Shown: positions 1 through 64,000 of the stretch, one piece after another
Layout: every line of letters begins with the position of its first letter
Position numbering within the stretch: position 1 is the stretch's first letter
Source: Deltaproteobacteria bacterium
Lineage (GTDB): Bacteria > Myxococcota_A > Polyangia > Nannocystales > Nannocystaceae
Assembly: GCA_003696955.1 (NCBI GenBank)
Contig: RFGU01000083.1
Location: 1-64,000 of the forward strand
Reading direction: 5' to 3'
DNA: 64,000 nt
Program-made: the position numbers and the translations under genes
The notes under the pieces: model-generated
Seen by the model: the letters and a program-made list of their open reading frames with translations, nothing else
What the model was told of the DNA's origin: nothing
Database searches by the model: none

Positions 1-339
1 GCCCTGCCGGCGCTCGAGACCCTCGACGTGCGGGACAACAACGTGGCCGATCCGGCCCCCGTGGCAAGTCTCACGACGCTCACCTGGCTCGATCTGGGGG
101 ACAACGACATCGCGGACGTCACGTCCCTTACGGCCCTTTCGGGCCTGGTGAGCCTCGATTTGCGGGGCAACCTGATCACGGATCCGTCGCCGTTGCTCGC
201 GCTTCCCAACCTCGTCTTCCTCCACCTGGACAACAACCCCCTGGACTGCGCCGATCCCAATCTCCTGGACGTGTTGATGCAATTGGCCGGGCTCGTCGTC
301 GGGACCAACGGCGGCCAGTTCACCCACGACTGCGGGTGA
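1..339 (+). CDS. Leucine-rich-repeat protein, C-terminal end (partial)
   Basis: The frame is open from the window edge, so the start lies upstream. The visible 112 residues are leucine-rich repeats of about 22 residues, with units such as LTWLDLGDNDIAD and LVSLDLRGNLITDP, ending in a cap with the motif NNPLDC and a final Cys. The LxLxxNxI pattern is that of internalin-type LRRs, which usually form curved binding surfaces on secreted or surface proteins. The partner is unknown. It ends 21 bp before the convergent stop of the next gene. LRR identity is clear; location and function are inference because the N-terminus is missing. Confidence 0.85.
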   Translation, partial: ALPALETLDVRDNNVADPAPVASLTTLTWLDLGDNDIADVTSLTALSGLVSLDLRGNLITDPSPLLALPNLVFLHLDNNPLDCADPNLLDVLMQLAGLVVGTNGGQFTHDCG

Positions 340-360
340 CGTAGGCGGCGCCTTCGACGG

Positions 361-2607
361 TCAGAACCGGCCGATGAGTTGGACCCTCAGCCAGTGCTCG
401 GGGTTGGGTTCGCGCAACTGGCTTGCTTCTCGCGCGTCGAGGAAGAAACGTACGTCGTAGCGCAGTGCGATCACGAAGTGTCGTAGAACGTCGTAGGAGG
501 TCTCGGCGTAGACCCAGAGGGTCTCGGTCTCGCCGAAGCCTTCCGCCTCGAGGGCGTCCGTCGTCACGTCGCCGCCGATGTCCTCGATCTCGTAGCGCAT
601 GCGGGCGTGCAGGCGCCACGGATCGAGCGGACGCGCGGTGATCTGGGCGTAGGCGATGAGATCCTGACGAAACGAATCTGCGTACTCCTCCTCGTCGTCG
701 TCGAGCCATTCGTGCTGGTACGACAGGGAGAAATAGAGCCTGCGGATCGGGTCGAACCGCACGCGCCCGCGGATCAGGATCCGGCTTCCGGTGCACGGCA
801 GGGGTTCGCCCTCGAGGTCCGTCATCGTGGACGTCTCGTAGCAAGTGTCGTGGCCCGAGACGCGGAGGTCCCGGTCGTCGTACTCGAACCACAGGCCAGG
901 GCGCAGCCAACGCGTGGCCTGCACGTCGGTGCGCAGGCGGATCTGGGTCTTGGGGCGCTTCTCCGTGGGCTCGACCCAGAAGTCCGCCAGCCCGCGCAGG
1001 AACAGCCGCTTCTTGACCACCCCGGTGTACTTGAGGCGGCCGCCGGCCTCGTCGCGGGCCCGAAGGCCGTCGTCGGTGTCGGGCTGGGAGATCGGACCGG
1101 CGTAGGGGTTCGCGTAGTCGTCGTCGTAGTAGCGTTCGGACAGTTCGATCTCGTGGCGCCCGAACGTGGCCGTCTGACGCGCGATGACGGCGAATCCGCC
1201 CGGCGGACCCTCGCCCATGCTGTCGAAGCTGCCGGCGGCCTCGACGAAGAAGTCGGCCCACCCCACGCCGTAGCTGCCGTCGATGCCGACGGCGCCGTAG
1301 GGGCCGCCGTAGGGGCGCTTGGCCCAGTCCTGGAGGTCGAGGTCGGCGTCGGCGACGCGAAAGCGCAAGGTCGCGCCGTAGCCGGTCACCCCGATGTGGC
1401 TGCGACGGTCGTAGAAGTAGCTGAAGTTGCCGCCGCCGAGGATCTCGTCGTACATCCGCGGCAGGTTCGAGAACGAGAACCTTGTGGGCTCGGCCGGGTC
1501 GGCGTCCCGGTTGTAGACCCACGGCGCCTTGCACTCGGGGCCTTCCTCGGCATCGTTCGTCGGGTCGGGGCAGGCGGTCGGGTTGCGCAGTTGGTACTGG
1601 TAGACGTCGAACGTCTGGTAGGAGAAGAACCCGTAGGCCTGGAGCCATCCCACCGGCAGGGCGATGTGCTTGGCGCCCGCGGCGAGCCCCCGCAGCCCGA
1701 AGGTCCAGTCGAAGTCCGGCGTGCCGTAGCGGTACCGGGCGTCCCCGGCGCAGGGGGATTCGGGCAGGGGGACGTTGGCCTCGCTCTCGCGGCAGCGGCG
1801 CGTGGCCTGGGTGCTCCACCGTAGGAGGTTGTCGGCGTAGAATCCGTTGGGGGTGTAGCGGCTCGTCGTGTCCATGACGAGCCGCTGGCCGAAGCCGATG
1901 CGGTAGGTGCCGGCCAAGATGCCCCACTTGGGCGTGTCCCAGGCCACGTGGAACTTGGGCAGGCGCGGCATGGGGGCGGGCTCGCGGGCCACCAGGGCGC
2001 CCGCGAACCCCTCGGAGTCGCGGGTGGGATCCCACCGCACGTCGCGCACGGTGTTGCGCTCGAGGGTGGCAGCGACCCCCATGTCGAGGTGCCGTGCCGT
2101 TCGGATCCTGGCCTGGAGCGCCATGGGGGGCACGCGCGGATCGCCGAACAGGTGGGTCGTCCGATAGCGGACCTCCCCGTGGGTCTCCACCTTCGGCCGC
2201 GTGTCGGGCACGATGAGGAAGGCGGCGATGGCCCGCGCCTTGTCGGCCGGCAGCACCCCGGCGGCCACCAGGTTGGCCGGGTTGCCGATGCGCCCCGCCT
2301 CGGCGCGATAGGCCAGTATCGCGTCGACGTCCTCGTAGGTCAGGTTCGGCAGGGCATAGAGGTCCTCCCGGCCCGCCGTCTCGAGATCGACGCCGCGTCG
2401 CATGAGTTCGAGCAACGTATCGAACGTGTCCTGGGAGATGGCGTCGGCGGCGAGGAGATCGTAGAGGTCGTCCTCGTCGTCCACGTCGATGAAGATCTCG
2501 TACTCGGCCGCCCGAAGGACCGGTGCGCTCAGCACGGACGCGGCCGCGGCGGCGGCCGAAAGGCAGCGCAGCAGGGCACGAGCGAGGCGGCGAGGGCGCG
2601 ATGTCAC
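361..2607 (-). CDS. Helix-hairpin-helix protein with predicted outer-membrane beta-barrel
   Basis: About 748 residues from a GTG at 2607. That start gives a good Sec signal (RPRRLARALLRCL, then an Ala-rich core, cleaved near residue 31) and lies 19 nt after the upstream nuclease stop. Residues about 35-130 are acidic and helical with helix-hairpin-helix-like repeats (LETAGREDLYALPNL, then RIGNPANLVAAGVL), a fold that often contacts nucleic acid. The rest alternates polar and aromatic residues in strand-like stretches (YFSLSYQHEW, HFVIALRYDVRF) and ends in F, as outer-membrane barrels do. It is the last gene of an operon with two secreted nucleases and a lamin-tail lipoprotein, so a role in binding or passing DNA fragments is possible but inferred. 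The reading frame extends further upstream inside the nuclease gene. Confidence 0.75.
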   Translation of the reverse strand: MTSRPRRLARALLRCLSAAAAAASVLSAPVLRAAEYEIFIDVDDEDDLYDLLAADAISQDTFDTLLELMRRGVDLETAGREDLYALPNLTYEDVDAILAYRAEAGRIGNPANLVAAGVLPADKARAIAAFLIVPDTRPKVETHGEVRYRTTHLFGDPRVPPMALQARIRTARHLDMGVAATLERNTVRDVRWDPTRDSEGFAGALVAREPAPMPRLPKFHVAWDTPKWGILAGTYRIGFGQRLVMDTTSRYTPNGFYADNLLRWSTQATRRCRESEANVPLPESPCAGDARYRYGTPDFDWTFGLRGLAAGAKHIALPVGWLQAYGFFSYQTFDVYQYQLRNPTACPDPTNDAEEGPECKAPWVYNRDADPAEPTRFSFSNLPRMYDEILGGGNFSYFYDRRSHIGVTGYGATLRFRVADADLDLQDWAKRPYGGPYGAVGIDGSYGVGWADFFVEAAGSFDSMGEGPPGGFAVIARQTATFGRHEIELSERYYDDDYANPYAGPISQPDTDDGLRARDEAGGRLKYTGVVKKRLFLRGLADFWVEPTEKRPKTQIRLRTDVQATRWLRPGLWFEYDDRDLRVSGHDTCYETSTMTDLEGEPLPCTGSRILIRGRVRFDPIRRLYFSLSYQHEWLDDDEEEYADSFRQDLIAYAQITARPLDPWRLHARMRYEIEDIGGDVTTDALEAEGFGETETLWVYAETSYDVLRHFVIALRYDVRFFLDAREASQLREPNPEHWLRVQLIGRF

Positions 2608-2626
2608 GGCGGCGGAGCGGTGCGGT

Positions 2627-3130
2627 TCAGCACGGCGGAGGCGAGCATACGCCCCAAAGCCCTGCGCCTGCGTCCTTCGCCGCCTGCTCGGCTGCCCGAT
2701 AGATGTCGGCCCGGTCGGCGCCGTTGGGGGGGATCTCGAGGACGCAGGCATACCCGCGTTCGACGAGGGTCAGATTGATCTCGCGACCGTCGATGGAGAC
2801 GTAGGCCAGCAGGCGATCGTAGTCGTCGCGGCAGACCTCGTCGTATTCGAGGTCCACCTCGCGGCCCTCCACCAGGCTGCGGTTGGCTTCGGCGGCCTCG
2901 GGGCCAAAGCACTCGGCCATCCCCGAGATCTCCGGCGTGTCCACCAGCAGGTAGCGGACGCGGTGTCCGTCGGCGAGAACGACGGTGTCGCCGTCGATCA
3001 CGCGGTCGACGACGCCCCGCGCCGGCCCGCACGGTTCGTCCGTGCAAGCCGGGAGCATCGATCCCGCTGCAAGGATCGCGAACGTCCGCCGAACACGGTG
3101 GGCGGCCGTGCACGGAGATCCTACGGACAC
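2627..3130 (-). CDS. Secreted SNase-like thermonuclease (lipoprotein)
   Basis: Staphylococcal-nuclease-fold enzyme of about 167 residues, expected to cleave DNA or RNA outside the cytoplasm using calcium. Catalytic residues of the family are visible: DGDT, then VRYLLVDTPE with the Arg, Asp and Glu in the expected spacing, and YDRLLAYV with the second Arg. The N-terminal stretch FAILAAGSMLPAC looks like a lipobox. I chose the GTG at 3130, which overlaps the end of the upstream lamin-tail gene by 10 bp; a later ATG would remove the signal sequence. The overlap and the 19-nt gap to the next gene suggest co-transcription. Family call firm, exact start moderate. Confidence 0.85.
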   Translation of the reverse strand: MSVGSPCTAAHRVRRTFAILAAGSMLPACTDEPCGPARGVVDRVIDGDTVVLADGHRVRYLLVDTPEISGMAECFGPEAAEANRSLVEGREVDLEYDEVCRDDYDRLLAYVSIDGREINLTLVERGYACVLEIPPNGADRADIYRAAEQAAKDAGAGLWGVCSPPPC

Positions 3131-5853
3131 ATCTCCCCCATCGCCTTCGGGCTGCCCAGGTCCCCATCGCCGTAGGCCATGGTGGCCGGACACCAGTTCA
3201 TCGCGTCGTCGTTCGACACGGGGTCCTCCGCGGTCGGGTCGAGGGTCCACGAGGCGCCCGTGTTGCTCGTCGCCCAGGTGACCGTGTCGAGGGTCGTGCC
3301 GTCGCGAACCAGGGAGAGGGTGCCGTTGGTGTTCACCAGGCTGAAGCCGAACGTATGGTCGACGGGCGGCAGGCCGCCGTTCGTCGCCGTGTCTTGGTTG
3401 CGCGCGAAGAGGATCCGGTCGCCCGTCGTCACCGAAAGACAGTTGGGACTGGCGAGGGTCGTCGCCGGGTTGAGGGGATCGGGACCGAGCCCGATGCCGT
3501 TGAGGTCCACGTCGGCGGTGGCGAGGACCTCGAACCACTCGCCGGCGGCGTCCGACACGGCGTTCGGGTTGGGCATCACCTCGGTGATCACGAGGTCACC
3601 CACCGTGGGCGGCACCACGGCCCGCAGGTTGCCGCCGTCGAGGCAGGAATCACCCATGGGACACGGCGGGTTCGTGGCCGCCGGGGTACCCAGGTCACCG
3701 TCGCCGTAGGCCATGGCGCCGTCGCACCAGTTGTTCGGGTCGTCGTTCGCCGCGGGATCCTCGGCCGACGGATCGAGCGAAAGGGACGCACCCGCGGATG
3801 CCGACGTCCAGGTCACCGCGTCGAGCAGCGCGCCCGAAAGGCCGATCTGCAGGCTTCCGTTCGCGTTGACCAGGCCGAACGAGAAGGTGAAGTCCGGCGT
3901 CGGCAAGCCGCCGTTCTGCAGGGGGTCGGCGTTGCGCGCGAACAACAGGCGCGTGCCCGCCATGACCCGCAGGCAGTCGGCCGAGGTGAGCGTGGCGTCG
4001 GGCATGGCGATGTCGGCACCGAGGTCGAGCCCGTTCAAGTCCACGTCGGCCGTGACCAGGACCTCGAACCACTCGCCGGCCGCGTCCGCCACCGCGTTCG
4101 GGTTGGGCATCACCTCGGTGATCACGAGGTCACCGACGGTGGGCGCGACGATGGGGCGGGGCGAGCCGCCGTCGAGGCAGGTGTCGCCGCCGGCGCAGGG
4201 CGGGTTGGCGGCGGCCGGCGTACCGAGATCGCCGTCACCGTAGGGGGTCGTGGCCGCGCACCAGTTGTTCGGGTCGTCGTTGGCCGTTGCATCCTCGGCC
4301 GACGGGTCGAGGGCGAGGCTCGCGCCGTCGGGGGCGCTCGCCCACGTCACCGAGTCGACCACGGTGCCGTCCGTCGAGAGGACCAGGGTACCGTCGCTGT
4401 TGACGAGGCTGTGGCCGAAGACCACGTCCACCGGCGGTAGCCCCCCGTTCTGCGTGGTGTCCGCCACCCGCGCGAACACGAGCCGGGTGCCCGCCGTGAC
4501 CGAAAGGCAGTCGAGATCGGACAGGACCGTGGCCGGCATGTCCGCCGACGTGCCGATGCCGATGCCGTTCAAGTCCACGTCGGCGGTCACGAGCACCTCG
4601 AACCACTCGCCGTCGGCGTCGGCGACCGCGGATGGATTGGGCATCACCTCGGTGATCACCAGGTCGCCGGGCCCGGGCGGCACGATGGGGCGCGGCGTGA
4701 TGCCGTCGAGGCATTCGTCCCCTCCGCCACCACCGCACGGCGTGTTCGCCTGGCCGGGCGTGCCGAGGTCCCCGTCACCGTAGACGGCCGTGGCGTCGCA
4801 CCATGCGTTCGGGTCGTCGTTGGCCGTGGGATCCTCCGCGTTCGGATCGAGGTTGCGGGCGGCGCCGGCCGTGGTGCCCGACCACGTGACGGCGTCGAGT
4901 ACCGTGCCGTCCACGGAGAGCACGAGGCCTCCGCCCGCGTTGGGCAGCCCGAAGCCGAAGGTGCGATCCACGGTGGGTAGGCCGCCGTTGGCGGCCGGGT
5001 CGGAATTGCGGGCGAAGACGAGGCGGGTCCCCGCCGCGACGCGAAGACACGAGGGGTCGGAGACGGTTTCCTTGGGCGCCCCGGGCTCGGTGCCCAACTC
5101 GAGGCCGTTCAGGTCGACGTCGGCCGTCACCAGCACCTCGAACCACTCCCCGTCCGCGTCGGCCGCGGCGGACGGATCGGGCATCACCTCCGTGATCACG
5201 AGATCGCCCGGCGCCGGCGGCTCGGCGGGGCGCGCCGTGCCCCCGTCGTCGCACGTGGGCGGGCCGAAGCACGCCGGATTGGCGGCACCTGGCGTGCCCC
5301 GCTTGCCCGGCGCGTATTCGACGTCGGCCTCGCACCATTGCGCCGGATCGTCGTTGCGCAGGGCGTCCGGGGGCATCGAGCCGTCCAGGGCGAGGGATGC
5401 GTCCTCCGGCGCGTTCTCGTAGGTCACCGTGTCGATCACCGTGCCCCCGCACTCGATGGACAAGGTCCCGCCGGTGTTCGTCAGGCTGCCGAGGTCGCGG
5501 TCGTACCCGTAGCCGAGGTGCTCGGGCAACCCCTCGTTGGGGACGTCGCCGAGGGCCACGTAGGCTCCCGGCTCGAGGACGAGGTCCGCGACGAAGTGAC
5601 GTTTTTGGGCCGACCCGTCGAGCCGGGACGCGACGAGCCGCATCCCGGTCATGTCCACCGAAACGCTCGAGACGTTGGCGATCTCGAACCACTCGCCGCC
5701 TTCGTCGGCACCCGACGGGTTGGCGAAGATCTCCGTGACGACCAGATCGCCCGGAAGGGGACAGTCGATGTCGCTGACGCTGCCGCGCTGGCAGCCCGGG
5801 ACGACGAGGGCCGCCAAGACGGCGGCGAGCGACGTGATGCGTGCAGTGCTCAT
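3121..5853 (-). CDS. Lipoprotein with five lamin-tail (LTD) domains
   Basis: About 910 residues. The second of two ATGs (5853) is chosen because a GAGG sits 8 nt before it, against only 2 nt before the ATG at 5859. A lipoprotein signal ends LAALVVPGC. Five lamin-tail domains follow. The first begins DLVVTEIFANPSG; the other four are near copies beginning DLVITEVMPNP and containing GEWFEVL and ADVDLNG, each about 177-180 residues. Bacterial LTDs are Ig-like folds common in secreted proteins, often next to nucleases or phosphatases, where they are thought to bind nucleic acid or surfaces. Here the gene lies between two secreted nucleases in one operon. Nucleic-acid tethering is therefore my inference; domain identity is firm. 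Confidence 0.88.
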   Translation of the reverse strand: MSTARITSLAAVLAALVVPGCQRGSVSDIDCPLPGDLVVTEIFANPSGADEGGEWFEIANVSSVSVDMTGMRLVASRLDGSAQKRHFVADLVLEPGAYVALGDVPNEGLPEHLGYGYDRDLGSLTNTGGTLSIECGGTVIDTVTYENAPEDASLALDGSMPPDALRNDDPAQWCEADVEYAPGKRGTPGAANPACFGPPTCDDGGTARPAEPPAPGDLVITEVMPDPSAAADADGEWFEVLVTADVDLNGLELGTEPGAPKETVSDPSCLRVAAGTRLVFARNSDPAANGGLPTVDRTFGFGLPNAGGGLVLSVDGTVLDAVTWSGTTAGAARNLDPNAEDPTANDDPNAWCDATAVYGDGDLGTPGQANTPCGGGGGDECLDGITPRPIVPPGPGDLVITEVMPNPSAVADADGEWFEVLVTADVDLNGIGIGTSADMPATVLSDLDCLSVTAGTRLVFARVADTTQNGGLPPVDVVFGHSLVNSDGTLVLSTDGTVVDSVTWASAPDGASLALDPSAEDATANDDPNNWCAATTPYGDGDLGTPAAANPPCAGGDTCLDGGSPRPIVAPTVGDLVITEVMPNPNAVADAAGEWFEVLVTADVDLNGLDLGADIAMPDATLTSADCLRVMAGTRLLFARNADPLQNGGLPTPDFTFSFGLVNANGSLQIGLSGALLDAVTWTSASAGASLSLDPSAEDPAANDDPNNWCDGAMAYGDGDLGTPAATNPPCPMGDSCLDGGNLRAVVPPTVGDLVITEVMPNPNAVSDAAGEWFEVLATADVDLNGIGLGPDPLNPATTLASPNCLSVTTGDRILFARNQDTATNGGLPPVDHTFGFSLVNTNGTLSLVRDGTTLDTVTWATSNTGASWTLDPTAEDPVSNDDAMNWCPATMAYGDGDLGSPKAMGEMCP
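3540..5260. repeat. In-gene tandem repeats encoding LTD units (period about 530-540 bp)
   Basis: Four successive copies of a near-identical stretch (CACCTCGGTGATCACGAGGT and variants) occur near 3578, 4118, 4648 and 5188. These mark a direct repeat of about 530-540 bp inside the LTD gene. Similarity is high at DNA level, which suggests recent internal duplication or ongoing recombination. The repeat count could therefore vary between strains. Confidence 0.8.
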
Positions 5854-5881
5854 GGTCATGACCTCGGGGTGGGAGGAAGGA

Positions 5882-7093
5882 TCACGGGGCCGGTGCAGGG
5901 GACGGCGGTTCGGTGGAGGGGGGGCCGCTCCGTGCGGCCGCCCGGGGGCGTGTCGATGCCGCGGCCTCGTGCGGCTGTGGAACCGGCGTCGGCCCCGGAG
6001 GGGTGTAGGGCGGCAAGGTGACCTGGCGGGCGGCCCGCACGACGACCTCGAACACGTCCTTCTTGCGGCGCTGGTCGTGGTAGTGCTGGACCGGACCACG
6101 CACGACGACGTACTCGCCCACGTAGTCGGCGATGCCGCTGTCCTCGAAGGCCAAGGGATCGACGAACACCACGGGCAGGTCCTCGCCACGGCGATGGGCG
6201 AGGAAGACCAGCACCAGGTCGCCCTTGGTCTCCACGATCTTGGCGACGGTGCCGAGCACCGAGACGTCCTTGCCCTCGAAGGCCGAAAGGCGCTCGAGGG
6301 CGCGGTGCCGGCCGAGCACGATGTGGTCGTCCCGGGTCTCGGCCTTGGATTCGAAGGCATCGACAAAGTCGCCCCGGGCGTACCACCAGGCAAGGCGCGC
6401 GTCGTAGTCGGGATAGTGCTGCTTGGAGGGATCCCAGATCCCACGGCCGGCGGCCCGAGCCTCGGCCATGGCGGCTTCGAACTCGCCGCGAAATCGGCGT
6501 GAATGGCCGTACTTGGGAAAGTAGGGCGCCATGCCCGCGCGCACGGCCTCGACGTTGTAGTGCAGCCGCTTGCCGTCCTTGACGACGAAGACGTACGACA
6601 GGATCCGCCCGTAGCGTCCGCGCAGTTCCTCCGGGTGATCGCGTTCGAGTTCCACGGTGTCGATGCCGGCGAAGAACGCCTCGGCGAAGTGCTTGGCCTC
6701 CTCGCCGAGGGGCGTTGCGATCTTCACCGGTCGGTTCGACTGCGCGGCCTTCTTGGCCAGGTAGACTTCCCATCCCTGATCGTAGAGCACCCGGTCGGAC
6801 TTCGACTTGAAGGTCTCCTCGGTGTCGATGGCCAGAAGGCGCAGGCTCGCATCGAGGCCTTCGACCTTGATCGTGTCGCCGTCGACGATCCCCTTCGGGG
6901 CCAAGCGGTAGGTGCCGATGACGACGCCGGGATCGGCCGCGAGCGCGGCATCGACGGCGGTGCGGTCGAATCGATACGATGGCTTCGGAGCCTTGGCCGG
7001 CGCGCCGGTGTCGCCCGAGCGCGGTCCGCACGCGGCGAGGAGTAGGGCTGCGCTCCATAGGGGCGCGGCCAAACGTCGTTTCGCACCGGGCAT
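5882..7093 (-). CDS. SNase-like nuclease lipoprotein with C-terminal OB-like domain
   Basis: 403 residues. Signal WSAALLLAACG fits a lipoprotein. Residues about 60-210 hold a second nuclease domain of the staphylococcal-nuclease family, longer than the classical one. IVDGDTIKV, LRLLAIDTEETF and YGRILSYVFV supply the expected catalytic Asp, Arg, Asp, Glu and Arg. Residues about 265-355 look like an OB or tRNA-binding-type beta domain (VSVLGTVAKIVETKGDLVLV). A Pro-rich tail closes the protein. This is the first gene of the nuclease operon; its stop is 28 nt before the LTD gene start. It is divergent from the riboswitch-controlled gene to the right. Predicted activity is extracytoplasmic DNA or RNA cleavage. 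Confidence 0.85.
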   Translation of the reverse strand: MPGAKRRLAAPLWSAALLLAACGPRSGDTGAPAKAPKPSYRFDRTAVDAALAADPGVVIGTYRLAPKGIVDGDTIKVEGLDASLRLLAIDTEETFKSKSDRVLYDQGWEVYLAKKAAQSNRPVKIATPLGEEAKHFAEAFFAGIDTVELERDHPEELRGRYGRILSYVFVVKDGKRLHYNVEAVRAGMAPYFPKYGHSRRFRGEFEAAMAEARAAGRGIWDPSKQHYPDYDARLAWWYARGDFVDAFESKAETRDDHIVLGRHRALERLSAFEGKDVSVLGTVAKIVETKGDLVLVFLAHRRGEDLPVVFVDPLAFEDSGIADYVGEYVVVRGPVQHYHDQRRKKDVFEVVVRAARQVTLPPYTPPGPTPVPQPHEAAASTRPRAAARSGPPSTEPPSPAPAP

Positions 7094-7162
7094 CCCGCGC
7101 GGCAGTGTACGGGAGATCGTCGGGCGAGGAGGAGCCGTTCACGTCACGTTGCGCCGAAGCGG

Positions 7163-7191
7163 TTGACACGTGCGGAATCGAGCGATAGGGA
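7163..7191 (+). promoter_or_regulatory. Sigma-70-type promoter of the rightward cobalamin riboswitch
   Basis: A perfect -35 TTGACA (7163-7168), a 17-nt spacer and a -10-like TAGGGA (7186-7191). The predicted transcription start near 7198-7200 coincides with the first base of the riboswitch P1 stem, which supports the assignment. Confidence 0.7.
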
Positions 7192-7199
7192 TCCGCCCG

Positions 7200-7361
7200 C
7201 CGGCGGTCCCGCCCTCGGCGGGCCAAGAGGGAACGCGGTGTGAATCCGCGACTGCCCCGCAGCGGTGAGCAGGAACGAACGCCGAACCACGCGGCACTGG
7301 GACGATCTCCTGGGAAGCCTCGGCAAGTAGGTCGCCTGCGAGTCCGAAGACCTGCCGCCGG
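7200..7361 (+). promoter_or_regulatory. Cobalamin riboswitch (rightward)
   Basis: Hallmark cobalamin-aptamer blocks occur in order: GGGAACGCGGTGTGAATCC, then GACTGCCCCGCAGCGGTGAG, a CTGGGAAG block, and GCCTGCGAGTCCGAAGACC. The ends pair perfectly (CCGGCGG at 7200-7206 with CCGCCGG at 7355-7361), giving P1. Such elements sense adenosylcobalamin or a related corrinoid and normally repress uptake or B12-independent genes. It is followed after 110 nt by a single lipoprotein gene, so that gene is predicted to be induced when B12 is scarce. Confidence 0.95.
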
Positions 7362-7471
7362 CCCGTGCACGACGCACGGATCGCCCACGGCCTCGAGGGA
7401 GGGCCCGGGCGCCACGCGCAGGGTGCGTGTGTCGTTTCCGGGCTCGTCGGGCCAGCGAGAAAGGAACGACC

Positions 7472-8173
7472 ATGCACACCATCCGAGACCTCGTTCACAT
7501 CACCAAGACTGCGTCGGGCCGGATCGCCCGCCGTCCCCTCCTGCTTTCGACCGCGCTCGCGTTGAGCGTCGGAGCGTGCTCCGGCGACGACGACGGGACG
7601 GCCGGAGGCACGACCGGCACCACCTCGGGCACGACGGCCGCCTCGACGTCCTCCACGGCGACCACCGGCACGACGGGCACCACCGCGACCACGACCACGG
7701 ACGCCTCGTCCACCGACACGGGCACCGGCGACACCGGAGCATCGGACACGGGCACCGGCGATACGGGCACCGGCGACACCGGAGCATCGGACACGGGCAC
7801 CGGCGATACGGGCACGGGCGGCGTGGGCCTCGAGATCGCCGGCATGTACGTCGACGAATGGGGCACGAGCCACGATATCGACGAGAGCACGTGGACCATG
7901 GACTTCGGTGGCGGCACGCCCGCCGTGTTCCACGTGCTGTCCTACGACAACGACGCGGACTTCCTCGTCGCGCGCAACGACGACGCCAACGACTACAACC
8001 CGGGCCTCTACAGCCGCTTCGATTGGACGTACGCGATGGGCGCGCTCTGGTACTGCCAGACGGTCTTCGATGCGCCCACGGCCCAGGACGCCGAGAACGC
8101 GCCGCCGGCGGACGCCACGGACCCGTCGACCGGCGGTTGCGGCGGCTTCGCCTGGACGAACCTCACTCCCTGA
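7472..8173 (+). CDS. Riboswitch-controlled surface lipoprotein of unknown family
   Basis: 233 residues from the ATG at 7472, preceded by AGAAAGGAACGACC, which holds a good ribosome site. The signal ends LALSVGAC. Residues about 35-115 are a low-complexity Thr/Gly/Ser/Asp linker. The remaining about 115 residues form a compact domain with many aromatic residues (MYVDEWGTSH, STWTMDFGGG, YSRFDWTYAMGALWYCQ) and two Cys that could form a disulphide. I do not recognise the domain. It is the only gene under the rightward cobalamin riboswitch, and its 3-prime end overlaps the btuD-like gene tail-to-tail by 11 bp. A role in capturing B12 or another corrinoid at the cell surface is inferred from regulation alone. 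Confidence 0.85.
   Translation: MHTIRDLVHITKTASGRIARRPLLLSTALALSVGACSGDDDGTAGGTTGTTSGTTAASTSSTATTGTTGTTATTTTDASSTDTGTGDTGASDTGTGDTGTGDTGASDTGTGDTGTGGVGLEIAGMYVDEWGTSHDIDESTWTMDFGGGTPAVFHVLSYDNDADFLVARNDDANDYNPGLYSRFDWTYAMGALWYCQTVFDAPTAQDAENAPPADATDPSTGGCGGFAWTNLTP
7730..7819 (+). repeat. 45-bp tandem repeat in lipoprotein linker
   Basis: A 45-bp unit starting GACACCGGAGCATCGG occurs at 7730-7774 and again at 7775-7819 with only minor difference at the end. It encodes two copies of a 15-residue Asp/Thr/Gly/Ser stretch in the linker, so it probably sets stalk length. Confidence 0.8.
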
Positions 8174-8984
8174 CGGGCGCCGCCGGCCCGGCTCCGCCGT
8201 CGCTTCGTCCCGCGGGATGGAACGCGATGGCGTCGGGCCAAAGGCGCGTCCGAACGCCGTACACCCGGTCGAGCACCTCGGGGACCAGCACCTCGTGCGG
8301 GGACCCGAGGTGCACGGCGGGGGCGTCCGGGCCCCCGAGGCAGACCACGCAGCTTGCAATCCTGCGGGCGAGTTCGAGATCGTGGATCGCCACGAGCAGC
8401 GCTCGGCCGTCATGCGCCAGCGCCGCGAGGAGATCGGCGATGGCGAGGGCGTGGGCGGGGTCGAGGGCGGTCGTGGGCTCGTCGAGGACGAGGATCCGCG
8501 CCTGCGTGGCGAGCAGACGGGCGATGCGGGCCAACTGGAACTCGCCGCCGCTCAGGGAGAAGACGCCCCGGGCCGCCAGGTGCTCGATCCCGGCCCGCCG
8601 CAAGGCTCGGCGGACGGCCTCGTCCCCGTTCGGGTCGGTGCCCAGGGGCCACCTGCGGTGGGGGTGTCGGCCCAGGGCCACGAGGTCGCGGACGGTGAGG
8701 TCCTCGGTAAGGGGGACCCGTTGCGGAAGGTACGCCAGGGCCCGCGCACGATCCCGTGGCGGCCATGTGTGGACGGGAGCCTCGTCGAGGCGAACCGTGC
8801 CCGCCGCCGGCGGCCCCAGGCCCGCCGCGATGCGCAGGAGCGTGCTCTTGCCGGCACCGTTGGGGCCGACGACGCAGGTGATCGTGCCGGGCTCGCAGCA
8901 CACGGTGAGTCCGGCCGCCAACCGCCTTGGGCCGGCGGCGGCCGGCACCTCCACGGTCACCTCCTCGAAGGACAGTCGGCTCAC
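8163..8984 (-). CDS. btuD: ABC transporter ATPase, BtuD-like
   Basis: ATP-hydrolysing subunit of a FecCD/BtuCD-type importer, 273 residues from a GTG at 8984 that overlaps the permease stop by 4 bp. Walker A GPNGAGKST, Q-loop LAYLPQRVPL, signature LSGGEFQLAR, Walker B ILVLDEPTTALD and the switch His (VAIHDLEL) are all present, so it should be active. It is the last gene of the operon led by a cobalamin riboswitch, hence the BtuD reading rather than an iron-siderophore ATPase, which has the same sequence features. The stop region overlaps the convergent lipoprotein gene by 11 bp. Confidence 0.88.
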   Translation of the reverse strand: MSRLSFEEVTVEVPAAAGPRRLAAGLTVCCEPGTITCVVGPNGAGKSTLLRIAAGLGPPAAGTVRLDEAPVHTWPPRDRARALAYLPQRVPLTEDLTVRDLVALGRHPHRRWPLGTDPNGDEAVRRALRRAGIEHLAARGVFSLSGGEFQLARIARLLATQARILVLDEPTTALDPAHALAIADLLAALAHDGRALLVAIHDLELARRIASCVVCLGGPDAPAVHLGSPHEVLVPEVLDRVYGVRTRLWPDAIAFHPAGRSDGGAGPAAPVRE

Positions 8985-9976
8985 GCAAGCCACCCCCGCG
9001 CCGCGCGGCGCAACATCCACAGGAAGATCGGGGCGCCGACCAGGCTGGTGGCGACCCCGGGGGGGATCGAGACGGCGAGCAGGCTGCGTGCGGCCGCATC
9101 CACGCCCACGAGACCGGCAGCCCCCCAAAGGGCCGACAGCACGATCAAGGGACCGTGGCGAGGTCCGGCCCGCAGGCGGACGAGGTGGGGCACCACGAGA
9201 CCCACGAAGCCGATGGCCCCGGCGACGGCCGTCGCGGCACCGGCGAGCAGGGCTACGGTCGCCACGGCGAAAAGGCCCGTCCGTCGCGGCGTGACGCCGA
9301 GGGAGAGGGCGGCCTCGTGGCCGAGGGTGAGCACGTCGAGGTCACCGCGAAGCATCCAAGCCAAGACGATGCCGGCGGTCACGGGACCAGCGGCCAGGGC
9401 TACGTGGTCGTAGCTGCGGGACTCGAAGCTCCCCATGAGCCAGGATAGGACCTTGCGCGCCAGATCCCATTGCTCGGTGGACAGGGCGAGCACCAGGGTC
9501 GAAAGCGCCGACGCGAAGGCGCCCAGGGCAATTCCGGACAGCAGCAAGGTGGCGGGGCTCGCCCCCGGACGCCCCACGCCCAGGAGGAGGACGAGTCCGA
9601 CGGCCACGCCCGCTGCTGCCGCCGCCGGAACCACCATGGGGCCGTGGGCGTCGAGGCCGAGGGCCACGGCACACGTGGCCGAAAACGCCGCGCAGGCCCC
9701 AAGGCCGAGCACGCCGGGGCCCGCCATGGGGTTGCGAAAGAGCCCCTGGGTCACGGCTCCGGCGGCACCGAGGGCTGCGCCCACGAGGGAGGCGACGAGG
9801 ACCCTGGGCATGCGAAGCTCCCAGACGACGGCTGCGGCCAGCCCATCGGCACCGGGGCCGGACCACAGGGCGTGCAGGGCGTCCATGGCCCGGATCCGCG
9901 AGGGGCCCACGGCGAGTCCCGCGAGGGCGGCGGCGAGCCAGACCGCCGACGCCACGGCGACGCGCCGTCCGGTCAC
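8981..9976 (-). CDS. btuC: FecCD/BtuC-type ABC permease
   Basis: Inner-membrane permease of about 331 residues, normal for the family, with around ten hydrophobic helices. Family hallmarks include LRMPRVLVASLVGAALG, QGLFRNPMAGPGVLG, GAIGFVGLVVPHLVR and PPGVATSLVGAPIF. The GTG start at 9976 overlaps the upstream binding-protein stop by 4 bp, and its own stop overlaps the ATPase start by 4 bp, so the three importer subunits should be made in step. Substrate cobalamin is inferred from the riboswitch heading the operon; the fold alone would fit haem or siderophores too. Confidence 0.88.
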   Translation of the reverse strand: MTGRRVAVASAVWLAAALAGLAVGPSRIRAMDALHALWSGPGADGLAAAVVWELRMPRVLVASLVGAALGAAGAVTQGLFRNPMAGPGVLGLGACAAFSATCAVALGLDAHGPMVVPAAAAAGVAVGLVLLLGVGRPGASPATLLLSGIALGAFASALSTLVLALSTEQWDLARKVLSWLMGSFESRSYDHVALAAGPVTAGIVLAWMLRGDLDVLTLGHEAALSLGVTPRRTGLFAVATVALLAGAATAVAGAIGFVGLVVPHLVRLRAGPRHGPLIVLSALWGAAGLVGVDAAARSLLAVSIPPGVATSLVGAPIFLWMLRRAARGWLA

Positions 9977-10890
9977 CTCGCCTCCACCTCCCCAGGGGGA
10001 ACGATGCCGTCGCAGGCGGCGGCGAGGCGCGCGGCCAGGTCGACGAGGCCGAATCCCGTGGCGTGCAGCACGGGATCGGGCACGGCGACCACCCGGTCGT
10101 GGCGCACGGCATCGAGCCGGTCGAAGCCGGGAAGCGCGACGAAGGCGGCCACGGCAGCGCCGCAGTCCTCGCCGCACGGGATCACGACGGCGTCCGGCGA
10201 CCAGTCGAGCAGGCGCTCCGGATCCACCTTGGCGTGCCCCGCAATCGCGGCCGCCGCCGCCGCGTTCACCCAACCGGTGTGCCGCGCGGCCTCGTCGAAG
10301 GTGGTGCCGCTGCCCGCGACGACCCCCGCCGCGTAGGCGACGATGGACGGCGGGTCGATCCCGCGCACACGACCATGGGATGCGAAGGCCGTCTCGAAGC
10401 GGGCGACGAGTTCGCGCCCGGCCTCGGGGGCCTCGGCGCGGGCGGCGATGGCCTCGACCGAGCGGCGGTAGGCCGCGGTTCCGGTCATGGGCGGCAGGAC
10501 GAGAAGTTCGAGCCCGAGGTGGGTGAGGCGCTCGCGGACCTCCGGTGCCGTGAAGGTGGCGACGATCACCACGTCGGGCTCGAGGGCGACGAGGGCCTCG
10601 CTGCCCGTGGCGATCCGCGGAACCTCGGCGGGCCAGAGGTTCGGCCGCAGGCTGTAACGCGGATCGTCGGCGAGGGAACTGACGGCCACGACGCGGTCGC
10701 GAACCTGCGGGCCGAGGTCCCACAGGATCTCGTCCGAAAGGAGGGTCTGGGAGGCGAACTTGGTGCCGCCGCCTCCGCGCGGGGCGGTGGCGGTTCGCTC
10801 GGAGGTGCCCGCGGGCTCCGCCGACCGACCGCAGGCGGCGGCGAGTAATAGGGCCGCAAGGGATCGGAGGACGTCGCGGCGCCGGGTCAT
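9973..10890 (-). CDS. btuF: Periplasmic cobalamin-binding lipoprotein, BtuF-like
   Basis: 305 residues from an ATG at 10890 that overlaps the previous stop by 4 bp. The N-terminus TRRRDVLRSLAALLLAAAC combines a twin-arginine-like motif with a lipobox, so a membrane-anchored periplasmic protein is expected. The body matches BtuF/FhuD-type class III binding proteins: VVAVSSLADDPRYS, ALVALEPDVVIVA, LLDWSPDAVVIPCG and VPDPVLHATGFGLVDLAARL. It hands substrate to the permease encoded next. Cobalamin specificity comes from the riboswitch context. A CGEDC pair near residue 235 is unusual and might form a disulphide. Confidence 0.85.
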   Translation of the reverse strand: MTRRRDVLRSLAALLLAAACGRSAEPAGTSERTATAPRGGGGTKFASQTLLSDEILWDLGPQVRDRVVAVSSLADDPRYSLRPNLWPAEVPRIATGSEALVALEPDVVIVATFTAPEVRERLTHLGLELLVLPPMTGTAAYRRSVEAIAARAEAPEAGRELVARFETAFASHGRVRGIDPPSIVAYAAGVVAGSGTTFDEAARHTGWVNAAAAAAIAGHAKVDPERLLDWSPDAVVIPCGEDCGAAVAAFVALPGFDRLDAVRHDRVVAVPDPVLHATGFGLVDLAARLAAACDGIVPPGEVEAR

Positions 10891-11798
10891 GGCTGCTCCG
10901 TCGCGTGCACGGACGCGATCGCATCGAGGTCGAAACCACCGGCCGCTCCGCCGCACCACGTCTCGTCCCCGTAGTGCTCGGCGGTCCGGTCGACGATGCG
11001 CACGTATCGTGCGGAAGAAAGTCCCACGTCGGCCAGGTCGAAGGCGTCGCCGCCCGCCGCCGTGGGGTCGGTGGGATCGATCTGTGGGGCGTCGGGACCT
11101 GCGAACACGGGCGTTACGCCCGCGCATCCTTCGGGGGGGAAGGTCCCGTCCCCGCTCGGCGTGCACGGAAACGTGTGGAAGGTCCGGCCGTCGGCGCTGA
11201 CGGCCACCTCTCCGGGCTCGGTGAACGTCTCGGGGCCCTCGCCGATGACGAAGGGGTTCTCGAACACGATGAAGTCGGGACCCGGCCCGTCGACGATCCC
11301 CTCGCCGTCGAACGCAAGCACGATCCGGCCGCCGCATCCGAGGGACGCCACGTCCATGCCGCCGCCGGCCGCACCGCCCCCGACCGGTGGGCCGAGCACC
11401 ACGTCCGGCAGGGCGTCGTGCCCGAAGGAGACGCCGGCGGCCGGTTCGAAGCGAGCGACGCAGTCGGCGAAGGGGTCGCTTTCGATCTGCGGGTCGGGGC
11501 GACAAGGCGGGAGCATGCCGCCGGTGTCGCCCGTCGTCGCCCCGCTACCCGATCCCGTGCCCCCGCCCGATTCGGAGGTCCCGGCCGTCCCGTTTGCGCC
11601 CGTCGTCCCCGAACCCTCCGTCGCACCGTCGGTGCCGTCCGCCGACGTGCCGAAGGTCTCGCCCGGCGTGCCGGAGCTTCCGACCGTGTCCGGCATGGTG
11701 CCGCCGCCGGCCGTCGGGGTGCACGCCGGGGCGGAGCACGCCAGGAGCGTGGCGAGGAGGATGGGGTAGGGAGGAGTACGCTGGATCGTTGGATGCAT
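10887..11798 (-). CDS. Surface lipoprotein of the B12 operon, unassigned beta-rich family
   Basis: 303 residues. Signal ILLATLLACSAPAC is lipoprotein-like and is followed by a Gly/Thr/Ser linker to about residue 95. The domain after it is rich in beta-forming stretches with recognisable signatures: PDFIVFENPF, EVAVSADGRTFHTFPC, FDLADVGLSSARYVRIVD and GGFDLDAIASV. I have seen this pattern in secreted proteins called only cell-surface protein; I cannot name a function. It lies between the beta-propeller gene (13-nt gap) and the binding-protein gene (4-bp overlap) in the riboswitch-led operon. A role as an accessory corrinoid binder or scaffold at the outer membrane is inferred. Confidence 0.82.
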   Translation of the reverse strand: MHPTIQRTPPYPILLATLLACSAPACTPTAGGGTMPDTVGSSGTPGETFGTSADGTDGATEGSGTTGANGTAGTSESGGGTGSGSGATTGDTGGMLPPCRPDPQIESDPFADCVARFEPAAGVSFGHDALPDVVLGPPVGGGAAGGGMDVASLGCGGRIVLAFDGEGIVDGPGPDFIVFENPFVIGEGPETFTEPGEVAVSADGRTFHTFPCTPSGDGTFPPEGCAGVTPVFAGPDAPQIDPTDPTAAGGDAFDLADVGLSSARYVRIVDRTAEHYGDETWCGGAAGGFDLDAIASVHATEQP

Positions 11799-11811
11799 GG
11801 CCGTTCGCGTG

Positions 11812-13023
11812 TCAGGGAAGCGCCACGAGGGCGTAGGGGGGAAGGCCCGTGGACACCGCCTCGCCCATGGGGACCGGCGGGTCCGTGCGGAGATCGAAGC
11901 GGAGCAGCCCGAACGCTCCGGGGTTCGTGCTGCCGTAGTAGAGGACGTCGCCGGCCACCTCGAGGGTGCGCTCCACGGAGTCGAAGCCGGTCGCGAAGAC
12001 CTCCGGGATCGCCGGCGTGGCGCCGTCGAGGCCTACGCGATGGAGGCGCACCTCGTCGAAGTCCTCCGTGTACGCGGCGACGTAGGCCATCTCGCCGCTT
12101 GCATCGACGTCGAAGGACTGGGGGAGGAAGCGATGGTCGATCCCGGCCTGCGCGAAGGCGGTGTCGGGCACCGCCCACGCGGCGGTCCCGGTCGTCAGGT
12201 CGATGCGCTCGATCCCCGTCGTGAGCACCAAGAGGGTGCGCCCGGTGGGATCCGAGGGGTCGCGGCGGATCTGTTTGGGGAAGGGGCCGAGGAGGTCGAT
12301 GCGCCCCGGCAGGAGGGTGCGCGTGGTCATGTCGATGGCCACGAGACGGTCCTCGCCCCGGGGGGCGAAGCCGGCGTCGGCGTCGAGGCGCCCGAGGGAG
12401 ACGACCAGAACCGACCCGCAGGCCACCGCGTGGCTCGCCTCGGGGTTGCCGTCCTCGTCGGCGAGCGCCGACAGGTCGATGCGGTCCTCCCACGCGACGG
12501 CCGCGGGCGCCGAGGGATCGACGACGCCGACGGCCGGGATCCCGAAGAACGTCACGAAGAGCTTGCCGTCGGGACCCGCCGCGATGGCGTGGGGGTTCGT
12601 GCTCGGACCTTGCGAATCCGCAAGCGGGATCTCCGCCACCGACGCGTAGCCGTCCTCGCGGTCGAGGATCTCGAGCCGGTCGTACATGTAGCGATGCACC
12701 ACGTAGAGGTAGCGGTCGCCGAGGGACGGCGGCGCGAAGGGGATCGCGTCCGTCGAACCGAGGGCCACGTCGGCGGAGACCTCGAAGGGATCGAGCCGGG
12801 CGATGGAGACGGCCCCGGTGGCGAAGTCGGTGGTCGTGACGGCGAGGCCCGACGGGGCCGGCGGGTCGAGGTCGCACGGACCGTCGATCTCGGCCGACCA
12901 CACGTCGGGATCGTCGTCGCCGGTGCCGGCCGTGCCGGTCGCGCGATCGAGGGGGGCAGGCAGGCAGGCCGTCGCCGCCGTGAAGGCGGCGACGCAGGCG
13001 GGGACGAGGCCGATGCGTCTCAT
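11812..13023 (-). CDS. Beta-propeller lipoprotein beside BtuB (BtuG-like candidate)
   Basis: 403 residues from an ATG at 13023 that overlaps the receptor stop by 4 bp. N-terminus MRRIGLVPACVAAFTAATAC is a lipoprotein-type signal with a weak lipobox. Six or seven YncE-like blades can be traced by repeated patterns such as GDRYLYVVHRY, NPHAIAAGPDGKLFVTFF, RLVAIDMTTRTLLPG, MAYVAAYTEDFDEVRLHRV and GDVLYYGSTNPGAFGLLRF. In Bacteroidetes a seven-bladed surface propeller lipoprotein, BtuG, caps BtuB and captures B12 with very high affinity. Position and architecture here match that arrangement, in a different phylum. Homology to BtuG rather than convergence is not shown. Confidence 0.85.
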   Translation of the reverse strand: MRRIGLVPACVAAFTAATACLPAPLDRATGTAGTGDDDPDVWSAEIDGPCDLDPPAPSGLAVTTTDFATGAVSIARLDPFEVSADVALGSTDAIPFAPPSLGDRYLYVVHRYMYDRLEILDREDGYASVAEIPLADSQGPSTNPHAIAAGPDGKLFVTFFGIPAVGVVDPSAPAAVAWEDRIDLSALADEDGNPEASHAVACGSVLVVSLGRLDADAGFAPRGEDRLVAIDMTTRTLLPGRIDLLGPFPKQIRRDPSDPTGRTLLVLTTGIERIDLTTGTAAWAVPDTAFAQAGIDHRFLPQSFDVDASGEMAYVAAYTEDFDEVRLHRVGLDGATPAIPEVFATGFDSVERTLEVAGDVLYYGSTNPGAFGLLRFDLRTDPPVPMGEAVSTGLPPYALVALP

Positions 13024-15125
13024 CCGCCCCGACCTCCCCGGGGGAGCGTCACGGCCGCCGAGAACCAAAGGCTCCGTCCGGGCAACGGGTAGCCGAGGAC
13101 GTCGGCGATGGGCACGCGGATGGGCCCGTCGAGGTTGTCGACGGGAGGGCGGACGTACGCGGTGCGACGGTCGGCGACGTTGCGGACGGACAGGGACATG
13201 ACCAGGCAACAACCGGCCGCGACTCCGAAGGTGATGGCGTGGAAGATCCGCGGCGGCAGCACGTAGCGGCCGCTGGGATCGAGGTTCGTGGCCGCGACGA
13301 TCTCGGCTTCGTAGCCCACCCGCGGAACGAGCAGGACGCCGTCGACGACGGTCTTGGGTGCGACGTCGAGGGCGAACGTCCCCTGGTGGGCCGGCCGCCC
13401 GGGGAGGGGGTTGCCGTGCCGCGCGGGATCCTGGTCGAGGTTCACGGTGTGGAGGAAGGTGTAGGCGGCGTGTGTCTCGAGCGTGCCGCCGAGGAGCCGT
13501 CCGTCGAGTTGGGCCTCGGCGCCGGCGACGTGGGCCCCCGGCACGTTCTCGGCGCGGGTGACGAAGCCTGCCTGCACCCAGGTGATGAGATCGCGGGCCC
13601 GGGTGTAGAACCCGGCCGCGCTGCCGACGAGCCGCGTGCCCTCGCCCGCGTCCACGTCGAACGAAAGGCCCCCGTCCACGTTCCACCCCGTCTCCGGCAC
13701 GAGGTCGTCGTTGCCGACCGCGTAGCCCCGATCTCCGAACAGCTCGACGAAGGTGGGCGGCCGGAAGTAGCGTCCGGCGGTGGCGCGCAGGCGCACGGAA
13801 GGGTGGGGCCGCACCCGAAGGCCCGCCCGCGGCGTGTGGCCGAAGCGCATCGTGGTCGCGGCGTCGGTGGCCACGGGCGCCGTCGGGTCGCCTTCGAAAC
13901 GGCTTTCGAGGGCTTCGATCCGATCACCGATCGCCAGGACCCACCGGCCGTCGACGAAGGACTGCTCGAGCTCGATGCCGGTGCCGAACCGCAGTCGGAC
14001 GTTGCGTGGCGCTCGGCCCGGCGCGGCGAGACGGTCCTCGATGCGGGTCGTCTCGACGCGCCCGTCGCCAGAGAGTTCTACGAAGGCACCGCGCCAGGCC
14101 GCCAGCCGCGTGGTCGCGCGCCCGAAGGTGTCGGTGCTCGCCTGCACCTGGTCGTTGCGGCCGAGCCCCACGCTGCCCTCCGGGTCGCGGAAGGTCCGCA
14201 GGCTTCCGCGCGCCGAGAGCCGGGCCCCCACGGTGGATCCGGGCCGGGGCAGGGGGGCGTCGGCGCCCGCGACGACCCACCCGAGGCGTTCGCTCTCCCG
14301 CGCGCCGTCCCATCGTGCGCCGGCGGGGCCGGGGATCCCGCGGTCCCGGATCTGTCCGATGGGCGTGAGGAACCATCGCGCCCTGCGCCGGCGTCCGGCG
14401 ACGGCCAGGCGGGCCGAGATCCGGCCGTAGTCGTTGTTGCGCCGCGTTCGCGTGCGATCGTCGAACCGGTCGTGGGGCGCGCCCGGGTCGAGGTACGGAA
14501 AGTCGCCCTCGGCGCCGGCCACCGCAGCCGCGGCGGTGAGGGTGGGGCCTTTTCCTCCGATCCTGCGGCGCACGCTTCCCCGAAGTTCGTAGGCGCCGAA
14601 CGACCCCAGGCCGAGGCGTATGCGGTCGGCGAAGGTGCCGTTCATGTCGGACGAAAGACGCAGGGCACCGCCGATGGCGGCCCCGCCGTAGCGCACCGGG
14701 ACGTAGCCGCGGTGGACGACGGCCAGGTCCACCACGTCGGCCGACAGCATGGACAGATCGACGCTACCGCCGACGGCGTCCTCGACCGGTACGCCCTCGT
14801 AGAGCACCTGCACCTGGGCCGCGGTCGAGCCCCGCACGGAGATCGCCGTGAAGCGGCCGAGACCGCCGAAGCTGCGCACGTAGACCCCCGCAAGGCCCCG
14901 CAGGGCCTCGGTCCACGCGTCCGCCGGCCGGTCGCGGGTGGCGTGGTCCACGTCCACGGCCGCCGTGAACCCGACGGCGCGCGCGTCCTGGCGGGCGATG
15001 CGCTCCAGACGATCCCGCCCGGCCCGCTGACGGACCACGGTTCGGTACGTGGGCGCCCCGTCGTCGTCCGAGGCCGGCTCGGCGGCCGACGGAGACGGCG
15101 TGGCCGTCCGCGGTGGAGCGGCCAC
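13020..15125 (-). CDS. btuB: TonB-dependent outer-membrane receptor, BtuB-like
   Basis: About 701 residues from the GTG at 15125. It has a TonB-box-like segment (PTYRTVVRQ), a plug at about 45-150 (VYVRSFGGLGRFTAISVRGS, VQVLYEGVPVEDA, GGAAIGGALRLSS) and a long barrel with FRPPTFVELFGD and the PETGWNVDGGLSF region. The cobalamin riboswitch directly upstream makes vitamin B12 the likely ligand. In-frame sequence upstream of the GTG reads RLRREVLAIVLLATCLAGA, an excellent signal peptide, yet no ATG, GTG or TTG lies between it and the in-frame stop at 15228-15230. The true start is thus either non-canonical (for example CTG at 15176) or hidden by a sequence error. Family call firm, N-terminus unresolved. 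Confidence 0.88.
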   Translation of the reverse strand: MAAPPRTATPSPSAAEPASDDDGAPTYRTVVRQRAGRDRLERIARQDARAVGFTAAVDVDHATRDRPADAWTEALRGLAGVYVRSFGGLGRFTAISVRGSTAAQVQVLYEGVPVEDAVGGSVDLSMLSADVVDLAVVHRGYVPVRYGGAAIGGALRLSSDMNGTFADRIRLGLGSFGAYELRGSVRRRIGGKGPTLTAAAAVAGAEGDFPYLDPGAPHDRFDDRTRTRRNNDYGRISARLAVAGRRRRARWFLTPIGQIRDRGIPGPAGARWDGARESERLGWVVAGADAPLPRPGSTVGARLSARGSLRTFRDPEGSVGLGRNDQVQASTDTFGRATTRLAAWRGAFVELSGDGRVETTRIEDRLAAPGRAPRNVRLRFGTGIELEQSFVDGRWVLAIGDRIEALESRFEGDPTAPVATDAATTMRFGHTPRAGLRVRPHPSVRLRATAGRYFRPPTFVELFGDRGYAVGNDDLVPETGWNVDGGLSFDVDAGEGTRLVGSAAGFYTRARDLITWVQAGFVTRAENVPGAHVAGAEAQLDGRLLGGTLETHAAYTFLHTVNLDQDPARHGNPLPGRPAHQGTFALDVAPKTVVDGVLLVPRVGYEAEIVAATNLDPSGRYVLPPRIFHAITFGVAAGCCLVMSLSVRNVADRRTAYVRPPVDNLDGPIRVPIADVLGYPLPGRSLWFSAAVTLPRGGRGG

Positions 15126-15212
15126 CTGGGTGCCGACGGCACCCGCGAGACATGTGGCGAGTAGGACGATGGCCAGAACCTCCCGTCTGAGCCGGTTCGT
15201 CGATCCCCGAGG

Positions 15213-15408
15213 GTCCGGTCTCCTGGCTTACGGGTCGTCCTCCGGCGGCGCCTTCCCCGGCTCGCAGGCCGAGTGGCATGGTTGCCGCCTTCGTCGCCGC
15301 TCACAGTGGCGGGAGCCGCGTCGGATTTGCACCGACTTCCCTGCGGGGCGCCAAGGGCCCCGCGACCTTCGGGGCGAAGGTGGGCTGTGGGGCTTTTTCC
15401 TCCCGGAC
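15213..15408 (-). promoter_or_regulatory. Cobalamin riboswitch (leftward)
   Basis: Read on the minus strand, the cobalamin aptamer core is complete: GGGAAGTCGGTGCAAATCCG, CCCGCCACTGTGAGCGG, AACCATGCCACT, GGGGAAGGC and the terminal AAGCCAGGAGACC. The AACCATGCCACT block belongs to the form that usually binds adenosylcobalamin. A possible P1 pairs GTCCGG (15403-15408) with CCGGAC (15213-15218); outer limits are approximate. The aptamer ends about 30-40 nt before the receptor coding sequence, so control of translation start is plausible. It should switch the six-gene uptake operon. Confidence 0.95.
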
Positions 15409-15519
15409 GGTGCCCTTGTCAACGCTCGATCCCGCAACGGGGCCGCGCCACCGCCGCGGCGGTGGGGGCGCCGGGTTCAATGGCGGCGGTGCCTGGGGTA
15501 TCCTGGGCCCGAGGCATCC

Positions 15520-15951
15520 ATGATCGACTTTCCCATCGGAGAACTCATCACGCCGGAGGAGCAGGTTGCCGTCGCGCGTGCCGTGGCCATCATGGCCTCC
15601 CGCGACGATCAGGTCTCCGACTCGGAGCGACACTTCGTCGAAGAACTCATGGGGCAGATGATGCTCCTGCCCGAGGAGCGGGATCGCGTGCGGCGCGAGT
15701 TTCGCGAGCCCAGCGATCTGCTGGAGGTGGCGCGCGAGGTCCAGCACCGAGAGGCCCGGATCTTCCTCTTCTACCAGGCGGTCTGCGCCGCCATGGCCGA
15801 CAACAAGCTGGTCGAAGGCGAACTCGAGGCACTCCTCGCCCTGGCCCGCACCTTCGAGTTCGACCCGGAGGTGGCCCGCCGGTTCATCCGCTGGGTCCAA
15901 GACAGCCTCGAGCTGCGCGAGCGCGGACAGCAGATCCTCGTGGATCTCTAG
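15520..15951 (+). CDS. TerB-like (tellurite-resistance fold) protein
   Basis: 143 residues, all-helical and acidic, with the usual length for a stand-alone TerB-type domain. The pattern ITPEEQVAVARAVAIMASRDDQVSDSERHFVEELM followed later by AMADNKLVEGELEALLALA gives two helix pairs with acidic residues in the positions where TerB proteins bind metal. No signal peptide, so cytoplasmic. It is divergent from the leftward riboswitch and convergent with a lipoprotein gene. Despite the family name, no tellurite role is implied. The ATG at 15520 is the first start where coding character begins. Confidence 0.7.
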   Translation: MIDFPIGELITPEEQVAVARAVAIMASRDDQVSDSERHFVEELMGQMMLLPEERDRVRREFREPSDLLEVAREVQHREARIFLFYQAVCAAMADNKLVEGELEALLALARTFEFDPEVARRFIRWVQDSLELRERGQQILVDL

Positions 15952-16014
15952 GCTGGAACCGCGGAAGGACGGCGCCGGAATCGCCCATGGCCGCGGCCGG
16001 CCAACCGGTCGCCG

Positions 16015-16635
16015 CTACGGTTTGCCGCCCGAGAACGTCCAGCACGTTCCCTGGGAGGCCTCGAGTTCGGCCGCCACCTCCGCCGTGACGCACACGCCCT
16101 GGGCGTCGGCCACACAGGCGTCGAGGACGCACACCAGTCCATCGGGGCAGGCCTCGCCGATGAGGCCCCCGCAGGTGGGGGCGTCCTTCGGGGCGCAGAA
16201 GCCGGCCGAGTCGCAGCACGAGGACGCGAAGCATCCGGCCATGGGCCCGCACACGTTCCCCGGATCCTTGCCGGTGCACTCGGTCACGCCGCCGCCGGTA
16301 CCGCCCGACGATCCCGACGAGCCGACCGTGCCCGCCGTACCGGACGATCCGCCCGTGCCCGTATCGCTCGTCGTCCCCGTCGACTCGGTGGTGGTGGCGG
16401 AGGTGGAGGTCGTCGCGGCGGTTCCGGTTCCCGTGGCATCCGTCGTGCTCGCGGCGGCCGTCGTGGAGGTCGACGTGCCCGACGACCCCGTGGCGGCCGT
16501 CGATCCGTGGCCCGAAGAGCCCGCGGTGCCCTCCGTCCCCTGCCCGCCGCCGTCGTCGCCGGAGCAGCCCCCCGCGATCAAGAGGATGGAAACCAGGCTC
16601 GGTGCAAACCATGAAAGAGCATGTGGATGGAGCAT
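16015..16635 (-). CDS. Cysteine-rich lipoprotein with Ser/Thr/Gly linker
   Basis: 206 residues. Signal SLVSILLIAGGC matches a lipobox well. Residues about 25-115 are almost only Ser, Thr, Gly and Ala, a flexible stalk. The last about 85 residues hold a cysteine-rich module (GNVCGPMAGCFASSCCDSAGFC, then CGGLIGEACPDGLVCVLDAC) that is probably disulphide-bonded. The same architecture recurs at three or four other places in this window, which looks like a lineage-specific surface-protein family. Function unknown. It is divergent from rpoZ with a 175-bp gap. Confidence 0.82.
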   Translation of the reverse strand: MLHPHALSWFAPSLVSILLIAGGCSGDDGGGQGTEGTAGSSGHGSTAATGSSGTSTSTTAAASTTDATGTGTAATTSTSATTTESTGTTSDTGTGGSSGTAGTVGSSGSSGGTGGGVTECTGKDPGNVCGPMAGCFASSCCDSAGFCAPKDAPTCGGLIGEACPDGLVCVLDACVADAQGVCVTAEVAAELEASQGTCWTFSGGKP

Positions 16636-16810
16636 GGCCCGACGATAGCCGGAAGCGGGACGGTTGCGGTGCGGCGGGAACGCGCCCCGGGGGGCGGCGT
16701 CGGGCGTGGTACGGGTGCGGTATGTGCGCGCAGCGGCGCTCCATGGCCACTCTCCCCCGCGAGAGCGTCCGGTTGCGTGCCCTCGCCCCTGCCGCCATAC
16801 TGCGCCGCCC

Positions 16811-17347
16811 ATGGCCCGCGTCACCGTCGAAGACTGCCTCGAGCGCGTCCCCAATCGATTCGCCCTCACGGTGCTGGCCGCCAAGCGCGCCCGTGCCCTC
16901 GCCGAGGGCAAGGCACGGCCCCTGGTGGAGTGCGACAACAAGGAGGCCGTCACGGCCCTGCGGGAGGTCGCGGCGGGCAAGGTGCGATTCGCCGAGGACG
17001 TCGATACGGTCTTGGGCGAGTTCATCGAGGAGCAGCGGCACCAGTACCGGGTGACGTCGAGCCAGGCGGGCTACATCGAGGCCATCGACCTCGGGGGCCT
17101 CGTGGACGACGACGAGGATGCCGAACTGCTCGCCGGGGAGGACGACGTGGAGGAACTCCCGAGCGATCCGTCGCTCCTGAGCAAGCGAGCCAAGGCGGAT
17201 CTCGAGGAGGCGGACGACGATGCCGACGGCGCGGACGACATCGACGACGACGACGATGCGACGGCCGATCTCGACGACGTCGAGGTGGACGTGGCCGATG
17301 TCGGGGAGGACGACGACGATGCGGCCGCCGACGACGACGAGGAGTGA
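16811..17347 (+). CDS. rpoZ: RNA polymerase omega subunit with acidic C-terminal tail
   Basis: Residues 1 to about 85 match the omega subunit, which helps assemble and stabilise RNA polymerase: [33 protein letters not shown] and the following [15 protein letters not shown]. The protein is 178 residues, about twice the usual length. The extra part (from about residue 95) is dominated by Asp and Glu, with runs such as [12 protein letters not shown], and is predicted to be disordered. Whether the tail contacts DNA-binding factors is unknown. The ATG at 16811 fits the family N-terminus exactly. Confidence 0.9.
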
Positions 17348-17367
17348 TCCTCCTCGCCGATTCGGGC

Positions 17368-17678
17368 ATGCCCCGTGGACGCGCAGCCTCCGGGGGCTCC
17401 TCCCCGTGGTGATGGCGGCAGGTTGCGGTGACAAGGCACCGCCGCCGAGGTTTCCCGATCCCCCACCGCCTCCGCTCGCAGCGCCCATCGGAGAACGCGG
17501 CTCCTCGGGGCCGGCGCCATCCGATGCGGCCCAAGGCGAGGGGACGGGGACGGCCGGGGGCGACGAGGGCTCCGCCGGCGGACGCCCCTCGCCCGTCGCG
17601 CCGGCCGTGGGCGGCACGGGCCAAGCCCGGGAGGTGGGGCGTCCGTCCGCGGAATCTGGCAGCATCGCCGGGCCATGA
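17368..17678 (+). pseudogene. Pro-rich lipoprotein gene with apparent frameshift in a G5 run
   Basis: This fills most of the 327-bp stretch between rpoZ and the biotin carboxylase. An ATG at 17368 opens MPRGRAASGG and then stops after 14 codons. The overlapping frame continues as GLLPVVMAAGCGDKAPPP, a textbook lipobox followed by a Pro/Gly/Ala-rich chain of about 85 residues that ends in TGA overlapping the next ATG by 4 bp. One additional G in the run near 17391-17395 would join both parts into one intact lipoprotein. A sequencing error, a decayed gene or a phase-variable tract are all possible. Confidence 0.5.
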
Positions 17679-19186
17679 CGTCGCCCGTTCGCAAGATTCT
17701 GGTCGCCAACCGCGGGGAGATCGCTGCGCGCGTCTTCCGAACCTGCCGGGACCATGGCATCGCCACGGTCGCTGTGTTCAGCGAAGCCGATCGCGGCGCG
17801 GTGCACGTGTCGATGGCCGACGAAGCCGTTTGCATCGGACCTGCCCCGTCGGTCGAGAGCTACCTGCGCATCGACCGGGTGCTCGAGGCCGCACGGACGA
17901 CGGGGGCCGACGCGATCCATCCGGGCTACGGGTTCCTCAGCGAAAATCCCGCCTTCGCGCGCGCCTGCGCCGACGCGAACGTGACGTTCATCGGGCCTCC
18001 GCCCGAAGCCATGGAGGTGATGGGGGACAAGGTGCGGTCCCGCCGCGCCATGGAGGCTGCGGGCGTGCCCGTCGTGCCCGGCCGGGACGACGTCACGACC
18101 GTCTCCGAGGCCGAGGCGGCGGCCGCGGAGATCGGGTTCCCCGTCATGCTCAAGGCGTCTGCGGGCGGTGGCGGCAAGGGGATGCGCATCGTGGAGCGGC
18201 CCGAGGACGTGGCGGCGGCGTTCGAGGCCGCCTCCCGGGAGGCCGAGGCCGCCTTCGGCGACGGCCGGGTCTTCCTCGAACGGGCCGTCCTACGGGCGCG
18301 GCACGTCGAGATCCAGGTCATGGCCGATGCCCACGGCAACGTCCTGCACCTCGGGGAGCGGGATTGCAGCGTCCAACGTCGCCACCAGAAGGTCATCGAG
18401 GAGTCGCCTTCGCCGAGTCCTCAGATGGACGAGAAGGTGCGGGCAGCCATGGGCGAGGTGGCCACCCGTGCGGCCGCGGCGGTGAACTACCGCGGCGCCG
18501 GCACGGTGGAGTTCCTGTTCGAGGAGACGGACGACGGCCCCAAGTTCTACTTCCTCGAGATGAACACGCGGCTGCAGGTGGAACATCCGGTGACGGAAGC
18601 GGTCTACGGCCGGGATCTGGTGTGGGACCAGATCCGGGTGGCGGCGGGAGAGCGGCTCGGATATCGCCAGGAGGAGATCGCCCCCACGGGCCACGCCATC
18701 GAGTGTCGTATCTACGCCGAGGATCCCATCCGGTTCCTGCCCTCGCCCGGGACGATCCGTACGCTTGCATGGCCCGAGGGGCCCGGGGTGCGCATCGACG
18801 CGGCCGTGGGCACGGGCAGCGAGGTGTCACGGTTCTACGACCCGATGATCGCGAAGATCGTCGCATGGGGGCCGACCCGTGAGATCGCCCTCGATCGCAT
18901 GCGGCGGGCGCTTCGGGAGACGACGATCCTCGGCATCGAGACGAACATCCCCTTCCATCTGCGGGTTCTCGACGATCCGGATTTTCGCGCCGGGAACTTC
19001 ACCACGCGCTTCATCGAAGAACATCCCGAATTGGTCGCGCCCAGCCTTCCGCCGGCCCCTGCGGAGGCCATTGCGGCGGCCGTGGCGGCGGTCGCCGCGA
19101 GTCGTGCGCGATCCTCCCTCGTGCCGGCCACGCCGCCCGCGACGCGCAGCCGATGGGCGCGTGCCGTGGCCTGGAGGGGCCGCTAG
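17675..19186 (+). CDS. Biotin carboxylase subunit of an acyl-CoA carboxylase
   Basis: 503 residues. ATP-grasp enzyme that carboxylates biotin using bicarbonate. Visible signatures: ILVANRGEIAARV at the start, HPGYGFLSEN, LKASAGGGGKGMRIV (glycine-rich ATP loop, about residues 160-174), HVEIQVMAD, ERDCSVQRRHQKVIEE, and FLEMNTRLQVEHPVTE. There is no EAMKM biotin-attachment motif, so the biotin carrier must be a separate protein, as in bacterial acetyl- or propionyl-CoA carboxylases. The last about 55 residues are Ala-rich and unlike the family. No carboxyltransferase gene is adjacent, so the acyl-CoA substrate cannot be decided. Confidence 0.88.
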   Translation: MTSPVRKILVANRGEIAARVFRTCRDHGIATVAVFSEADRGAVHVSMADEAVCIGPAPSVESYLRIDRVLEAARTTGADAIHPGYGFLSENPAFARACADANVTFIGPPPEAMEVMGDKVRSRRAMEAAGVPVVPGRDDVTTVSEAEAAAAEIGFPVMLKASAGGGGKGMRIVERPEDVAAAFEAASREAEAAFGDGRVFLERAVLRARHVEIQVMADAHGNVLHLGERDCSVQRRHQKVIEESPSPSPQMDEKVRAAMGEVATRAAAAVNYRGAGTVEFLFEETDDGPKFYFLEMNTRLQVEHPVTEAVYGRDLVWDQIRVAAGERLGYRQEEIAPTGHAIECRIYAEDPIRFLPSPGTIRTLAWPEGPGVRIDAAVGTGSEVSRFYDPMIAKIVAWGPTREIALDRMRRALRETTILGIETNIPFHLRVLDDPDFRAGNFTTRFIEEHPELVAPSLPPAPAEAIAAAVAAVAASRARSSLVPATPPATRSRWARAVAWRGR

Positions 19187-20884
<1,698 letters not shown>

Positions 20885-20904
20885 GCGGCGCCATCGAGCG
20901 CCGC
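20885..20904 (+). terminator. GC hairpin directly after pyrG
   Basis: GCGGCGC (20885-20891) and GCGCCGC (20898-20904) form a perfect 7-bp stem with a 6-nt loop, starting at the base after the pyrG stop codon. There is no strong T run after it, so intrinsic termination is likely but not certain. The remaining bases up to rpoN show no gene. Confidence 0.5.
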
Positions 20905-21051
20905 GTCGTCCCGTTTCGGGGCCCACCGGCCGGAGGGCGTCCGTGGCGCAGGTGGGCGTGGGTACGTCCGCGTGGGTGATGCCCGCGGGCGCCCGCGTAC
21001 ACCTGGGTTCATCTGCTACGATCCGGCGACGGCAGACCACCGAGGACGTCC

Positions 21052-22506
21052 ATGGCCCTTCACATGCGCCAAGAGCAGCGGATGAGCCAGCAGCTGGTGA
21101 TGACCCAGCAGCTGCAGCAGGCCATCAAGTTGTTGCAGCTCTCGCGCATCGAGTTGCAGGACCTCGTCCACGAAGAACTCCTCGAAAACCCGATGCTCGA
21201 GGAGTCGGGCGAGTCCGATGGGGAGGCGCCCGAGGGGGCCGGTGACGACAGGGGGGAGGCGGCGGACGGCGTCGAGATGGCGACCGAGCCGGTTGCACCG
21301 GCCGACGCGTCCGACCGCGCCAAGGACGACTTCGACTGGGAGGCCTACCTCGAAAGTCGAAGCTACGCGCCCGCGCTGCCGTCCATGGCCGGGGGCAGCG
21401 ACGAGTTGCCCGGCATCGAGGCCACGGTCGCCGGATCGGAGACCCTGGCCGAGCACCTGCTCTGGCAGGCCAAGATGGGCGACTTCTCGCCGGTCGAACT
21501 CGAGATCGCCGAGCATCTGGTGCAGGACGTAGACGGCGCCGGGTACCTGCGGACGAAGAGCGTGGCGACCATCGCCCGGGAGATCGGCACGTCCACCCTG
21601 CGGGTCGAGCAGGTCCTGCGCAAGCTCCAACAGCTCGATCCGCTGGCCGTCGGAAGCCGCACCCTGGCCGAGGCGCTGTGGATCCAGATCCGGGCTCCGG
21701 ACCACCCCATCGAGGACCCGCTGGTTGCGGCCCTGGTGGCCAAACACCTGGGCAATCTCGAGCGCCGGGCCTATCAGGAGATCGCTCGCGACCTCGGCGA
21801 GCCCCTCGAGGAGATCTACGAGGCGGCGAAGATCATCATGTCCCTCGAGCCCCGTCCGGCGCGGGGATACGCCGACGAGGCACCCCAGTACGTGGTCCCC
21901 GACGTGTTCATCCAGCAGGTGGGGGACGACTACGTGGTGACCCTCAACGACGAGGGGCTGCCCCGCCTGCGGGTGAGCAACTACTACCGTGCCGCCATGG
22001 CCGACGATCCGAAGGCCCGGGAGTACGTGACCGAGCGCCTTCGGTCTGCCCGGTGGCTCATCCGCTCCATCGAGGAGCGACAGCGCACGATCCTCAAGGT
22101 CACCAAGAGCATCCTCAAGTTGCAGCGGGAGTTCTTCGACAAGGGGATCGAGTACTTGAAGCCCATGGTCCTTCGCGACGTGGCCGAGGACATCGACATG
22201 CACGAGTCGACGGTCAGCCGTGTGACGACGAACAAGTACGTGCACACGCCGCGGGGCACCTTCGAACTCAAGTACTTCTTCAACGCAGGGGTAAGCCGCA
22301 ACGATGGCTCGGACGTGGCCTCTGAGGCCGTGCGGAGCCGCATCAAGGCCATCATCGCTGCGGAAAACCCGCGCAAACCCCTCAGCGACCAGAAGATCGT
22401 GGAGATCCTGGCCGGCGAGGGCATCGAGATCGCCCGCCGGACCGTGGCCAAGTACCGGGAGCAACTCGGGATCTTGTCCAGCTCGAAGAGACGTCGCATG
22501 TTCTAG
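21052..22506 (+). CDS. rpoN: RNA polymerase sigma-54 factor
   Basis: 484 residues. Sigma factor for -24/-12 promoters that need enhancer-binding activators. Region I is the Gln/Leu-rich MSQQLVMTQQLQQAIKLLQL, then an acidic stretch about 55-100. The core-binding domain holds LAEHLLWQAKMGDF and LRKLQQLDPLAVGSR, the HTH shows MHESTVSRVTTNKYVHTPRG, and the RpoN box ARRTVAKYREQLGI closes the protein. It heads a cluster with hpf and PTS genes, the classic rpoN neighbourhood of Proteobacteria. The 6-bp gap to hpf indicates co-transcription. Confidence 0.96.
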   Translation: MALHMRQEQRMSQQLVMTQQLQQAIKLLQLSRIELQDLVHEELLENPMLEESGESDGEAPEGAGDDRGEAADGVEMATEPVAPADASDRAKDDFDWEAYLESRSYAPALPSMAGGSDELPGIEATVAGSETLAEHLLWQAKMGDFSPVELEIAEHLVQDVDGAGYLRTKSVATIAREIGTSTLRVEQVLRKLQQLDPLAVGSRTLAEALWIQIRAPDHPIEDPLVAALVAKHLGNLERRAYQEIARDLGEPLEEIYEAAKIIMSLEPRPARGYADEAPQYVVPDVFIQQVGDDYVVTLNDEGLPRLRVSNYYRAAMADDPKAREYVTERLRSARWLIRSIEERQRTILKVTKSILKLQREFFDKGIEYLKPMVLRDVAEDIDMHESTVSRVTTNKYVHTPRGTFELKYFFNAGVSRNDGSDVASEAVRSRIKAIIAAENPRKPLSDQKIVEILAGEGIEIARRTVAKYREQLGILSSSKRRRMF

Positions 22507-22511
22507 CGCCC

Positions 22512-23105
22512 ATGCACACCCATTTCACATTTCGCCACATGGAGCCCTCGGACGCGGTGCGCGCCTACGCCGAGGAGCGCCTGCAGAAGATCCGCCGCTA
22601 CTTCGCCGATCCCATCAAGATCGATGCGGTCTTCACCCTCGAGCACAAGCGCTTCACTGCGGAGTTCGACATCGTGTTGCGCAACGGCATCCAGCTCCAT
22701 GCCAGCGAGTCGACGGAGAACATGTACTCGTCGATCGACCTGGCTCTCGCGAAGCTCGAACGGCAGGTGCGCCGATACAAGTCGAAGCTCAAGGAGCACC
22801 GCCCCCGCGCGGACGAGAGCATGCGCGCCAAGGTGGCCGTGCTCGAGGAGGCCGTCGAGCCCGAGGCCCCGGTGGAGGAGGCGGCGAAACCCCCAGCGTA
22901 CCGCGTCGTGCGAACGCGGGAGATGTCCGTCCGCAGCTTCACCGTGGACGAGGCCATCATGCAGATGAATCTGCTCGACGACCAGTTCATCGTCTTCAAC
23001 AACGCGGACACCGGGGAGGTCTGCGTCGTGTACCGGCGGGACGACGGGACGTACGGTCTCATCGAGACGGGCGCCCGGGTCGTCCGTGACACGTCCAAGC
23101 CGTAA
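22512..23105 (+). CDS. hpf: Long-form ribosome hibernation promoting factor
   Basis: 197 residues, the size of long HPF. The N-terminal beta-alpha-beta-beta-beta-alpha domain (FRHMEPSDAVRAYAEERLQKI ... ENMYSSIDLALAKLERQV) binds the decoding region of idle ribosomes. The C-terminal domain (REMSVRSFTVDEAIMQMNLLDDQFIVF ... YRRDDGTYGLIE) mediates 70S dimer formation into 100S particles in long-form proteins. It follows rpoN by 6 bp, as in many bacteria, and precedes hprK by 9 bp, so starvation control and the PTS relay are probably transcribed together. Confidence 0.93.
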   Translation: MHTHFTFRHMEPSDAVRAYAEERLQKIRRYFADPIKIDAVFTLEHKRFTAEFDIVLRNGIQLHASESTENMYSSIDLALAKLERQVRRYKSKLKEHRPRADESMRAKVAVLEEAVEPEAPVEEAAKPPAYRVVRTREMSVRSFTVDEAIMQMNLLDDQFIVFNNADTGEVCVVYRRDDGTYGLIETGARVVRDTSKP

Positions 23106-23114
23106 GGGGGGGAC

Positions 23115-24113
23115 ATGCGCGGCGAGAAGGTGGTGACCGTCGAGACCCTCTTCGAGGATCCCGACGGTCACCTCCAGGCCATGCTCCTGTCCGACTGGGG
23201 GGGGCTCGATCGCAAGATCACCCGGCCGCGCGTCCAGAAGGCCGGGCTCGCCCTGGCCGGTTTCACCAAGCACGTCTACGGTGACCGCCTGCAGGTGCTG
23301 GGGTTGACGGAGATCGACTACCTGATGTCCCTCGACGCCGAGCGGGCGGGGGAGGTGCTCGAACCGTACTTCGCCAAGCAACTGTGTGCCGTCGTCTTGA
23401 CCCGCGGGCTCGAGCCGCCCGAACGGCTGTTCGAGGAGGCTCGCAAGACGAAGACCCCGCTGTTTCGCACCTCCTTGCTCAGCTCGACGTTCATCCAGCG
23501 TGTGACCCGACGTCTCGAGACGCTGCTTGCACCGCGCGCCAGCATTCACGGGGTCCTGATGGACGTGCTCGGGGTCGGGATCCTGCTCATCGGGCGCAGC
23601 GGCGTCGGCAAGAGCGAGGCGGCGCTGGACCTCGTGCTCAAGGGCCATCGCCTGGTCGCCGACGACATCGTCGAGGTGACCGTTCGCCCGCCCGACGCCA
23701 TCTGGGGGGAGGCCACGGAGTTCCACCAGCACCACATGGAGATCCGTGGCATGGGGATCCTCAACATCACGCACCTCTTCGGGGTCGCCGCGTGTCGGGA
23801 CAACAAGAAGATCGAGGTCGTCGTGGAACTCACCGAGTCCGACGGTGAGGACGTGGATCGGCTCGGAACGGAGGGGCGCGTGTTCCCGATCCTCGGCGTG
23901 GAGGTCCCCTTGGTGCGCATCCCATTGCGGCCGGGCCGCAACATCGCCTCGCTCATCGAGGTCGTCGCGCGCAACGAGCTGCTCAAGGTTCGCGGCCTCG
24001 ATTCCGCACGGGCGTTCCAGGCCAAGGTGGACGCCCGCATCTCGAACACTGCCGTCGAGGATCGCCTTCCGACGACGTCGTCCCAACGCATCCCGCTCTC
24101 GGAGGTCGAATGA
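23115..24113 (+). CDS. hprK: HPr kinase/phosphorylase
   Basis: 332 residues. Phosphorylates and dephosphorylates the regulatory Ser of HPr. An N-terminal domain (KVVTVETLFEDPDG ... ITRPRVQKAGLALAGF) is followed by the kinase core with Walker A GRSGVGKSEAALDL near residues 156-169, LVADDIVEV, and the family signature MEIRGMGILNITHLFG. The target HPr is encoded three genes downstream and does carry the matching Ser. The stop overlaps the rapZ start by 4 bp. Confidence 0.95.
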   Translation: MRGEKVVTVETLFEDPDGHLQAMLLSDWGGLDRKITRPRVQKAGLALAGFTKHVYGDRLQVLGLTEIDYLMSLDAERAGEVLEPYFAKQLCAVVLTRGLEPPERLFEEARKTKTPLFRTSLLSSTFIQRVTRRLETLLAPRASIHGVLMDVLGVGILLIGRSGVGKSEAALDLVLKGHRLVADDIVEVTVRPPDAIWGEATEFHQHHMEIRGMGILNITHLFGVAACRDNKKIEVVVELTESDGEDVDRLGTEGRVFPILGVEVPLVRIPLRPGRNIASLIEVVARNELLKVRGLDSARAFQAKVDARISNTAVEDRLPTTSSQRIPLSEVE

Positions 24114-24967
24114 TTCAGTTGGTCGTGGTCACGGGGCAGAGCGGGGCCGGAAAGTCCACCTGTCTCGCGGCCCTCGACGACAGCGGCTTTCACTGCGTGG
24201 ACAACCTGCCCATTCGGTTCCTGCCGGAGCTTGCCGAGCACTTTCGCCGGGAGGGCCGTCCCCTGGCCGTCGGTATCGACGCGCGGGATCCCGAGGGCCT
24301 GCGCCGGCTCGAATCGGTCCTCGCGGCGTTGCCGGATCGCGTCGAGGGGACCGAGGTACTCTTCGTCTCGGCGGAGCCTGCGGTGTTGTTGCAGCGTTTC
24401 GCCACGACGCGCAGGCGCCATCCCCTCGGGGACCTGCCCGATGCCCTCGACCTCGAGATGGAGTTGCTCGCGCCTTTGCGCCGACTTGCGCACGTGGTGA
24501 TCGACACGTCGCGCACGTCCGCACGAACGTTGCGCCAGATCGTCCGCGACCGTTACGGCGGCGGTGGAGCCCTGCGGGTCGCGCTTTGGTCGTTCGGCTT
24601 CGCCTATGGCATCCTGCCCCATGCGGATCTCGTGTTCGACGCCCGATTCCTCGAAAACCCCCACGACGACCCGGAACTGCGGGACCTGACGGGACTGCAT
24701 GCGAAGGTGGCCGAGTACGTGCTCGGACAGGACGATGCCCAGTCCCTCCTGGACATGGCCGAGCGGGTCCTCGGATTCTGGGGCCCGAGGGTGCGTAGCG
24801 AAGGACGGGCGTATCTGACCTTTGCCATCGGATGCACCGGAGGGCGCCACCGATCGGTCGCCCTGGTGGAAGCGCTCGCCGAGCGCTCGCGGGCCAAGGG
24901 GGCGGCATTGCTCCCCACCGCGGACATCGTGGTGCGGCATCGCGACCTTGCAAGGAGCATCCCATGA
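24110..24967 (+). CDS. rapZ: RapZ-family RNase adapter / nucleotide-binding protein
   Basis: 285 residues, normal for the family. Walker A GQSGAGKST begins at residue 8, the Walker-B-like segment is in the first half (FHCVDNLPI, RLAHVVIDTS), and the C-terminal half has the family hallmarks FAYGILPHADLVFDARFLENP and CTGGRHRSVALVE. In enterobacteria RapZ directs small-RNA turnover that controls amino-sugar synthesis; in other phyla the role is less clear. It sits between hprK and the EIIA gene with 4-bp overlaps at both ends, a context conserved across many proteobacteria. Confidence 0.94.
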   Translation: MIQLVVVTGQSGAGKSTCLAALDDSGFHCVDNLPIRFLPELAEHFRREGRPLAVGIDARDPEGLRRLESVLAALPDRVEGTEVLFVSAEPAVLLQRFATTRRRHPLGDLPDALDLEMELLAPLRRLAHVVIDTSRTSARTLRQIVRDRYGGGGALRVALWSFGFAYGILPHADLVFDARFLENPHDDPELRDLTGLHAKVAEYVLGQDDAQSLLDMAERVLGFWGPRVRSEGRAYLTFAIGCTGGRHRSVALVEALAERSRAKGAALLPTADIVVRHRDLARSIP

Positions 24968-25395
24968 ACCCGCGCGTCGGCATCGTACTCATCGGACACG
25001 GCAACACCGCGACGGACCTTCTGGATGCGGCCCGTGGGATCCTGGGACCTTCGGCCCTCGATGGGGTGATCGCCCTCGATGCCGGCGTGGGACGCACACC
25101 CGAGCTGTCCGCGGCGGTGTGCGAGGCCGTCGCGCGCGAGGACGAAGGGCGGGGGGTCCTCATCCTCGTGGATTTGCTCGGAGCCAGTCCCTGCGCATGT
25201 GCCACGCAGGAGGCGACCGGGCACGACATCCGCATCGTCGGCGGATTGAATCTGGCGATGTTGCTCAAACTGGCGTCCATCGACCGGTCGACATCCACCC
25301 TCGACGCCTTGGCACGTGCAGCCCTCGATGCGGGCCAACGGTCGGTCGTGGAACTCGACGGCAGCGCCATGCAGGGAGATATGACGGCAAGATGA
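24964..25395 (+). CDS. PTS EIIA component, mannose family
   Basis: 143 residues. The fold begins VGIVLIGHGNTATDLLDAA with the phospho-accepting His at residue 12, and continues with GRGVLILVDLLGASPCACA and VGGLNLAMLLKLA, all typical of EIIA(Man). No EIIB, EIIC or EIID gene is nearby, so the domain more likely acts as a regulatory phosphate acceptor than in sugar transport. It overlaps rapZ and HPr genes by 4 bp each. Confidence 0.9.
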   Translation: MNPRVGIVLIGHGNTATDLLDAARGILGPSALDGVIALDAGVGRTPELSAAVCEAVAREDEGRGVLILVDLLGASPCACATQEATGHDIRIVGGLNLAMLLKLASIDRSTSTLDALARAALDAGQRSVVELDGSAMQGDMTAR

Positions 25396-25670
25396 CGGAC
25401 ACACCGACATCAGGAACCCTGACCATCGTCAACGATCTCGGCCTGCATGCGCGAGCAGCCGCCAAGCTGGTGGGTTTGGCGAACAAGTTCGATGCAGACG
25501 TGTACCTCGAGCGCGAAGGGCGGGAGGTGAACGCCAAGTCCATCCTCGGCGTCTTGATGCTGGCGTGTGGCAAGGGCAGCGAGATCGGATTGCGCACCGA
25601 AGGACCGGAAGCGGCAGAGGCCTACGCCGCCATCGCCAAGCTGATCGAAGAAGGATTCGGCGAGTTGTGA
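25392..25670 (+). CDS. ptsH: Phosphocarrier protein HPr
   Basis: 92 residues. Accepts phosphate from EI on the His in NDLGLHARAA (His19) and is a target of HprK on the Ser in NAKSILGVLMLACGKG (Ser50). Both sites are intact, so it can link EI flux with ATP-dependent control. The ATG at 25392 overlaps the EIIA stop by 4 bp, and its TGA overlaps the EI start by 4 bp, so stoichiometry with EI is probably set by translational coupling. Confidence 0.95.
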   Translation: MTDTPTSGTLTIVNDLGLHARAAAKLVGLANKFDADVYLEREGREVNAKSILGVLMLACGKGSEIGLRTEGPEAAEAYAAIAKLIEEGFGEL

Positions 25671-27568
25671 CCACAGAAGATCGGGAAGGGCGCGATGTCG
25701 CCGAGGTCCGCCCCCGGCACCGACTCGAGGGCATCGCGGCCAGCCCGGGCATCGGCATCGGGCCGGCCTACATCGTCGATCGGGGGCGAGTCCAGGTTCC
25801 GCGCTACAGCATCGAGCGAGGGGACGTTCGCGAGGAGATCGGGCGCTTCCGGGAGGCGTTGCGGGCCACGCAGGAACAGCTCGAGGCGATCAAGTCGAGG
25901 CTTCCCCACGGGGAGCACCGGCAGATTCTCAAGGCGCAACAGATGATGCTTCGGGATCCCGACCTGACGGGGGACGTCGAGGCGAGGATTCGGGAGGATC
26001 TCATCAATGCCGAATGGGCCATGATGACGGTCGCTCGGGACGTCGAGCGCATGCTCTCCGAGGCAGCCGACGAGGTCTTTCGGGAGCGCAGCAGCGACGT
26101 CGCGCACCTTTCGAACCGCGTGCTGCTCAACCTCCTCGGCAAGACCGACGACGAGATCGATCCTCCGGCCGGTTCGGTCGTGGTCGCCTTCGATCTGAGT
26201 CCGGCCGACACCGCCGCCTTGGCCCGCGCCGACGTCACGGGCCTCGTCACGGAGGTCGGCGGGCGGACCTCCCACAGCGCCATCATGGCGCGCAGCCTGG
26301 AGATCCCCGCGGTCGTCGGCGTCGAGGACGTGACCGAGTACGTGCGTACCAACGACATGGTGGTCGTCGACGGTACGCACGGTCACGTCGTGATTCGGCC
26401 GACGCGCGACGAGATCGAGCACTGGCAGGAGGTTCGACGCCGCTACGATGCCTTCGAGGACGAGGTCCAACGGGATCATGCGCTGCCGGCGACGACCCTG
26501 GACGGCGTACACGTGGTCCTGCGGGCCAATGCGGCCCTCGACGAGGAGATTGCGTCGGCGTCGTTCCACGGTGCGGACGGGATCGGGCTCTATCGGACCG
26601 AATACGTGTTCATGGGGCGCGATGCGCCGCCGACCGAGGAGGAACACTACCGCAGGGCGAAGGCCATCTTGCGGCGCATGGCGCCCCATCCGGTCACGTT
26701 CCGCACCTTCGATCTCGGTGCGGACAAGGTGGCCGCCTACGTTCGGGGGCGCGGGGCCGGGGAGAACCCTGCGCTCGGGGTGCGCTCGCTCAGGCTCGCC
26801 CTGCGCGAGCGGCACCTCTTCGTCGCCCAGCTCAAGGGGCTGTTGCGCGCAGCCCTCCACGGCCCCCTGCGCATCATGTTGCCCTTCGTCAGCGGTCTCG
26901 AGGAACTCGAAGCCGCCCTCGAGGTGCTCGACGAGGCCAAGTCGGAACTCGCCCGGGAAGGGATGGCCCATGCCACCGACGTGCCGGTAGGGATCATGGT
27001 GGAGGTGCCCGCGGCGGCCCTCGCGGCCGACCGACTTGCTCCGGAAGTGGACTTCTTCAGCATCGGGACCAACGATCTCATCCAATATACCCTGGCCATC
27101 GATCGTGAGAACGACGACGTGGGCTACCTGTACGAGCCGCTCCACCCGGCGATTTTGCGGCAACTTCGCATGGTGGCCGAGGCCGGCGCTCGGGCGAACG
27201 TGCCCGTGAGCCTGTGCGGCGAGATGGCGGCCGATCCCCGGTATACGTGGGTGATCGTGGGGCTCGGGATCCACGAGCTGTCCATGCACCCATCGGCCAT
27301 TCCCGTGGTCAAGAACATCGTTCGGCAGTCCACCCTGGCCGAGATGGAGGCCTTGGCCGCCGAGGCGTTGGCCGCCCGTAGCGGCGCCGAAGCCGAACGG
27401 CGCGTGCTCGAGGTGATGCAGGCGCGCTTTCCCGAACATCTCGAACACGGCGGGGTCGACGGCCTGCCTCGCCCCGGTGGTCCGGTACCGGTGCGCGCGC
27501 GCTCGGGCGACGACGGCGCCGGGGAGGCCGGGCAGAGCTCCGAGACCGGCGGATACGGCGCCATGTGA
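25667..27568 (+). CDS. ptsI: PTS enzyme I
   Basis: 633 residues from the GTG at 25667. Transfers phosphate from phosphoenolpyruvate to HPr. N-terminal HPr-binding domain, phospho-His in VGGRTSHSAIMARSLEIPAVVG (about residues 195-216), PEP-binding barrel with GADGIGLYRTEYVFMGR, FRTFDLGADK, DFFSIGTNDLIQYTLAIDR and the active-site Cys in VSLCGEMAAD. The C-terminus carries about 50 additional residues rich in Gly/Ala/Ser. It completes an HPr-EI-HprK-EIIA relay with no permease gene in the window. Confidence 0.96.
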   Translation: MTTEDREGRDVAEVRPRHRLEGIAASPGIGIGPAYIVDRGRVQVPRYSIERGDVREEIGRFREALRATQEQLEAIKSRLPHGEHRQILKAQQMMLRDPDLTGDVEARIREDLINAEWAMMTVARDVERMLSEAADEVFRERSSDVAHLSNRVLLNLLGKTDDEIDPPAGSVVVAFDLSPADTAALARADVTGLVTEVGGRTSHSAIMARSLEIPAVVGVEDVTEYVRTNDMVVVDGTHGHVVIRPTRDEIEHWQEVRRRYDAFEDEVQRDHALPATTLDGVHVVLRANAALDEEIASASFHGADGIGLYRTEYVFMGRDAPPTEEEHYRRAKAILRRMAPHPVTFRTFDLGADKVAAYVRGRGAGENPALGVRSLRLALRERHLFVAQLKGLLRAALHGPLRIMLPFVSGLEELEAALEVLDEAKSELAREGMAHATDVPVGIMVEVPAAALAADRLAPEVDFFSIGTNDLIQYTLAIDRENDDVGYLYEPLHPAILRQLRMVAEAGARANVPVSLCGEMAADPRYTWVIVGLGIHELSMHPSAIPVVKNIVRQSTLAEMEALAAEALAARSGAEAERRVLEVMQARFPEHLEHGGVDGLPRPGGPVPVRARSGDDGAGEAGQSSETGGYGAM

Positions 27569-27643
27569 GGAAGGTCGCAGTGTGCATGCGGCTGCGCGGT
27601 TGAGCCCCCCGAGGCGCGAGGGCACGATGCACGCGGTCCGAAC

Positions 27644-28624
27644 GTGAAGCCCCTCAAGATCATCTCCACGGGCGCCTACATTCCCGAGCGCGTCGTCACC
27701 AACGACGATCTGTCCAAGATGGTCGATACGTCGGATGCCTGGATCCGCGAGCGAACCGGCATCCGCGAGCGACACATCGCTGCGGACGACGAGTGCACCT
27801 CCATCCTCGGGGCCAAGGCCCTCGAGGACGCGTGTCGTCGTGCCGACATGGCCCCCGGCGATCTCGATGCGATCATCGTCGGTACGTCCACGCCCGATGC
27901 GATCTTTCCGTCCACGGCGTGTTGGCTCGAACATACCCTGGGCCTGTCCGGCACCCCCGCCTTCGACGTGATGGCGGGGTGCTCGGGGTTCCTCTACGGG
28001 TTGGAGGTGGCCGCCGGGCTCCTCGCAAGCGGGGCCGCGCGCCGCGTCGGTCTCGTCGGCGCCGAGTGCATGAGCCGTGTCGTGGACTGGACCGACCGTC
28101 GGACCTGTGTCCTCTTCGGAGACGGTGCCGGTGCCGCCATCGTCGAGCCGGGGGACGGATCTACGGGCGTGCTGGCCTCGAACTGGGGCAGCGACGGTAC
28201 GCTGGCCGAGATCCTTTGCGTACCTGCCGGAGGGGCGCGTGAGCCGGCTTCGGAGAAGACCCTCGAGGATCGGCGCCATTTCGTGCAGATGGAAGGCAGC
28301 CGTGTCTTCATCCACGCGGTCAAGGCCATGAGCCGAAGCGTTCGCGACGCCCTCGAGGCGGCGGGACTTTCCGGGGCGGACGTCGACGTGTTCATCCCCC
28401 ACCAGGCCAATCTGCGGATCATGGACGCCACACGGGAGCGCACGGGCATTCCCGCCGATCGGGTCTTCTCGGTGCTCGATCGCTACGGCAACATCTCCGC
28501 GGCGTCCGTCCCGGTCGCGATCCACGAGGCACGCGAGCAGGGCGTGCTGAAGGACGGCGACATCTTGGCGCTCACGGCGTTCGGGACGGGCTTGACCTGG
28601 GCCGGGGCGGTCCTGCGCGTCTGA
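27644..28624 (+). CDS. fabH: 3-oxoacyl-ACP synthase III
   Basis: 326 residues. Condenses acetyl- or branched acyl-CoA with malonyl-ACP to start fatty acid synthesis. Active-site triad visible: Cys113 in MAGCSGFLYG, His in FIPHQANLRIM and Asn in DRYGNISAASVPVAI. Family markers TGIRERHIA and FGDGAGAAIVEP are also present. The start is a GTG at 27644. It follows ptsI after 75 bp without clear terminator. FabH substrate choice sets straight or branched chains, and that cannot be read from the sequence here. Confidence 0.94.
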   Translation: MKPLKIISTGAYIPERVVTNDDLSKMVDTSDAWIRERTGIRERHIAADDECTSILGAKALEDACRRADMAPGDLDAIIVGTSTPDAIFPSTACWLEHTLGLSGTPAFDVMAGCSGFLYGLEVAAGLLASGAARRVGLVGAECMSRVVDWTDRRTCVLFGDGAGAAIVEPGDGSTGVLASNWGSDGTLAEILCVPAGGAREPASEKTLEDRRHFVQMEGSRVFIHAVKAMSRSVRDALEAAGLSGADVDVFIPHQANLRIMDATRERTGIPADRVFSVLDRYGNISAASVPVAIHEAREQGVLKDGDILALTAFGTGLTWAGAVLRV

Positions 28625-28721
28625 GCACCCGCACGTTCGGTGTAGGGCGAGACGCAGGTCGCAGCGTGCCGGAAGCGGCGCTGCCCGCCGCGGTCGAAGC
28701 GCGTTACCCTCCGTACGTCCC

Positions 28722-31700
28722 ATGGGGGCGACGTTCCGCACAGGACCGGCGCGCGCGCCGACCCGATTCGCCGTGCTCCTGTCCTTGCTCGTGCTCTTCC
28801 TGTGGGCGGGCGGCAGGGCTTGGGCCGGGAACCCGGATCGGCGGTGGCGCACGATCACGACGGAGCACTTCCACATCCACTATGCCGCCGGACAGGAGGA
28901 GTTCGCGGCGAGAACGGCGGTGGCGGCAGAACGGGCCTATCGGGAACTTGCGCTCGACTGGGGACACCCGGTGCGGCAACGCATCCACGTCGTCGTCACC
29001 GACGCCACCGACTTCGCCAATGGCCGCGCCACGGTCACGCCGTTCCCGCGCGTCATCCTGAACGTCACGGCGCCCGAGTCGATGAGCGTCCTCGACACCT
29101 ACGACGACTGGATCGACATCCTCGTCACCCACGAGTTGGTCCATATCGTCCACTTGGACACGATTCACGGGTTGCCCCGACTCGTCAACGCTCTCTTCGG
29201 TTTCGGGGTTCTCGGCAACCTGGTCAGCCCGAACGTGGCGCAACCGCGGTGGTTCGTCGAGGGCGTGGCCACCTACGAGGAGTCGGACAACACGAGCGCC
29301 GGACGCGGGCGCTCCGCGCTCTTCGACATGTACCTGCGGATGCCGGCGCTCGAAGGGCGCTTGCAGACCATCGACCAGGTCTCGAGCGGGGCACGCATCT
29401 GGCCCCACGGCAGTTCCGTCTACCTCTATGGCCTGCACTTCATGCGGTACATCGCGGAGCGATACGGTGCCGACAAATTGCGGGAACTCAGCCACGTCTA
29501 TGGCGGGCAGGCCGTGCCCCTCGGGATCAACCGTGCGCTCGAGAAGGTGCTCGGCGTCGACTACCACACGTTGTGGCAGGAGTTTCGTCGGGACACCGAG
29601 CGCCGCTTTCGGGCCCAGGCCCGGCGGGTGCGCGCACGCGGACTCCGCGACGGTCGGCGGCTCACGTTTTCCGGACAGACGGTGCGCTATCCCACGTTCG
29701 AGCCGGACGGCCGACACGTGCTCTACTTCGCCAGCGACGGCCATCGTCTCGCCGAGATCCGCCGCGTCTCCCTGCGCGGGGCGGTCGTGCGGGAAGGCGT
29801 CGGCATCGGCCGAGAAGGTACGAGCGTGGGGGAAGAGCCCGTGCTCCAGGTGCAAGGCCTCACCCGCGTGGCGCGGACGCCCCAGGGCATCGTCCTGTCC
29901 CGGGTGGCCGCGGTGGATCTGCGCTACGACTGGTCGGATCTCTACCTGTGGCGGTTCGGCGACGACCCCCGCTCGTTCCGGCGATTGACGTTCGGCCGCC
30001 GCGCGAGCGAGCCCCACGTCGGGCGCGACGGCCGAACGGTCGTGTTTCGGCGCAACGACTCGGCCCAATCCCGCGTCGGCTTCCTCGATCTGCGCACGGG
30101 CGAGGTGACCGAGCTTGCGGCCCGGGCGCGGATCGAGCAGATCACGACGCCGACCCTCTCACCGGACGGAAGGTACGTGGCCTTCTCGGCCTTCGCGGAA
30201 GGCGGGTATCGGGACATCGTGCTCTACGACCGGAAGACCGGCTCGTACGAGCACGTCACCGCCGATCGGTTCAGCGACATCTCACCCACCTTCTCCCCGG
30301 ACGGGCGCTACGTCGTGTTCTCGAGCGATCGCGACGGGATCTTCAACGTCCACGCCTACGACCTGCGAACGCGCCGACTCTACCAGGTCACCAACGTCTA
30401 CGGAGGGGCGTTCGAACCTACCTTGTCGCCGGACGGCCGGACCCTGGTCTACGTGGGATTCACCTCCGACGGCTTCGACCTGTGGACGATGCCCTTCGAT
30501 CCCCTCGATTTCCTCCCGGCCGTGCCGGCCGGGACCGTCGTGCCGCGGGCGAGGCCGACCGCTCCGACCTCCGATGCCACGCGAGGTGCCCGCGTCTACC
30601 GACCGAGCGAGACGTTCTTTCCCCGTGTCCTCTTCCCGTCGGCCTTCGACTTCCAGACCTCGGCGTTCGCCAACGAAATCGGGGCCCAGCTCGGGATCGC
30701 CGACGTCCTCGGCTTCCACGCGCTGAACCTGCGCTTCGCCTATCTGTTGCCCCCTGTGGACCAGCCCGTGGGCAGCGTCTCGTACACCTACGACCGCCTC
30801 TTGCCCACCTTCCGTTTCGAAGTGGCCCGTGCCTACGCCCTTCGAAGCGGTTTTCGTCGCTACGTCTACGACGCACCGGGCGAGACGGCGGACACGTTCG
30901 GTGCCTACGTGCAGGAAGGGTATCGGGAGAGCATCTGGACGGCGTCGGCCGTCATGGGGGTGCCACTGGTGATCGATCCGCGGTACCGGGTCCAGACGTC
31001 CGTGGGCTACCGCTTTACGCATCTCGACAATCTCGATGCCGACACCTTCGAGGCAGATCCCAACGCACCGCTGCCCCGCTTGCCCGAGACGGGGAACCTC
31101 GGCCAGGCCGATCTCCGCCTTTCGTTCTCGAGCGAACGTGCCGTCCAGTTCGGCTACGGCGGCGTCTACGGCACGACCGTCTCGGCCACCATGAGCATCC
31201 TCGACCGGGTCCTCGGCAGCGACTATGGCGATCTTCAGGCCCGTTTCTCCCTGACCCAGAACGTACCCATGCCCTGGCGGGGCCACCAGGTGCTCGCCCT
31301 TCGCGGCAGCGCCGGGGCGTCGGCCGGTGGCTTGCGTAGGCGGGGGGCGTTCTTCGTGGGGGGGCCTCCCGAGTACCAGGACGTCTTCCGGAGCCTGCTT
31401 GCGCGCACGCCCGTGGGCACGGGGGGCCTCGTGCGGGGCTATCGTCCGGGGGTGGTCGGCGGCCGGTACTTCTTCGTCGCGAACGCCGAGTACCGGATCC
31501 CGATCCTCGACGCGGAACGCGGTCTCGGAACGTTGCCGGCGTTCCTGCGTTCCCTCACCTTCATCCCCTATGCCGATGCGGGCCGAGCGTTCTCCGGCCC
31601 CCTGGCGTTCGGCGACGTACTCTGGGGTGTGGGAGCATCGTTCGTCATGAACTTCCGCGTCGGCTACGTCGAGACGATCAGCCTGTTCTTCGACTACGCC

Positions 31701-31763
31701 CACGGATTCGACGACGAACTCGGGCTCGATCAATTTCGGGCGATGGTGGCGCGCTCGTTCTGA
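28722..31763 (+). CDS. Outer-membrane protein: HExxH protease-like domain, TolB-like propeller, C-terminal barrel
   Basis: 1013 residues. A signal peptide (FAVLLSLLVLFLWAGGRAWA) leads to a peptidase-MA-like domain (about 35-290) with HELVHIVHLDTIHG near residue 140 and downstream PRWFVEGVATYEE, giving HExxH plus a third Glu ligand as in gluzincins. Residues about 300-620 are a TolB/PD40-type propeller (TLSPDGRYVAFSAFA, TFSPDGRYVVFSSDRDG, LYQVTNVYGGAFEPTLSPDG). From about 640 on it resembles Omp85/surface-antigen barrels (RTPVGTGGLVRGYRPG, VANAEYRIPIL) and ends in F. The metal-site residues look intact, so it may be an exported protease anchored by its own barrel. Substrate unknown. Its end overlaps the convergent chelatase gene by 34 bp. 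Confidence 0.85.
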   Translation: MGATFRTGPARAPTRFAVLLSLLVLFLWAGGRAWAGNPDRRWRTITTEHFHIHYAAGQEEFAARTAVAAERAYRELALDWGHPVRQRIHVVVTDATDFANGRATVTPFPRVILNVTAPESMSVLDTYDDWIDILVTHELVHIVHLDTIHGLPRLVNALFGFGVLGNLVSPNVAQPRWFVEGVATYEESDNTSAGRGRSALFDMYLRMPALEGRLQTIDQVSSGARIWPHGSSVYLYGLHFMRYIAERYGADKLRELSHVYGGQAVPLGINRALEKVLGVDYHTLWQEFRRDTERRFRAQARRVRARGLRDGRRLTFSGQTVRYPTFEPDGRHVLYFASDGHRLAEIRRVSLRGAVVREGVGIGREGTSVGEEPVLQVQGLTRVARTPQGIVLSRVAAVDLRYDWSDLYLWRFGDDPRSFRRLTFGRRASEPHVGRDGRTVVFRRNDSAQSRVGFLDLRTGEVTELAARARIEQITTPTLSPDGRYVAFSAFAEGGYRDIVLYDRKTGSYEHVTADRFSDISPTFSPDGRYVVFSSDRDGIFNVHAYDLRTRRLYQVTNVYGGAFEPTLSPDGRTLVYVGFTSDGFDLWTMPFDPLDFLPAVPAGTVVPRARPTAPTSDATRGARVYRPSETFFPRVLFPSAFDFQTSAFANEIGAQLGIADVLGFHALNLRFAYLLPPVDQPVGSVSYTYDRLLPTFRFEVARAYALRSGFRRYVYDAPGETADTFGAYVQEGYRESIWTASAVMGVPLVIDPRYRVQTSVGYRFTHLDNLDADTFEADPNAPLPRLPETGNLGQADLRLSFSSERAVQFGYGGVYGTTVSATMSILDRVLGSDYGDLQARFSLTQNVPMPWRGHQVLALRGSAGASAGGLRRRGAFFVGGPPEYQDVFRSLLARTPVGTGGLVRGYRPGVVGGRYFFVANAEYRIPILDAERGLGTLPAFLRSLTFIPYADAGRAFSGPLAFGDVLWGVGASFVMNFRVGYVETISLFFDYAHGFDDELGLDQFRAMVARSF

Positions 31764-32155
31764 CCGTCCTCGGCGAAAGGGCGTGCCGCCGCCCGGGCCA
31801 TGGCGGCCACGACGTCGGGATCTTCACCGAGGGCACCCGGTCGAAGTCGGATGGAGAGCTTCGGGTGGGTTCTAGAGAGACGTTCGACGAGCGCGGGGAG
31901 ATCCCGGCGCACGTGGCCACCACCGCTCGACAGGAAGCACGCCACGATTTCGATGTCGGTGCATCCCGCGGCCGCCAGGCGTTCGACGGCGTCCTCCGGC
32001 GTCGGTGGGCCGTGCCCGAGGTAGGCCGTGGCGGCCTGCACGCCGTGCTCGCGCCGAAGGGTTCGGCAGACCGCCTCGACGGGGCGGCGCCAGGCCGGAT
32101 CGGGAGAGCCGTGGGCGAGCAGCACGATGCCGCCGAGATGGCGCGGGCGCGTCAT
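31730..32155 (-). CDS. cbiX: CbiX-type sirohydrochlorin chelatase (short form)
   Basis: 141 residues, one chelatase domain as in short CbiX/SirB proteins that act as homodimers. Signatures: GGIVLLAHGSPDPAW with the metal-site His, AYLGHGPPTPEDAV, and IEIVACFLSSGGGHVRRDLP with the second His. It inserts cobalt (B12 or F430 branch) or iron (sirohaem) into sirohydrochlorin; metal choice cannot be read. The ATG at 32155 overlaps the serA stop by 4 bp. No other corrin-ring genes are in the window. Confidence 0.85.
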   Translation of the reverse strand: MTRPRHLGGIVLLAHGSPDPAWRRPVEAVCRTLRREHGVQAATAYLGHGPPTPEDAVERLAAAGCTDIEIVACFLSSGGGHVRRDLPALVERLSRTHPKLSIRLRPGALGEDPDVVAAMARAAARPFAEDGQNERATIARN

Positions 32156-33360
32156 TCCACGACCCTGCGCAGATCGACGGCAAAGACGTCCGGCGATGCG
32201 GCGAGTTCGTCGAGCAATGCCCGCGGCGGCTCGCGTTCCAGGGTGATCGTGGCGCACGCGGCTTCGTCGCCCGCGAACACGATGTTCTGCATCTCCTGGA
32301 CGTTCAGGTCCGCCTCCCGAAGTGCACCGAGGACGCCGGCGAGTACGCCGACCCGATCGCGGTGGCGAACGACGACCGTCCACCGGGCCGGCCGATCCCG
32401 CACGATGTTGACGGCGTTGGCCGGGGTGCCCGTCTCGAGATAGGTTCGTACGACGCGGACCATCTCCTCGGCCGTCGCAACCTCCGCCTGCTCGGTCGAC
32501 GCGCCGATGTGGGGCGTGCCCACGACGCCTTCGAGCCCGCGCAGGGGCGAGTCGAAGGGCGCGGAGCCCGAACCGGGCTCGCTTTCGAAGACGTCGAGTC
32601 CGGCCCGCAGATGCCCCTCGGCCACCAACTTGGCGAGGGAAGCATCGTCGACCACGCCCCCGCGTGCCGTGTGCACGACGATGGTGCCCCGCCGCAGCCG
32701 CCGCAGCCGCGCCTCGTCGAAGAGGTGGTGCGTCTCGTCGGTCAGCGGCACGTGGATGCTCAGGGCGTCGACCTCGCCGAGCATGTCGTCGAGCCCGGTG
32801 GCGCGCCGGACGCCGTGGGCCTTCGCCGTCGCGTCGTCGAGGGTGCGGCTGTAGGCCACCACGTCCATGCCGAAGGCGCGCGCCCGAGCAGCCACGGCTC
32901 GGGCGATGGCACCGAAGCCCACGAGGCCGAGGGTGCGTCCGAAGAGCCCGCGGCCGGTCCCGTATTTCTTCTTGTTCCACGTCCCGGCGTGGAGATCGCG
33001 GTTGGCGGCGACGAGTTGCCGGTCGACGGCCAGCAGGAGGGCCATGGCCAGCTCCGCGACGGCGATGGCGTTCTTGCCCGGACAGTTGGCCACGAACACC
33101 CCGCGCCGGCTGGCCGCTGCGAGGTCGATGGTGTTGACGCCGGCACCCGCGCGGACGATGAGCGAGAGCTGGGTGCCCGATTCGATGGCGGCCTCGCGAA
33201 CCTTCGTGGATCGCACGACGAGCACCGTCGGATCGTGCTCGGCCATGGCGGTCGGCAGATCGTCGGCCGTCGTGTCGGGGGCGAACACCACGTCGAATCC
33301 GAGGGCGGACAAACCGTCACGGCCCTGGGGGGGGATCTTGTCGGCAACGAGGGCGCGCAT
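32152..33360 (-). CDS. serA: D-3-phosphoglycerate dehydrogenase-type 2-hydroxyacid dehydrogenase with ACT domain
   Basis: 402 residues. First step of serine synthesis in the family. The NAD-binding domain shows GLVGFGAIARAVAARARAFG, catalytic Arg in VVHTARGGVVDD, Glu in GLDVFESEP and His in GTPHIGAST. After residue about 320 a C-terminal ACT domain (WTVVVRHRDRVGVLAGVLGAL) suggests amino-acid feedback. An unusual insertion, the basic segment GTWNKKKYGTGRGLFG, sits before the Rossmann loop. It leads a two-gene unit with the chelatase. Assignment to SerA rather than another 2-hydroxyacid dehydrogenase is likely but not certain. Confidence 0.88.
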   Translation of the reverse strand: MRALVADKIPPQGRDGLSALGFDVVFAPDTTADDLPTAMAEHDPTVLVVRSTKVREAAIESGTQLSLIVRAGAGVNTIDLAAASRRGVFVANCPGKNAIAVAELAMALLLAVDRQLVAANRDLHAGTWNKKKYGTGRGLFGRTLGLVGFGAIARAVAARARAFGMDVVAYSRTLDDATAKAHGVRRATGLDDMLGEVDALSIHVPLTDETHHLFDEARLRRLRRGTIVVHTARGGVVDDASLAKLVAEGHLRAGLDVFESEPGSGSAPFDSPLRGLEGVVGTPHIGASTEQAEVATAEEMVRVVRTYLETGTPANAVNIVRDRPARWTVVVRHRDRVGVLAGVLGALREADLNVQEMQNIVFAGDEAACATITLEREPPRALLDELAASPDVFAVDLRRVVE

Positions 33361-33493
33361 GGTGCATCGATATCACGACGAGCCCGGGCCCGAGTTCCAC
33401 GGCGCCCGAAACTGCGTTCGTTCCCCATTCGCCGGCCGATCCGGTGGGCCGTCCGTGGACGGCCCGCGGGATGGAAGGCATGATCGAACCGAC

Positions 33494-35575
33494 GTGCTGC
33501 GACGAAGCTTCGGTTGCGGCTGGCCCGGGCGGCGCCTCGGGCGACGACGGCGGCGGCCATGGAGGCTGCGGCTCCTGCCGTGGCTCGTGGGGGCGATCGG
33601 GTGCCGCGCGCAACAAGAGCCCGCACCGGTGCCCGGCCCCTCGGCGGTTCCGACGGAGCCATCGGACGCGCCGATGCCGGCGCCGACCCCTTCCACACCT
33701 GCGGTCCCGCGATCCGAAGTGCCCCCGGCACCGAAGCGGCCCGACCGTCCCGCACCGCCGCCTCCGCCCGAAGGTCCATGTCCGTCTCGGTCGTCGGCCC
33801 CTGACGTGGGCGTACTCGTCGCACCCGCGCGCCCGGAAGCCGACCATCCCCTTTCGGTGGTGGCGGCCACGTTCGACGGTGCGCCCCTGCGATCGTCCCT
33901 GTCGCTCGCCCTCGAGGACGCTGCCGGACGGCGCCTGCCCGTCGACGTGCGCACCGATTGGGGGGAACCGGACGCCGTGATCGGTACGGTGACGCCCGAG
34001 CGGGCCGGGCGCTACGTCGCGAAGGTCGGCCTCGACGGTCGGGTGGTCGCCTGCGAGGTGGTACGCGTGCGGCCATCGTCCCGTGCCGGGCCCGCGCGCG
34101 CCGCCGATGCACCATGGCCGGCCCGCAGGCGGTGGACGGTGGCCGAGGAGGCCCTCTATGCCGCGTGGGTACGCGAGCTGTTCCGCGCGGGGCGCGACGA
34201 TACCCTGGCCCACGACGCCCTGCACGAGGTAACTTCCGATCCAGCACGAAATTTTTTGTGGAATGCCTTGGGGTTGGGCGAGGACCTTCCCCCCGACCAG
34301 GGCGGGCTCTTCCTGCAGCCGGATTGCGCGGACACCCCGTACTTCCTACGGGCCTACTTCGCCTGGAAGCGGGGCCTGCCCATGGGGTTTCGCCACTGCT
34401 CCCGCGGCAAGGGGCGCCCGCCGGCCTGCGGCCCCCTCGTGGACGTGCGCGAGCGACTGGCCGAAGCCGATGGCGCGACCGTGCTCGAGCGGGTGGGGCG
34501 GGCCTTCTCGCGCACCATCGCTTGGGGCGTCCATTCGGGCAACGGCCGGGTGCCCCACGAGTCGGATCGCAGCGACTTCTATCCCGTGGCCTGGACCCAC
34601 CGGGGCATCCGTCCCGGCACGATCTACGCCGACCCCTACGGGCACGTCTTCGTCGTGGTCGGGTGGTTTCCACCGTCCGGACGACGGCCGGGCGTGCTCT
34701 ACGCCGTCGATGGCCAACCCGACGGGAGCCTTACGCGCAAGCCCTTTTGGGAGGGGAACTTCCTGTGGAACCCCGACCCTGCGCTCGGTGGCAGTGGATT
34801 CAAGGCATTTCGTCCGGTCGTATACGAAGATGGCGTACTCACGGCCGTGTCGAATCGCACGCTGGAGCGAGATGCCGACGCGGCCTTCTTCGCGGGACCG
34901 TACGCCGTCTCGGCGCAGGCCTTCTACGATGCCCTCGACGCGTTGATCACGCCGGGCACGCGGGATCCGGTGGCGAGCCTCGAACAGGCCGTGGAACATC
35001 TGGCTGCCGCCGCCCGTGTCCGGGTCCGCTCGGTGGACAATGGCGTCCGCTACGTTCGGGCCCACCCCGGGCGGAAGGTGGCGATGCCCGATGGCGCCGC
35101 GATCTTCGAGACCCAGGGGCCATGGGAGGACTACTCGACGCCCGCCCGGGACCTGCGGCTCCTCATCGCCATCGACGTGGTGCTCGCCTTCCCCGAGCGG
35201 GTGCGACGGCGCCCGGAGCGCTTCGGGATCGACCCGGCCGACGTCGCGCGCCTGGTCGACGACCTGGAGCGACGGCGCGCCGCGCTCCTCGCCGATCCGC
35301 GCTACGGGATCACGTACACCCGCAGCGACGGCTCGCCGTGGTCGCTGACCCTGGCCGATCTCGTCGCGCGTCGCGAGGCCCTCGAGGTCGCCTACCACCC
35401 CATGGACTGCCCAGAGGTACGTTGGGGGGCGGCCCCCGGCAGCGACGAGGCATCGACCTGCGATCGCCGGGCCCCCGAGGACGATCGGCGCAAGATGGAG
35501 GCCTATCGCGGCTGGTTTCGCGCGCGTCGGCGGCCCCCCCGCGGGGATCCGGGGCCGCCCGTGGCCGGTGATTGA
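33494..35575 (+). CDS. Lipoprotein with papain-like Cys/His motifs (unassigned)
   Basis: About 693 residues from a GTG at 33494. A long basic n-region precedes LRLLPWLVGAIGC, a lipobox. A Pro-rich linker to about residue 110 leads to an Ig-like segment (DVGVLVAPARPEADHPLSVVAATF). From about residue 210 the protein is globular with PDCADTPYFLRAYFAWKRG and, about 95 residues later, DPYGHVFVVVGWF. A Cys followed by acidic residues plus a His in a beta-strand is the layout of NlpC/P60 and papain-like hydrolases, so peptidoglycan or peptide cleavage is possible; this is inference from motif layout only. Three lipoprotein-rich neighbours follow. No ATG is available upstream of the lipobox. Confidence 0.72.
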   Translation: MLRRSFGCGWPGRRLGRRRRRPWRLRLLPWLVGAIGCRAQQEPAPVPGPSAVPTEPSDAPMPAPTPSTPAVPRSEVPPAPKRPDRPAPPPPPEGPCPSRSSAPDVGVLVAPARPEADHPLSVVAATFDGAPLRSSLSLALEDAAGRRLPVDVRTDWGEPDAVIGTVTPERAGRYVAKVGLDGRVVACEVVRVRPSSRAGPARAADAPWPARRRWTVAEEALYAAWVRELFRAGRDDTLAHDALHEVTSDPARNFLWNALGLGEDLPPDQGGLFLQPDCADTPYFLRAYFAWKRGLPMGFRHCSRGKGRPPACGPLVDVRERLAEADGATVLERVGRAFSRTIAWGVHSGNGRVPHESDRSDFYPVAWTHRGIRPGTIYADPYGHVFVVVGWFPPSGRRPGVLYAVDGQPDGSLTRKPFWEGNFLWNPDPALGGSGFKAFRPVVYEDGVLTAVSNRTLERDADAAFFAGPYAVSAQAFYDALDALITPGTRDPVASLEQAVEHLAAAARVRVRSVDNGVRYVRAHPGRKVAMPDGAAIFETQGPWEDYSTPARDLRLLIAIDVVLAFPERVRRRPERFGIDPADVARLVDDLERRRAALLADPRYGITYTRSDGSPWSLTLADLVARREALEVAYHPMDCPEVRWGAAPGSDEASTCDRRAPEDDRRKMEAYRGWFRARRRPPRGDPGPPVAGD

Positions 35576-35608
35576 CGAGGCGCCGCGCGAAAGCTAATCC
35601 CGGGAAAC

Positions 35609-35944
35609 GTGACCGCCCGAGACGAGCGACGACGACACGCCCGAATCGCCCTTGCATGTCCCGTTCGTGTGCAGCGCAACGATCGGCGCACGGAGGGGCG
35701 TCTCGTGGACCTGTCCCTCGGTGGGGCGAGCCTGCGGGCACCGACGGATGCGCCGTACGCCCTCGGGGAGCGCCTCTCCTTGGAGATCGACCTGCCCGGG
35801 CTCGAGGACCCGGTGGAAATCGACGCCGTCGTCCGTTGGGTGGACGCCATCGATACCGCGCGGATCGGCGTCCAGTTCGCGACGGGGCTTCGTCCGCGGG
35901 AGGTGTACGCCGTCAACCAACTTGCGCGCAGGCAGCAGGGGTAG
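35609..35944 (+). CDS. PilZ domain protein
   Basis: 111 residues. Single PilZ domain, usually a receptor for cyclic di-GMP. Both binding motifs are present: the N-terminal RRRHAR (RxxxR type) and DLSLGGASL (D/NxSxxG). The rest forms the expected beta barrel (LSLEIDLPGLEDPVEIDAVVRWVD, RIGVQFA). GTG start at 35609, 33 bp after the lipoprotein gene. A full diguanylate cyclase is encoded at 58 kb in this window. Confidence 0.9.
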   Translation: MTARDERRRHARIALACPVRVQRNDRRTEGRLVDLSLGGASLRAPTDAPYALGERLSLEIDLPGLEDPVEIDAVVRWVDAIDTARIGVQFATGLRPREVYAVNQLARRQQG

Positions 35945-35949
35945 GGGAC

Positions 35950-36657
35950 GTGCGGTGCGGCCTCGCCTTCGCCGTGGCGTCGGCGTGTGCCCTCGGACCC
36001 GTGTCCCAGGCGGCCGCCCGCGCGGGTGCGGTCGATCCGCGCCAGCCGTCGCGCTCCGATGCGGTGGCCTGGCCCCCGACGCGGGCGACCGTCACGGCGC
36101 CGACGCGATCGACCCCGAAGACGTCGCCTTCACCCCCGGCGCCCCGGGTCGAGGAGCGCCGCCGCGTCCGCATCGCCGTGGGATTCTCCCCGGAGGCACC
36201 GGGGACCCGGGAGGAACGGCGTATCGTGGACGAACTCGAGGCCTCCGCGCGCAAGGTCGCAGGATTGTCCACGTCCGTACGCAGGCTTCGCGCCGGGGCC
36301 CCTGAGCCCGCCCGCATCTGCCGCGAAGGCCGCGAGGATCTCGTGGTGGTGGTGGGCTACGTGCCCGGGCGCCGCCACCCCGTGCTGCTGCCCTACGACT
36401 GCCTGCTCGATCGCCCACTCGGGATCCGCGGCCGTGCGGCAGCGCGAGATCCGCGGCTGTTCGAGACCCTCTGGGCCGAGCACGAGCGCCTCGTCGAGCA
36501 AGGCGTGCGGCCCCGGCGCCGCTGGGTGAACCTCGGTCCGAAGGCCCGCGGGGCCATCATCGGGACCGCCGTGGTGTTGGTGCTCGGGGCCGCGGTCGCG
36601 ATTCTGGTGGTGGGCGCCTTGCGCAAGGAGCAGGTCGTGCTCAAGGTGCACCCATGA
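35950..36657 (+). CDS. Secreted single-pass membrane protein, unknown
   Basis: 235 residues from the GTG at 35950, 5 bp after the PilZ gene. Signal peptide CGLAFAVASACALGPVSQAAA, then a Pro/Thr/Ser-rich segment, a globular region about 75-190 (RVRIAVGFSPEAPGTREERRIVDEL, DLVVVVGYVPGRRHPVLLPYD) and one C-terminal membrane helix (GAIIGTAVVLVLGAAVAILVV). I do not recognise the family. Its TGA overlaps the metallopeptidase-like gene by 4 bp, so the two products probably work together in the envelope. Confidence 0.72.
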   Translation: MRCGLAFAVASACALGPVSQAAARAGAVDPRQPSRSDAVAWPPTRATVTAPTRSTPKTSPSPPAPRVEERRRVRIAVGFSPEAPGTREERRIVDELEASARKVAGLSTSVRRLRAGAPEPARICREGREDLVVVVGYVPGRRHPVLLPYDCLLDRPLGIRGRAAARDPRLFETLWAEHERLVEQGVRPRRRWVNLGPKARGAIIGTAVVLVLGAAVAILVVGALRKEQVVLKVHP

Positions 36658-37667
36658 CCCGCGGCCCCGGCTCCGTGATGCGCTTCGTGCGCATTCTCGT
36701 CCTGGCTCTCTTCTTCGCGGGGGTGTTCGCGGCGCCGCGGGCGGCGCGAGCCGAGACCGGGGCGGTGCCGAGGTTCGTCGTCTCCGAGGCCACGGCCGAG
36801 GCCCGGGTGGGACGCATTCGGTTGCGGTACGACCCGGCGCTCGCCGAGGAGGCGCGGTTCCTGTTGGAACATGCCCCGGGCTTCTGGTCGGTGGTGGAGC
36901 GCCAGCTCGAAGGGGATCTGGACGATACGTTGACGATCCACCTGGTGGATCACGCCGGCGCCGTGGCGTCGGCGACCGGGATGCCGCGGTGGGTGGCGGG
37001 CGTCGCCCGTCCGGAGACGGGGGAGATCGTGGTGGCGCGCCACGGGCCGGACGGCAGCCGGTCGGACCTCGCCGGACTGCTGCGTCACGAGATGGCGCAC
37101 GTGGCCCTCTATCGCGCCGTGGACGGCCACAGGGTGCCTCGCTGGCTGCACGAGGGCGTGGCCGAGAGCCTTGAGGGCAAGGTGAGCCTGGCCCGCGCGG
37201 AGACCCTGGCCGGCGCCGTGTTCGGACCCGGCGTGCCGGAACTGGCCGACCTCGAGCGCGCCTTCTCGTCCGACGATCCGACGGAGGTCTCGGTGGCCTA
37301 CGCGGCGGCTCGCGACTTCGTGGCCCACCTGCGCGGGCTCGACGGGTCGGGGGCGGCCTTCCGGCAGTTCCTCTACGAGCTGTCCGAGGGCTACACCGTC
37401 GATGCCGCAGCGGTCCGTGCCTTCGGTCGAACCCTCCCCGAGTTGGTACGAAGCTGGCGTACCGCACTGCCGGATCGCTTCGTGTGGTACGCCCTGGCGG
37501 CCGGCGGCGGCCTGCCGTTCGCCGCCCTCCTGCCCTTGGTGGCGGCCGCGTGGTGGCGCCGCCGCAGGCTCCTGCGGGAGGCCTTCGCTCGACTCGAAGC
37601 CGAGGATCGGCGGGTCTTCGGCGAGTCGGCCATGGCCCCTTCGTATGTGGCCTGTGCGGGCTCGTAG
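36654..37667 (+). CDS. Membrane-anchored peptidase-MA-like HExxH protein
   Basis: 337 residues. Signal peptide FVRILVLALFFAGVFAAPRAARA, then a domain with LLRHEMAHVALYR (HExxH zinc site, about residue 148) and VPRWLHEGVAESLEG supplying the third Glu ligand, as in gluzincin-type peptidase MA proteins. A C-terminal helix (YALAAGGGLPFAALLPLVAAAWW) anchors it, with a short basic cytoplasmic tail. This makes a second putative exported metallopeptidase of the same type as in the 28.7-kb protein. The start overlaps the previous stop by 4 bp. Substrate unknown. Confidence 0.82.
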   Translation: MTRGPGSVMRFVRILVLALFFAGVFAAPRAARAETGAVPRFVVSEATAEARVGRIRLRYDPALAEEARFLLEHAPGFWSVVERQLEGDLDDTLTIHLVDHAGAVASATGMPRWVAGVARPETGEIVVARHGPDGSRSDLAGLLRHEMAHVALYRAVDGHRVPRWLHEGVAESLEGKVSLARAETLAGAVFGPGVPELADLERAFSSDDPTEVSVAYAAARDFVAHLRGLDGSGAAFRQFLYELSEGYTVDAAAVRAFGRTLPELVRSWRTALPDRFVWYALAAGGGLPFAALLPLVAAAWWRRRRLLREAFARLEAEDRRVFGESAMAPSYVACAGS

Positions 37668-37679
37668 GAGGCTTGCAGC

Positions 37680-38261
37680 GTGCTCCGGGTCACTGGCGGC
37701 GCGCACAAGGGGCGCAGGCTCGCGCCCCTGCCGCGGGGCTCGCCGGCGCGTCCCGTACCGGCGCGCGTGCGCGAAGCGGTGGCCTCGAGCCTTGCGCCCA
37801 AGATCCCGGGGGCCCGGATCCTCGACCTCTTCGCCGGGTCCGGCATCGTCACCTTCGAGCTGCTCAGCCGCGGCGCGGCCTCGAGCGTCCTGGTGGAGCG
37901 CGATGCCGCCCTCGTGGCGCGACTTCATCGTGAGGTGCGTCGCCTCGGGCTGGCCGAGTGCGCCACGGTGGTACGGGCCGGCGTCGAGGACTTCCTCGCC
38001 CGGCCGACCGGCCGATCGTTCGATCTCGTGTTCGTCGACCCGCCCTACCGGGATGCGGCCTGCCTCATGCAGGTTTGCACCCGACTCGCGACCGCCCGGA
38101 TCCTCGCCCGGGGGGCCGTGGTAGTGTCCCACCGGCCCGTCGTGCGCGGACGGGCCGACCCGCTCGAACTGCCGTCCGGTTGGGAGGTCGTGCGCAGTCG
38201 CCGGTACGGTCAGGCGTTGTTCGAGTTCTTCACGATGCCCCACGAGCCGACGAGTACATGA
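37680..38261 (+). CDS. rsmD: 16S rRNA (guanine-N2)-methyltransferase RsmD
   Basis: 193 residues, usual length. SAM-dependent methylation of G966 in 16S rRNA. Motifs: VTGGAHKGRRLAPLP at the N-terminus, RVREAVASSL, SAM-binding LDLFAGSGIVTFEL, LVERDAA and the catalytic VFVDPPYRDAA. The GTG start at 37680 lies 12 bp after the previous gene, and the stop overlaps the aminotransferase start by 4 bp. Confidence 0.93.
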   Translation: MLRVTGGAHKGRRLAPLPRGSPARPVPARVREAVASSLAPKIPGARILDLFAGSGIVTFELLSRGAASSVLVERDAALVARLHREVRRLGLAECATVVRAGVEDFLARPTGRSFDLVFVDPPYRDAACLMQVCTRLATARILARGAVVVSHRPVVRGRADPLELPSGWEVVRSRRYGQALFEFFTMPHEPTST

Positions 38262-39472
38262 CCGCCTTTCGACTCTCGACCCTCGCCCGCAGCCTTCGCC
38301 CGTCCGCCACGTTGGCCGTCTCCGCGCGCGCCAAGGCCATGCGCGCCGAGGGGCGCACGGTCTACGACCTGAGCGCGGGCGAGCCCGATGCGCGGCCGCC
38401 CGAGCCCGTGCGCCGGGCCGTGGCGCAGCGCGTGGAGACCGAGCCCATGGGATACGCCCCGGTCCCCGGCTTGCCGGAACTGCGGGCTGCGGCGGCGCGG
38501 GATCTCGCCGCCTTCCACCGCCGCGAGATCGACCCCGCCGAGATCGTCGTGACGTGCGGAGCCAAGCAGGCCCTGGCCAACCTGTTTCGCGTCGCCCTCG
38601 AACCGGGGGACCGGGTCGTGCTGGCGGCACCGTACTGGGTGAGCTATCCGGCGATGGTGCGCCTTGCGGGGGGCGAACCCGTGGTGGTCGAGACTCGCGC
38701 GGCCGACGGGTTCCGCCTCGAGCCCGATGCGCTTGCGGAGGTTCTCGACGGGCGTGTGCGCCTGGTCGTGCTCAACAGCCCGGCGAACCCGACGGGGGTG
38801 GGCCTCGACGTCGAGACGCTGCGGCGCATCGCCGAGGTCGTCGATCGCAAGGCGCCCGAGGCCTGGATCGTCACCGACGACATCTATCGCAAGATCACCT
38901 ACGACGGATTCGAGGCCACGTCGGCCTTCGTCGCGGCCCCGGGGTTCGAGCGGATCGTGGCGGTGGACGGCGTGTCCAAGAGCCATGCCATGACGGGGTA
39001 TCGCGTCGGCTTCCTGTACGGGCCGCCCGAGGTCGTCCGGGCCGTGTCGGCCGTGCAGGGCCAGACGACCTCGGGCGCGGCGACGCCGTCGCAGATCGGG
39101 GCGGTCGCGGCCCTTTCCGACCCCGCGTGTGCCGAGGCGTTGTCGCGGATGAACGCCACGTTCGCCCGGCGTCGCGGCCTGGCCCTGGAACGGCTCGGCC
39201 GGCTACCGGGAGCGACGCTCGTACCGCCCGACGGGGCCTTCTATCTATTCCTGGACGTGTCGGCCCATTGCGGTTCGAACGCGCGCTTCGAGGACGACGT
39301 GGCCCTCGCCACCTGGCTGCTCGAAGAATATGGGGTCGCCTGCGTGCCCGGCACCCCTTTCGGCCATCCGGGTGGCCTGCGACTTTCCTTCGCGGCGGCC
39401 GACGAGGTGCTCGACGCGGCGTTCGACGCCATGGAGACGGCATTCGCCCGGATCGTCGGGGCGGGGGCCTGA
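38258..39472 (+). CDS. Class I/II aminotransferase (aspartate/aromatic type)
   Basis: 404 residues. PLP-dependent aminotransferase of the AspC/AatA type. Signatures: DLSAGEPDARPPEPVRRA, YAPVPGLPELR, VLNSPANPTGVG with the Asn that contacts PLP, VTDDIYRKITYDG with Asp and Tyr, and VDGVSKSHAMTGYRVGF with the Schiff-base Lys. The C-terminal domain carries LRLSFAAADE with the substrate Arg. Its place ahead of a DAHP synthase family gene may hint at aromatic amino-acid work, but aspartate is equally possible. Confidence 0.9.
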   Translation: MTAFRLSTLARSLRPSATLAVSARAKAMRAEGRTVYDLSAGEPDARPPEPVRRAVAQRVETEPMGYAPVPGLPELRAAAARDLAAFHRREIDPAEIVVTCGAKQALANLFRVALEPGDRVVLAAPYWVSYPAMVRLAGGEPVVVETRAADGFRLEPDALAEVLDGRVRLVVLNSPANPTGVGLDVETLRRIAEVVDRKAPEAWIVTDDIYRKITYDGFEATSAFVAAPGFERIVAVDGVSKSHAMTGYRVGFLYGPPEVVRAVSAVQGQTTSGAATPSQIGAVAALSDPACAEALSRMNATFARRRGLALERLGRLPGATLVPPDGAFYLFLDVSAHCGSNARFEDDVALATWLLEEYGVACVPGTPFGHPGGLRLSFAAADEVLDAAFDAMETAFARIVGAGA

Positions 39473-39548
39473 GGGCCGTCCTCAAGGCGCCCGGCCGGCG
39501 GCCGATGACGCGACCGTGGCCCGTGCTTCGCGTAGCCGTCCGCGCATC

Positions 39549-40499
39549 GTGACCGTCGGCCGTGGTCGGCCCGGGCCGTGGCACGAGCGGCTCATGCGGA
39601 TCGAAGCGGGGGATCTGCGCTACGTCGACCTGGATGCGGGCGCCGTGCCGGATACACCGACGCCGGACGTCCTCGTGCTGCTGCCGTCCATCGGGGCCGA
39701 CGACGCACGGAACATCGCGCAGGCCTGGTGCGGTCGAAGTGCCATCTTCGCCGCGGCGAGCGTCCGGCCGGACCTGGCGGACGTGCGAACGTTGCCGGGC
39801 GATCCGGCGGCCGTCGACCCCTGCTCCCTGCGAACGCGGATCAACGCAGCAGCGGCGGCGGCGCGGGGCAAGCGCCCGACCACCGCCTGGAGAGGGATCG
39901 CGCCGGTGGATCCGACGCCCGACGGCGTGCGGGACGTGTCCACCCTCGGCGTCGACGTGGCCCTCTTCGTCGGCGCTGCCGGCGCCGCCCGGCAACTCGA
40001 GACGTGCCTTGCGTGTGCCAAGCACATGCGTGTGCCCTTGGTCGTCGCCGTCCACCACACGCCGTCGCGCAGGGCGGCGTTTCGCAGCGAGGTGTCCCGC
40101 TTCGGACGCACCGCCGCCACGGTGCTCCCCGCCGATCCACGGGGCCTCGAGCCGGGGCTGTACTTCGTGCCGGCGCCCCTCGGCCGCGAGCGGCCCGGGC
40201 CCGACCTCGACGTCGTCGCCACGAACCTGGCCGATGCTGGCCTCGTGGTGTTCGAGTGCATCGGGTCCGGCGCGGGGGACAAGGGGCTGTGGGGGGCGCG
40301 CGCCGTGGCGGACGCCGGCGGGACCGTCGTCGCCCTCGAGCCCGCAAGCTGCGCCGTTCCCGAACTCGTGGAGGCCGCCCTCGCCGAGGGACTGTGCGCT
40401 GCCACCCTGTCCCCGTCGGTCTATGCCGCCACCTTGCGGCAGGTGGTCCCCCGGGTTTGCGCCGCGAACGATCTCGCGCGACGCTCCCCGGCGGCATGA
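39549..40499 (+). CDS. CheB-like protein with degenerate catalytic site
   Basis: 316 residues from the GTG at 39549. Residues about 135-310 follow the CheB methylesterase fold: LFVGAAGAARQLETCLA, VPLVVAVHHTPSRRAAF, RGLEPGLYFVPAPLG, ECIGSGAGDKGLWGARAVADAG and ALEPASCAVPELVEAAL line up with CheB blocks. The Ser of the usual GAS motif is Ala144, while the His (169/170) and Asp (244) remain, so esterase activity is unlikely. Residues 1-80 vaguely resemble a receiver domain lacking a clear phospho-Asp. No chemotaxis gene is adjacent; the stop overlaps the DAHP synthase-like gene by 4 bp. A regulatory or binding role is inferred. Confidence 0.7.
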   Translation: MTVGRGRPGPWHERLMRIEAGDLRYVDLDAGAVPDTPTPDVLVLLPSIGADDARNIAQAWCGRSAIFAAASVRPDLADVRTLPGDPAAVDPCSLRTRINAAAAAARGKRPTTAWRGIAPVDPTPDGVRDVSTLGVDVALFVGAAGAARQLETCLACAKHMRVPLVVAVHHTPSRRAAFRSEVSRFGRTAATVLPADPRGLEPGLYFVPAPLGRERPGPDLDVVATNLADAGLVVFECIGSGAGDKGLWGARAVADAGGTVVALEPASCAVPELVEAALAEGLCAATLSPSVYAATLRQVVPRVCAANDLARRSPAA

Positions 40500-41623
40500 T
40501 CATCGAAGTCGAGAAGGGCCGTCGCGCCACCATCGAGCAGATCCGCGATCTTGCGGCGCGCTTCGGCAACCGCGTCGAGATCACGGAGGGGGACGGGTTC
40601 TACTGCACGGTGCACGTGATCGGCGACACGCGGGAGTTCGCGACCCGGGAGGGCTACATTCGTGACCTGCCCGGCGTGCGCAAGGCCTTCCGCATCGAAA
40701 GCGACCACAAGAACATCGCCCGCGTGGCCCGCGGCGAGGGAGGGCTCGTGCGAAGGCCCCGGCGCGTGGTCGAGGTGCCGGGGCTCGACGGCAAGGTGCG
40801 GCGGATCGGGACGGGCAAGCACGTCTTCATCGTCGGTCCCGATTCGCCCCAGACGATGGAGCAGACCCTGGCCATCGCCCGGGCGGCCCGCTCCATCGGC
40901 GAGCGTTACGGCATCTTGGACCGTATGATCCTGCGAGGCGGCGCCTTCAAGCCGCGAACGCGGCCGACCGATTGGCGCGGGCTCGGGATGCAGGGCATCG
41001 CCATGCTCGACGCGGCCCGCGAGGAGACGGGGCTCCCCTATGCCACGGAGGTCATGGACCACAACCTCGCGCCGGAGATCGCCGAGCACGCCGACATGCT
41101 GCAGATCGGCACGCGCAACGCCCAGAACTTCGATCTGCTCGAGGCCGTGGGCCGCCTGCCACGGCCGGTGATCCTCAAACGCGGGTTCGGCAACGAGGCG
41201 AACGAGTGGTTCTTCGCCGCCGAGTACGTCGCCAACCAAGGCAACCTGGACATCGTGCTGTGCGAGCGCGGGATGAAGACCCTGTTCACCAAGGGGGGCT
41301 ACTGCCGCAACCAGCCCGACTTCAACGCCATCACCCATGCCCGCAAGACGACGATCCTGCCCGTCATCTTCGATCCGAGCCACGTGGCCGGCGATCATCG
41401 CATCGTGCCCGAGAACCTGGTGGCCTCCCTCGGGCACCTCGTCGACGGCACGATCACCGAGACCCTGCACGACGAGGCGTTTCGCAAGGAACAACTGTGC
41501 GACGCCGGCCAGGCCCTCTTGATGGACCACTACGCGCGGGTCGTCGAGGCCGTGCTCGCGTTCGAGGAGCACGTTCGGCCCCATCTCGAGGCGGTGCTGG
41601 CCGACCTCGACGTCCCGGTGTGA
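40496..41623 (+). CDS. aroF: DAHP synthase family protein (type I-beta) with altered metal ligand
   Basis: 375 residues. Normal role: joins phosphoenolpyruvate and erythrose-4-phosphate at the entry to the shikimate pathway. An N-terminal ferredoxin-like regulatory domain (1 to about 75) precedes the barrel. Conserved blocks: LRGGAFKPRTRP, MLQIGTRNAQNF, ILKRGFGNEANEWFF, IVLCERGMKT, FDPSHVAGDHR and the TETLHDEAF/CDAGQ region. The metal-binding Cys of the usual GPCS is Asp116 here (VGPDSPQT). The Glu, His and Asp ligands appear kept, so activity may persist or specificity may differ. It is coupled to the CheB-like gene by a 4-bp overlap. Confidence 0.85.
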   Translation: MIIEVEKGRRATIEQIRDLAARFGNRVEITEGDGFYCTVHVIGDTREFATREGYIRDLPGVRKAFRIESDHKNIARVARGEGGLVRRPRRVVEVPGLDGKVRRIGTGKHVFIVGPDSPQTMEQTLAIARAARSIGERYGILDRMILRGGAFKPRTRPTDWRGLGMQGIAMLDAAREETGLPYATEVMDHNLAPEIAEHADMLQIGTRNAQNFDLLEAVGRLPRPVILKRGFGNEANEWFFAAEYVANQGNLDIVLCERGMKTLFTKGGYCRNQPDFNAITHARKTTILPVIFDPSHVAGDHRIVPENLVASLGHLVDGTITETLHDEAFRKEQLCDAGQALLMDHYARVVEAVLAFEEHVRPHLEAVLADLDVPV

Positions 41624-41732
41624 CGCCAGCGGGCGCGGGCCGCGCCCGCATGTGACATCCCTCCACGGGCGGCGGTCGGATGCACCGTTCGGGGTTGCTA
41701 GCATTCCGCCCACCCCGAACACGGAGGCAGCC

Positions 41733-42920
41733 ATGCGATTTTCCAACGCGTTCATTCCGCGCCGCGCCTACTGGTCGACGCCCTTTTGCAAGTGGCAGGG
41801 ATCGTTCTCGGACCTGCATCCCATCCGCTTCGCGGCCGACGTCGCCACCAAGGCGTTGGCGCGCCGGGAGATCTCGCCCGAGGTGCTCGATCAGGTGGTG
41901 CTCGGCTGGACCGTGCCGAGCAAGCAGGTGTTCTACGGGGCGCCGTACCTCGCGGCGCTCGTCGGGGCGCCGGGGATCACCGGGGCCATGATCTCCCAGG
42001 CCTGCGCGACCTCGGCGGCGGCGGTGGCCCATGCGGCCTCGTCCGTATCGTGCGGCGGCTCGGCGGCGAGCCTCGTGGTCCTCGCCGACAAGTGCAGCAA
42101 CGGGCCCCACGTGGTCTACCCGAACCCGTCGGGGCCGGGTGGCAAGCCGGACGCCGAGGACTGGGTCTGGGATGCCTTCAACCGCGACCCGTGGGCCAAG
42201 AACGCCATGATCGAGACGGCCGAGAACGTCGCGCGCGCGGAGAAGATCACCCGCGAGGAACAGGAGGCCATGACCCTGCTGCGGTACGAGCAGTACAAGA
42301 AGGCCGTCGAGTCCGGGTTCCATGGGCGTTTCTTCGTGGCGCCCTACGAGGTCAATCCGACGGGCCGCAAGGTGTTGCGGGTCGTCGAGCACGACGAAGG
42401 CGTCTTTCCCACCACCAAGGAGGGGCTTGCGAAGCTGCGTCCCGTGCTCCCCGACGGCACCGTGACCTTCGGGACGCAGACGTACCCTGCCGACGGCAAT
42501 GCCGGGCTGCTCGTGTGTTCGAAGGAGCGGGCCACGGAGCTTTCCGGGGGGGAGGCGCCCATCGAGGTGATCTCCTACGCGACGGCGCGGGTGGAGAAGG
42601 GGATGATGGCCAAGGCGGTGGTTCCCGCGGCACGCCGTGCCCTCGAGGCGGCCGGCATCGGCGTGGGCGACCTTGCGAGCGTCAAGACGCACAATCCCTT
42701 CGCCGTCAACGACGTCTACTTCTCGCGCGAGATGGGCATCGCCCCGGAGGACTTCAACCGCACGGGTAGCTCCCTGATCTTTGGGCATCCCCAGGGCCCG
42801 ACCGGGGCGCGTCTGCTCATCGAGGGGATCGAGGAGGCCCAAGAGCGGGGCGGCGGTTACGTCCTCTTCGCGGGCTGCGCGGCGGGGGACACGGCGGCCG
42901 CCATCGTCGTGCGTGTGTGA
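41733..42920 (+). CDS. Thiolase family acetyl-CoA acyltransferase
   Basis: 395 residues from the ATG at 41733, which has GGAGG 6 nt upstream. Condenses or cleaves acyl-CoA thioesters. Nucleophile Cys is in [15 protein letters not shown]; His residues in [10 protein letters not shown] and [11 protein letters not shown], and the second Cys in [14 protein letters not shown], complete the thiolase catalytic set. The C-terminal loop differs from the textbook CxGGG form. A Trp-rich segment [15 protein letters not shown] is unusual. The GTGA overlap couples it to yacG. Substrate chain length is not evident. Confidence 0.88.
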
Positions 42921-43138
42921 CCGTGGCTCCTTCGGATCGCGACGGAGAGAACGGCCGCGCTCGCGGCTGTCCGACCTGTGGCCGCCCCCCACGGCCGAAG
43001 GACGACGCCGCGTATCCGTTTTGCTCCAGACGGTGCAAGCTCGCCGATCTCGGTGCATGGCTCGACGAGCGTTACCGGATCCCGGCACCGGACGAGGTGC
43101 CCGACACGATGGACCAAGGCGGCGGGGACGTACCATAA
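42917..43138 (+). CDS. yacG: YacG-like zinc protein (DNA gyrase inhibitor family)
   Basis: 73 residues. Zinc-binding family fingerprint [24 protein letters not shown] gives four Cys in the CxxC...CxxxC arrangement, followed by [15 protein letters not shown], the conserved YacG C-terminal tail. In Escherichia coli YacG binds and inhibits gyrase. The GTG start overlaps the thiolase stop by 4 bp. Confidence 0.9.
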
Positions 43139-43166
43139 CGGCGTTTCGTCCGGTATCATCTTCGCC

Positions 43167-43922
43167 ATGGAAGCAGGGGGACGCCTTCACCAAGCGCGGT
43201 GGCACGCCGTGGCCTACGCGCTAGCCATCCTCGTCGGAGCCTGCGAACCGGCGACCGAGGGGCTCGGGGGATCGGGTGGCGGCGACGGCAGCGGTACGGC
43301 TGCCACGTCCGACACCGCGGCCTCGACCAGCAGCGGTGTGGCGACGACGACCGGCACGTCGCAAGGGTCGGCGAGTGCCACCGGGACGACCTCCACCTCC
43401 ACGGGCACGGACGCCGGCGGTTCGACCGCGGGCGTCACGTCGAGCACGTCGGGGGGCACCACCGGGATGGTGGGCTCTACGACGGGCGTGGGCTCTACGA
43501 CGGGCGTGGGCTCTACGACGGGCATGGGTTCGACGACCGGCATGGGTTCGACGACCGGCATGGGTTCGACGACCGGCATGGGCTCGACCACGGGGATGGG
43601 CTCGACCACGGGGGGCGGCGGCCTCGGGATGTACGACGGGCCGTGCGCGTCCAACGACGACTGCGAAGCGGGCCTCGTGTGTGACAAGGAAGGGGGCTGG
43701 AAGGGCATCGCCGACTGGGCCGACGGGTCGTTCTGCACGCATCCGTGCACGGAGAACGGCGATTGTCCGGCGGCCAACGGCGGCACGGCGCCGGCCTTCT
43801 GCGGCCTGGGCGACGTGTGCAGGCTCAACTGCGATCCGTTGCAGCAGGGGGGGGATTGCCCGCCGGGGATGACGTGCCTGGGCAAGGCCCTTTCGACGGA
43901 CTTCTGTTCCTACGTTCCGTGA
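43167..43922 (+). CDS. Cysteine-rich lipoprotein with GSTTG(M/V) repeats
   Basis: 251 residues from the ATG at 43167. Signal VAYALAILVGAC is lipoprotein-like. A Ser/Thr/Gly linker follows, ending in eight copies of the hexapeptide GSTTGM or GSTTGV. The C-terminal about 100 residues have ten or more Cys in the pattern CASNDDCEAGLVC, FCTHPCTENGDCP, CRLNCDP and GGDCPPGMTC, probably a chain of small disulphide knots. It belongs to the same stalk-plus-Cys-module family as several other lipoproteins here. Function unknown; the number of hexapeptides may vary between strains. Confidence 0.82.
   Translation: MEAGGRLHQARWHAVAYALAILVGACEPATEGLGGSGGGDGSGTAATSDTAASTSSGVATTTGTSQGSASATGTTSTSTGTDAGGSTAGVTSSTSGGTTGMVGSTTGVGSTTGVGSTTGMGSTTGMGSTTGMGSTTGMGSTTGMGSTTGGGGLGMYDGPCASNDDCEAGLVCDKEGGWKGIADWADGSFCTHPCTENGDCPAANGGTAPAFCGLGDVCRLNCDPLQQGGDCPPGMTCLGKALSTDFCSYVP
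43472..43615 (+). repeat. 18-bp tandem repeat, 8 units
   Basis: Eight direct 18-bp units (GGGCTCTACGACGGGCGT and close variants) run without gaps from 43472 to 43615. Units 1-2 are identical, 3 is a hybrid, 4-6 share the GGGTTCGACGACC form, and 7-8 the GGGCTCGACCACG form. Reading frame is kept, so copy changes would lengthen or shorten the protein stalk by six residues. Confidence 0.92.
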
Positions 43923-43935
43923 CCTGCTGCCGTCG

Positions 43936-44685
43936 TCACGCGCCGGGGCCGGCGCGGCGATCGATCTCGACCCAACCCCCGGCCGGGAGCGTGACCGGCA
44001 GCCGCCATGGGCCGTAGGCCGTGCGGCAAAGGGCCAGCACGCGGGACCCGAGGGCGGCGAAGATGCGCTTGACCTCGTGGAACTTGCCGCCCACCAACAC
44101 GATGCGGCACACGGGGCCCGGGGCGGGGCGCAACAGGCCCGGGTGCGCCTTCTCGTCGGGCACGGTTTCGATCCTACGGATCTCGGGCCGGTGGCCGTCG
44201 TCGAGCACGAGGTCTTCGGGGCACGGCGCGGGCGGGCGGTCGAGCAGGGCCTCGTAGGTGCGTTCGATCCCGTACTTGGGGTGGGCGAGCCGATGGACCC
44301 ACGTGCCGTCGGTCGTCCACAGCAGGAGCCCCGTCGTGTCGAGGTCGAGGCGGCCCACCGCCCGCAGGTGGCGATGGAGCGGGGCACCGGCGAGCAGTTC
44401 GTAGGCGGTCGCGTGGCGCCGGTCGGAACGGGCGGTCACCACCCCTGCGGGCTTGTGCTGCAGCACGTGGACGTGCTCGCGCAGGACGAGGGGCTCGCCG
44501 TCGAGGCGTACGGTCAGGGGCAAGTGGGACGGCGGCACCCTCTCCTTGGCATCCGTCCATGGCGTGCCGTCGTGGCGGGTGAGGCGACCGGCCCGGATCG
44601 CCCGGGTGGCGGCCCGGCGACCGAGGCCGCTCGAGCGGGCGAGGAGCAGGTCGAGGCGGGGCACGGGGGCCGAGTCTAGGGGCAT
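43936..44685 (-). CDS. RsuA/RluB-family pseudouridine synthase
   Basis: 249 residues. Converts uridine to pseudouridine in rRNA. An S4-like RNA-binding segment at the N-terminus (RLDLLLARSSGLGRRAATRAIRAGR) precedes the catalytic domain with the Asp in AVGRLDLDTTGLLLWT, then YEALLDRP, and CRIVLVGGKFHEVKRIFAALG. The subgroup resembles RsuA/RluE rather than RluA. It is convergent with the preceding lipoprotein gene. Target base (16S or 23S) cannot be told. Confidence 0.9.
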   Translation of the reverse strand: MPLDSAPVPRLDLLLARSSGLGRRAATRAIRAGRLTRHDGTPWTDAKERVPPSHLPLTVRLDGEPLVLREHVHVLQHKPAGVVTARSDRRHATAYELLAGAPLHRHLRAVGRLDLDTTGLLLWTTDGTWVHRLAHPKYGIERTYEALLDRPPAPCPEDLVLDDGHRPEIRRIETVPDEKAHPGLLRPAPGPVCRIVLVGGKFHEVKRIFAALGSRVLALCRTAYGPWRLPVTLPAGGWVEIDRRAGPGA

Positions 44686-44727
44686 CCTGCGGGGCCGCGC
44701 TCGGGTCGCGAGGAGCTCGCCTTCGCG

Positions 44728-45351
44728 GTGCGTGTAGGCTTGCCGGCCGTGGGGAGTGCGCCCCTCCTACCCGACGAGGCCCGCGTCGTGGACCGGGCCC
44801 GACGGGGCGACAAGGCCGCGTTCGCGCAGATCTACCGCGCCTACGCCCGTCCCCTCTACGCCCGGGTGCTCGCGCCGTTCCTCGGCGACCGCGACGACGC
44901 CGAGGACGCCCTGCGCGAGACCTTCATCGCGTTCCATCGTGCGCTTCCATCGTATGCGTGGAAGCCGCCGGGGCTTTGGCCCTACCTTGCGACCCTCGCG
45001 CGCAACAAGGCCCGGGACCTGTTGCGGGCATCGGGGCGAAGGCAGCGGCTGCGCGGTGCGTACGCCGAACTGCTCGATGCCCTGCCCGCAGCTCGGTCGG
45101 TTCCCGAAGCTCCGGACGACGCCGTGTTCCGCGGCCAACTTCGGGCGCACATCGAACAGGTCCTCGAGTCCATGAACCCACGGTACGCCACGGTGCTCCG
45201 CATGCGCCTGCTCGAAGGCCGTGATCGTCCCGAGTGTGCCGAGTCCCTCGGCGTCACCCTCGGCAACCTCGACGTCCTCTTCTTCCGCGCCGTACGGGCG
45301 TTTCGCAAGGCGTGGAACACCCTCCATGGCGAGGAGGCGAAGGCGCCGTGA
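44728..45351 (+). CDS. ECF-type sigma factor
   Basis: 207 residues from a GTG at 44728; a second GTG at 44749 would start MGSAPLLPDEARVV and is also reasonable. Region 2 is LYARVLAPFLGDRDDAEDALRETFIAFHRALPSY with the DAED core-binding signature, and region 4 is MNPRYATVLRMRLLEGRDRPECAESLGVTLGNLDVLFFRAVRAFRKA, an HTH. No region 3, so it is an ECF-class factor. It leads a five-gene unit whose next product has the look of a membrane-bound partner. Confidence 0.88.
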   Translation: MRVGLPAVGSAPLLPDEARVVDRARRGDKAAFAQIYRAYARPLYARVLAPFLGDRDDAEDALRETFIAFHRALPSYAWKPPGLWPYLATLARNKARDLLRASGRRQRLRGAYAELLDALPAARSVPEAPDDAVFRGQLRAHIEQVLESMNPRYATVLRMRLLEGRDRPECAESLGVTLGNLDVLFFRAVRAFRKAWNTLHGEEAKAP

Positions 45352-45428
45352 CCTTCGTGCGGTTTCGCCGCCGACCCCGTCGGCGTAAGCTATCGCCGTC
45401 CGCCGTCGTTCCGGCGATCGAGCCCGAC

Positions 45429-45998
45429 ATGGACCCCTCGCAGCACCCGCCCCCGGACACCGCCCCGGACGCCCTCGACGGCGTGTGGGAGGAGGATCTG
45501 CGTCGCGGACAGGCGGCCGAGGGCGAGCGCGGGTCGGTCGAGGACGAGTTGGCCGTCGTGCGCCTCGTGCGCCATGCGGCGTCGCCTGCGGACCTCGATC
45601 CGGCCGTGGCGGACCGGGTGCTCTCCGAGGTCGAGCGGGCCGTCCGGCCGCGTCGGCGCTTCCTGCGGTGGCCGGTGGCGATGGGCGGCCTCCTCGCGGG
45701 CGCAGCCGCCGTGGCGCTTTGGGTGCGCGCACCCGACGGGGCCGTGTCCGAGGAGACGGCCCCGGCGAAGGTGGCCGCCGGGGCGCCTTCGCCCGAGGCA
45801 TCGACCGTCGCCCCGCCCGCGAGCGGGGGGGGCGGAGCGACGACCGGTACGTCCCGCCTCCTCGAGGCCCAGTTCGCCCGGCTCGAGCCGATGGAGCGTG
45901 CACGGATCTCGCGTCACGTGGCGTCTGCGCGCCGAGGCCTGGTCGAAGACCTCGTGGGCCGCCTCGGCGCCCCGGCCGCCGCAGGAGGCATGCCGTGA
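45429..45998 (+). CDS. Membrane protein beside the ECF sigma (anti-sigma candidate)
   Basis: 189 residues from the ATG at 45429. An in-frame GTG at 45348 overlapping the sigma stop by 4 bp is the alternative, but the intervening sequence looks non-coding. A cytoplasmic part of about 75 residues (WEEDLRRGQAAEGERG, VVRLVRHAASPADLDPAV) leads to one membrane helix (FLRWPVAMGGLLAGAAAVALWV) and an Ala/Pro-rich periplasmic domain. That topology and position suit an anti-sigma factor, though no zinc-binding HxxxCxxC motif is present. Assignment is by position. Confidence 0.6.
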   Translation: MDPSQHPPPDTAPDALDGVWEEDLRRGQAAEGERGSVEDELAVVRLVRHAASPADLDPAVADRVLSEVERAVRPRRRFLRWPVAMGGLLAGAAAVALWVRAPDGAVSEETAPAKVAAGAPSPEASTVAPPASGGGGATTGTSRLLEAQFARLEPMERARISRHVASARRGLVEDLVGRLGAPAAAGGMP

Positions 45999-46537
45999 AC
46001 GCATCGAGGACCCGAAGGTGGCGGGGGCTGCTCGCGGCTGCGGTGTGCCTCGCCCTTGTGGGGGCCGGCGGCATGGCGGTGCAGTCCTCCAAGCGCCGGG
46101 CCGCCACGGTGGGGATCGCTCAACTCGTCGAGGTGGCCGAGGCCCAGGCGGACGTGCACGAGCGGGCAGGAAGGCCCGACGAGGCGGCCCGCGTACTCGA
46201 CGATGCCCTGCGCGCACCGTGGCCGAAGACGGCCGATCGGGACGTGGCGATCGCCCTGCGCAGCGCCCTGCTCGGTCGATGGGCGCGGCTTCGGCTCGAC
46301 GACCCGAATCTCTCCGATGATGAACGAAACCGCGTCCGCGATCGTATCGTCGCGCACCTCGACGATGCATCCGAGCTCCACGAAGACGCCTTCACGGCAC
46401 GGTTGTTGGCCATCCTCGGCGAGATCTACGAGGCGGAGGGCCGCGACGACGAGGCGCTTGCGGCCTACGAACGGGCCCTCGAGATCAATCGGACGCTACT
46501 CGAACGACTGCTCGAGGAGGGCGGCGATGCCCCCTGA
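45995..46537 (+). CDS. TPR-like envelope protein
   Basis: 180 residues, GTG start overlapping the upstream stop by 4 bp. Signal or anchor helix GLLAAAVCLALVGAGG, then helix pairs of TPR type: LVEVAEAQADVHERAGRPDEAARVLDDALRAP and, at the C-terminus, ARLLAILGEIYEAEGRDDEALAAYERALEINRTLLE, with the A-x-x-x-Y pattern of TPR units. It overlaps the following lipoprotein gene by 11 bp. Probably a periplasmic adaptor for the sigma-factor module; no partner can be named. Confidence 0.68.
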   Translation: MNASRTRRWRGLLAAAVCLALVGAGGMAVQSSKRRAATVGIAQLVEVAEAQADVHERAGRPDEAARVLDDALRAPWPKTADRDVAIALRSALLGRWARLRLDDPNLSDDERNRVRDRIVAHLDDASELHEDAFTARLLAILGEIYEAEGRDDEALAAYERALEINRTLLERLLEEGGDAP

Positions 46538-47132
46538 GTCGAACCGGCGCCATGCATGTCGCCGGCCGGCATCGAGCCGTCGCAGCCGCCGACAGCGATG
46601 GATGCTCGTCGCGGCGCTCGCCGGCGTCGCCGCCGCGGTGCAGGCGGGCTGCGCCGCCAAGCGAGCGGGGGCACCGGCGCCCGCAAGGACGGCGGCGCCC
46701 GGTGCTGCGGGGGCCGAGTACGAGGCCGCCGAAGCCCGGGCGCCCGAGGATCTCGACAGCCTCGTCGCTCGCCTCGACGCCTACGAGGCCCGCCTCGGAC
46801 GCCTCGCCGGTCGCCGCCGGGGCGAAGGTGCCGAGGCCGAGGCCGTCGCGGAGCCGGCGCCACGACCTACCGAGGCGGATGTCGCGGCGGATGCGGCCGC
46901 ACCCCGGGCTGCGGTACGTCGGGATCGGCCCGCGACGGAAGCCGCGCCCGGGGACCGGTGCAGCCAGGTGTGCGAACTCGAAGACGCCATCTGCGACCTG
47001 GCGGATCGGATCTGCGATCTGGCGGCACGGCATGCCGGTGAGCCTCGCTACGAGGCGGCGTGTCGGCGGGCCGAGGACGACTGCAACCGGGCCCGCGATG
47101 CATGCTCGGCGTGCAATCCAGGGCAACCATGA
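46527..47132 (+). CDS. Lipoprotein with C-terminal Cys/helix module
   Basis: 201 residues from the ATG at 46527. Basic N-terminus, hydrophobic WMLVAALAGVAAAVQAGC ending in a lipobox Cys, then an Ala/Pro-rich region and a C-terminal helix bundle with six Cys (RCSQVCELEDAICDLADRIC, then AACRRAEDDCNRARDACSACN). The Cys spacing suggests disulphide staples between helices. It is the fourth gene of the sigma module. Function unknown. Confidence 0.68.
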   Translation: MPPESNRRHACRRPASSRRSRRQRWMLVAALAGVAAAVQAGCAAKRAGAPAPARTAAPGAAGAEYEAAEARAPEDLDSLVARLDAYEARLGRLAGRRRGEGAEAEAVAEPAPRPTEADVAADAAAPRAAVRRDRPATEAAPGDRCSQVCELEDAICDLADRICDLAARHAGEPRYEAACRRAEDDCNRARDACSACNPGQP

Positions 47133-48442
47133 CGGACGTATCGCCGGAACGAGGCGCGGAGGCGGACACGGGCCGCGGGCCGGTGTTGCTGCTGGTGCCC
47201 GACCCCGACGCCGACCGGGGCGTCGTCCGCGAGGTGGCCGGGCAGGGCGTCGTCGACTTCCTGGTTCGGCAGGCCCGGGAAGCAGGGTTTGCAGAGGTAC
47301 TCGTCGCGCCCGGCGTGAAGGCGACGGTTCCGTCGGCGCGCGAGGTCTGCGGGCTCGATTCCGTCGAGGCTCCGGCCCTCGTGGCCTACGAGACGACGTA
47401 CGTACGTGCCGCGTTGCTCCGTCTCATGGTGGAACATCCCCTCGACGACGACGAGCGGTTCACGGTCTACGACATCCACGGACGACCCGCCGGGGTGTTC
47501 TTCGGGCGGCTGTTCCGCGTGCCCGAGGATCTGCCGGTGGCCGAGGCCCTCGACCTGCCGGCCGAACTCGAGGATCGAGCCGCGGTTCGGTGGGTGGGGG
47601 AGCCCGATCGGCGCGATGTGACCGCGATGGTCTACGCCGACGCCGGGGTCGAGAACCTGACGGCGAATCCCTGGGACGTCCACGTCCTCGAACGATTGTT
47701 GCGCGTGTTGGCGCCGTGGGGCAGCCGGCCCGAGCGGGTGGAGTTCGCGGCGCTGGTCCTCGCGATCTCGGCGGGGCTCGTGCCCATGCTCCGCACCGGG
47801 TGGAGCCCGTTCGTCGGCGCCCTGGCCCTGGTCCTCGCGGTCACCGTGCAGCGCGCGATCGTCCCGCTGCGGCGCTTGCACGGGACGCCGCCCCCGACGG
47901 ACCGGCTGGCCGATGCGATCCGTTCCATCGGGCACGCTTCGTATACCGTTGGCCTCACATATCGCCTCGTCAACGACGAGTCCCGTCCGCTGGTGGCCAG
48001 CCTGGTGTTGCTCGTGGTCGGTGCCGGCGCGGCGTTGCTCGCGCTGCTGCGCGCCCGGGAATATCTCCAGGGACGTGCCGAAGGGCCGCTTGCCCTGCAG
48101 CGGGCCGAGGCATGGATTCGGCGCATGGGCGTCGATCCGGCCGCCTGGTGGCGCGGCCTGCCGGCCCTCGAGTTGCTCGCGCTTGTGCTCGCGGTCCTCG
48201 GGCGCGCCACGTTGCCGTGGTTCGTGTTCGTCCTGGCGTCGGCCGCCCGCCTGTGGCGATGGTTCGTCACGGGAGAGTTGGGGCGGTGGAAAGCGACGGA
48301 ACCCGGGTTCGACGTGGGCGAGGCGTCGGGCGCGCGAGGGGTGTCCGGCGTGGTCGCCGAGGTCTCCGAGGGGAAGGGGCCCGACGCTGAAAACGGCGAA
48401 ATTTCGCGACCTGGGGCCGTTTCTCCACGGTCGGAAGTTTGA
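47129..48442 (+). CDS. Membrane protein with nucleotidyltransferase-like N-terminus
   Basis: 437 residues from the ATG at 47129, 4-bp overlap. Residues 1 to about 175 look like a Rossmann-type nucleotidyltransferase that has lost its motif (LLLVPDPDADRG, VVDFLVRQAREAGFAEVLVAPG). Residues about 180 onward (NPWDVHVLERLLRVLAPWGSRPERVEFAALVLAI) resemble the entry to CDP-alcohol phosphatidyltransferases. The hallmark D-G-x-x-A-R...D...D is absent in the five or so following helices. It may be a degenerate relative of bifunctional inositol-phosphate transferases. That is a guess; the membrane topology is clear. Confidence 0.65.
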   Translation: MTDVSPERGAEADTGRGPVLLLVPDPDADRGVVREVAGQGVVDFLVRQAREAGFAEVLVAPGVKATVPSAREVCGLDSVEAPALVAYETTYVRAALLRLMVEHPLDDDERFTVYDIHGRPAGVFFGRLFRVPEDLPVAEALDLPAELEDRAAVRWVGEPDRRDVTAMVYADAGVENLTANPWDVHVLERLLRVLAPWGSRPERVEFAALVLAISAGLVPMLRTGWSPFVGALALVLAVTVQRAIVPLRRLHGTPPPTDRLADAIRSIGHASYTVGLTYRLVNDESRPLVASLVLLVVGAGAALLALLRAREYLQGRAEGPLALQRAEAWIRRMGVDPAAWWRGLPALELLALVLAVLGRATLPWFVFVLASAARLWRWFVTGELGRWKATEPGFDVGEASGARGVSGVVAEVSEGKGPDAENGEISRPGAVSPRSEV

Positions 48443-48467
48443 CCCCCCCGGGGGTGGGTGCTAGCGT
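48439..48467 (+). promoter_or_regulatory. Promoter of lon (sigma-70-like)
   Basis: TTGACC at 48439-48444, 17-nt spacer with a CCCCCGGGGG palindrome, and TAGCGT at 48462-48467. The -10 lies about 57 bp upstream of the lon ATG. No heat-shock sigma-32 motif is evident. The -35 overlaps the stop codon of the preceding gene. Confidence 0.6.
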
Positions 48468-48523
48468 TCGCACGCTCGAAGCGCTCCGGCAACACCCGTC
48501 GAACGGCCCTTCGAAGACCCACC

Positions 48524-51001
<2,478 letters not shown>

Positions 51002-51034
51002 TCGGGGGTACCGGGAGCGTAAAGGGGCGAGGCC

Positions 51035-51574
51035 GTGCGTCGTCTCCTGGCGGTCGTAGGCGTTTCCGGTGCGGTCGGGGGGCTCGCCTACCTGGTGTTG
51101 CGTCCCGAGCCACCTCTGGCGGCCGACCGCGCGGGCTCGTCGAACGGGCAGTCTCGCCGGGCTTCGGCCAAGCCTGCGACCTTTCGAGCGCTCGGCCGGC
51201 GTGGTCGTGGGACGGGTATGGCCCGGACCGCGACGGAGCGGGCAGGAGCGGAGCCGGGGCCGCCCGAGTCCACCGCTCCGGCCCCGGACGCCATCGCCTT
51301 CGACGAGGCGCGGGAGGGCTTCGAGACCGTGCTCGCCCGGATCGACGACATGGTCGACCAGCGGGTCACCTTGGACCCTCGCAGCTACGACGAATGGCGC
51401 GGGCGGGCGAACGCTGCCTTTGCGGCGTACCAGACCTTCATCGATGCGAACACGCCGGAAGGCCGCGCACGCCTCGACGAGGCCCATCGCGAGCTGGCCC
51501 GTGCCCTGCGCGCCCTCGAACGGCGTGTGCGACGGGACCCGCGGCGTCCCGAGTGGATGGACGCCGTGCCGTAG
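51035..51574 (+). CDS. Small exported protein, unknown
   Basis: 179 residues from a GTG at 51035, 33 bp after lon. N-terminal hydrophobic stretch RRLLAVVGVSGAVGGLAYLVL acts as a signal or anchor. A Ser/Arg/Gly-rich linker to about residue 85 leads to a helical C-terminal half (FDEAREGFETVLARIDDMVDQRV, RARLDEAHRELARALRALERRV) that may form a coiled coil. No family recognised. Confidence 0.65.
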   Translation: MRRLLAVVGVSGAVGGLAYLVLRPEPPLAADRAGSSNGQSRRASAKPATFRALGRRGRGTGMARTATERAGAEPGPPESTAPAPDAIAFDEAREGFETVLARIDDMVDQRVTLDPRSYDEWRGRANAAFAAYQTFIDANTPEGRARLDEAHRELARALRALERRVRRDPRRPEWMDAVP

Positions 51575-51688
51575 CATCCGGCGCGGCGTGGGCCGATCGG
51601 GCGACGAAGGTGCCCCGGCCGGATCGGCCCCAGGATTGCGGGAGGACGCCCGCCGGGGACCGTGTCGGGGGCCTGTTAGGATGCGCCC

Positions 51689-52591
51689 ATGCACGGCATG
51701 CGAATCCGGACGATCGCGTGGGCGGGTGCATGGATCCTCGGATGCGGATCGCCCGTCCTGCGGGATGCGGGCGTACGTCCCGTCGAGGAAGGGGCGAAAC
51801 CGCCGCCTGGCTACCGTGCGCCCGTGGCCATGGCCGATCTCGATGCCGTGGTGGCCCGCGGCGAACTGCTCGTGCGGCTCGACCGAGCCGTCGAGATCGG
51901 TCTTTCGATGGTGCACACGTCCCGCGCCGCGTCGGAGGGCGCGATCCTGTTGCCGGTCGCGACCATGGACGACCCCATGCGTGTGGCGGAGGTGCGCTTC
52001 GTCCGGTTCCCGTCCCCGCCGAAGGGGCCGGAGGATCTCGAGGCCGCCGAGATCCATGCGAACGTCGGCGTGGTCTTCCCCGAGGAGCGGGTGTTGCAGG
52101 TGGAGTTGGTGGGCAAGCCCGTCGATCCGTCCACGGTCGTCGGCATGCAGGTGCACGCCGTGCTCGCGGCGACGGCCGCGCTCGCCCGTCGTGACGCGGG
52201 CCGATTCCGCCTGCACGCAGTACCCGAGCGTGTGCCGACCGATACGAATCGTTTCGGCTACGTGGATCAGGTGCGGGTGCACGCCCTTGCCGACGGCAAC
52301 GCGGGAACCGACTACGATCTGGTGGTACGCCCGCCCGAGCGGGGGACGGCGGCCGAGGTGGCGACGATCGCCGAGGCCGATCGCTTCGATCTCGAGCTGC
52401 GGCAGGTGGACGTGCCCGCGCCGACGCCCACGCCGTCCGCGGTCGCCAGGGCCGGGACGCTCCTGGCACGGGGGGCCGGGGAGGTCACGATCACCTGTGC
52501 CGAGGGGGCGGTCTACCGCGCCGTACTCGGGCGTGCGGGGGTCGAGGTCCGCCGCGTGGCTGCGAAGGCCGACGAAGGTGCGGTACGGTAA
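51689..52591 (+). CDS. Lipoprotein, unknown, beside Ser/Thr kinase
   Basis: 300 residues. Signal IAWAGAWILGCG has a lipobox. The remainder is beta-rich with a regular alternation and no Cys-rich module (VARGELLVRLDRAVEIGLSMVHTS, GVVFPEERVLQVELVGKPV, FRLHAVPERVPTDTNRFGYVD). No match to a family I know. It ends 5 bp before the kinase start and may be an envelope partner in the same transcript. Confidence 0.68.
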   Translation: MHGMRIRTIAWAGAWILGCGSPVLRDAGVRPVEEGAKPPPGYRAPVAMADLDAVVARGELLVRLDRAVEIGLSMVHTSRAASEGAILLPVATMDDPMRVAEVRFVRFPSPPKGPEDLEAAEIHANVGVVFPEERVLQVELVGKPVDPSTVVGMQVHAVLAATAALARRDAGRFRLHAVPERVPTDTNRFGYVDQVRVHALADGNAGTDYDLVVRPPERGTAAEVATIAEADRFDLELRQVDVPAPTPTPSAVARAGTLLARGAGEVTITCAEGAVYRAVLGRAGVEVRRVAAKADEGAVR

Positions 52592-52596
52592 CCGTC

Positions 52597-53517
52597 GTGT
52601 CCTTCGATCTCGAACAGCGGCGCCAAGAGGACGTGGCCGACCTCGCGCCGGGCACCCAGATCACCTTGCAGAAGCGATTCAAGATCGTGGGGCGCCTCGG
52701 CGAGGGAGGCATGGGGAAGGTGTTCAAGGCCTTCGACCCCATCATGAATCGCTATCTGGCCCTCAAGGTCATGAAGACCGACGTGCCCGAGTCCCAGCAG
52801 CGCAGGTTCAGGCTCGAGGCGCGGTTGTGCGGTCAGTTCATGCACCCGAACCTGGTCCGCGTGCTCGACGTGGGGACCACGCGGGAGCACGGCTTGTTCT
52901 GGTTCGCGATGGAGTTCCTCGAGGGGCGGGACATTCGCGGGGCCATGGGGGCCGGCCGCGCCGTACCCCTCCACGTGGCCGTGGAGATCTTTCGCCAGGT
53001 GCTCGACGCGCTGCGCTACGTACACCTGCGGCAGATCGTGCACCGTGACATCAAGCCGGCCAACATCTTCGTCTCGCGGGATCCCGTCGATCCGGAGCTG
53101 CGCCTGGTCAAACTGCTCGATTTCGGGGTGGCCAAGGATCTCAAGGACGAGCAGCCGGAGGATCCGAACCTCATCCTGGGCGATCCCGCATACCTCGCGC
53201 CCGAGCAGGCCATCCCGAACGGTCCCATCGACGGTCGCGCCGACCTCTACGCCCTCGGCATGACGTTCTTCGAAGCTGTCACGGGGCATCATCCCTTCGA
53301 GCATCACTTCGACGAGCATCCTCGCGAACTCATCCGGGCCCATCGCTTCGAGGAGCCGCCGCCGCCGAGCCGTTACCTCGCCGCCGCCGTGTCGCCCCAG
53401 CGGGCCGGGGCCCTCGACCGGTTCTTCGCCCGGGCGTGCGCCAAGGATCCGAACGCGCGCTACCCCGATGCGCGGGCGATGCAGGCCGATCTGCTGGAGA
53501 TCGGGCAGATGGCCTGA
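52597..53517 (+). CDS. Eukaryotic-type Ser/Thr protein kinase
   Basis: 306 residues. Cytoplasmic Hanks-type kinase with an essentially complete motif set: glycine loop GRLGEGGMGKVFKAFD, catalytic Lys in YLALKVMK, Glu in FRLEARL, HRDIKPANIF, DFG in LLDFGVAKD, and GDPAYLAPEQ for the activation segment. No transmembrane helix or sensor domain follows the kinase domain, so signals must come through other proteins. The GTG start at 52597 lies 5 bp after the lipoprotein gene. Abundant in myxobacteria; substrate unknown. Confidence 0.95.
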   Translation: MSFDLEQRRQEDVADLAPGTQITLQKRFKIVGRLGEGGMGKVFKAFDPIMNRYLALKVMKTDVPESQQRRFRLEARLCGQFMHPNLVRVLDVGTTREHGLFWFAMEFLEGRDIRGAMGAGRAVPLHVAVEIFRQVLDALRYVHLRQIVHRDIKPANIFVSRDPVDPELRLVKLLDFGVAKDLKDEQPEDPNLILGDPAYLAPEQAIPNGPIDGRADLYALGMTFFEAVTGHHPFEHHFDEHPRELIRAHRFEEPPPPSRYLAAAVSPQRAGALDRFFARACAKDPNARYPDARAMQADLLEIGQMA

Positions 53518-53550
53518 CGAGGCGCGGGCGGGCCGCCGCCACGGGGCGCG

Positions 53551-54567
53551 TCAGGGGGTGGCGACGTGGACGGAACGGTGCCGCGGTTCGAGCATCCCGC
53601 GGTCGACGAACCAGCGCAGGGCGTCCTCGATGGCCTTCTCCGGCGGGCGGGGGGCATAGCCGAGTTCCCGTCGGGCCTTGGCACTCGAGACGGGCCGGCC
53701 GGTGCGCAAGGTGGCGAGGGACTCCCGGGTGATCAGGGGCTCGCGCCGAAGTGCCGTGCCGACGCGCTCGGCCACCGGGGCGGCGAGCCGTGCCGTCCAG
53801 AACGGAAGGAGCGGTGGTGGACGCACACCGGCGAGTTCCGCCGTCGTTCGGACGAGCTCCCGGATCGGACGGTAGGCCCCGGAGAGGATGTACTCCTCCC
53901 CGCTGCGTCCCCTGCGGAGGGCGAGCAGGATCCCCTCGGCCACGTCGCGCACGTCCACCCAGTCGAACCCGCCCGGCACCACGGCGGGCAGGCGGCGACG
54001 GGCCACGGCGAGCACGGTGCGTCCCATGCGGGAGGGGCCGAAGTCGAAGGGCCCTACGATCCCCGTGGGCTGGACCACCACGACGTCGAGATCGCGTTCG
54101 GCCGCCACCCGACGGATCGCCCGTTCCCCTTCGGCCTTGGAGAGATCGTAGGCCGCGTGGCCTTCCCCTTCGACCTTCGGGGTCGTCTCGTCGATGGTCG
54201 CCGCCGCATCGTGCCGATAGGCGTGGATCGAACTTATGTGCACGAGACGCCCGACGCCCGCGTCCGCGCATGCGACGGCGACGTTGCGCGCGCCGTCGAC
54301 GTTGACGCGGAACACCTCGCCGCCCCGGTCGCCGAGGATCGAGATCAGGCTCGCGAGGTGGCACACGGCGTCGGCGCCTTGGAAGGCCGCGCGAAGCGCC
54401 GCCAGGTCGCCGACGTCGGCCCGGACGATCTCGGCCCCGGTGTCGGCGACGGGGCCCGGGTTGGAGCGCACCACGGCACGCACCCGCACGCCCTCGGCGA
54501 CGAGGCGCCGGACCAGGTTGGCACCCACGTGGCCCGAGGCCCCCGTGACCACGATGCAGCCACGCAT
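53551..54567 (-). CDS. Extended SDR NAD-dependent epimerase/dehydratase
   Basis: 338 residues. NAD(P) site VVTGASGHVGANLVRRL, acidic cofactor discrimination segment, HISSIHAYRHD and the catalytic AYDLSKAEGE (Tyr-x-x-x-Lys). VQPTGIVGPFDFGPSR and FDWVDVRDVAEGILLAL fit the extended-SDR class related to dihydroflavonol reductases and 3-beta-hydroxysteroid dehydrogenases. Substrate cannot be named. The 90-bp region between it and the divergent universal stress gene has a palindrome. Confidence 0.85.
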   Translation of the reverse strand: MRGCIVVTGASGHVGANLVRRLVAEGVRVRAVVRSNPGPVADTGAEIVRADVGDLAALRAAFQGADAVCHLASLISILGDRGGEVFRVNVDGARNVAVACADAGVGRLVHISSIHAYRHDAAATIDETTPKVEGEGHAAYDLSKAEGERAIRRVAAERDLDVVVVQPTGIVGPFDFGPSRMGRTVLAVARRRLPAVVPGGFDWVDVRDVAEGILLALRRGRSGEEYILSGAYRPIRELVRTTAELAGVRPPPLLPFWTARLAAPVAERVGTALRREPLITRESLATLRTGRPVSSAKARRELGYAPRPPEKAIEDALRWFVDRGMLEPRHRSVHVATP

Positions 54568-54605
54568 GGTCGCTTCGTAGCAGACGTTGCGCCTGGATGG
54601 AAAGC

Positions 54606-54622
54606 AACGCAGATTTTGCGTT
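54606..54622. promoter_or_regulatory. Palindromic operator candidate upstream of universal stress protein
   Basis: AACGCA (54606-54611) and TGCGTT (54617-54622) form a perfect inverted repeat with a 5-nt AT-rich spacer in a GC-rich divergent intergenic region between the SDR and universal stress genes. Such a site could bind a dimeric regulator of both genes. Confidence 0.45.
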
Positions 54623-54657
54623 TTGGGCTACGTCGGGCGCCCCGTACCCTGCGGACC

Positions 54658-55539
54658 ATGAAGTGGATCGTCGCCATCGACGCCCTGGGAACCGCACGCG
54701 GCGCCGCCGCCTTCGCCAACGTCCTGGCCCGGGCGGGGGAGGAGGTGGTGCCGGTGCACGTGGTCGAATTCGAGGAGCGCTTCCTGCCGGAGCGCGTGGC
54801 CGAGTCGTTTCGGGACTGGTCGCGGGAGGCGGCCGAGGAGACCCTGCGCACCTGCGCACCAGCCCTCGGGGAACTGCACGTGCTCGAGGCGACCCCGCCC
54901 GAGGCCGGGATCGAGCACGCGAGCAAGAAGCTCGGGGCCGACCGGATCCTCATCGGACGGCGCGCCCCGGTGGAAGGCGGAGCGTTGGTGCGGCTCGGGC
55001 CGGTCGCCCGGCGGCTCGCGCGCAATCTCGTGTGCCCGGTGTGCGTGGTGCCTCGCGACTACACCTTCCGTGCCGCCGAAGACGACCCGATCGTGCTGGC
55101 CACCGATGGTACGGACACGGCCGCGGCCGCGGCCGAGGAGGCCAAGCGTCTGGCCGCCCTGCTCGAGCGTCCCCTAGTGGTCGTGATGTCGGTGGAGGAG
55201 CCTCGGACCCTCGGGGGATACCTGTCCGGCGGGGCCTGGGACGAAGTGCGCGAGGCGATGCACGATGCCGCCAGGGCGCGTCTGGACGCGTGGTGCGAGC
55301 GCCACGGACTCGAAAAGGCGGCGCGTCGGGTGAGGTTCGGGACGCCGTGGGGAGGCGTCCTGGGCGAGGTGGAGGCCGAAGGCGCCACGATGGTCGTGTG
55401 CGGCTCGCGTCGGCTCGGGGCCGTCGATCGGATCTTCCTGTCGAGTACCGCAAGCGAACTCGCCTCGTCGGCCCCCGTCCCGGTGCTCATCGTGCCACCC
55501 GATGCGGCTCGAGACGATGCCGTGGACACCGAGGCGTAG
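54658..55539 (+). CDS. Tandem universal stress protein
   Basis: 293 residues with two UspA-like halves, about 1-135 and 140-290. The C-terminal half carries PIVLATDGTDTAAAAAEEAKRL and ends with the ATP-loop pattern VVCGSRRLGAVDRIFLSSTASELASSAPVPVLIVPP, close to the G-x2-G-x9-G-S of ATP-binding Usps. The N-terminal half (KWIVAIDALGTARGA, ILIGRRAPVEGGALVRLGPVARRLARNLVCPVCVVP) is divergent. Predicted role: stress survival. The AT-rich palindrome upstream may regulate it. Confidence 0.88.
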   Translation: MKWIVAIDALGTARGAAAFANVLARAGEEVVPVHVVEFEERFLPERVAESFRDWSREAAEETLRTCAPALGELHVLEATPPEAGIEHASKKLGADRILIGRRAPVEGGALVRLGPVARRLARNLVCPVCVVPRDYTFRAAEDDPIVLATDGTDTAAAAAEEAKRLAALLERPLVVVMSVEEPRTLGGYLSGGAWDEVREAMHDAARARLDAWCERHGLEKAARRVRFGTPWGGVLGEVEAEGATMVVCGSRRLGAVDRIFLSSTASELASSAPVPVLIVPPDAARDDAVDTEA

Positions 55540-55654
55540 CCGGCGCCCGCGCCTCGTCGGTGCTCGGCGGCGGCGTCTCGGCGTGTCGTCGGCCGTCTCC
55601 CCTCGGGGCCTGGTCGCCGCGGCGCAGGCGCGTCCGGCGGGGCGTCGGCTTGTC

Positions 55655-56299
55655 ATGGCGTCGGTCTGCATGGCCGGCCTGGTCGGGCTCACCTGCGGGG
55701 GCACGATGGACGCGGTCGCCCCGCCGAAGGGCGCGTCCTCCGAGTCCGTGCGTGCCCGTGGCCGGGCCCCTTCGGACCCGGACGAAACGTCGCGCGACGC
55801 CGAGACGGTGCCGCCGGCGGACGCGCGGGAGGCCGTCGCCGAACTTGCGTGGGACGGGACCGCGACCGTCGGTGACATCTCGGTGGAGGCGCGACCGGGG
55901 CCCGTTCGCCGGCGTGCGCACGGGCGGACCGTCGTGAGCGTGGATCTCGTCGCACGCTGCCAGGGTGGGGCGCACTCGACGAGGTGGTACGGCGACAGGG
56001 CCGTGTGGGCGGAGATCGCGGCGTGCGGTCGCGCCTTGGTGTTCACCGCCGATGCTCCCCAAGGGCCGCTGCATCTCGAGCTCTTACCGCTGCGACCCGT
56101 GGACCTCGCCGGGGCCCTAGCGCGGGTACGGGCCCGCGCCGAGCGCGCCGGCGTCGCCTACGACGGTGATGCCGGTGTCGTCGAAGCCGGCGTGGCCGAC
56201 GTCGAGGTACGCCGGGGCGACACCGTCGTCCTGCGCTGCCGCATCGGCACGGCATCGGGGCGCGAGGCGTGCCAGCGGCCACGGTCCCCGCCAGCGTGA
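55655..56299 (+). CDS. Putative lipoprotein, unknown
   Basis: 214 residues from the ATG at 55655, giving MASVCMAGLVGLTCGG with a lipobox-like GLTC. An upstream extension in the same frame reaches 55502, inside the stress-protein end, but has Arg-rich shadow composition. The middle is Pro/Ser/Asp-rich and the C-terminal half is beta-rich (DISVEARPGPVRRRAHGRTVVSVDLVARCQ, WAEIAACGRALVFTADAPQGPLHLELL). No family recognised. It ends 4 bp before the convergent tRNA-Ala gene. Confidence 0.6.
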   Translation: MASVCMAGLVGLTCGGTMDAVAPPKGASSESVRARGRAPSDPDETSRDAETVPPADAREAVAELAWDGTATVGDISVEARPGPVRRRAHGRTVVSVDLVARCQGGAHSTRWYGDRAVWAEIAACGRALVFTADAPQGPLHLELLPLRPVDLAGALARVRARAERAGVAYDGDAGVVEAGVADVEVRRGDTVVLRCRIGTASGREACQRPRSPPA

Positions 56300-56303
56300 C
56301 GGG

Positions 56304-56376
56304 TGGAGGCGAGGGGGCTCGAACCCCTGACCTTCGCGCTGCCAGCGCGACGCTCTCCCAGCTGAGCTACGCCCCC
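56304..56376 (-). tRNA. tRNA-Ala (GGC)
   Basis: Minus strand. Acceptor GGGGGCG pairs with CGCCTCC (one G-T pair). D-arm GCTCAGCTGGGAGAGC, anticodon stem TCGCG/CGCGA with loop CTGGCAG, giving anticodon GGC for GCC codons, and T-arm AGGGGTTCGAGCCCCCT. Discriminator A at 56304. The next bases are CCC, so the CCA end is not encoded and must be added by tRNA nucleotidyltransferase. Confidence 0.97.
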
Positions 56377-56420
56377 GAGGAGTCTCGGTCGGTCGGGCCC
56401 GCAGGGACCGTGGGCTGCGC

Positions 56421-56449
56421 TGTCTAGCAAGCTTGAACGGTCGGGTCAA
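56421..56449 (-). promoter_or_regulatory. Promoter of tRNA-Ala
   Basis: Minus strand: -35 TTGACC (56449-56444), 17-nt spacer, -10 TAGACA (56426-56421). The predicted start lies about 38 nt before the tRNA 5-prime end. The layout matches the two other promoters identified in this window (TTGAC, 17 bp, TAG). Confidence 0.7.
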
Positions 56450-56535
56450 GCGGTCCGGGCTCGGTGTGGTCGTCGGTGGGACGGGGCGCGCGGCTTGCGT
56501 TTCGTGGGCTCGGGGCGCGAAACTGCCGCGGCCCC

Positions 56536-57234
56536 ATGGATCTCGCGGAACTCTTCCAACAGGGCGGCCCGTTGATGTGGGCCATCCTCGTGGCCTCCAT
56601 CGTCGGAGTCTCGGCGTTCCTCGAGCGCATGTGGTCGCTCCAGCGGTCGCGCGTGTTGCCGCGGCCCTTCGTGGACCGGATCCGGGCCCTGGTCGCCAAG
56701 GGCAAGACGGCCGAGGCGCTGCTGCTGTGCGAGGAGAACGGTTCGAGCATCGCGCGGATGATGGCGGCCGCGCTCAGGGCCTACCGGGCGGGGAAGGGAC
56801 GGCCCGCGATCAAGGAGGCGGTCGAGGAGGTGGGGGCCCGGGAAGTGGCGCACATGGATCGCAACGTCGAGATCGTGGGGACGGTCGCGACGATCACCCC
56901 GCTGCTCGGCCTACTGGGCACCGTCGTCGGCATGATCAAGGTGTTCCGGAACTTCGTGGCCGCCGCCGCGGCCCAGGCGGCCGGTCCCCAGACCCTGGCC
57001 GAGGGCATCTGGATGGCCCTGGTCACCACCGCCTACGGCCTGGTGGTCGCGATCCCCATGTTGCTGCTCTACAAGTTCCTGCAGGGACGCAACGACCGGC
57101 TCCTCGTCGAGATGGAAGAAGACGTGATGGGCCTGGTCGACCTGCTCGAGTCCCAGGCCACGGAGGGGGCCGACCGACCTCGTCGCGAGGCGTCCGCCTC
57201 GCCCGAAACCGCCGCGGAAGGGGCGGCTCCGTGA
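56536..57234 (+). CDS. exbB: MotA/TolQ/ExbB proton-channel family protein
   Basis: 232 residues from the ATG at 56536. Three membrane segments: PLMWAILVASIVGVSAFLERM near the start, IVGTVATITPLLGLLGTVVGMI with the conserved ITPLLGLLGTV, and IWMALVTTAYGLVVAIPMLLL. Forms the motor channel with the ExbD/TolR partner encoded next. ExbB-ExbD energises TonB receptors, TolQ-TolR the Tol-Pal system; no TonB or TolA gene is adjacent, so either is possible. A link to the BtuB-like receptor at 13-15 kb is conceivable. Confidence 0.88.
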   Translation: MDLAELFQQGGPLMWAILVASIVGVSAFLERMWSLQRSRVLPRPFVDRIRALVAKGKTAEALLLCEENGSSIARMMAAALRAYRAGKGRPAIKEAVEEVGAREVAHMDRNVEIVGTVATITPLLGLLGTVVGMIKVFRNFVAAAAAQAAGPQTLAEGIWMALVTTAYGLVVAIPMLLLYKFLQGRNDRLLVEMEEDVMGLVDLLESQATEGADRPRREASASPETAAEGAAP

Positions 57235-57656
57235 GACGGGGGGGCGGACTGCTCACCCGGTACCGCCGCCGCCGGGGCGGGGACGTGGCCGTCGAACTGA
57301 CCCCCCTCATCGACATCACCTTTCAGCTCCTCATCTTCTTCCTGCTGACGGCGACGTTCCAGCAGCAAAGTCCCTCGTTTCGCGTCAAGCTGCCCAAGGC
57401 CAGCAACAAGGACCGGGCGAAGGACGCGAAGGCCGTCGTGGTCGCGATCAGCGCAGACGGGCGCTTCCAGGTGGACGGCAAGGACGTGGACGACCGGGAA
57501 CTCGAGCTTCGCCTCTGCGCCGCCGCCGACGAGGGGCGCGGCAGCGTCAACATCAAGGCCGACGAGAACACGCCCCACCGCTTCCTGGTCGCGGCGATGG
57601 ACGCGGCCAAGCGGTGCGGGATGGAGAAGCTCGGCATCCTCCACGGGGGCGGCTAG
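57231..57656 (+). CDS. exbD: ExbD/TolR family protein
   Basis: 141 residues, GTG start overlapping the channel gene by 4 bp. One membrane helix, VELTPLIDITFQLLIFFLLTATF, carries the conserved Asp in PLID that takes part in proton flow. The periplasmic domain has VVVAISADGRFQVDGKDVDDREL and SVNIKADENTPHRFLVAAMDAAKRCG, both typical of ExbD/TolR. ExbD and TolR cannot be told apart by sequence here. Confidence 0.9.
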   Translation: MRRGGGLLTRYRRRRGGDVAVELTPLIDITFQLLIFFLLTATFQQQSPSFRVKLPKASNKDRAKDAKAVVVAISADGRFQVDGKDVDDRELELRLCAAADEGRGSVNIKADENTPHRFLVAAMDAAKRCGMEKLGILHGGG

Positions 57657-57745
57657 CGCCCGGTCCCGAGGGGCGAGGGTCCCGGCGCCCGGTTGACGCG
57701 GATTTTTGGCGGCCTCGCGGCACCGTAGGTAGCGTCGGCGTGCCG

Positions 57746-58054
57746 ATGACCTGGCGCACCCGCTTCCTGCTCGCCGCGATGGTGGCCTTCCTCCCCGCGG
57801 TGCTCTCCCGCGGTGCCCTACCCGTGACCGAACGGGCCGACCTGGTCCGGGCCGAACGCGAACTGCGCAAGCTCGAGGCCGACAACGCTGCGCTCGCGCG
57901 CAAGGTGGCCGCCGTGGAGGCCGAGGTCCGGGCGCTCCAACGGGGGGACGGCGAGATCGAGCGCATCGCGCGACAGGAGCTTCACCTGGTGCGTCCCGAC
58001 GAGGTCGTCTACCGGCTCGTGTGGGCGCGTCCGAACGAGGAGGCCAATCCGTGA
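57746..58054 (+). CDS. FtsB/DivIC-like septum initiator protein
   Basis: 102 residues. One membrane helix near the N-terminus (RFLLAAMVAFLPAVLS), then a coiled coil (ADLVRAERELRKLEADNAALARKVAAVEAEVRALQ) and a C-terminal IERIARQELHLVRPDEVVYRL, the signature end of FtsB/DivIC proteins that help the divisome. The stop overlaps the GGDEF gene by 4 bp, an unusual partner. Confidence 0.85.
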   Translation: MTWRTRFLLAAMVAFLPAVLSRGALPVTERADLVRAERELRKLEADNAALARKVAAVEAEVRALQRGDGEIERIARQELHLVRPDEVVYRLVWARPNEEANP

Positions 58055-60258
58055 CGGGCGTGGCCGTCTGGGCCCTGCGTGCGCGGCGGTTCACCGCCGT
58101 CAGGTGGCCGACGTGGGTGGCGCTCGCCACCGTGGCCGTGCTCGCCGCCGGCGTCGTCGACGCGAAGGCTGCATCCGAGGGCGACCTGGTCGCCATCGGC
58201 TGGATGACGATCCTCGGGGCCGCCGTACTTCGTGCCCTCGGCCGGGAGCTGACGCGGCCGGCCGACCTCCTTCCGCCGCCGGCCGCCGCCGTCCAGGAGG
58301 TCGAACTTGCTTGGGTGCTGGTGGCCGCGGCGTTCGTCCTCCCGGCGGTGGGTGGGGCCCACCGGGAGAGCGTCTATCCGCTCCTCTACGCGCTCGTGTC
58401 GTTCCTGACCATCGTTCTGCGGTCCCGGATCGCCCCTTGGCTCTCCGTGGCCTTCGCGGTGGTGTGCGAGCTGGCCGTGGCACGCGGCACGGGCACGGAC
58501 CGCGCTCAGGTCGTCGAGCACATGGTGTATCTCGGCTTCTTCGCCCTCGGAAACCTGCTCGTCCTGCGTGGGGTCGTCGAACGGGTTCGCCGCCACCACG
58601 AATCGGTGGTCGGGGAGACCCTGGAGCGGATCCGCCGCGACGCGCGGGACTTTCGGCTCATCGCGGCCCAGCTTCCCCTTGCGTCTCGTCCTCGGGGGCG
58701 CGAGGAGGAGGAGGCCTTCATGTTGCAGGGCGCGGTCGAGACGATCCACGAGCAGCTCTACCACCTGCTCGATCTGCTGCGCGTCTCCATGGGCCTGCAC
58801 ACGTGCGCCCTCTTGTGGGTGCGGGAGGTGGAGGCGTCCGTCGAAGGCCGACCGACCGCGCATCTGGTGCTCAAGGAGGCGGCTTCGGACAGCGAGGTGC
58901 TCGTGTCCACGCCCGAACTCAAGGGGCCCGGGATCCTCGCTGCGGTGGTCCGGGATCCGAAACCGCTGCGCCTTGCGGCCCTCGGCGGGCGCCGCGTGCC
59001 TCCGTACTACGAGGCGTCCGACGGCGTGACGGATCTCGCGGCGCTGCCCCTTCGGGACGGCGACGCCCTGCGGGGGATCCTGTGTGCCGACCGGACGGAC
59101 GACCGGCCCTTCGACGACGACGAGATCGAAGTGCTTTGCCGAGCTGCCGAACACATGTTGCGCATCGTCGAGCAGGAACGGGTGTTCGCGGCCGTCGAGC
59201 GCGGCAAGTACGAGCAGGAACAGTTCTACCGGGCGAGCGAGCGTCTCAACGAGGCACTCACCCTGCAGGACGTCTACGCCAAGACCTTCGAGGCCCTTTC
59301 GGCCATCGCCCCCTTCGAGCTTGCGGCGATCACCGGATGCGACGCAGACGGCTCGTCCCATCGCGTGTTGGCCGTGCGGGCGGCGGAGTCGGCGGACCCC
59401 GCTTGGCGCGCCCTGGCCGAACGCCTCGAAGGGCACGCCTTCGACGACGGGCGCGGGCTCGTGGCCATGGCGATCAAGAACCGCCACCACATGCCGGCCG
59501 CCCCGGACGTGGAGGGACGCCGCCCGGTGGTGTTCGACGACGACACCGTGCTTCCCGGCGTCAAGAGCCTGCTCGTGCTCCCCCTCGTGCGCGGCGAGAG
59601 CGTCCTGGGCACCTTGGTGCTCGCCAGTGAGGTGCGCGGACGCTACGGCCCCGCCACCCGCGAGATGCTCAAGGTCATCGGGCACCAGGTGGGCGTCAGC
59701 CTTCAGAACGCGCGCATGTACCAGGCCATGGAGGAGCGCGCGACCACGGACGGTCTTACGGGCCTTACGAACCACCGGGCGTTCCAAGAACGCCTCGCGC
59801 AGCTCCACGCCCTCGCCGAGCGCACGGGGCAGCGCTTCTCGGTCATCCTCACCGACATCGACCACTTCAAGTCGATCAACGACACCTACGGCCATCCGGT
59901 GGGGGATCAGGTGCTTCGTCGCGTGGCGGCGCTCTTCGCCGGCCGCGCCCGCAAGGTGGACATCGTAGCGCGCTACGGCGGCGAGGAGTTCGTGCTGGTG
60001 CTGCCCGACACCGACGGTGAGGGCGCAGCCCACGTCGCCAACAAGCTGCGCGAGGAAGTCGCCGCACAGACCATGACGAGCGAACACGGCAGCTTCAAGG
60101 TGACGATCTCCATGGGGATCGCCGAGTTTCCCGCCGACAGCCGCGACCGGGCCGAACTCGTCCGCATGGCCGACGAGGCCCTCTACCACTCCAAGGAGTC
60201 GGGCCGGAATCGGGTCACGCGGTACGCCACCATGGGGCGGGCGGCGAAGGTCGGGTGA
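58051..60258 (+). CDS. Diguanylate cyclase with membrane domain and two GAF domains
   Basis: 735 residues. About five membrane helices in the first 190 residues (WPTWVALATVAVLAAGVVDA, AWVLVAAAFVLPAVGGA, LGFFALGNLLVLRGVV). Two GAF-type domains span about 200-370 and 395-555. A GGDEF domain follows with RYGGEEFVLVLPDTDG near residue 645 and the allosteric I-site RKVD five residues before it, so active synthesis and product inhibition of cyclic di-GMP are predicted. The GTG start overlaps the FtsB-like gene by 4 bp. A PilZ receptor is encoded at 35.6 kb. Confidence 0.93.
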   Translation: MTGVAVWALRARRFTAVRWPTWVALATVAVLAAGVVDAKAASEGDLVAIGWMTILGAAVLRALGRELTRPADLLPPPAAAVQEVELAWVLVAAAFVLPAVGGAHRESVYPLLYALVSFLTIVLRSRIAPWLSVAFAVVCELAVARGTGTDRAQVVEHMVYLGFFALGNLLVLRGVVERVRRHHESVVGETLERIRRDARDFRLIAAQLPLASRPRGREEEEAFMLQGAVETIHEQLYHLLDLLRVSMGLHTCALLWVREVEASVEGRPTAHLVLKEAASDSEVLVSTPELKGPGILAAVVRDPKPLRLAALGGRRVPPYYEASDGVTDLAALPLRDGDALRGILCADRTDDRPFDDDEIEVLCRAAEHMLRIVEQERVFAAVERGKYEQEQFYRASERLNEALTLQDVYAKTFEALSAIAPFELAAITGCDADGSSHRVLAVRAAESADPAWRALAERLEGHAFDDGRGLVAMAIKNRHHMPAAPDVEGRRPVVFDDDTVLPGVKSLLVLPLVRGESVLGTLVLASEVRGRYGPATREMLKVIGHQVGVSLQNARMYQAMEERATTDGLTGLTNHRAFQERLAQLHALAERTGQRFSVILTDIDHFKSINDTYGHPVGDQVLRRVAALFAGRARKVDIVARYGGEEFVLVLPDTDGEGAAHVANKLREEVAAQTMTSEHGSFKVTISMGIAEFPADSRDRAELVRMADEALYHSKESGRNRVTRYATMGRAAKVG

Positions 60259-60320
60259 CCGGGGCTTTCGTCGGGCGGGGCCGGCTCCACGACGGGCCGG
60301 CGCCTTGGATAGGATGGGGC

Positions 60321-60749
60321 GTGCGCCGCACTTCGACGAGGTTCGCTGCGCTCCTTACGGTCGTGCTCACGCCCGCGACGCTGCGCGGGGAGCCGTCGCC
60401 ACCCTTGGCCCGGTTCGAGGTGGTCGCCCCGCCGACGGTGCGGGCCGGGACGATCTTCGAGGTGTCCTTGACGCCGGCCGAACCGGTCGCCCGGGATCTG
60501 CCCCTGCGGGTGGACTGGCTCGAGACGACCAACGCCACCCCTCCGACGGGGCGCGTGGGCTGGCGCGAGGTGGCCGACCCCCACGCGGCGCGGCCGCGCA
60601 TCGTCGCGACGATGAAGGCCGGCGACGCCGCGGGGCCCGCGACCATGGAAGGGCAGGGGCGCTACCACACGTGTCGCGGCGACCTGTGCGTGCTGCACGT
60701 GGGGAGGGTGCACGTCGAGACCTTCGTCACGCCGAGCGCGACCCGGTAG
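60321..60749 (+). CDS. Small exported protein, unknown
   Basis: 142 residues from the GTG at 60321; the signal peptide STRFAALLTVVLTPATLRG follows. The rest is a probable beta-sandwich (FEVVAPPTVRAGTIFEVSLTP, LPLRVDWLETTNATP) with two Cys near the end (YHTCRGDLCVLHV) able to form a disulphide. No family recognised. A GC hairpin follows before the convergent gene. Confidence 0.6.
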   Translation: MRRTSTRFAALLTVVLTPATLRGEPSPPLARFEVVAPPTVRAGTIFEVSLTPAEPVARDLPLRVDWLETTNATPPTGRVGWREVADPHAARPRIVATMKAGDAAGPATMEGQGRYHTCRGDLCVLHVGRVHVETFVTPSATR

Positions 60750-60795
60750 GGCGAGGCCTGGCCGGATCGGCACACCGCGCGCGTCGAGCGGGCTT

Positions 60796-60828
60796 CGGCA
60801 CCGTGGTGCGACGGAGGCTTCGGTGCCG
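60796..60828. terminator. Hairpin between convergent genes
   Basis: CGGCACCG (60796-60803) pairs with CGGTGCCG (60821-60828) over 8 bp with a 17-nt loop, in the 134-bp gap between two convergent genes. No T run on either strand, so activity as bidirectional terminator is uncertain. Confidence 0.35.
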
Positions 60829-60883
60829 GCCGCAACCGACCGTGACGCAGGTTCGAGCCATCGGCCCGGCCAAGGGCACGGGG

Positions 60884-62005
60884 CTAGGTGCCGTGTTTGG
60901 GCTCCCGGAGCAGGCGTTCCCGAACCCGTTGGATCTGGCGACGCTTGTAGGCGTCGTGGGACGCGTCGCCTTGCGCGTTGGCATCGGCCGTGGCGCGATC
61001 GAGGATTTGAAACTCCGAAAGCACGAACACGACCCGGCCGAACCTTGGGTCGGGGGGGAGCCGGTCCTCGCCGAGCACCCGGTCCACGCGGATGGGCAGG
61101 TCCACGACGAAGTTGAGCACGCGGTAGTCGGCGCTCGAGAACTCGTTGGCGACGAGGGCCGGGCCGAGGTCGTCGCCGGCGGGCTCGGGGGCTTCGGCGG
61201 CCTGGGGAAACCGCTTGAGCAGGTCGGGCGGAACGAGGCTGTTGACCGTCTCGCCGGGCACGACGTAGTTGAAGGGAAAGCAACGATGGAGCATGACGCG
61301 GAGCGCCGAGACGAGGTCGTCTCCGGTCTCGACGACGATCCGGAACCGGATCCGGTCGAACACCCGGGCCGCATTGGTCTGTCGCTTGGCGAGGAGCTTG
61401 GTGATGAGGGACGCCCGCGTCTTGCGTGACCACGCGAACTCCGACACGTGCACGCCGGCCGCCCGGAGCACGTCGTACATCTGTAGGACGCGTGCCTCGA
61501 CCTGGGAGAAGAGGGTCGAGTTCGGCAGCGACAGACTCGTGGCGAGTTCCCGGGCATCGAGGTGGTGCAGGATGTGCATCACCTTGAGCAGGGTGCAGGC
61601 ACCCCGCTGCAGGCGGGGCCGGTCGGCTGCGTCCCCGCGTCCGGACGCGAGCAGCAAGAGCGTGGTCGCGTCGGCACCGGTGACGGCCTCGTCGAGGCGC
61701 AGCCCCAGGGTGTCGCGGATGTAGGCGGCCGCGTCGTCTCGGATCCGTCCTAGACGTTCGTCGTCCCGCGGATCGTAGGGGTCGAAGCCGTTGAGCGCGA
61801 GCAGTCGGTGGGCGTCCGGGACGTCCCGGCAGTCGATCCGATACCAATCGACGACCGATTCACCTCGCAATAGAAGCCGCAGCTCGCCGATGTCCTGGGG
61901 CGAGAGGTCCACGCCCGGGGCCAGGCGCGGCAGGGGCAGGTCGAAACCCGACAGGGTGATGCGACCGGCGACGGAGCCCTTCGGTTTGTGTTTGGCGTCG
62001 CGCAC
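60884..62005 (-). CDS. Possible TIGR04552-type protein with RelA/SpoT-like segment
   Basis: 373 residues, cytoplasmic, mostly helical. N-terminal PLPRLAPGVDLSPQDIGELRLLLRG and DPRDDERLGRIRDDAAAYI resemble a family reported from myxobacteria, which I recall as TIGR04552. Around residue 220 the stretch RVFDRIRFRIVVETGDDLVSALRVMLHRCFPFNYVVPGETVN is shaped like the synthetase core of RelA/SpoT proteins (DxxxxRIVV...L..CFP). Key catalytic residues of known (p)ppGpp synthetases cannot be confirmed by eye, so nucleotide-second-messenger activity is only a hypothesis. Confidence 0.6.
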   Translation of the reverse strand: MRDAKHKPKGSVAGRITLSGFDLPLPRLAPGVDLSPQDIGELRLLLRGESVVDWYRIDCRDVPDAHRLLALNGFDPYDPRDDERLGRIRDDAAAYIRDTLGLRLDEAVTGADATTLLLLASGRGDAADRPRLQRGACTLLKVMHILHHLDARELATSLSLPNSTLFSQVEARVLQMYDVLRAAGVHVSEFAWSRKTRASLITKLLAKRQTNAARVFDRIRFRIVVETGDDLVSALRVMLHRCFPFNYVVPGETVNSLVPPDLLKRFPQAAEAPEPAGDDLGPALVANEFSSADYRVLNFVVDLPIRVDRVLGEDRLPPDPRFGRVVFVLSEFQILDRATADANAQGDASHDAYKRRQIQRVRERLLREPKHGT

Positions 62006-62091
62006 GAAAAAAGGGGGGAGCGACCTACCATCCCCCCACGTGGGACGCCAGTGCTAGCGCGCAATGCGCAAGCCGACGGGATCCCCCAGCC

Positions 62092-62184
62092 TCAGCTCGC
62101 CGTGCGCGTAAGACGCAGCGTGGCGACGAACAGGAGGATCGTGACGATGCCGACGAACAGGTTGCCGAGGATGAGCGTGGTCAT
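62092..62184 (-). CDS. 30-residue single-helix membrane protein
   Basis: ATG at 62184 to TGA at 62092. The product starts MTTLILGNLFVGIVTILLF and continues VATLRLTRTAS: one hydrophobic helix with a basic C-terminal end, typical of bacterial small membrane proteins. It is close to no other coding frame, in a 390-bp gap between the RelA-like gene and the next plus-strand gene. Clean composition of a real helix supports it; no homologue recognised. The rest of that gap shows nothing. Confidence 0.5.
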   Translation of the reverse strand: MTTLILGNLFVGIVTILLFVATLRLTRTAS

Positions 62185-62394
62185 GGGGTCGTGTGGCGTG
62201 GATGTGCGAGCAAGGAGGATGTGTGACCACAATGTGCGACAAGGTAGGATATGCCGGCAAGTTATCGGCGGATCGGGGGATGGCCCTGCGCGCAGCGCGC
62301 GCTCGTGCCATGCCGGTTGGCGCGCCTCCTACCACGGCCGGGCGGAGAACGGAAGGGCCCTTCGCAAAGGCGCTAGAGTACCTCGCACCTCCCG

Positions 62395-62805
62395 ATGAGC
62401 GACGCACCCGAACCCTCCGAGCGCGACCCCGACGAAGACCTCGGCGAAGAAGAACCCCGGGGAACGCGGCGGGAAGCCTCCCGCGGCCTCCTCGGCGGCA
62501 TCGCGGCCGGCCTGCTCGATCCCGAGACCACCCTGCGAAGGGGCCAACAGGTGCTCGGCGGCGTGACCCGCGGCACCAAGGAGGAGATCGTGCGGATCGT
62601 CTCCGCCGAGGTGCGAAACTTCCTCGACAAGATGGACGTGGTGGACCTGCTGCAGCGCGTGGTCCACGGCCTCGAACTCGACGTGTCCATGCAGGTCCGG
62701 TTTCGCCGTAACGAGGACGGCACCACCCGTACCGAGGTACGTCGGGAGGGGGAGGCCGGCTCCGGTGCGGAACCGAACGGTGACGACGGCGAGCCCGAGG
62801 GCTAG
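62395..62805 (+). CDS. Small acidic cytoplasmic protein, unknown
   Basis: 136 residues. Acidic, Pro/Glu/Asp-rich N-terminus to about residue 30, a helical middle (LLDPETTLRRGQQVLGGVTRGTKEEIVRIVSAEVRNFLDKMDVVDLLQRVVHGLELDV) reminiscent of phasin-like or other amphipathic helix proteins, and a final basic/acidic stretch (VRFRRNEDGTTRTEVRRE). I do not recognise a family and do not assign a function. Convergent with the following lipoprotein gene. Confidence 0.65.
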   Translation: MSDAPEPSERDPDEDLGEEEPRGTRREASRGLLGGIAAGLLDPETTLRRGQQVLGGVTRGTKEEIVRIVSAEVRNFLDKMDVVDLLQRVVHGLELDVSMQVRFRRNEDGTTRTEVRREGEAGSGAEPNGDDGEPEG

Positions 62806-62818
62806 GACGACGGGCGGC

Positions 62819-63781
62819 TCACTGGGGAATCGCGCAGACGCCCACGTCCTCGAGGCCCGGCGGGGCCATGCCCATCTCGAACCACGACACGCACATCTCG
62901 CCCTGTTGGCATCCGGCGTCGGCGTTCGGGTCGGTCAGGTCGCAGTACGGCGAACAGCATCCGCCCTGGGCCCCGCAGCCGCTCACCGACTCGGGGGCGA
63001 GGCACGCGGTGCCCGGGGAGCAGGCGTTGACGTAGTTGCACTCGTCGCCCTGCAGGCCTTCGCCGGCCATCCCCGAGAACTTGAAACAGATGAAGGCGCC
63101 GCCGCCGGCTGCCGCGTAGCACCCTTGTCCCTGCGGGCAGTCCTGCAGGAGCGGATCGCAGGTGACCAGGCAGATGGGCAGTGAACCGTCGTTGTAGACG
63201 GCGCACTCGGCGTTGGGATCCTCGCAGGTCATGCCAGGTTCGCAGAAGGCCACGCAGGCACCGCCCTTGCCGTCGTCGTCCGTCTGCAGGCAGATGAGGC
63301 CAACGTCGCAGTCGTCGACGCCGGTGTACTTGCCGCCTTCGATGTCGCACGAGTCTCCGGCCTGGCCCATGCCCATGACGGGTACGCACTTGTTGGCGTT
63401 CCAGGGGGCCGCGGGGGGCCCGTCGCCGTCGGTGGAGTAGGCGGTGCACTTCTCGCCCTCGGGACAGTCCTGGGCCACCGGGTCGCACATGCCGCTTACG
63501 CCCCCGTCCGGGGGATCGATGAAGCCGCCGGAGTCGGACGATCCGCCGCTCGTCGTGCTGGTCGAGGTGCCGGTGCCGGTGCCGGTCGAGGTTCCACTCG
63601 TGCTCGTGCTCGTGCTCGTGGTGGAACTTGCACTGTCGGTCGCCGTCGCACTCGACGAGGTGGCGTCGCCGTTCGACGACGAGCCTTCCGTCGAGTCGCC
63701 CGAGCAGGCGGTGGCGACGAGCAGGGCGGCGACGCAGGGCCACCCCACGGAGCGAACGAGTCCGGGGCGCGTACGATCCAT
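62819..63781 (-). CDS. Cysteine-rich lipoprotein with Ser/Thr/Gly linker
   Basis: 320 residues from the ATG at 63781. Signal VAALLVATACSG has a lipobox. Residues about 25-80 are a Ser/Thr/Gly linker. The C-terminal about 240 residues contain over twenty Cys in units such as CDPVAQDCPEGEKC, CDVGLICLQTDD, CEPGMTCEDPNAEC, CNYVNACSPGTAC and GCGAQGGCCSPYC, i.e. chained disulphide modules. It is the longest member of the lipoprotein family seen also near 16, 43 and 7.5 kb. Function unknown; surface display likely. Confidence 0.82.
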   Translation of the reverse strand: MDRTRPGLVRSVGWPCVAALLVATACSGDSTEGSSSNGDATSSSATATDSASSTTSTSTSTSGTSTGTGTGTSTSTTSGGSSDSGGFIDPPDGGVSGMCDPVAQDCPEGEKCTAYSTDGDGPPAAPWNANKCVPVMGMGQAGDSCDIEGGKYTGVDDCDVGLICLQTDDDGKGGACVAFCEPGMTCEDPNAECAVYNDGSLPICLVTCDPLLQDCPQGQGCYAAAGGGAFICFKFSGMAGEGLQGDECNYVNACSPGTACLAPESVSGCGAQGGCCSPYCDLTDPNADAGCQQGEMCVSWFEMGMAPPGLEDVGVCAIPQ

Positions 63782-63879
63782 GGCTCCACGGTACCAAAGG
63801 CGGCGACGCCCATGGGGACGCGGTCGGTCGGCAGGCCGCAGGGCGCGGAAAACGGCGTCTTTTCGCCCCCTCGAGGCCC

Positions 63880-64000
63880 TCATCCGTAGGTGGCCAGGTA
63901 CCGCGCGAGGGCCCAGGCGGGAAACTCCTGGCGGTAGAGGTCGTAATCGAGTACGGCCGTGTTGAAGAAGCAGCCCGAGGCCTTCTCGCGGGGGTAGACG
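63880..64000 (-). CDS. C-terminal end of an unidentified minus-strand gene (partial)
   Basis: The frame is open to the window edge and ends at TGA (63880-63882). The last 39 residues are rich in aromatic residues: VYPREKASGCFFNTAVLDYD followed by LYRQEFPAWALARYLATYG. The upstream part and start are outside the window, so the family cannot be named. Its stop lies about 100 bp upstream of the lipoprotein start, suggesting one transcription direction. Confidence 0.6.
   Translation of the reverse strand, partial: VYPREKASGCFFNTAVLDYDLYRQEFPAWALARYLATYG

Follow-up and report, generated by a model that had tools for sequence, protein, structure and literature searches.

The closest described systems are the btu loci of Bacteroides thetaiotaomicron, in which cobalamin riboswitches precede the gene for a TonB-dependent receptor (PMC10404256, PMC8941943, PMC6143338). 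One of the Bacteroides proteins, BtuG1, carries a domain homologous to BtuH (PMC10404256), and residues Asn399 and Phe401 of BtuH2 contact B12 (PMC8941943). B12 is also bound by BtuJ/DUF4465 lipoproteins, which are riboswitch-linked, surface-located and beta-rich (PMC12751083, PMC13398666). The island described here resembles the B. thetaiotaomicron loci in having cobalamin riboswitches, one of them before a TonB-dependent receptor gene, and the two have in common a propeller-type lipoprotein beside the receptor, a lipoprotein with a BtuH-type domain and an ABC importer.

The window, i.e., the whole stretch of DNA analyzed, is 64,000 nt in length. The island consists of a left gene, termed LP (+ strand), and a six-gene minus-strand operon, which are located between two inward-facing cobalamin riboswitches. 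The left-arm aptamer (positions 7187–7373, + strand) matches RF00174 with 116.1 bits (E = 2.1e-28, model positions 1–189), and the right-arm aptamer (15217–15341, - strand) matches with 92.2 bits (E = 1.5e-21, model positions 46–168), where the Rfam gathering threshold is 31.5 bits. Outer P1/P2-like strands are also present in the right aptamer, as judged by eye. There are no RF00174 matches beyond these two in the organism's own 4.36-Mb draft genome. Two aptamers that face inward and enclose seven genes had been proposed in the initial annotation, as had a B12-uptake island with both arms behind cobalamin riboswitches; the RF00174 matches, together with Pfam matches of the operon genes, bear out both proposals. 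The divergent neighbor of the left riboswitch (5882–7093, - strand) encodes a protein of 403 aa that is lipoprotein-like, contains a staphylococcal-nuclease domain and has no evident link to B12.

The two arms appear to differ in expression platform, with a start-codon-sequestering hairpin on the left and a ribosome-binding-site region on the right. Folding of the left leader predicts a hairpin at positions 7421–7480 (+ strand) that would occlude the ribosome-binding site and ATG of LP. It has a delta G of -30.5 kcal/mol and a z score of -3.1, and 1 of 200 shuffled sequences was as good. The sister species retains the hairpin, although with indels, and a conserved hairpin that encloses both the ribosome-binding site and the start codon argues for translational control. 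On the right, a GAACC...GGGAGGTTC segment that includes the btuB ribosome-binding site (15176–15198, - strand) is conserved in the sister species and is a possible pairing partner of aptamer loop 5. Two other candidates were rejected: a hairpin ahead of btuB (z score of +1.0 when the strand is folded by itself), and a terminator-like site at 7413–7429, which is no better than shuffled sequence.

The operon has the order btuB-propeller-btuH-like-btuF-btuC-btuD and spans about 15170 down to 8163 on the minus strand, with intergenic gaps of -4 to +13 bp. The first gene, btuB (13020–15170, - strand), encodes a TonB-dependent receptor with Pfam plug and barrel domains; its score against the TonB-B12 receptor model TIGR01779 is 78.8 bits (E = 3.2e-22), with a cut-off of 599.7. 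No ATG, GTG or TTG is present ahead of the signal-peptide frame in window positions 15140–15216 (- strand). The most likely start, from sequence conservation, is the ATC at 15170–15168, which has GGGAGG 8 bases before it; both elements are conserved in the sister species (L034, 3100–3200). The sister species also has an in-frame GTG further upstream of its btuB, and the window is without that GTG.

The gene for a beta-propeller-like lipoprotein (11812–13023, - strand) is in the position of btuG and adjoins btuB in relatives as well. It has weak similarity to YncE/Vgb. The protein shows no match to BtuG by sequence, and PDB sequence searches gave nothing convincing, with no BtuG structure among the matches. 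In some family members (loci L079, L080 and L070) btuB is followed by two tandem propeller genes, which suggests duplication of the BtuG-position protein. The last three genes of the operon are btuF (9973–10890, - strand), encoding a periplasmic binding protein (PF01497, E = 4.4e-16), btuC (8981–9976, - strand), encoding a FecCD-type permease (PF01032, E = 1.3e-76), and btuD (8163–8984, - strand), encoding an ABC ATPase (PF00005, E = 8.9e-29). A binding protein, FecCD permease and ABC ATPase in one operon represent a BtuFCD architecture. The BtuC candidate scores 185.9 bits against the curated BtuC model, below the cut-off of 334; since the curated cut-offs for BtuC and BtuD are missed, the substrate of the importer is read from context. 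In its anatomy, the earlier description of the right arm as a receptor, two lipoproteins and BtuFCD is upheld.

The third gene of the operon encodes a BtuH-like, probably surface-located lipoprotein, termed H (10887–11798, - strand), which is related to the LIC_13355 lipoprotein family (NF033170, E = 1.9e-11, below the cut-off). A search of the whole PDB with the H family profile ranks BtuH2 (7BIZ) first and the H-domain of BtuG1 (8BLW_B) second, with E values of 0.02 and 0.25. This profile link is weak by itself but is supported by the fold match: the predicted structure of H (pLDDT 88) has 8BLW_B as the first match in a fold search (E = 6.6e-5, probability 1.00), and 7BIZ ranks 5 and 6 (E = 4.5e-3 and 6.0e-3). 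The modeled structure displays a BtuH-type C-terminal domain fold, and fold and profile comparison together assign H to the same group as the B12-binding domain of BtuH2/BtuG1 from Bacteroides. An N-x-F motif is invariant in the H family and aligns to computed BtuH2 positions Asn399/Phe401, the numbering offset of 100 being inferred from the construct; the alignment stops short of the other B12 contacts, Tyr510, Trp511, Trp577 and His476. By Pfam, H has neither N-terminal PKD/Ig-like domains, there being a low-complexity linker only, nor a match to DUF4465 (BtuJ). A search of plasmids for H found none.

The left gene, LP (7472–8173, + strand), encodes a protein with a signal peptide, the lipobox VGAC, a Thr/Gly/Ser/Asp-rich linker and a C-terminal domain of ~120 aa (7805–8170, + strand). 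The domain has no Pfam match, including DUF4465. The presence of a lipobox and the absence of a Pfam match agree with the description of the left arm as one novel lipoprotein. LP scores 17.8 bits (E = 0.003) against the LIC13354 exoprotein family model NF047669, short of the curated cut-off of 130 bits, and the same model matches 17 of 22 LP relatives, with a best E value of 3.2e-7. By sequence, LP is a distant relative of the LIC13354 family and not a member. The AlphaFold2 model of LP is beta-rich and confident (pLDDT 92.7). A Foldseek comparison of this model with the PDB gave nothing significant, the best match being avidin-like with an E value of 0.44, and TM scores reach at most about 0.43 among the matches listed; these weak avidin/lipocalin-like matches were not used as evidence. 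PDB sequence searches with LP gave nothing convincing. Since there is no significant match to a solved structure and no Pfam family, the ligand of LP is a guess by association.

That association is found throughout the phylum. A scan with the single LP protein matched only the sister species and one mislabeled contig; a profile search detects the domain in 100 of the 284 genomes taken from the phylum, representing 67 of 188 genera, often as a tandem array of 2–3 domains. Two cysteines are nearly invariant in the domain family, as are three Trp and one Phe, at about 87–98%. Of 66 LP loci, 54 have a same-strand RF00174 match upstream; these comprise 19 of the 22 relatives and 35 of the 44 phylum loci. 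The chance expectation is about 1e-4 to one in several thousand per gene, by the author's estimate, which assumes about two riboswitches per 4–12 Mb genome. The 12 remaining loci show no upstream riboswitch, and a permissive search of 8 of these found none. LP and H are same-strand neighbors in 26 of the 44 phylum loci, and locus L087 has riboswitch, LP (with two domains), H, BtuB and propeller in one row. The L087 contig, CAMASI010000039.1, is titled a Klebsiella pneumoniae MAG and is probably mislabeled or a contaminant. This linkage of LP to riboswitches and to H across the phylum was computed directly, as were both aptamers, the operon structure and the relationship of H to BtuH.

A need for B12 is indicated by the organism's own genome (94.5% complete), which encodes B12-dependent MetH, methylmalonyl-CoA mutase and an IcmF-like mutase/MeaB fusion. 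The fusion (G000:C250; L142, 3–4118) comprises a B12-binding domain, a MeaB GTPase and a mutase domain. De novo corrin synthesis requires several tetrapyrrole methylases, and the TP_methylase family has only two matches in this genome. As B12-dependent enzymes are present without a set of corrin-ring methyltransferases, uptake would be needed, and B12 auxotrophy is predicted, with some doubt from the incompleteness of the genome.

These data are best read as Bacteroides-style surface B12 scavenging by a predicted auxotroph, involving an accessory lipoprotein not previously described. The island would represent a complete riboswitch-controlled B12 scavenging system, with LP as a further surface lipoprotein that captures or hands over corrinoids; the probability of this is put at about 0.72. 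Both arms would be expressed when cytosolic B12 is scarce. The right operon would then provide BtuB, the propeller lipoprotein encoded at the btuG position, a B12-binding lipoprotein of BtuH-like type and a BtuFCD inner-membrane importer. LP, which we infer to be located at the surface and to bind B12 directly, would most likely act with the BtuH-like protein to capture corrinoids there, or to help in their handover, so that they reach BtuB. When B12 is plentiful, each riboswitch would block its own messenger, the left one probably by hiding the ribosome-binding site and start codon; this direction of control, off with B12, is assumed by analogy to known cobalamin riboswitches. Separate tuning of one capture protein, an idea of the initial annotation, is possible.

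The tandem arrays of LP domains are counted in favor of capture because binding modules do likewise, and with the nearly invariant aromatic residues they fit a ligand-binding module. These properties count against an alternative in which LP belongs to the B12-uptake system without binding B12, e.g., as a scaffold or docking partner that organizes complexes of the BtuH-like protein and BtuB-propeller, or in a vesicle role. So does the fact that LP is often solitary behind its own riboswitch, with no H nearby. Frequent pairing of LP with H, and with BtuB-propeller in L087, would suit a docking protein, as would a predicted fold unlike known B12 binders, and the B. thetaiotaomicron btu loci do hold accessory lipoproteins that have no capture role, e.g., BtuL in vesicle release (PMC12751083). 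A non-binding LP is considered rather unlikely, though not negligible. A lone LP gene in many relatives could also mean that LP is B12-regulated for another purpose, such as salvage of cobalt or corrinoid precursors, or a function when B12 runs out; in other bacteria, cobalamin riboswitches are known also to control cobalt transport and B12-independent isoenzymes. However, LP is a lipoprotein with a small, non-enzymatic-looking domain and has H, BtuB and the propeller as neighbors, which makes another purpose improbable.

The 3' ends of LP and btuD are tail-to-tail and overlap by 11 bp. The sister species, the one further member of the genus in the sample, has an identical tail-to-tail junction with an identical 11-bp overlap (L033); its btuB and the associated riboswitch are carried by a separate contig, L034. 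Among other genera of the family, LP is a solitary gene with a riboswitch of its own, and the btu operon, at another site, follows a different riboswitch. In the wider phylum the usual arrangement is a riboswitch-LP-H unit with LP leading, and in G023 one riboswitch is common to LP and H. Genome G162 (L121, 2124–3942) has LP and a BtuH-like gene in a divergent arrangement, with a separate cobalamin riboswitch for each gene; this mirrors the layout in the window. In the comparison of gene order across the family that the initial annotation had called for, the tail-to-tail junction thus recurs in one sister species, and LP is solitary in other genera. Because the LP and btu units are unlinked in other genera and the junction is found in one genus, the inward-facing island looks like a local rearrangement at the level of the genus, involving two units that can otherwise move freely, and the meaning first attached to the inward-facing layout itself is not sustained.

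The same junction bears on whether the convergent overlap is a regulatory device, with the arms damping each other by colliding transcripts or antisense RNA. The overlap is identical in both species and no terminator above chance is found between the two arms, as such a device would have it. However, the layout is present in only two species of one genus, and the two units are unlinked elsewhere, so the system works without it. A regulatory role of the layout was set aside as improbable. What is new about the locus is not its geometry but the LP family, which is undescribed before in B12 uptake, and the connection of this family with BtuH-like lipoproteins and with Leptospira.

Leptospira resembles the island in that LIC13354 is related to LP, distantly, and LIC_13355 is related to H. 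Two H proteins, from L087 and L093, score above the cut-off of the LIC_13355 family model NF033170 (126.7 and 138.6 bits; cut-off 120), and the L087 LP has 35.4 bits (E = 1.3e-8) against NF047669, below the cut-off. The Leptospira pair has consecutive locus tags, from which adjacency is read, and in rat-implanted dialysis chambers LIC13354 and LIC13355 are both induced, by 3.77- and 3.72-fold (PMC3953431). Leptospira differs in that none of the papers found proposes a B12 role for either protein. Published work describes LIC_13355 as binding laminin and plasminogen, with B12 unmentioned (PMC11891782), and cobalamin riboswitches in Leptospira are reported before btuB and cob genes, not before LIC13354/LIC_13355. 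By analogy with the island, it is predicted that LIC13354 and LIC_13355 may also serve B12 capture, and the pair, co-induced in a host-like setting, gains a directly testable role. The broader proposal, that LP represents a new and widespread class of B12-binding surface module with a fold new to corrinoid binders and that the Leptospira pair are vitamin scavengers filed as a hypothetical protein and an adhesin, is tentative and at present doubtful.

In comparison with Bacteroides, the island host is of a different phylum, H is without the PKD domains found in BtuH2, and the propeller is not recognizably a Bacteroides BtuG by sequence. LP has no detectable counterpart among BtuG, BtuH, BtuJ or other characterized B. 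thetaiotaomicron proteins. LP and H are similar to the BtuJ/DUF4465 lipoproteins in being riboswitch-linked, beta-rich and probably surface-located, but differ in having no DUF4465 match. LP adds a protein family whose only prior clue was the Leptospira "exoprotein" name, and its small domains are a place to search for a new mode of cobamide binding. Descriptions of surface B12 capture by dedicated lipoproteins come mainly from gut Bacteroidetes, and the locus studied here, with its relatives, points to the same strategy in Myxococcota.
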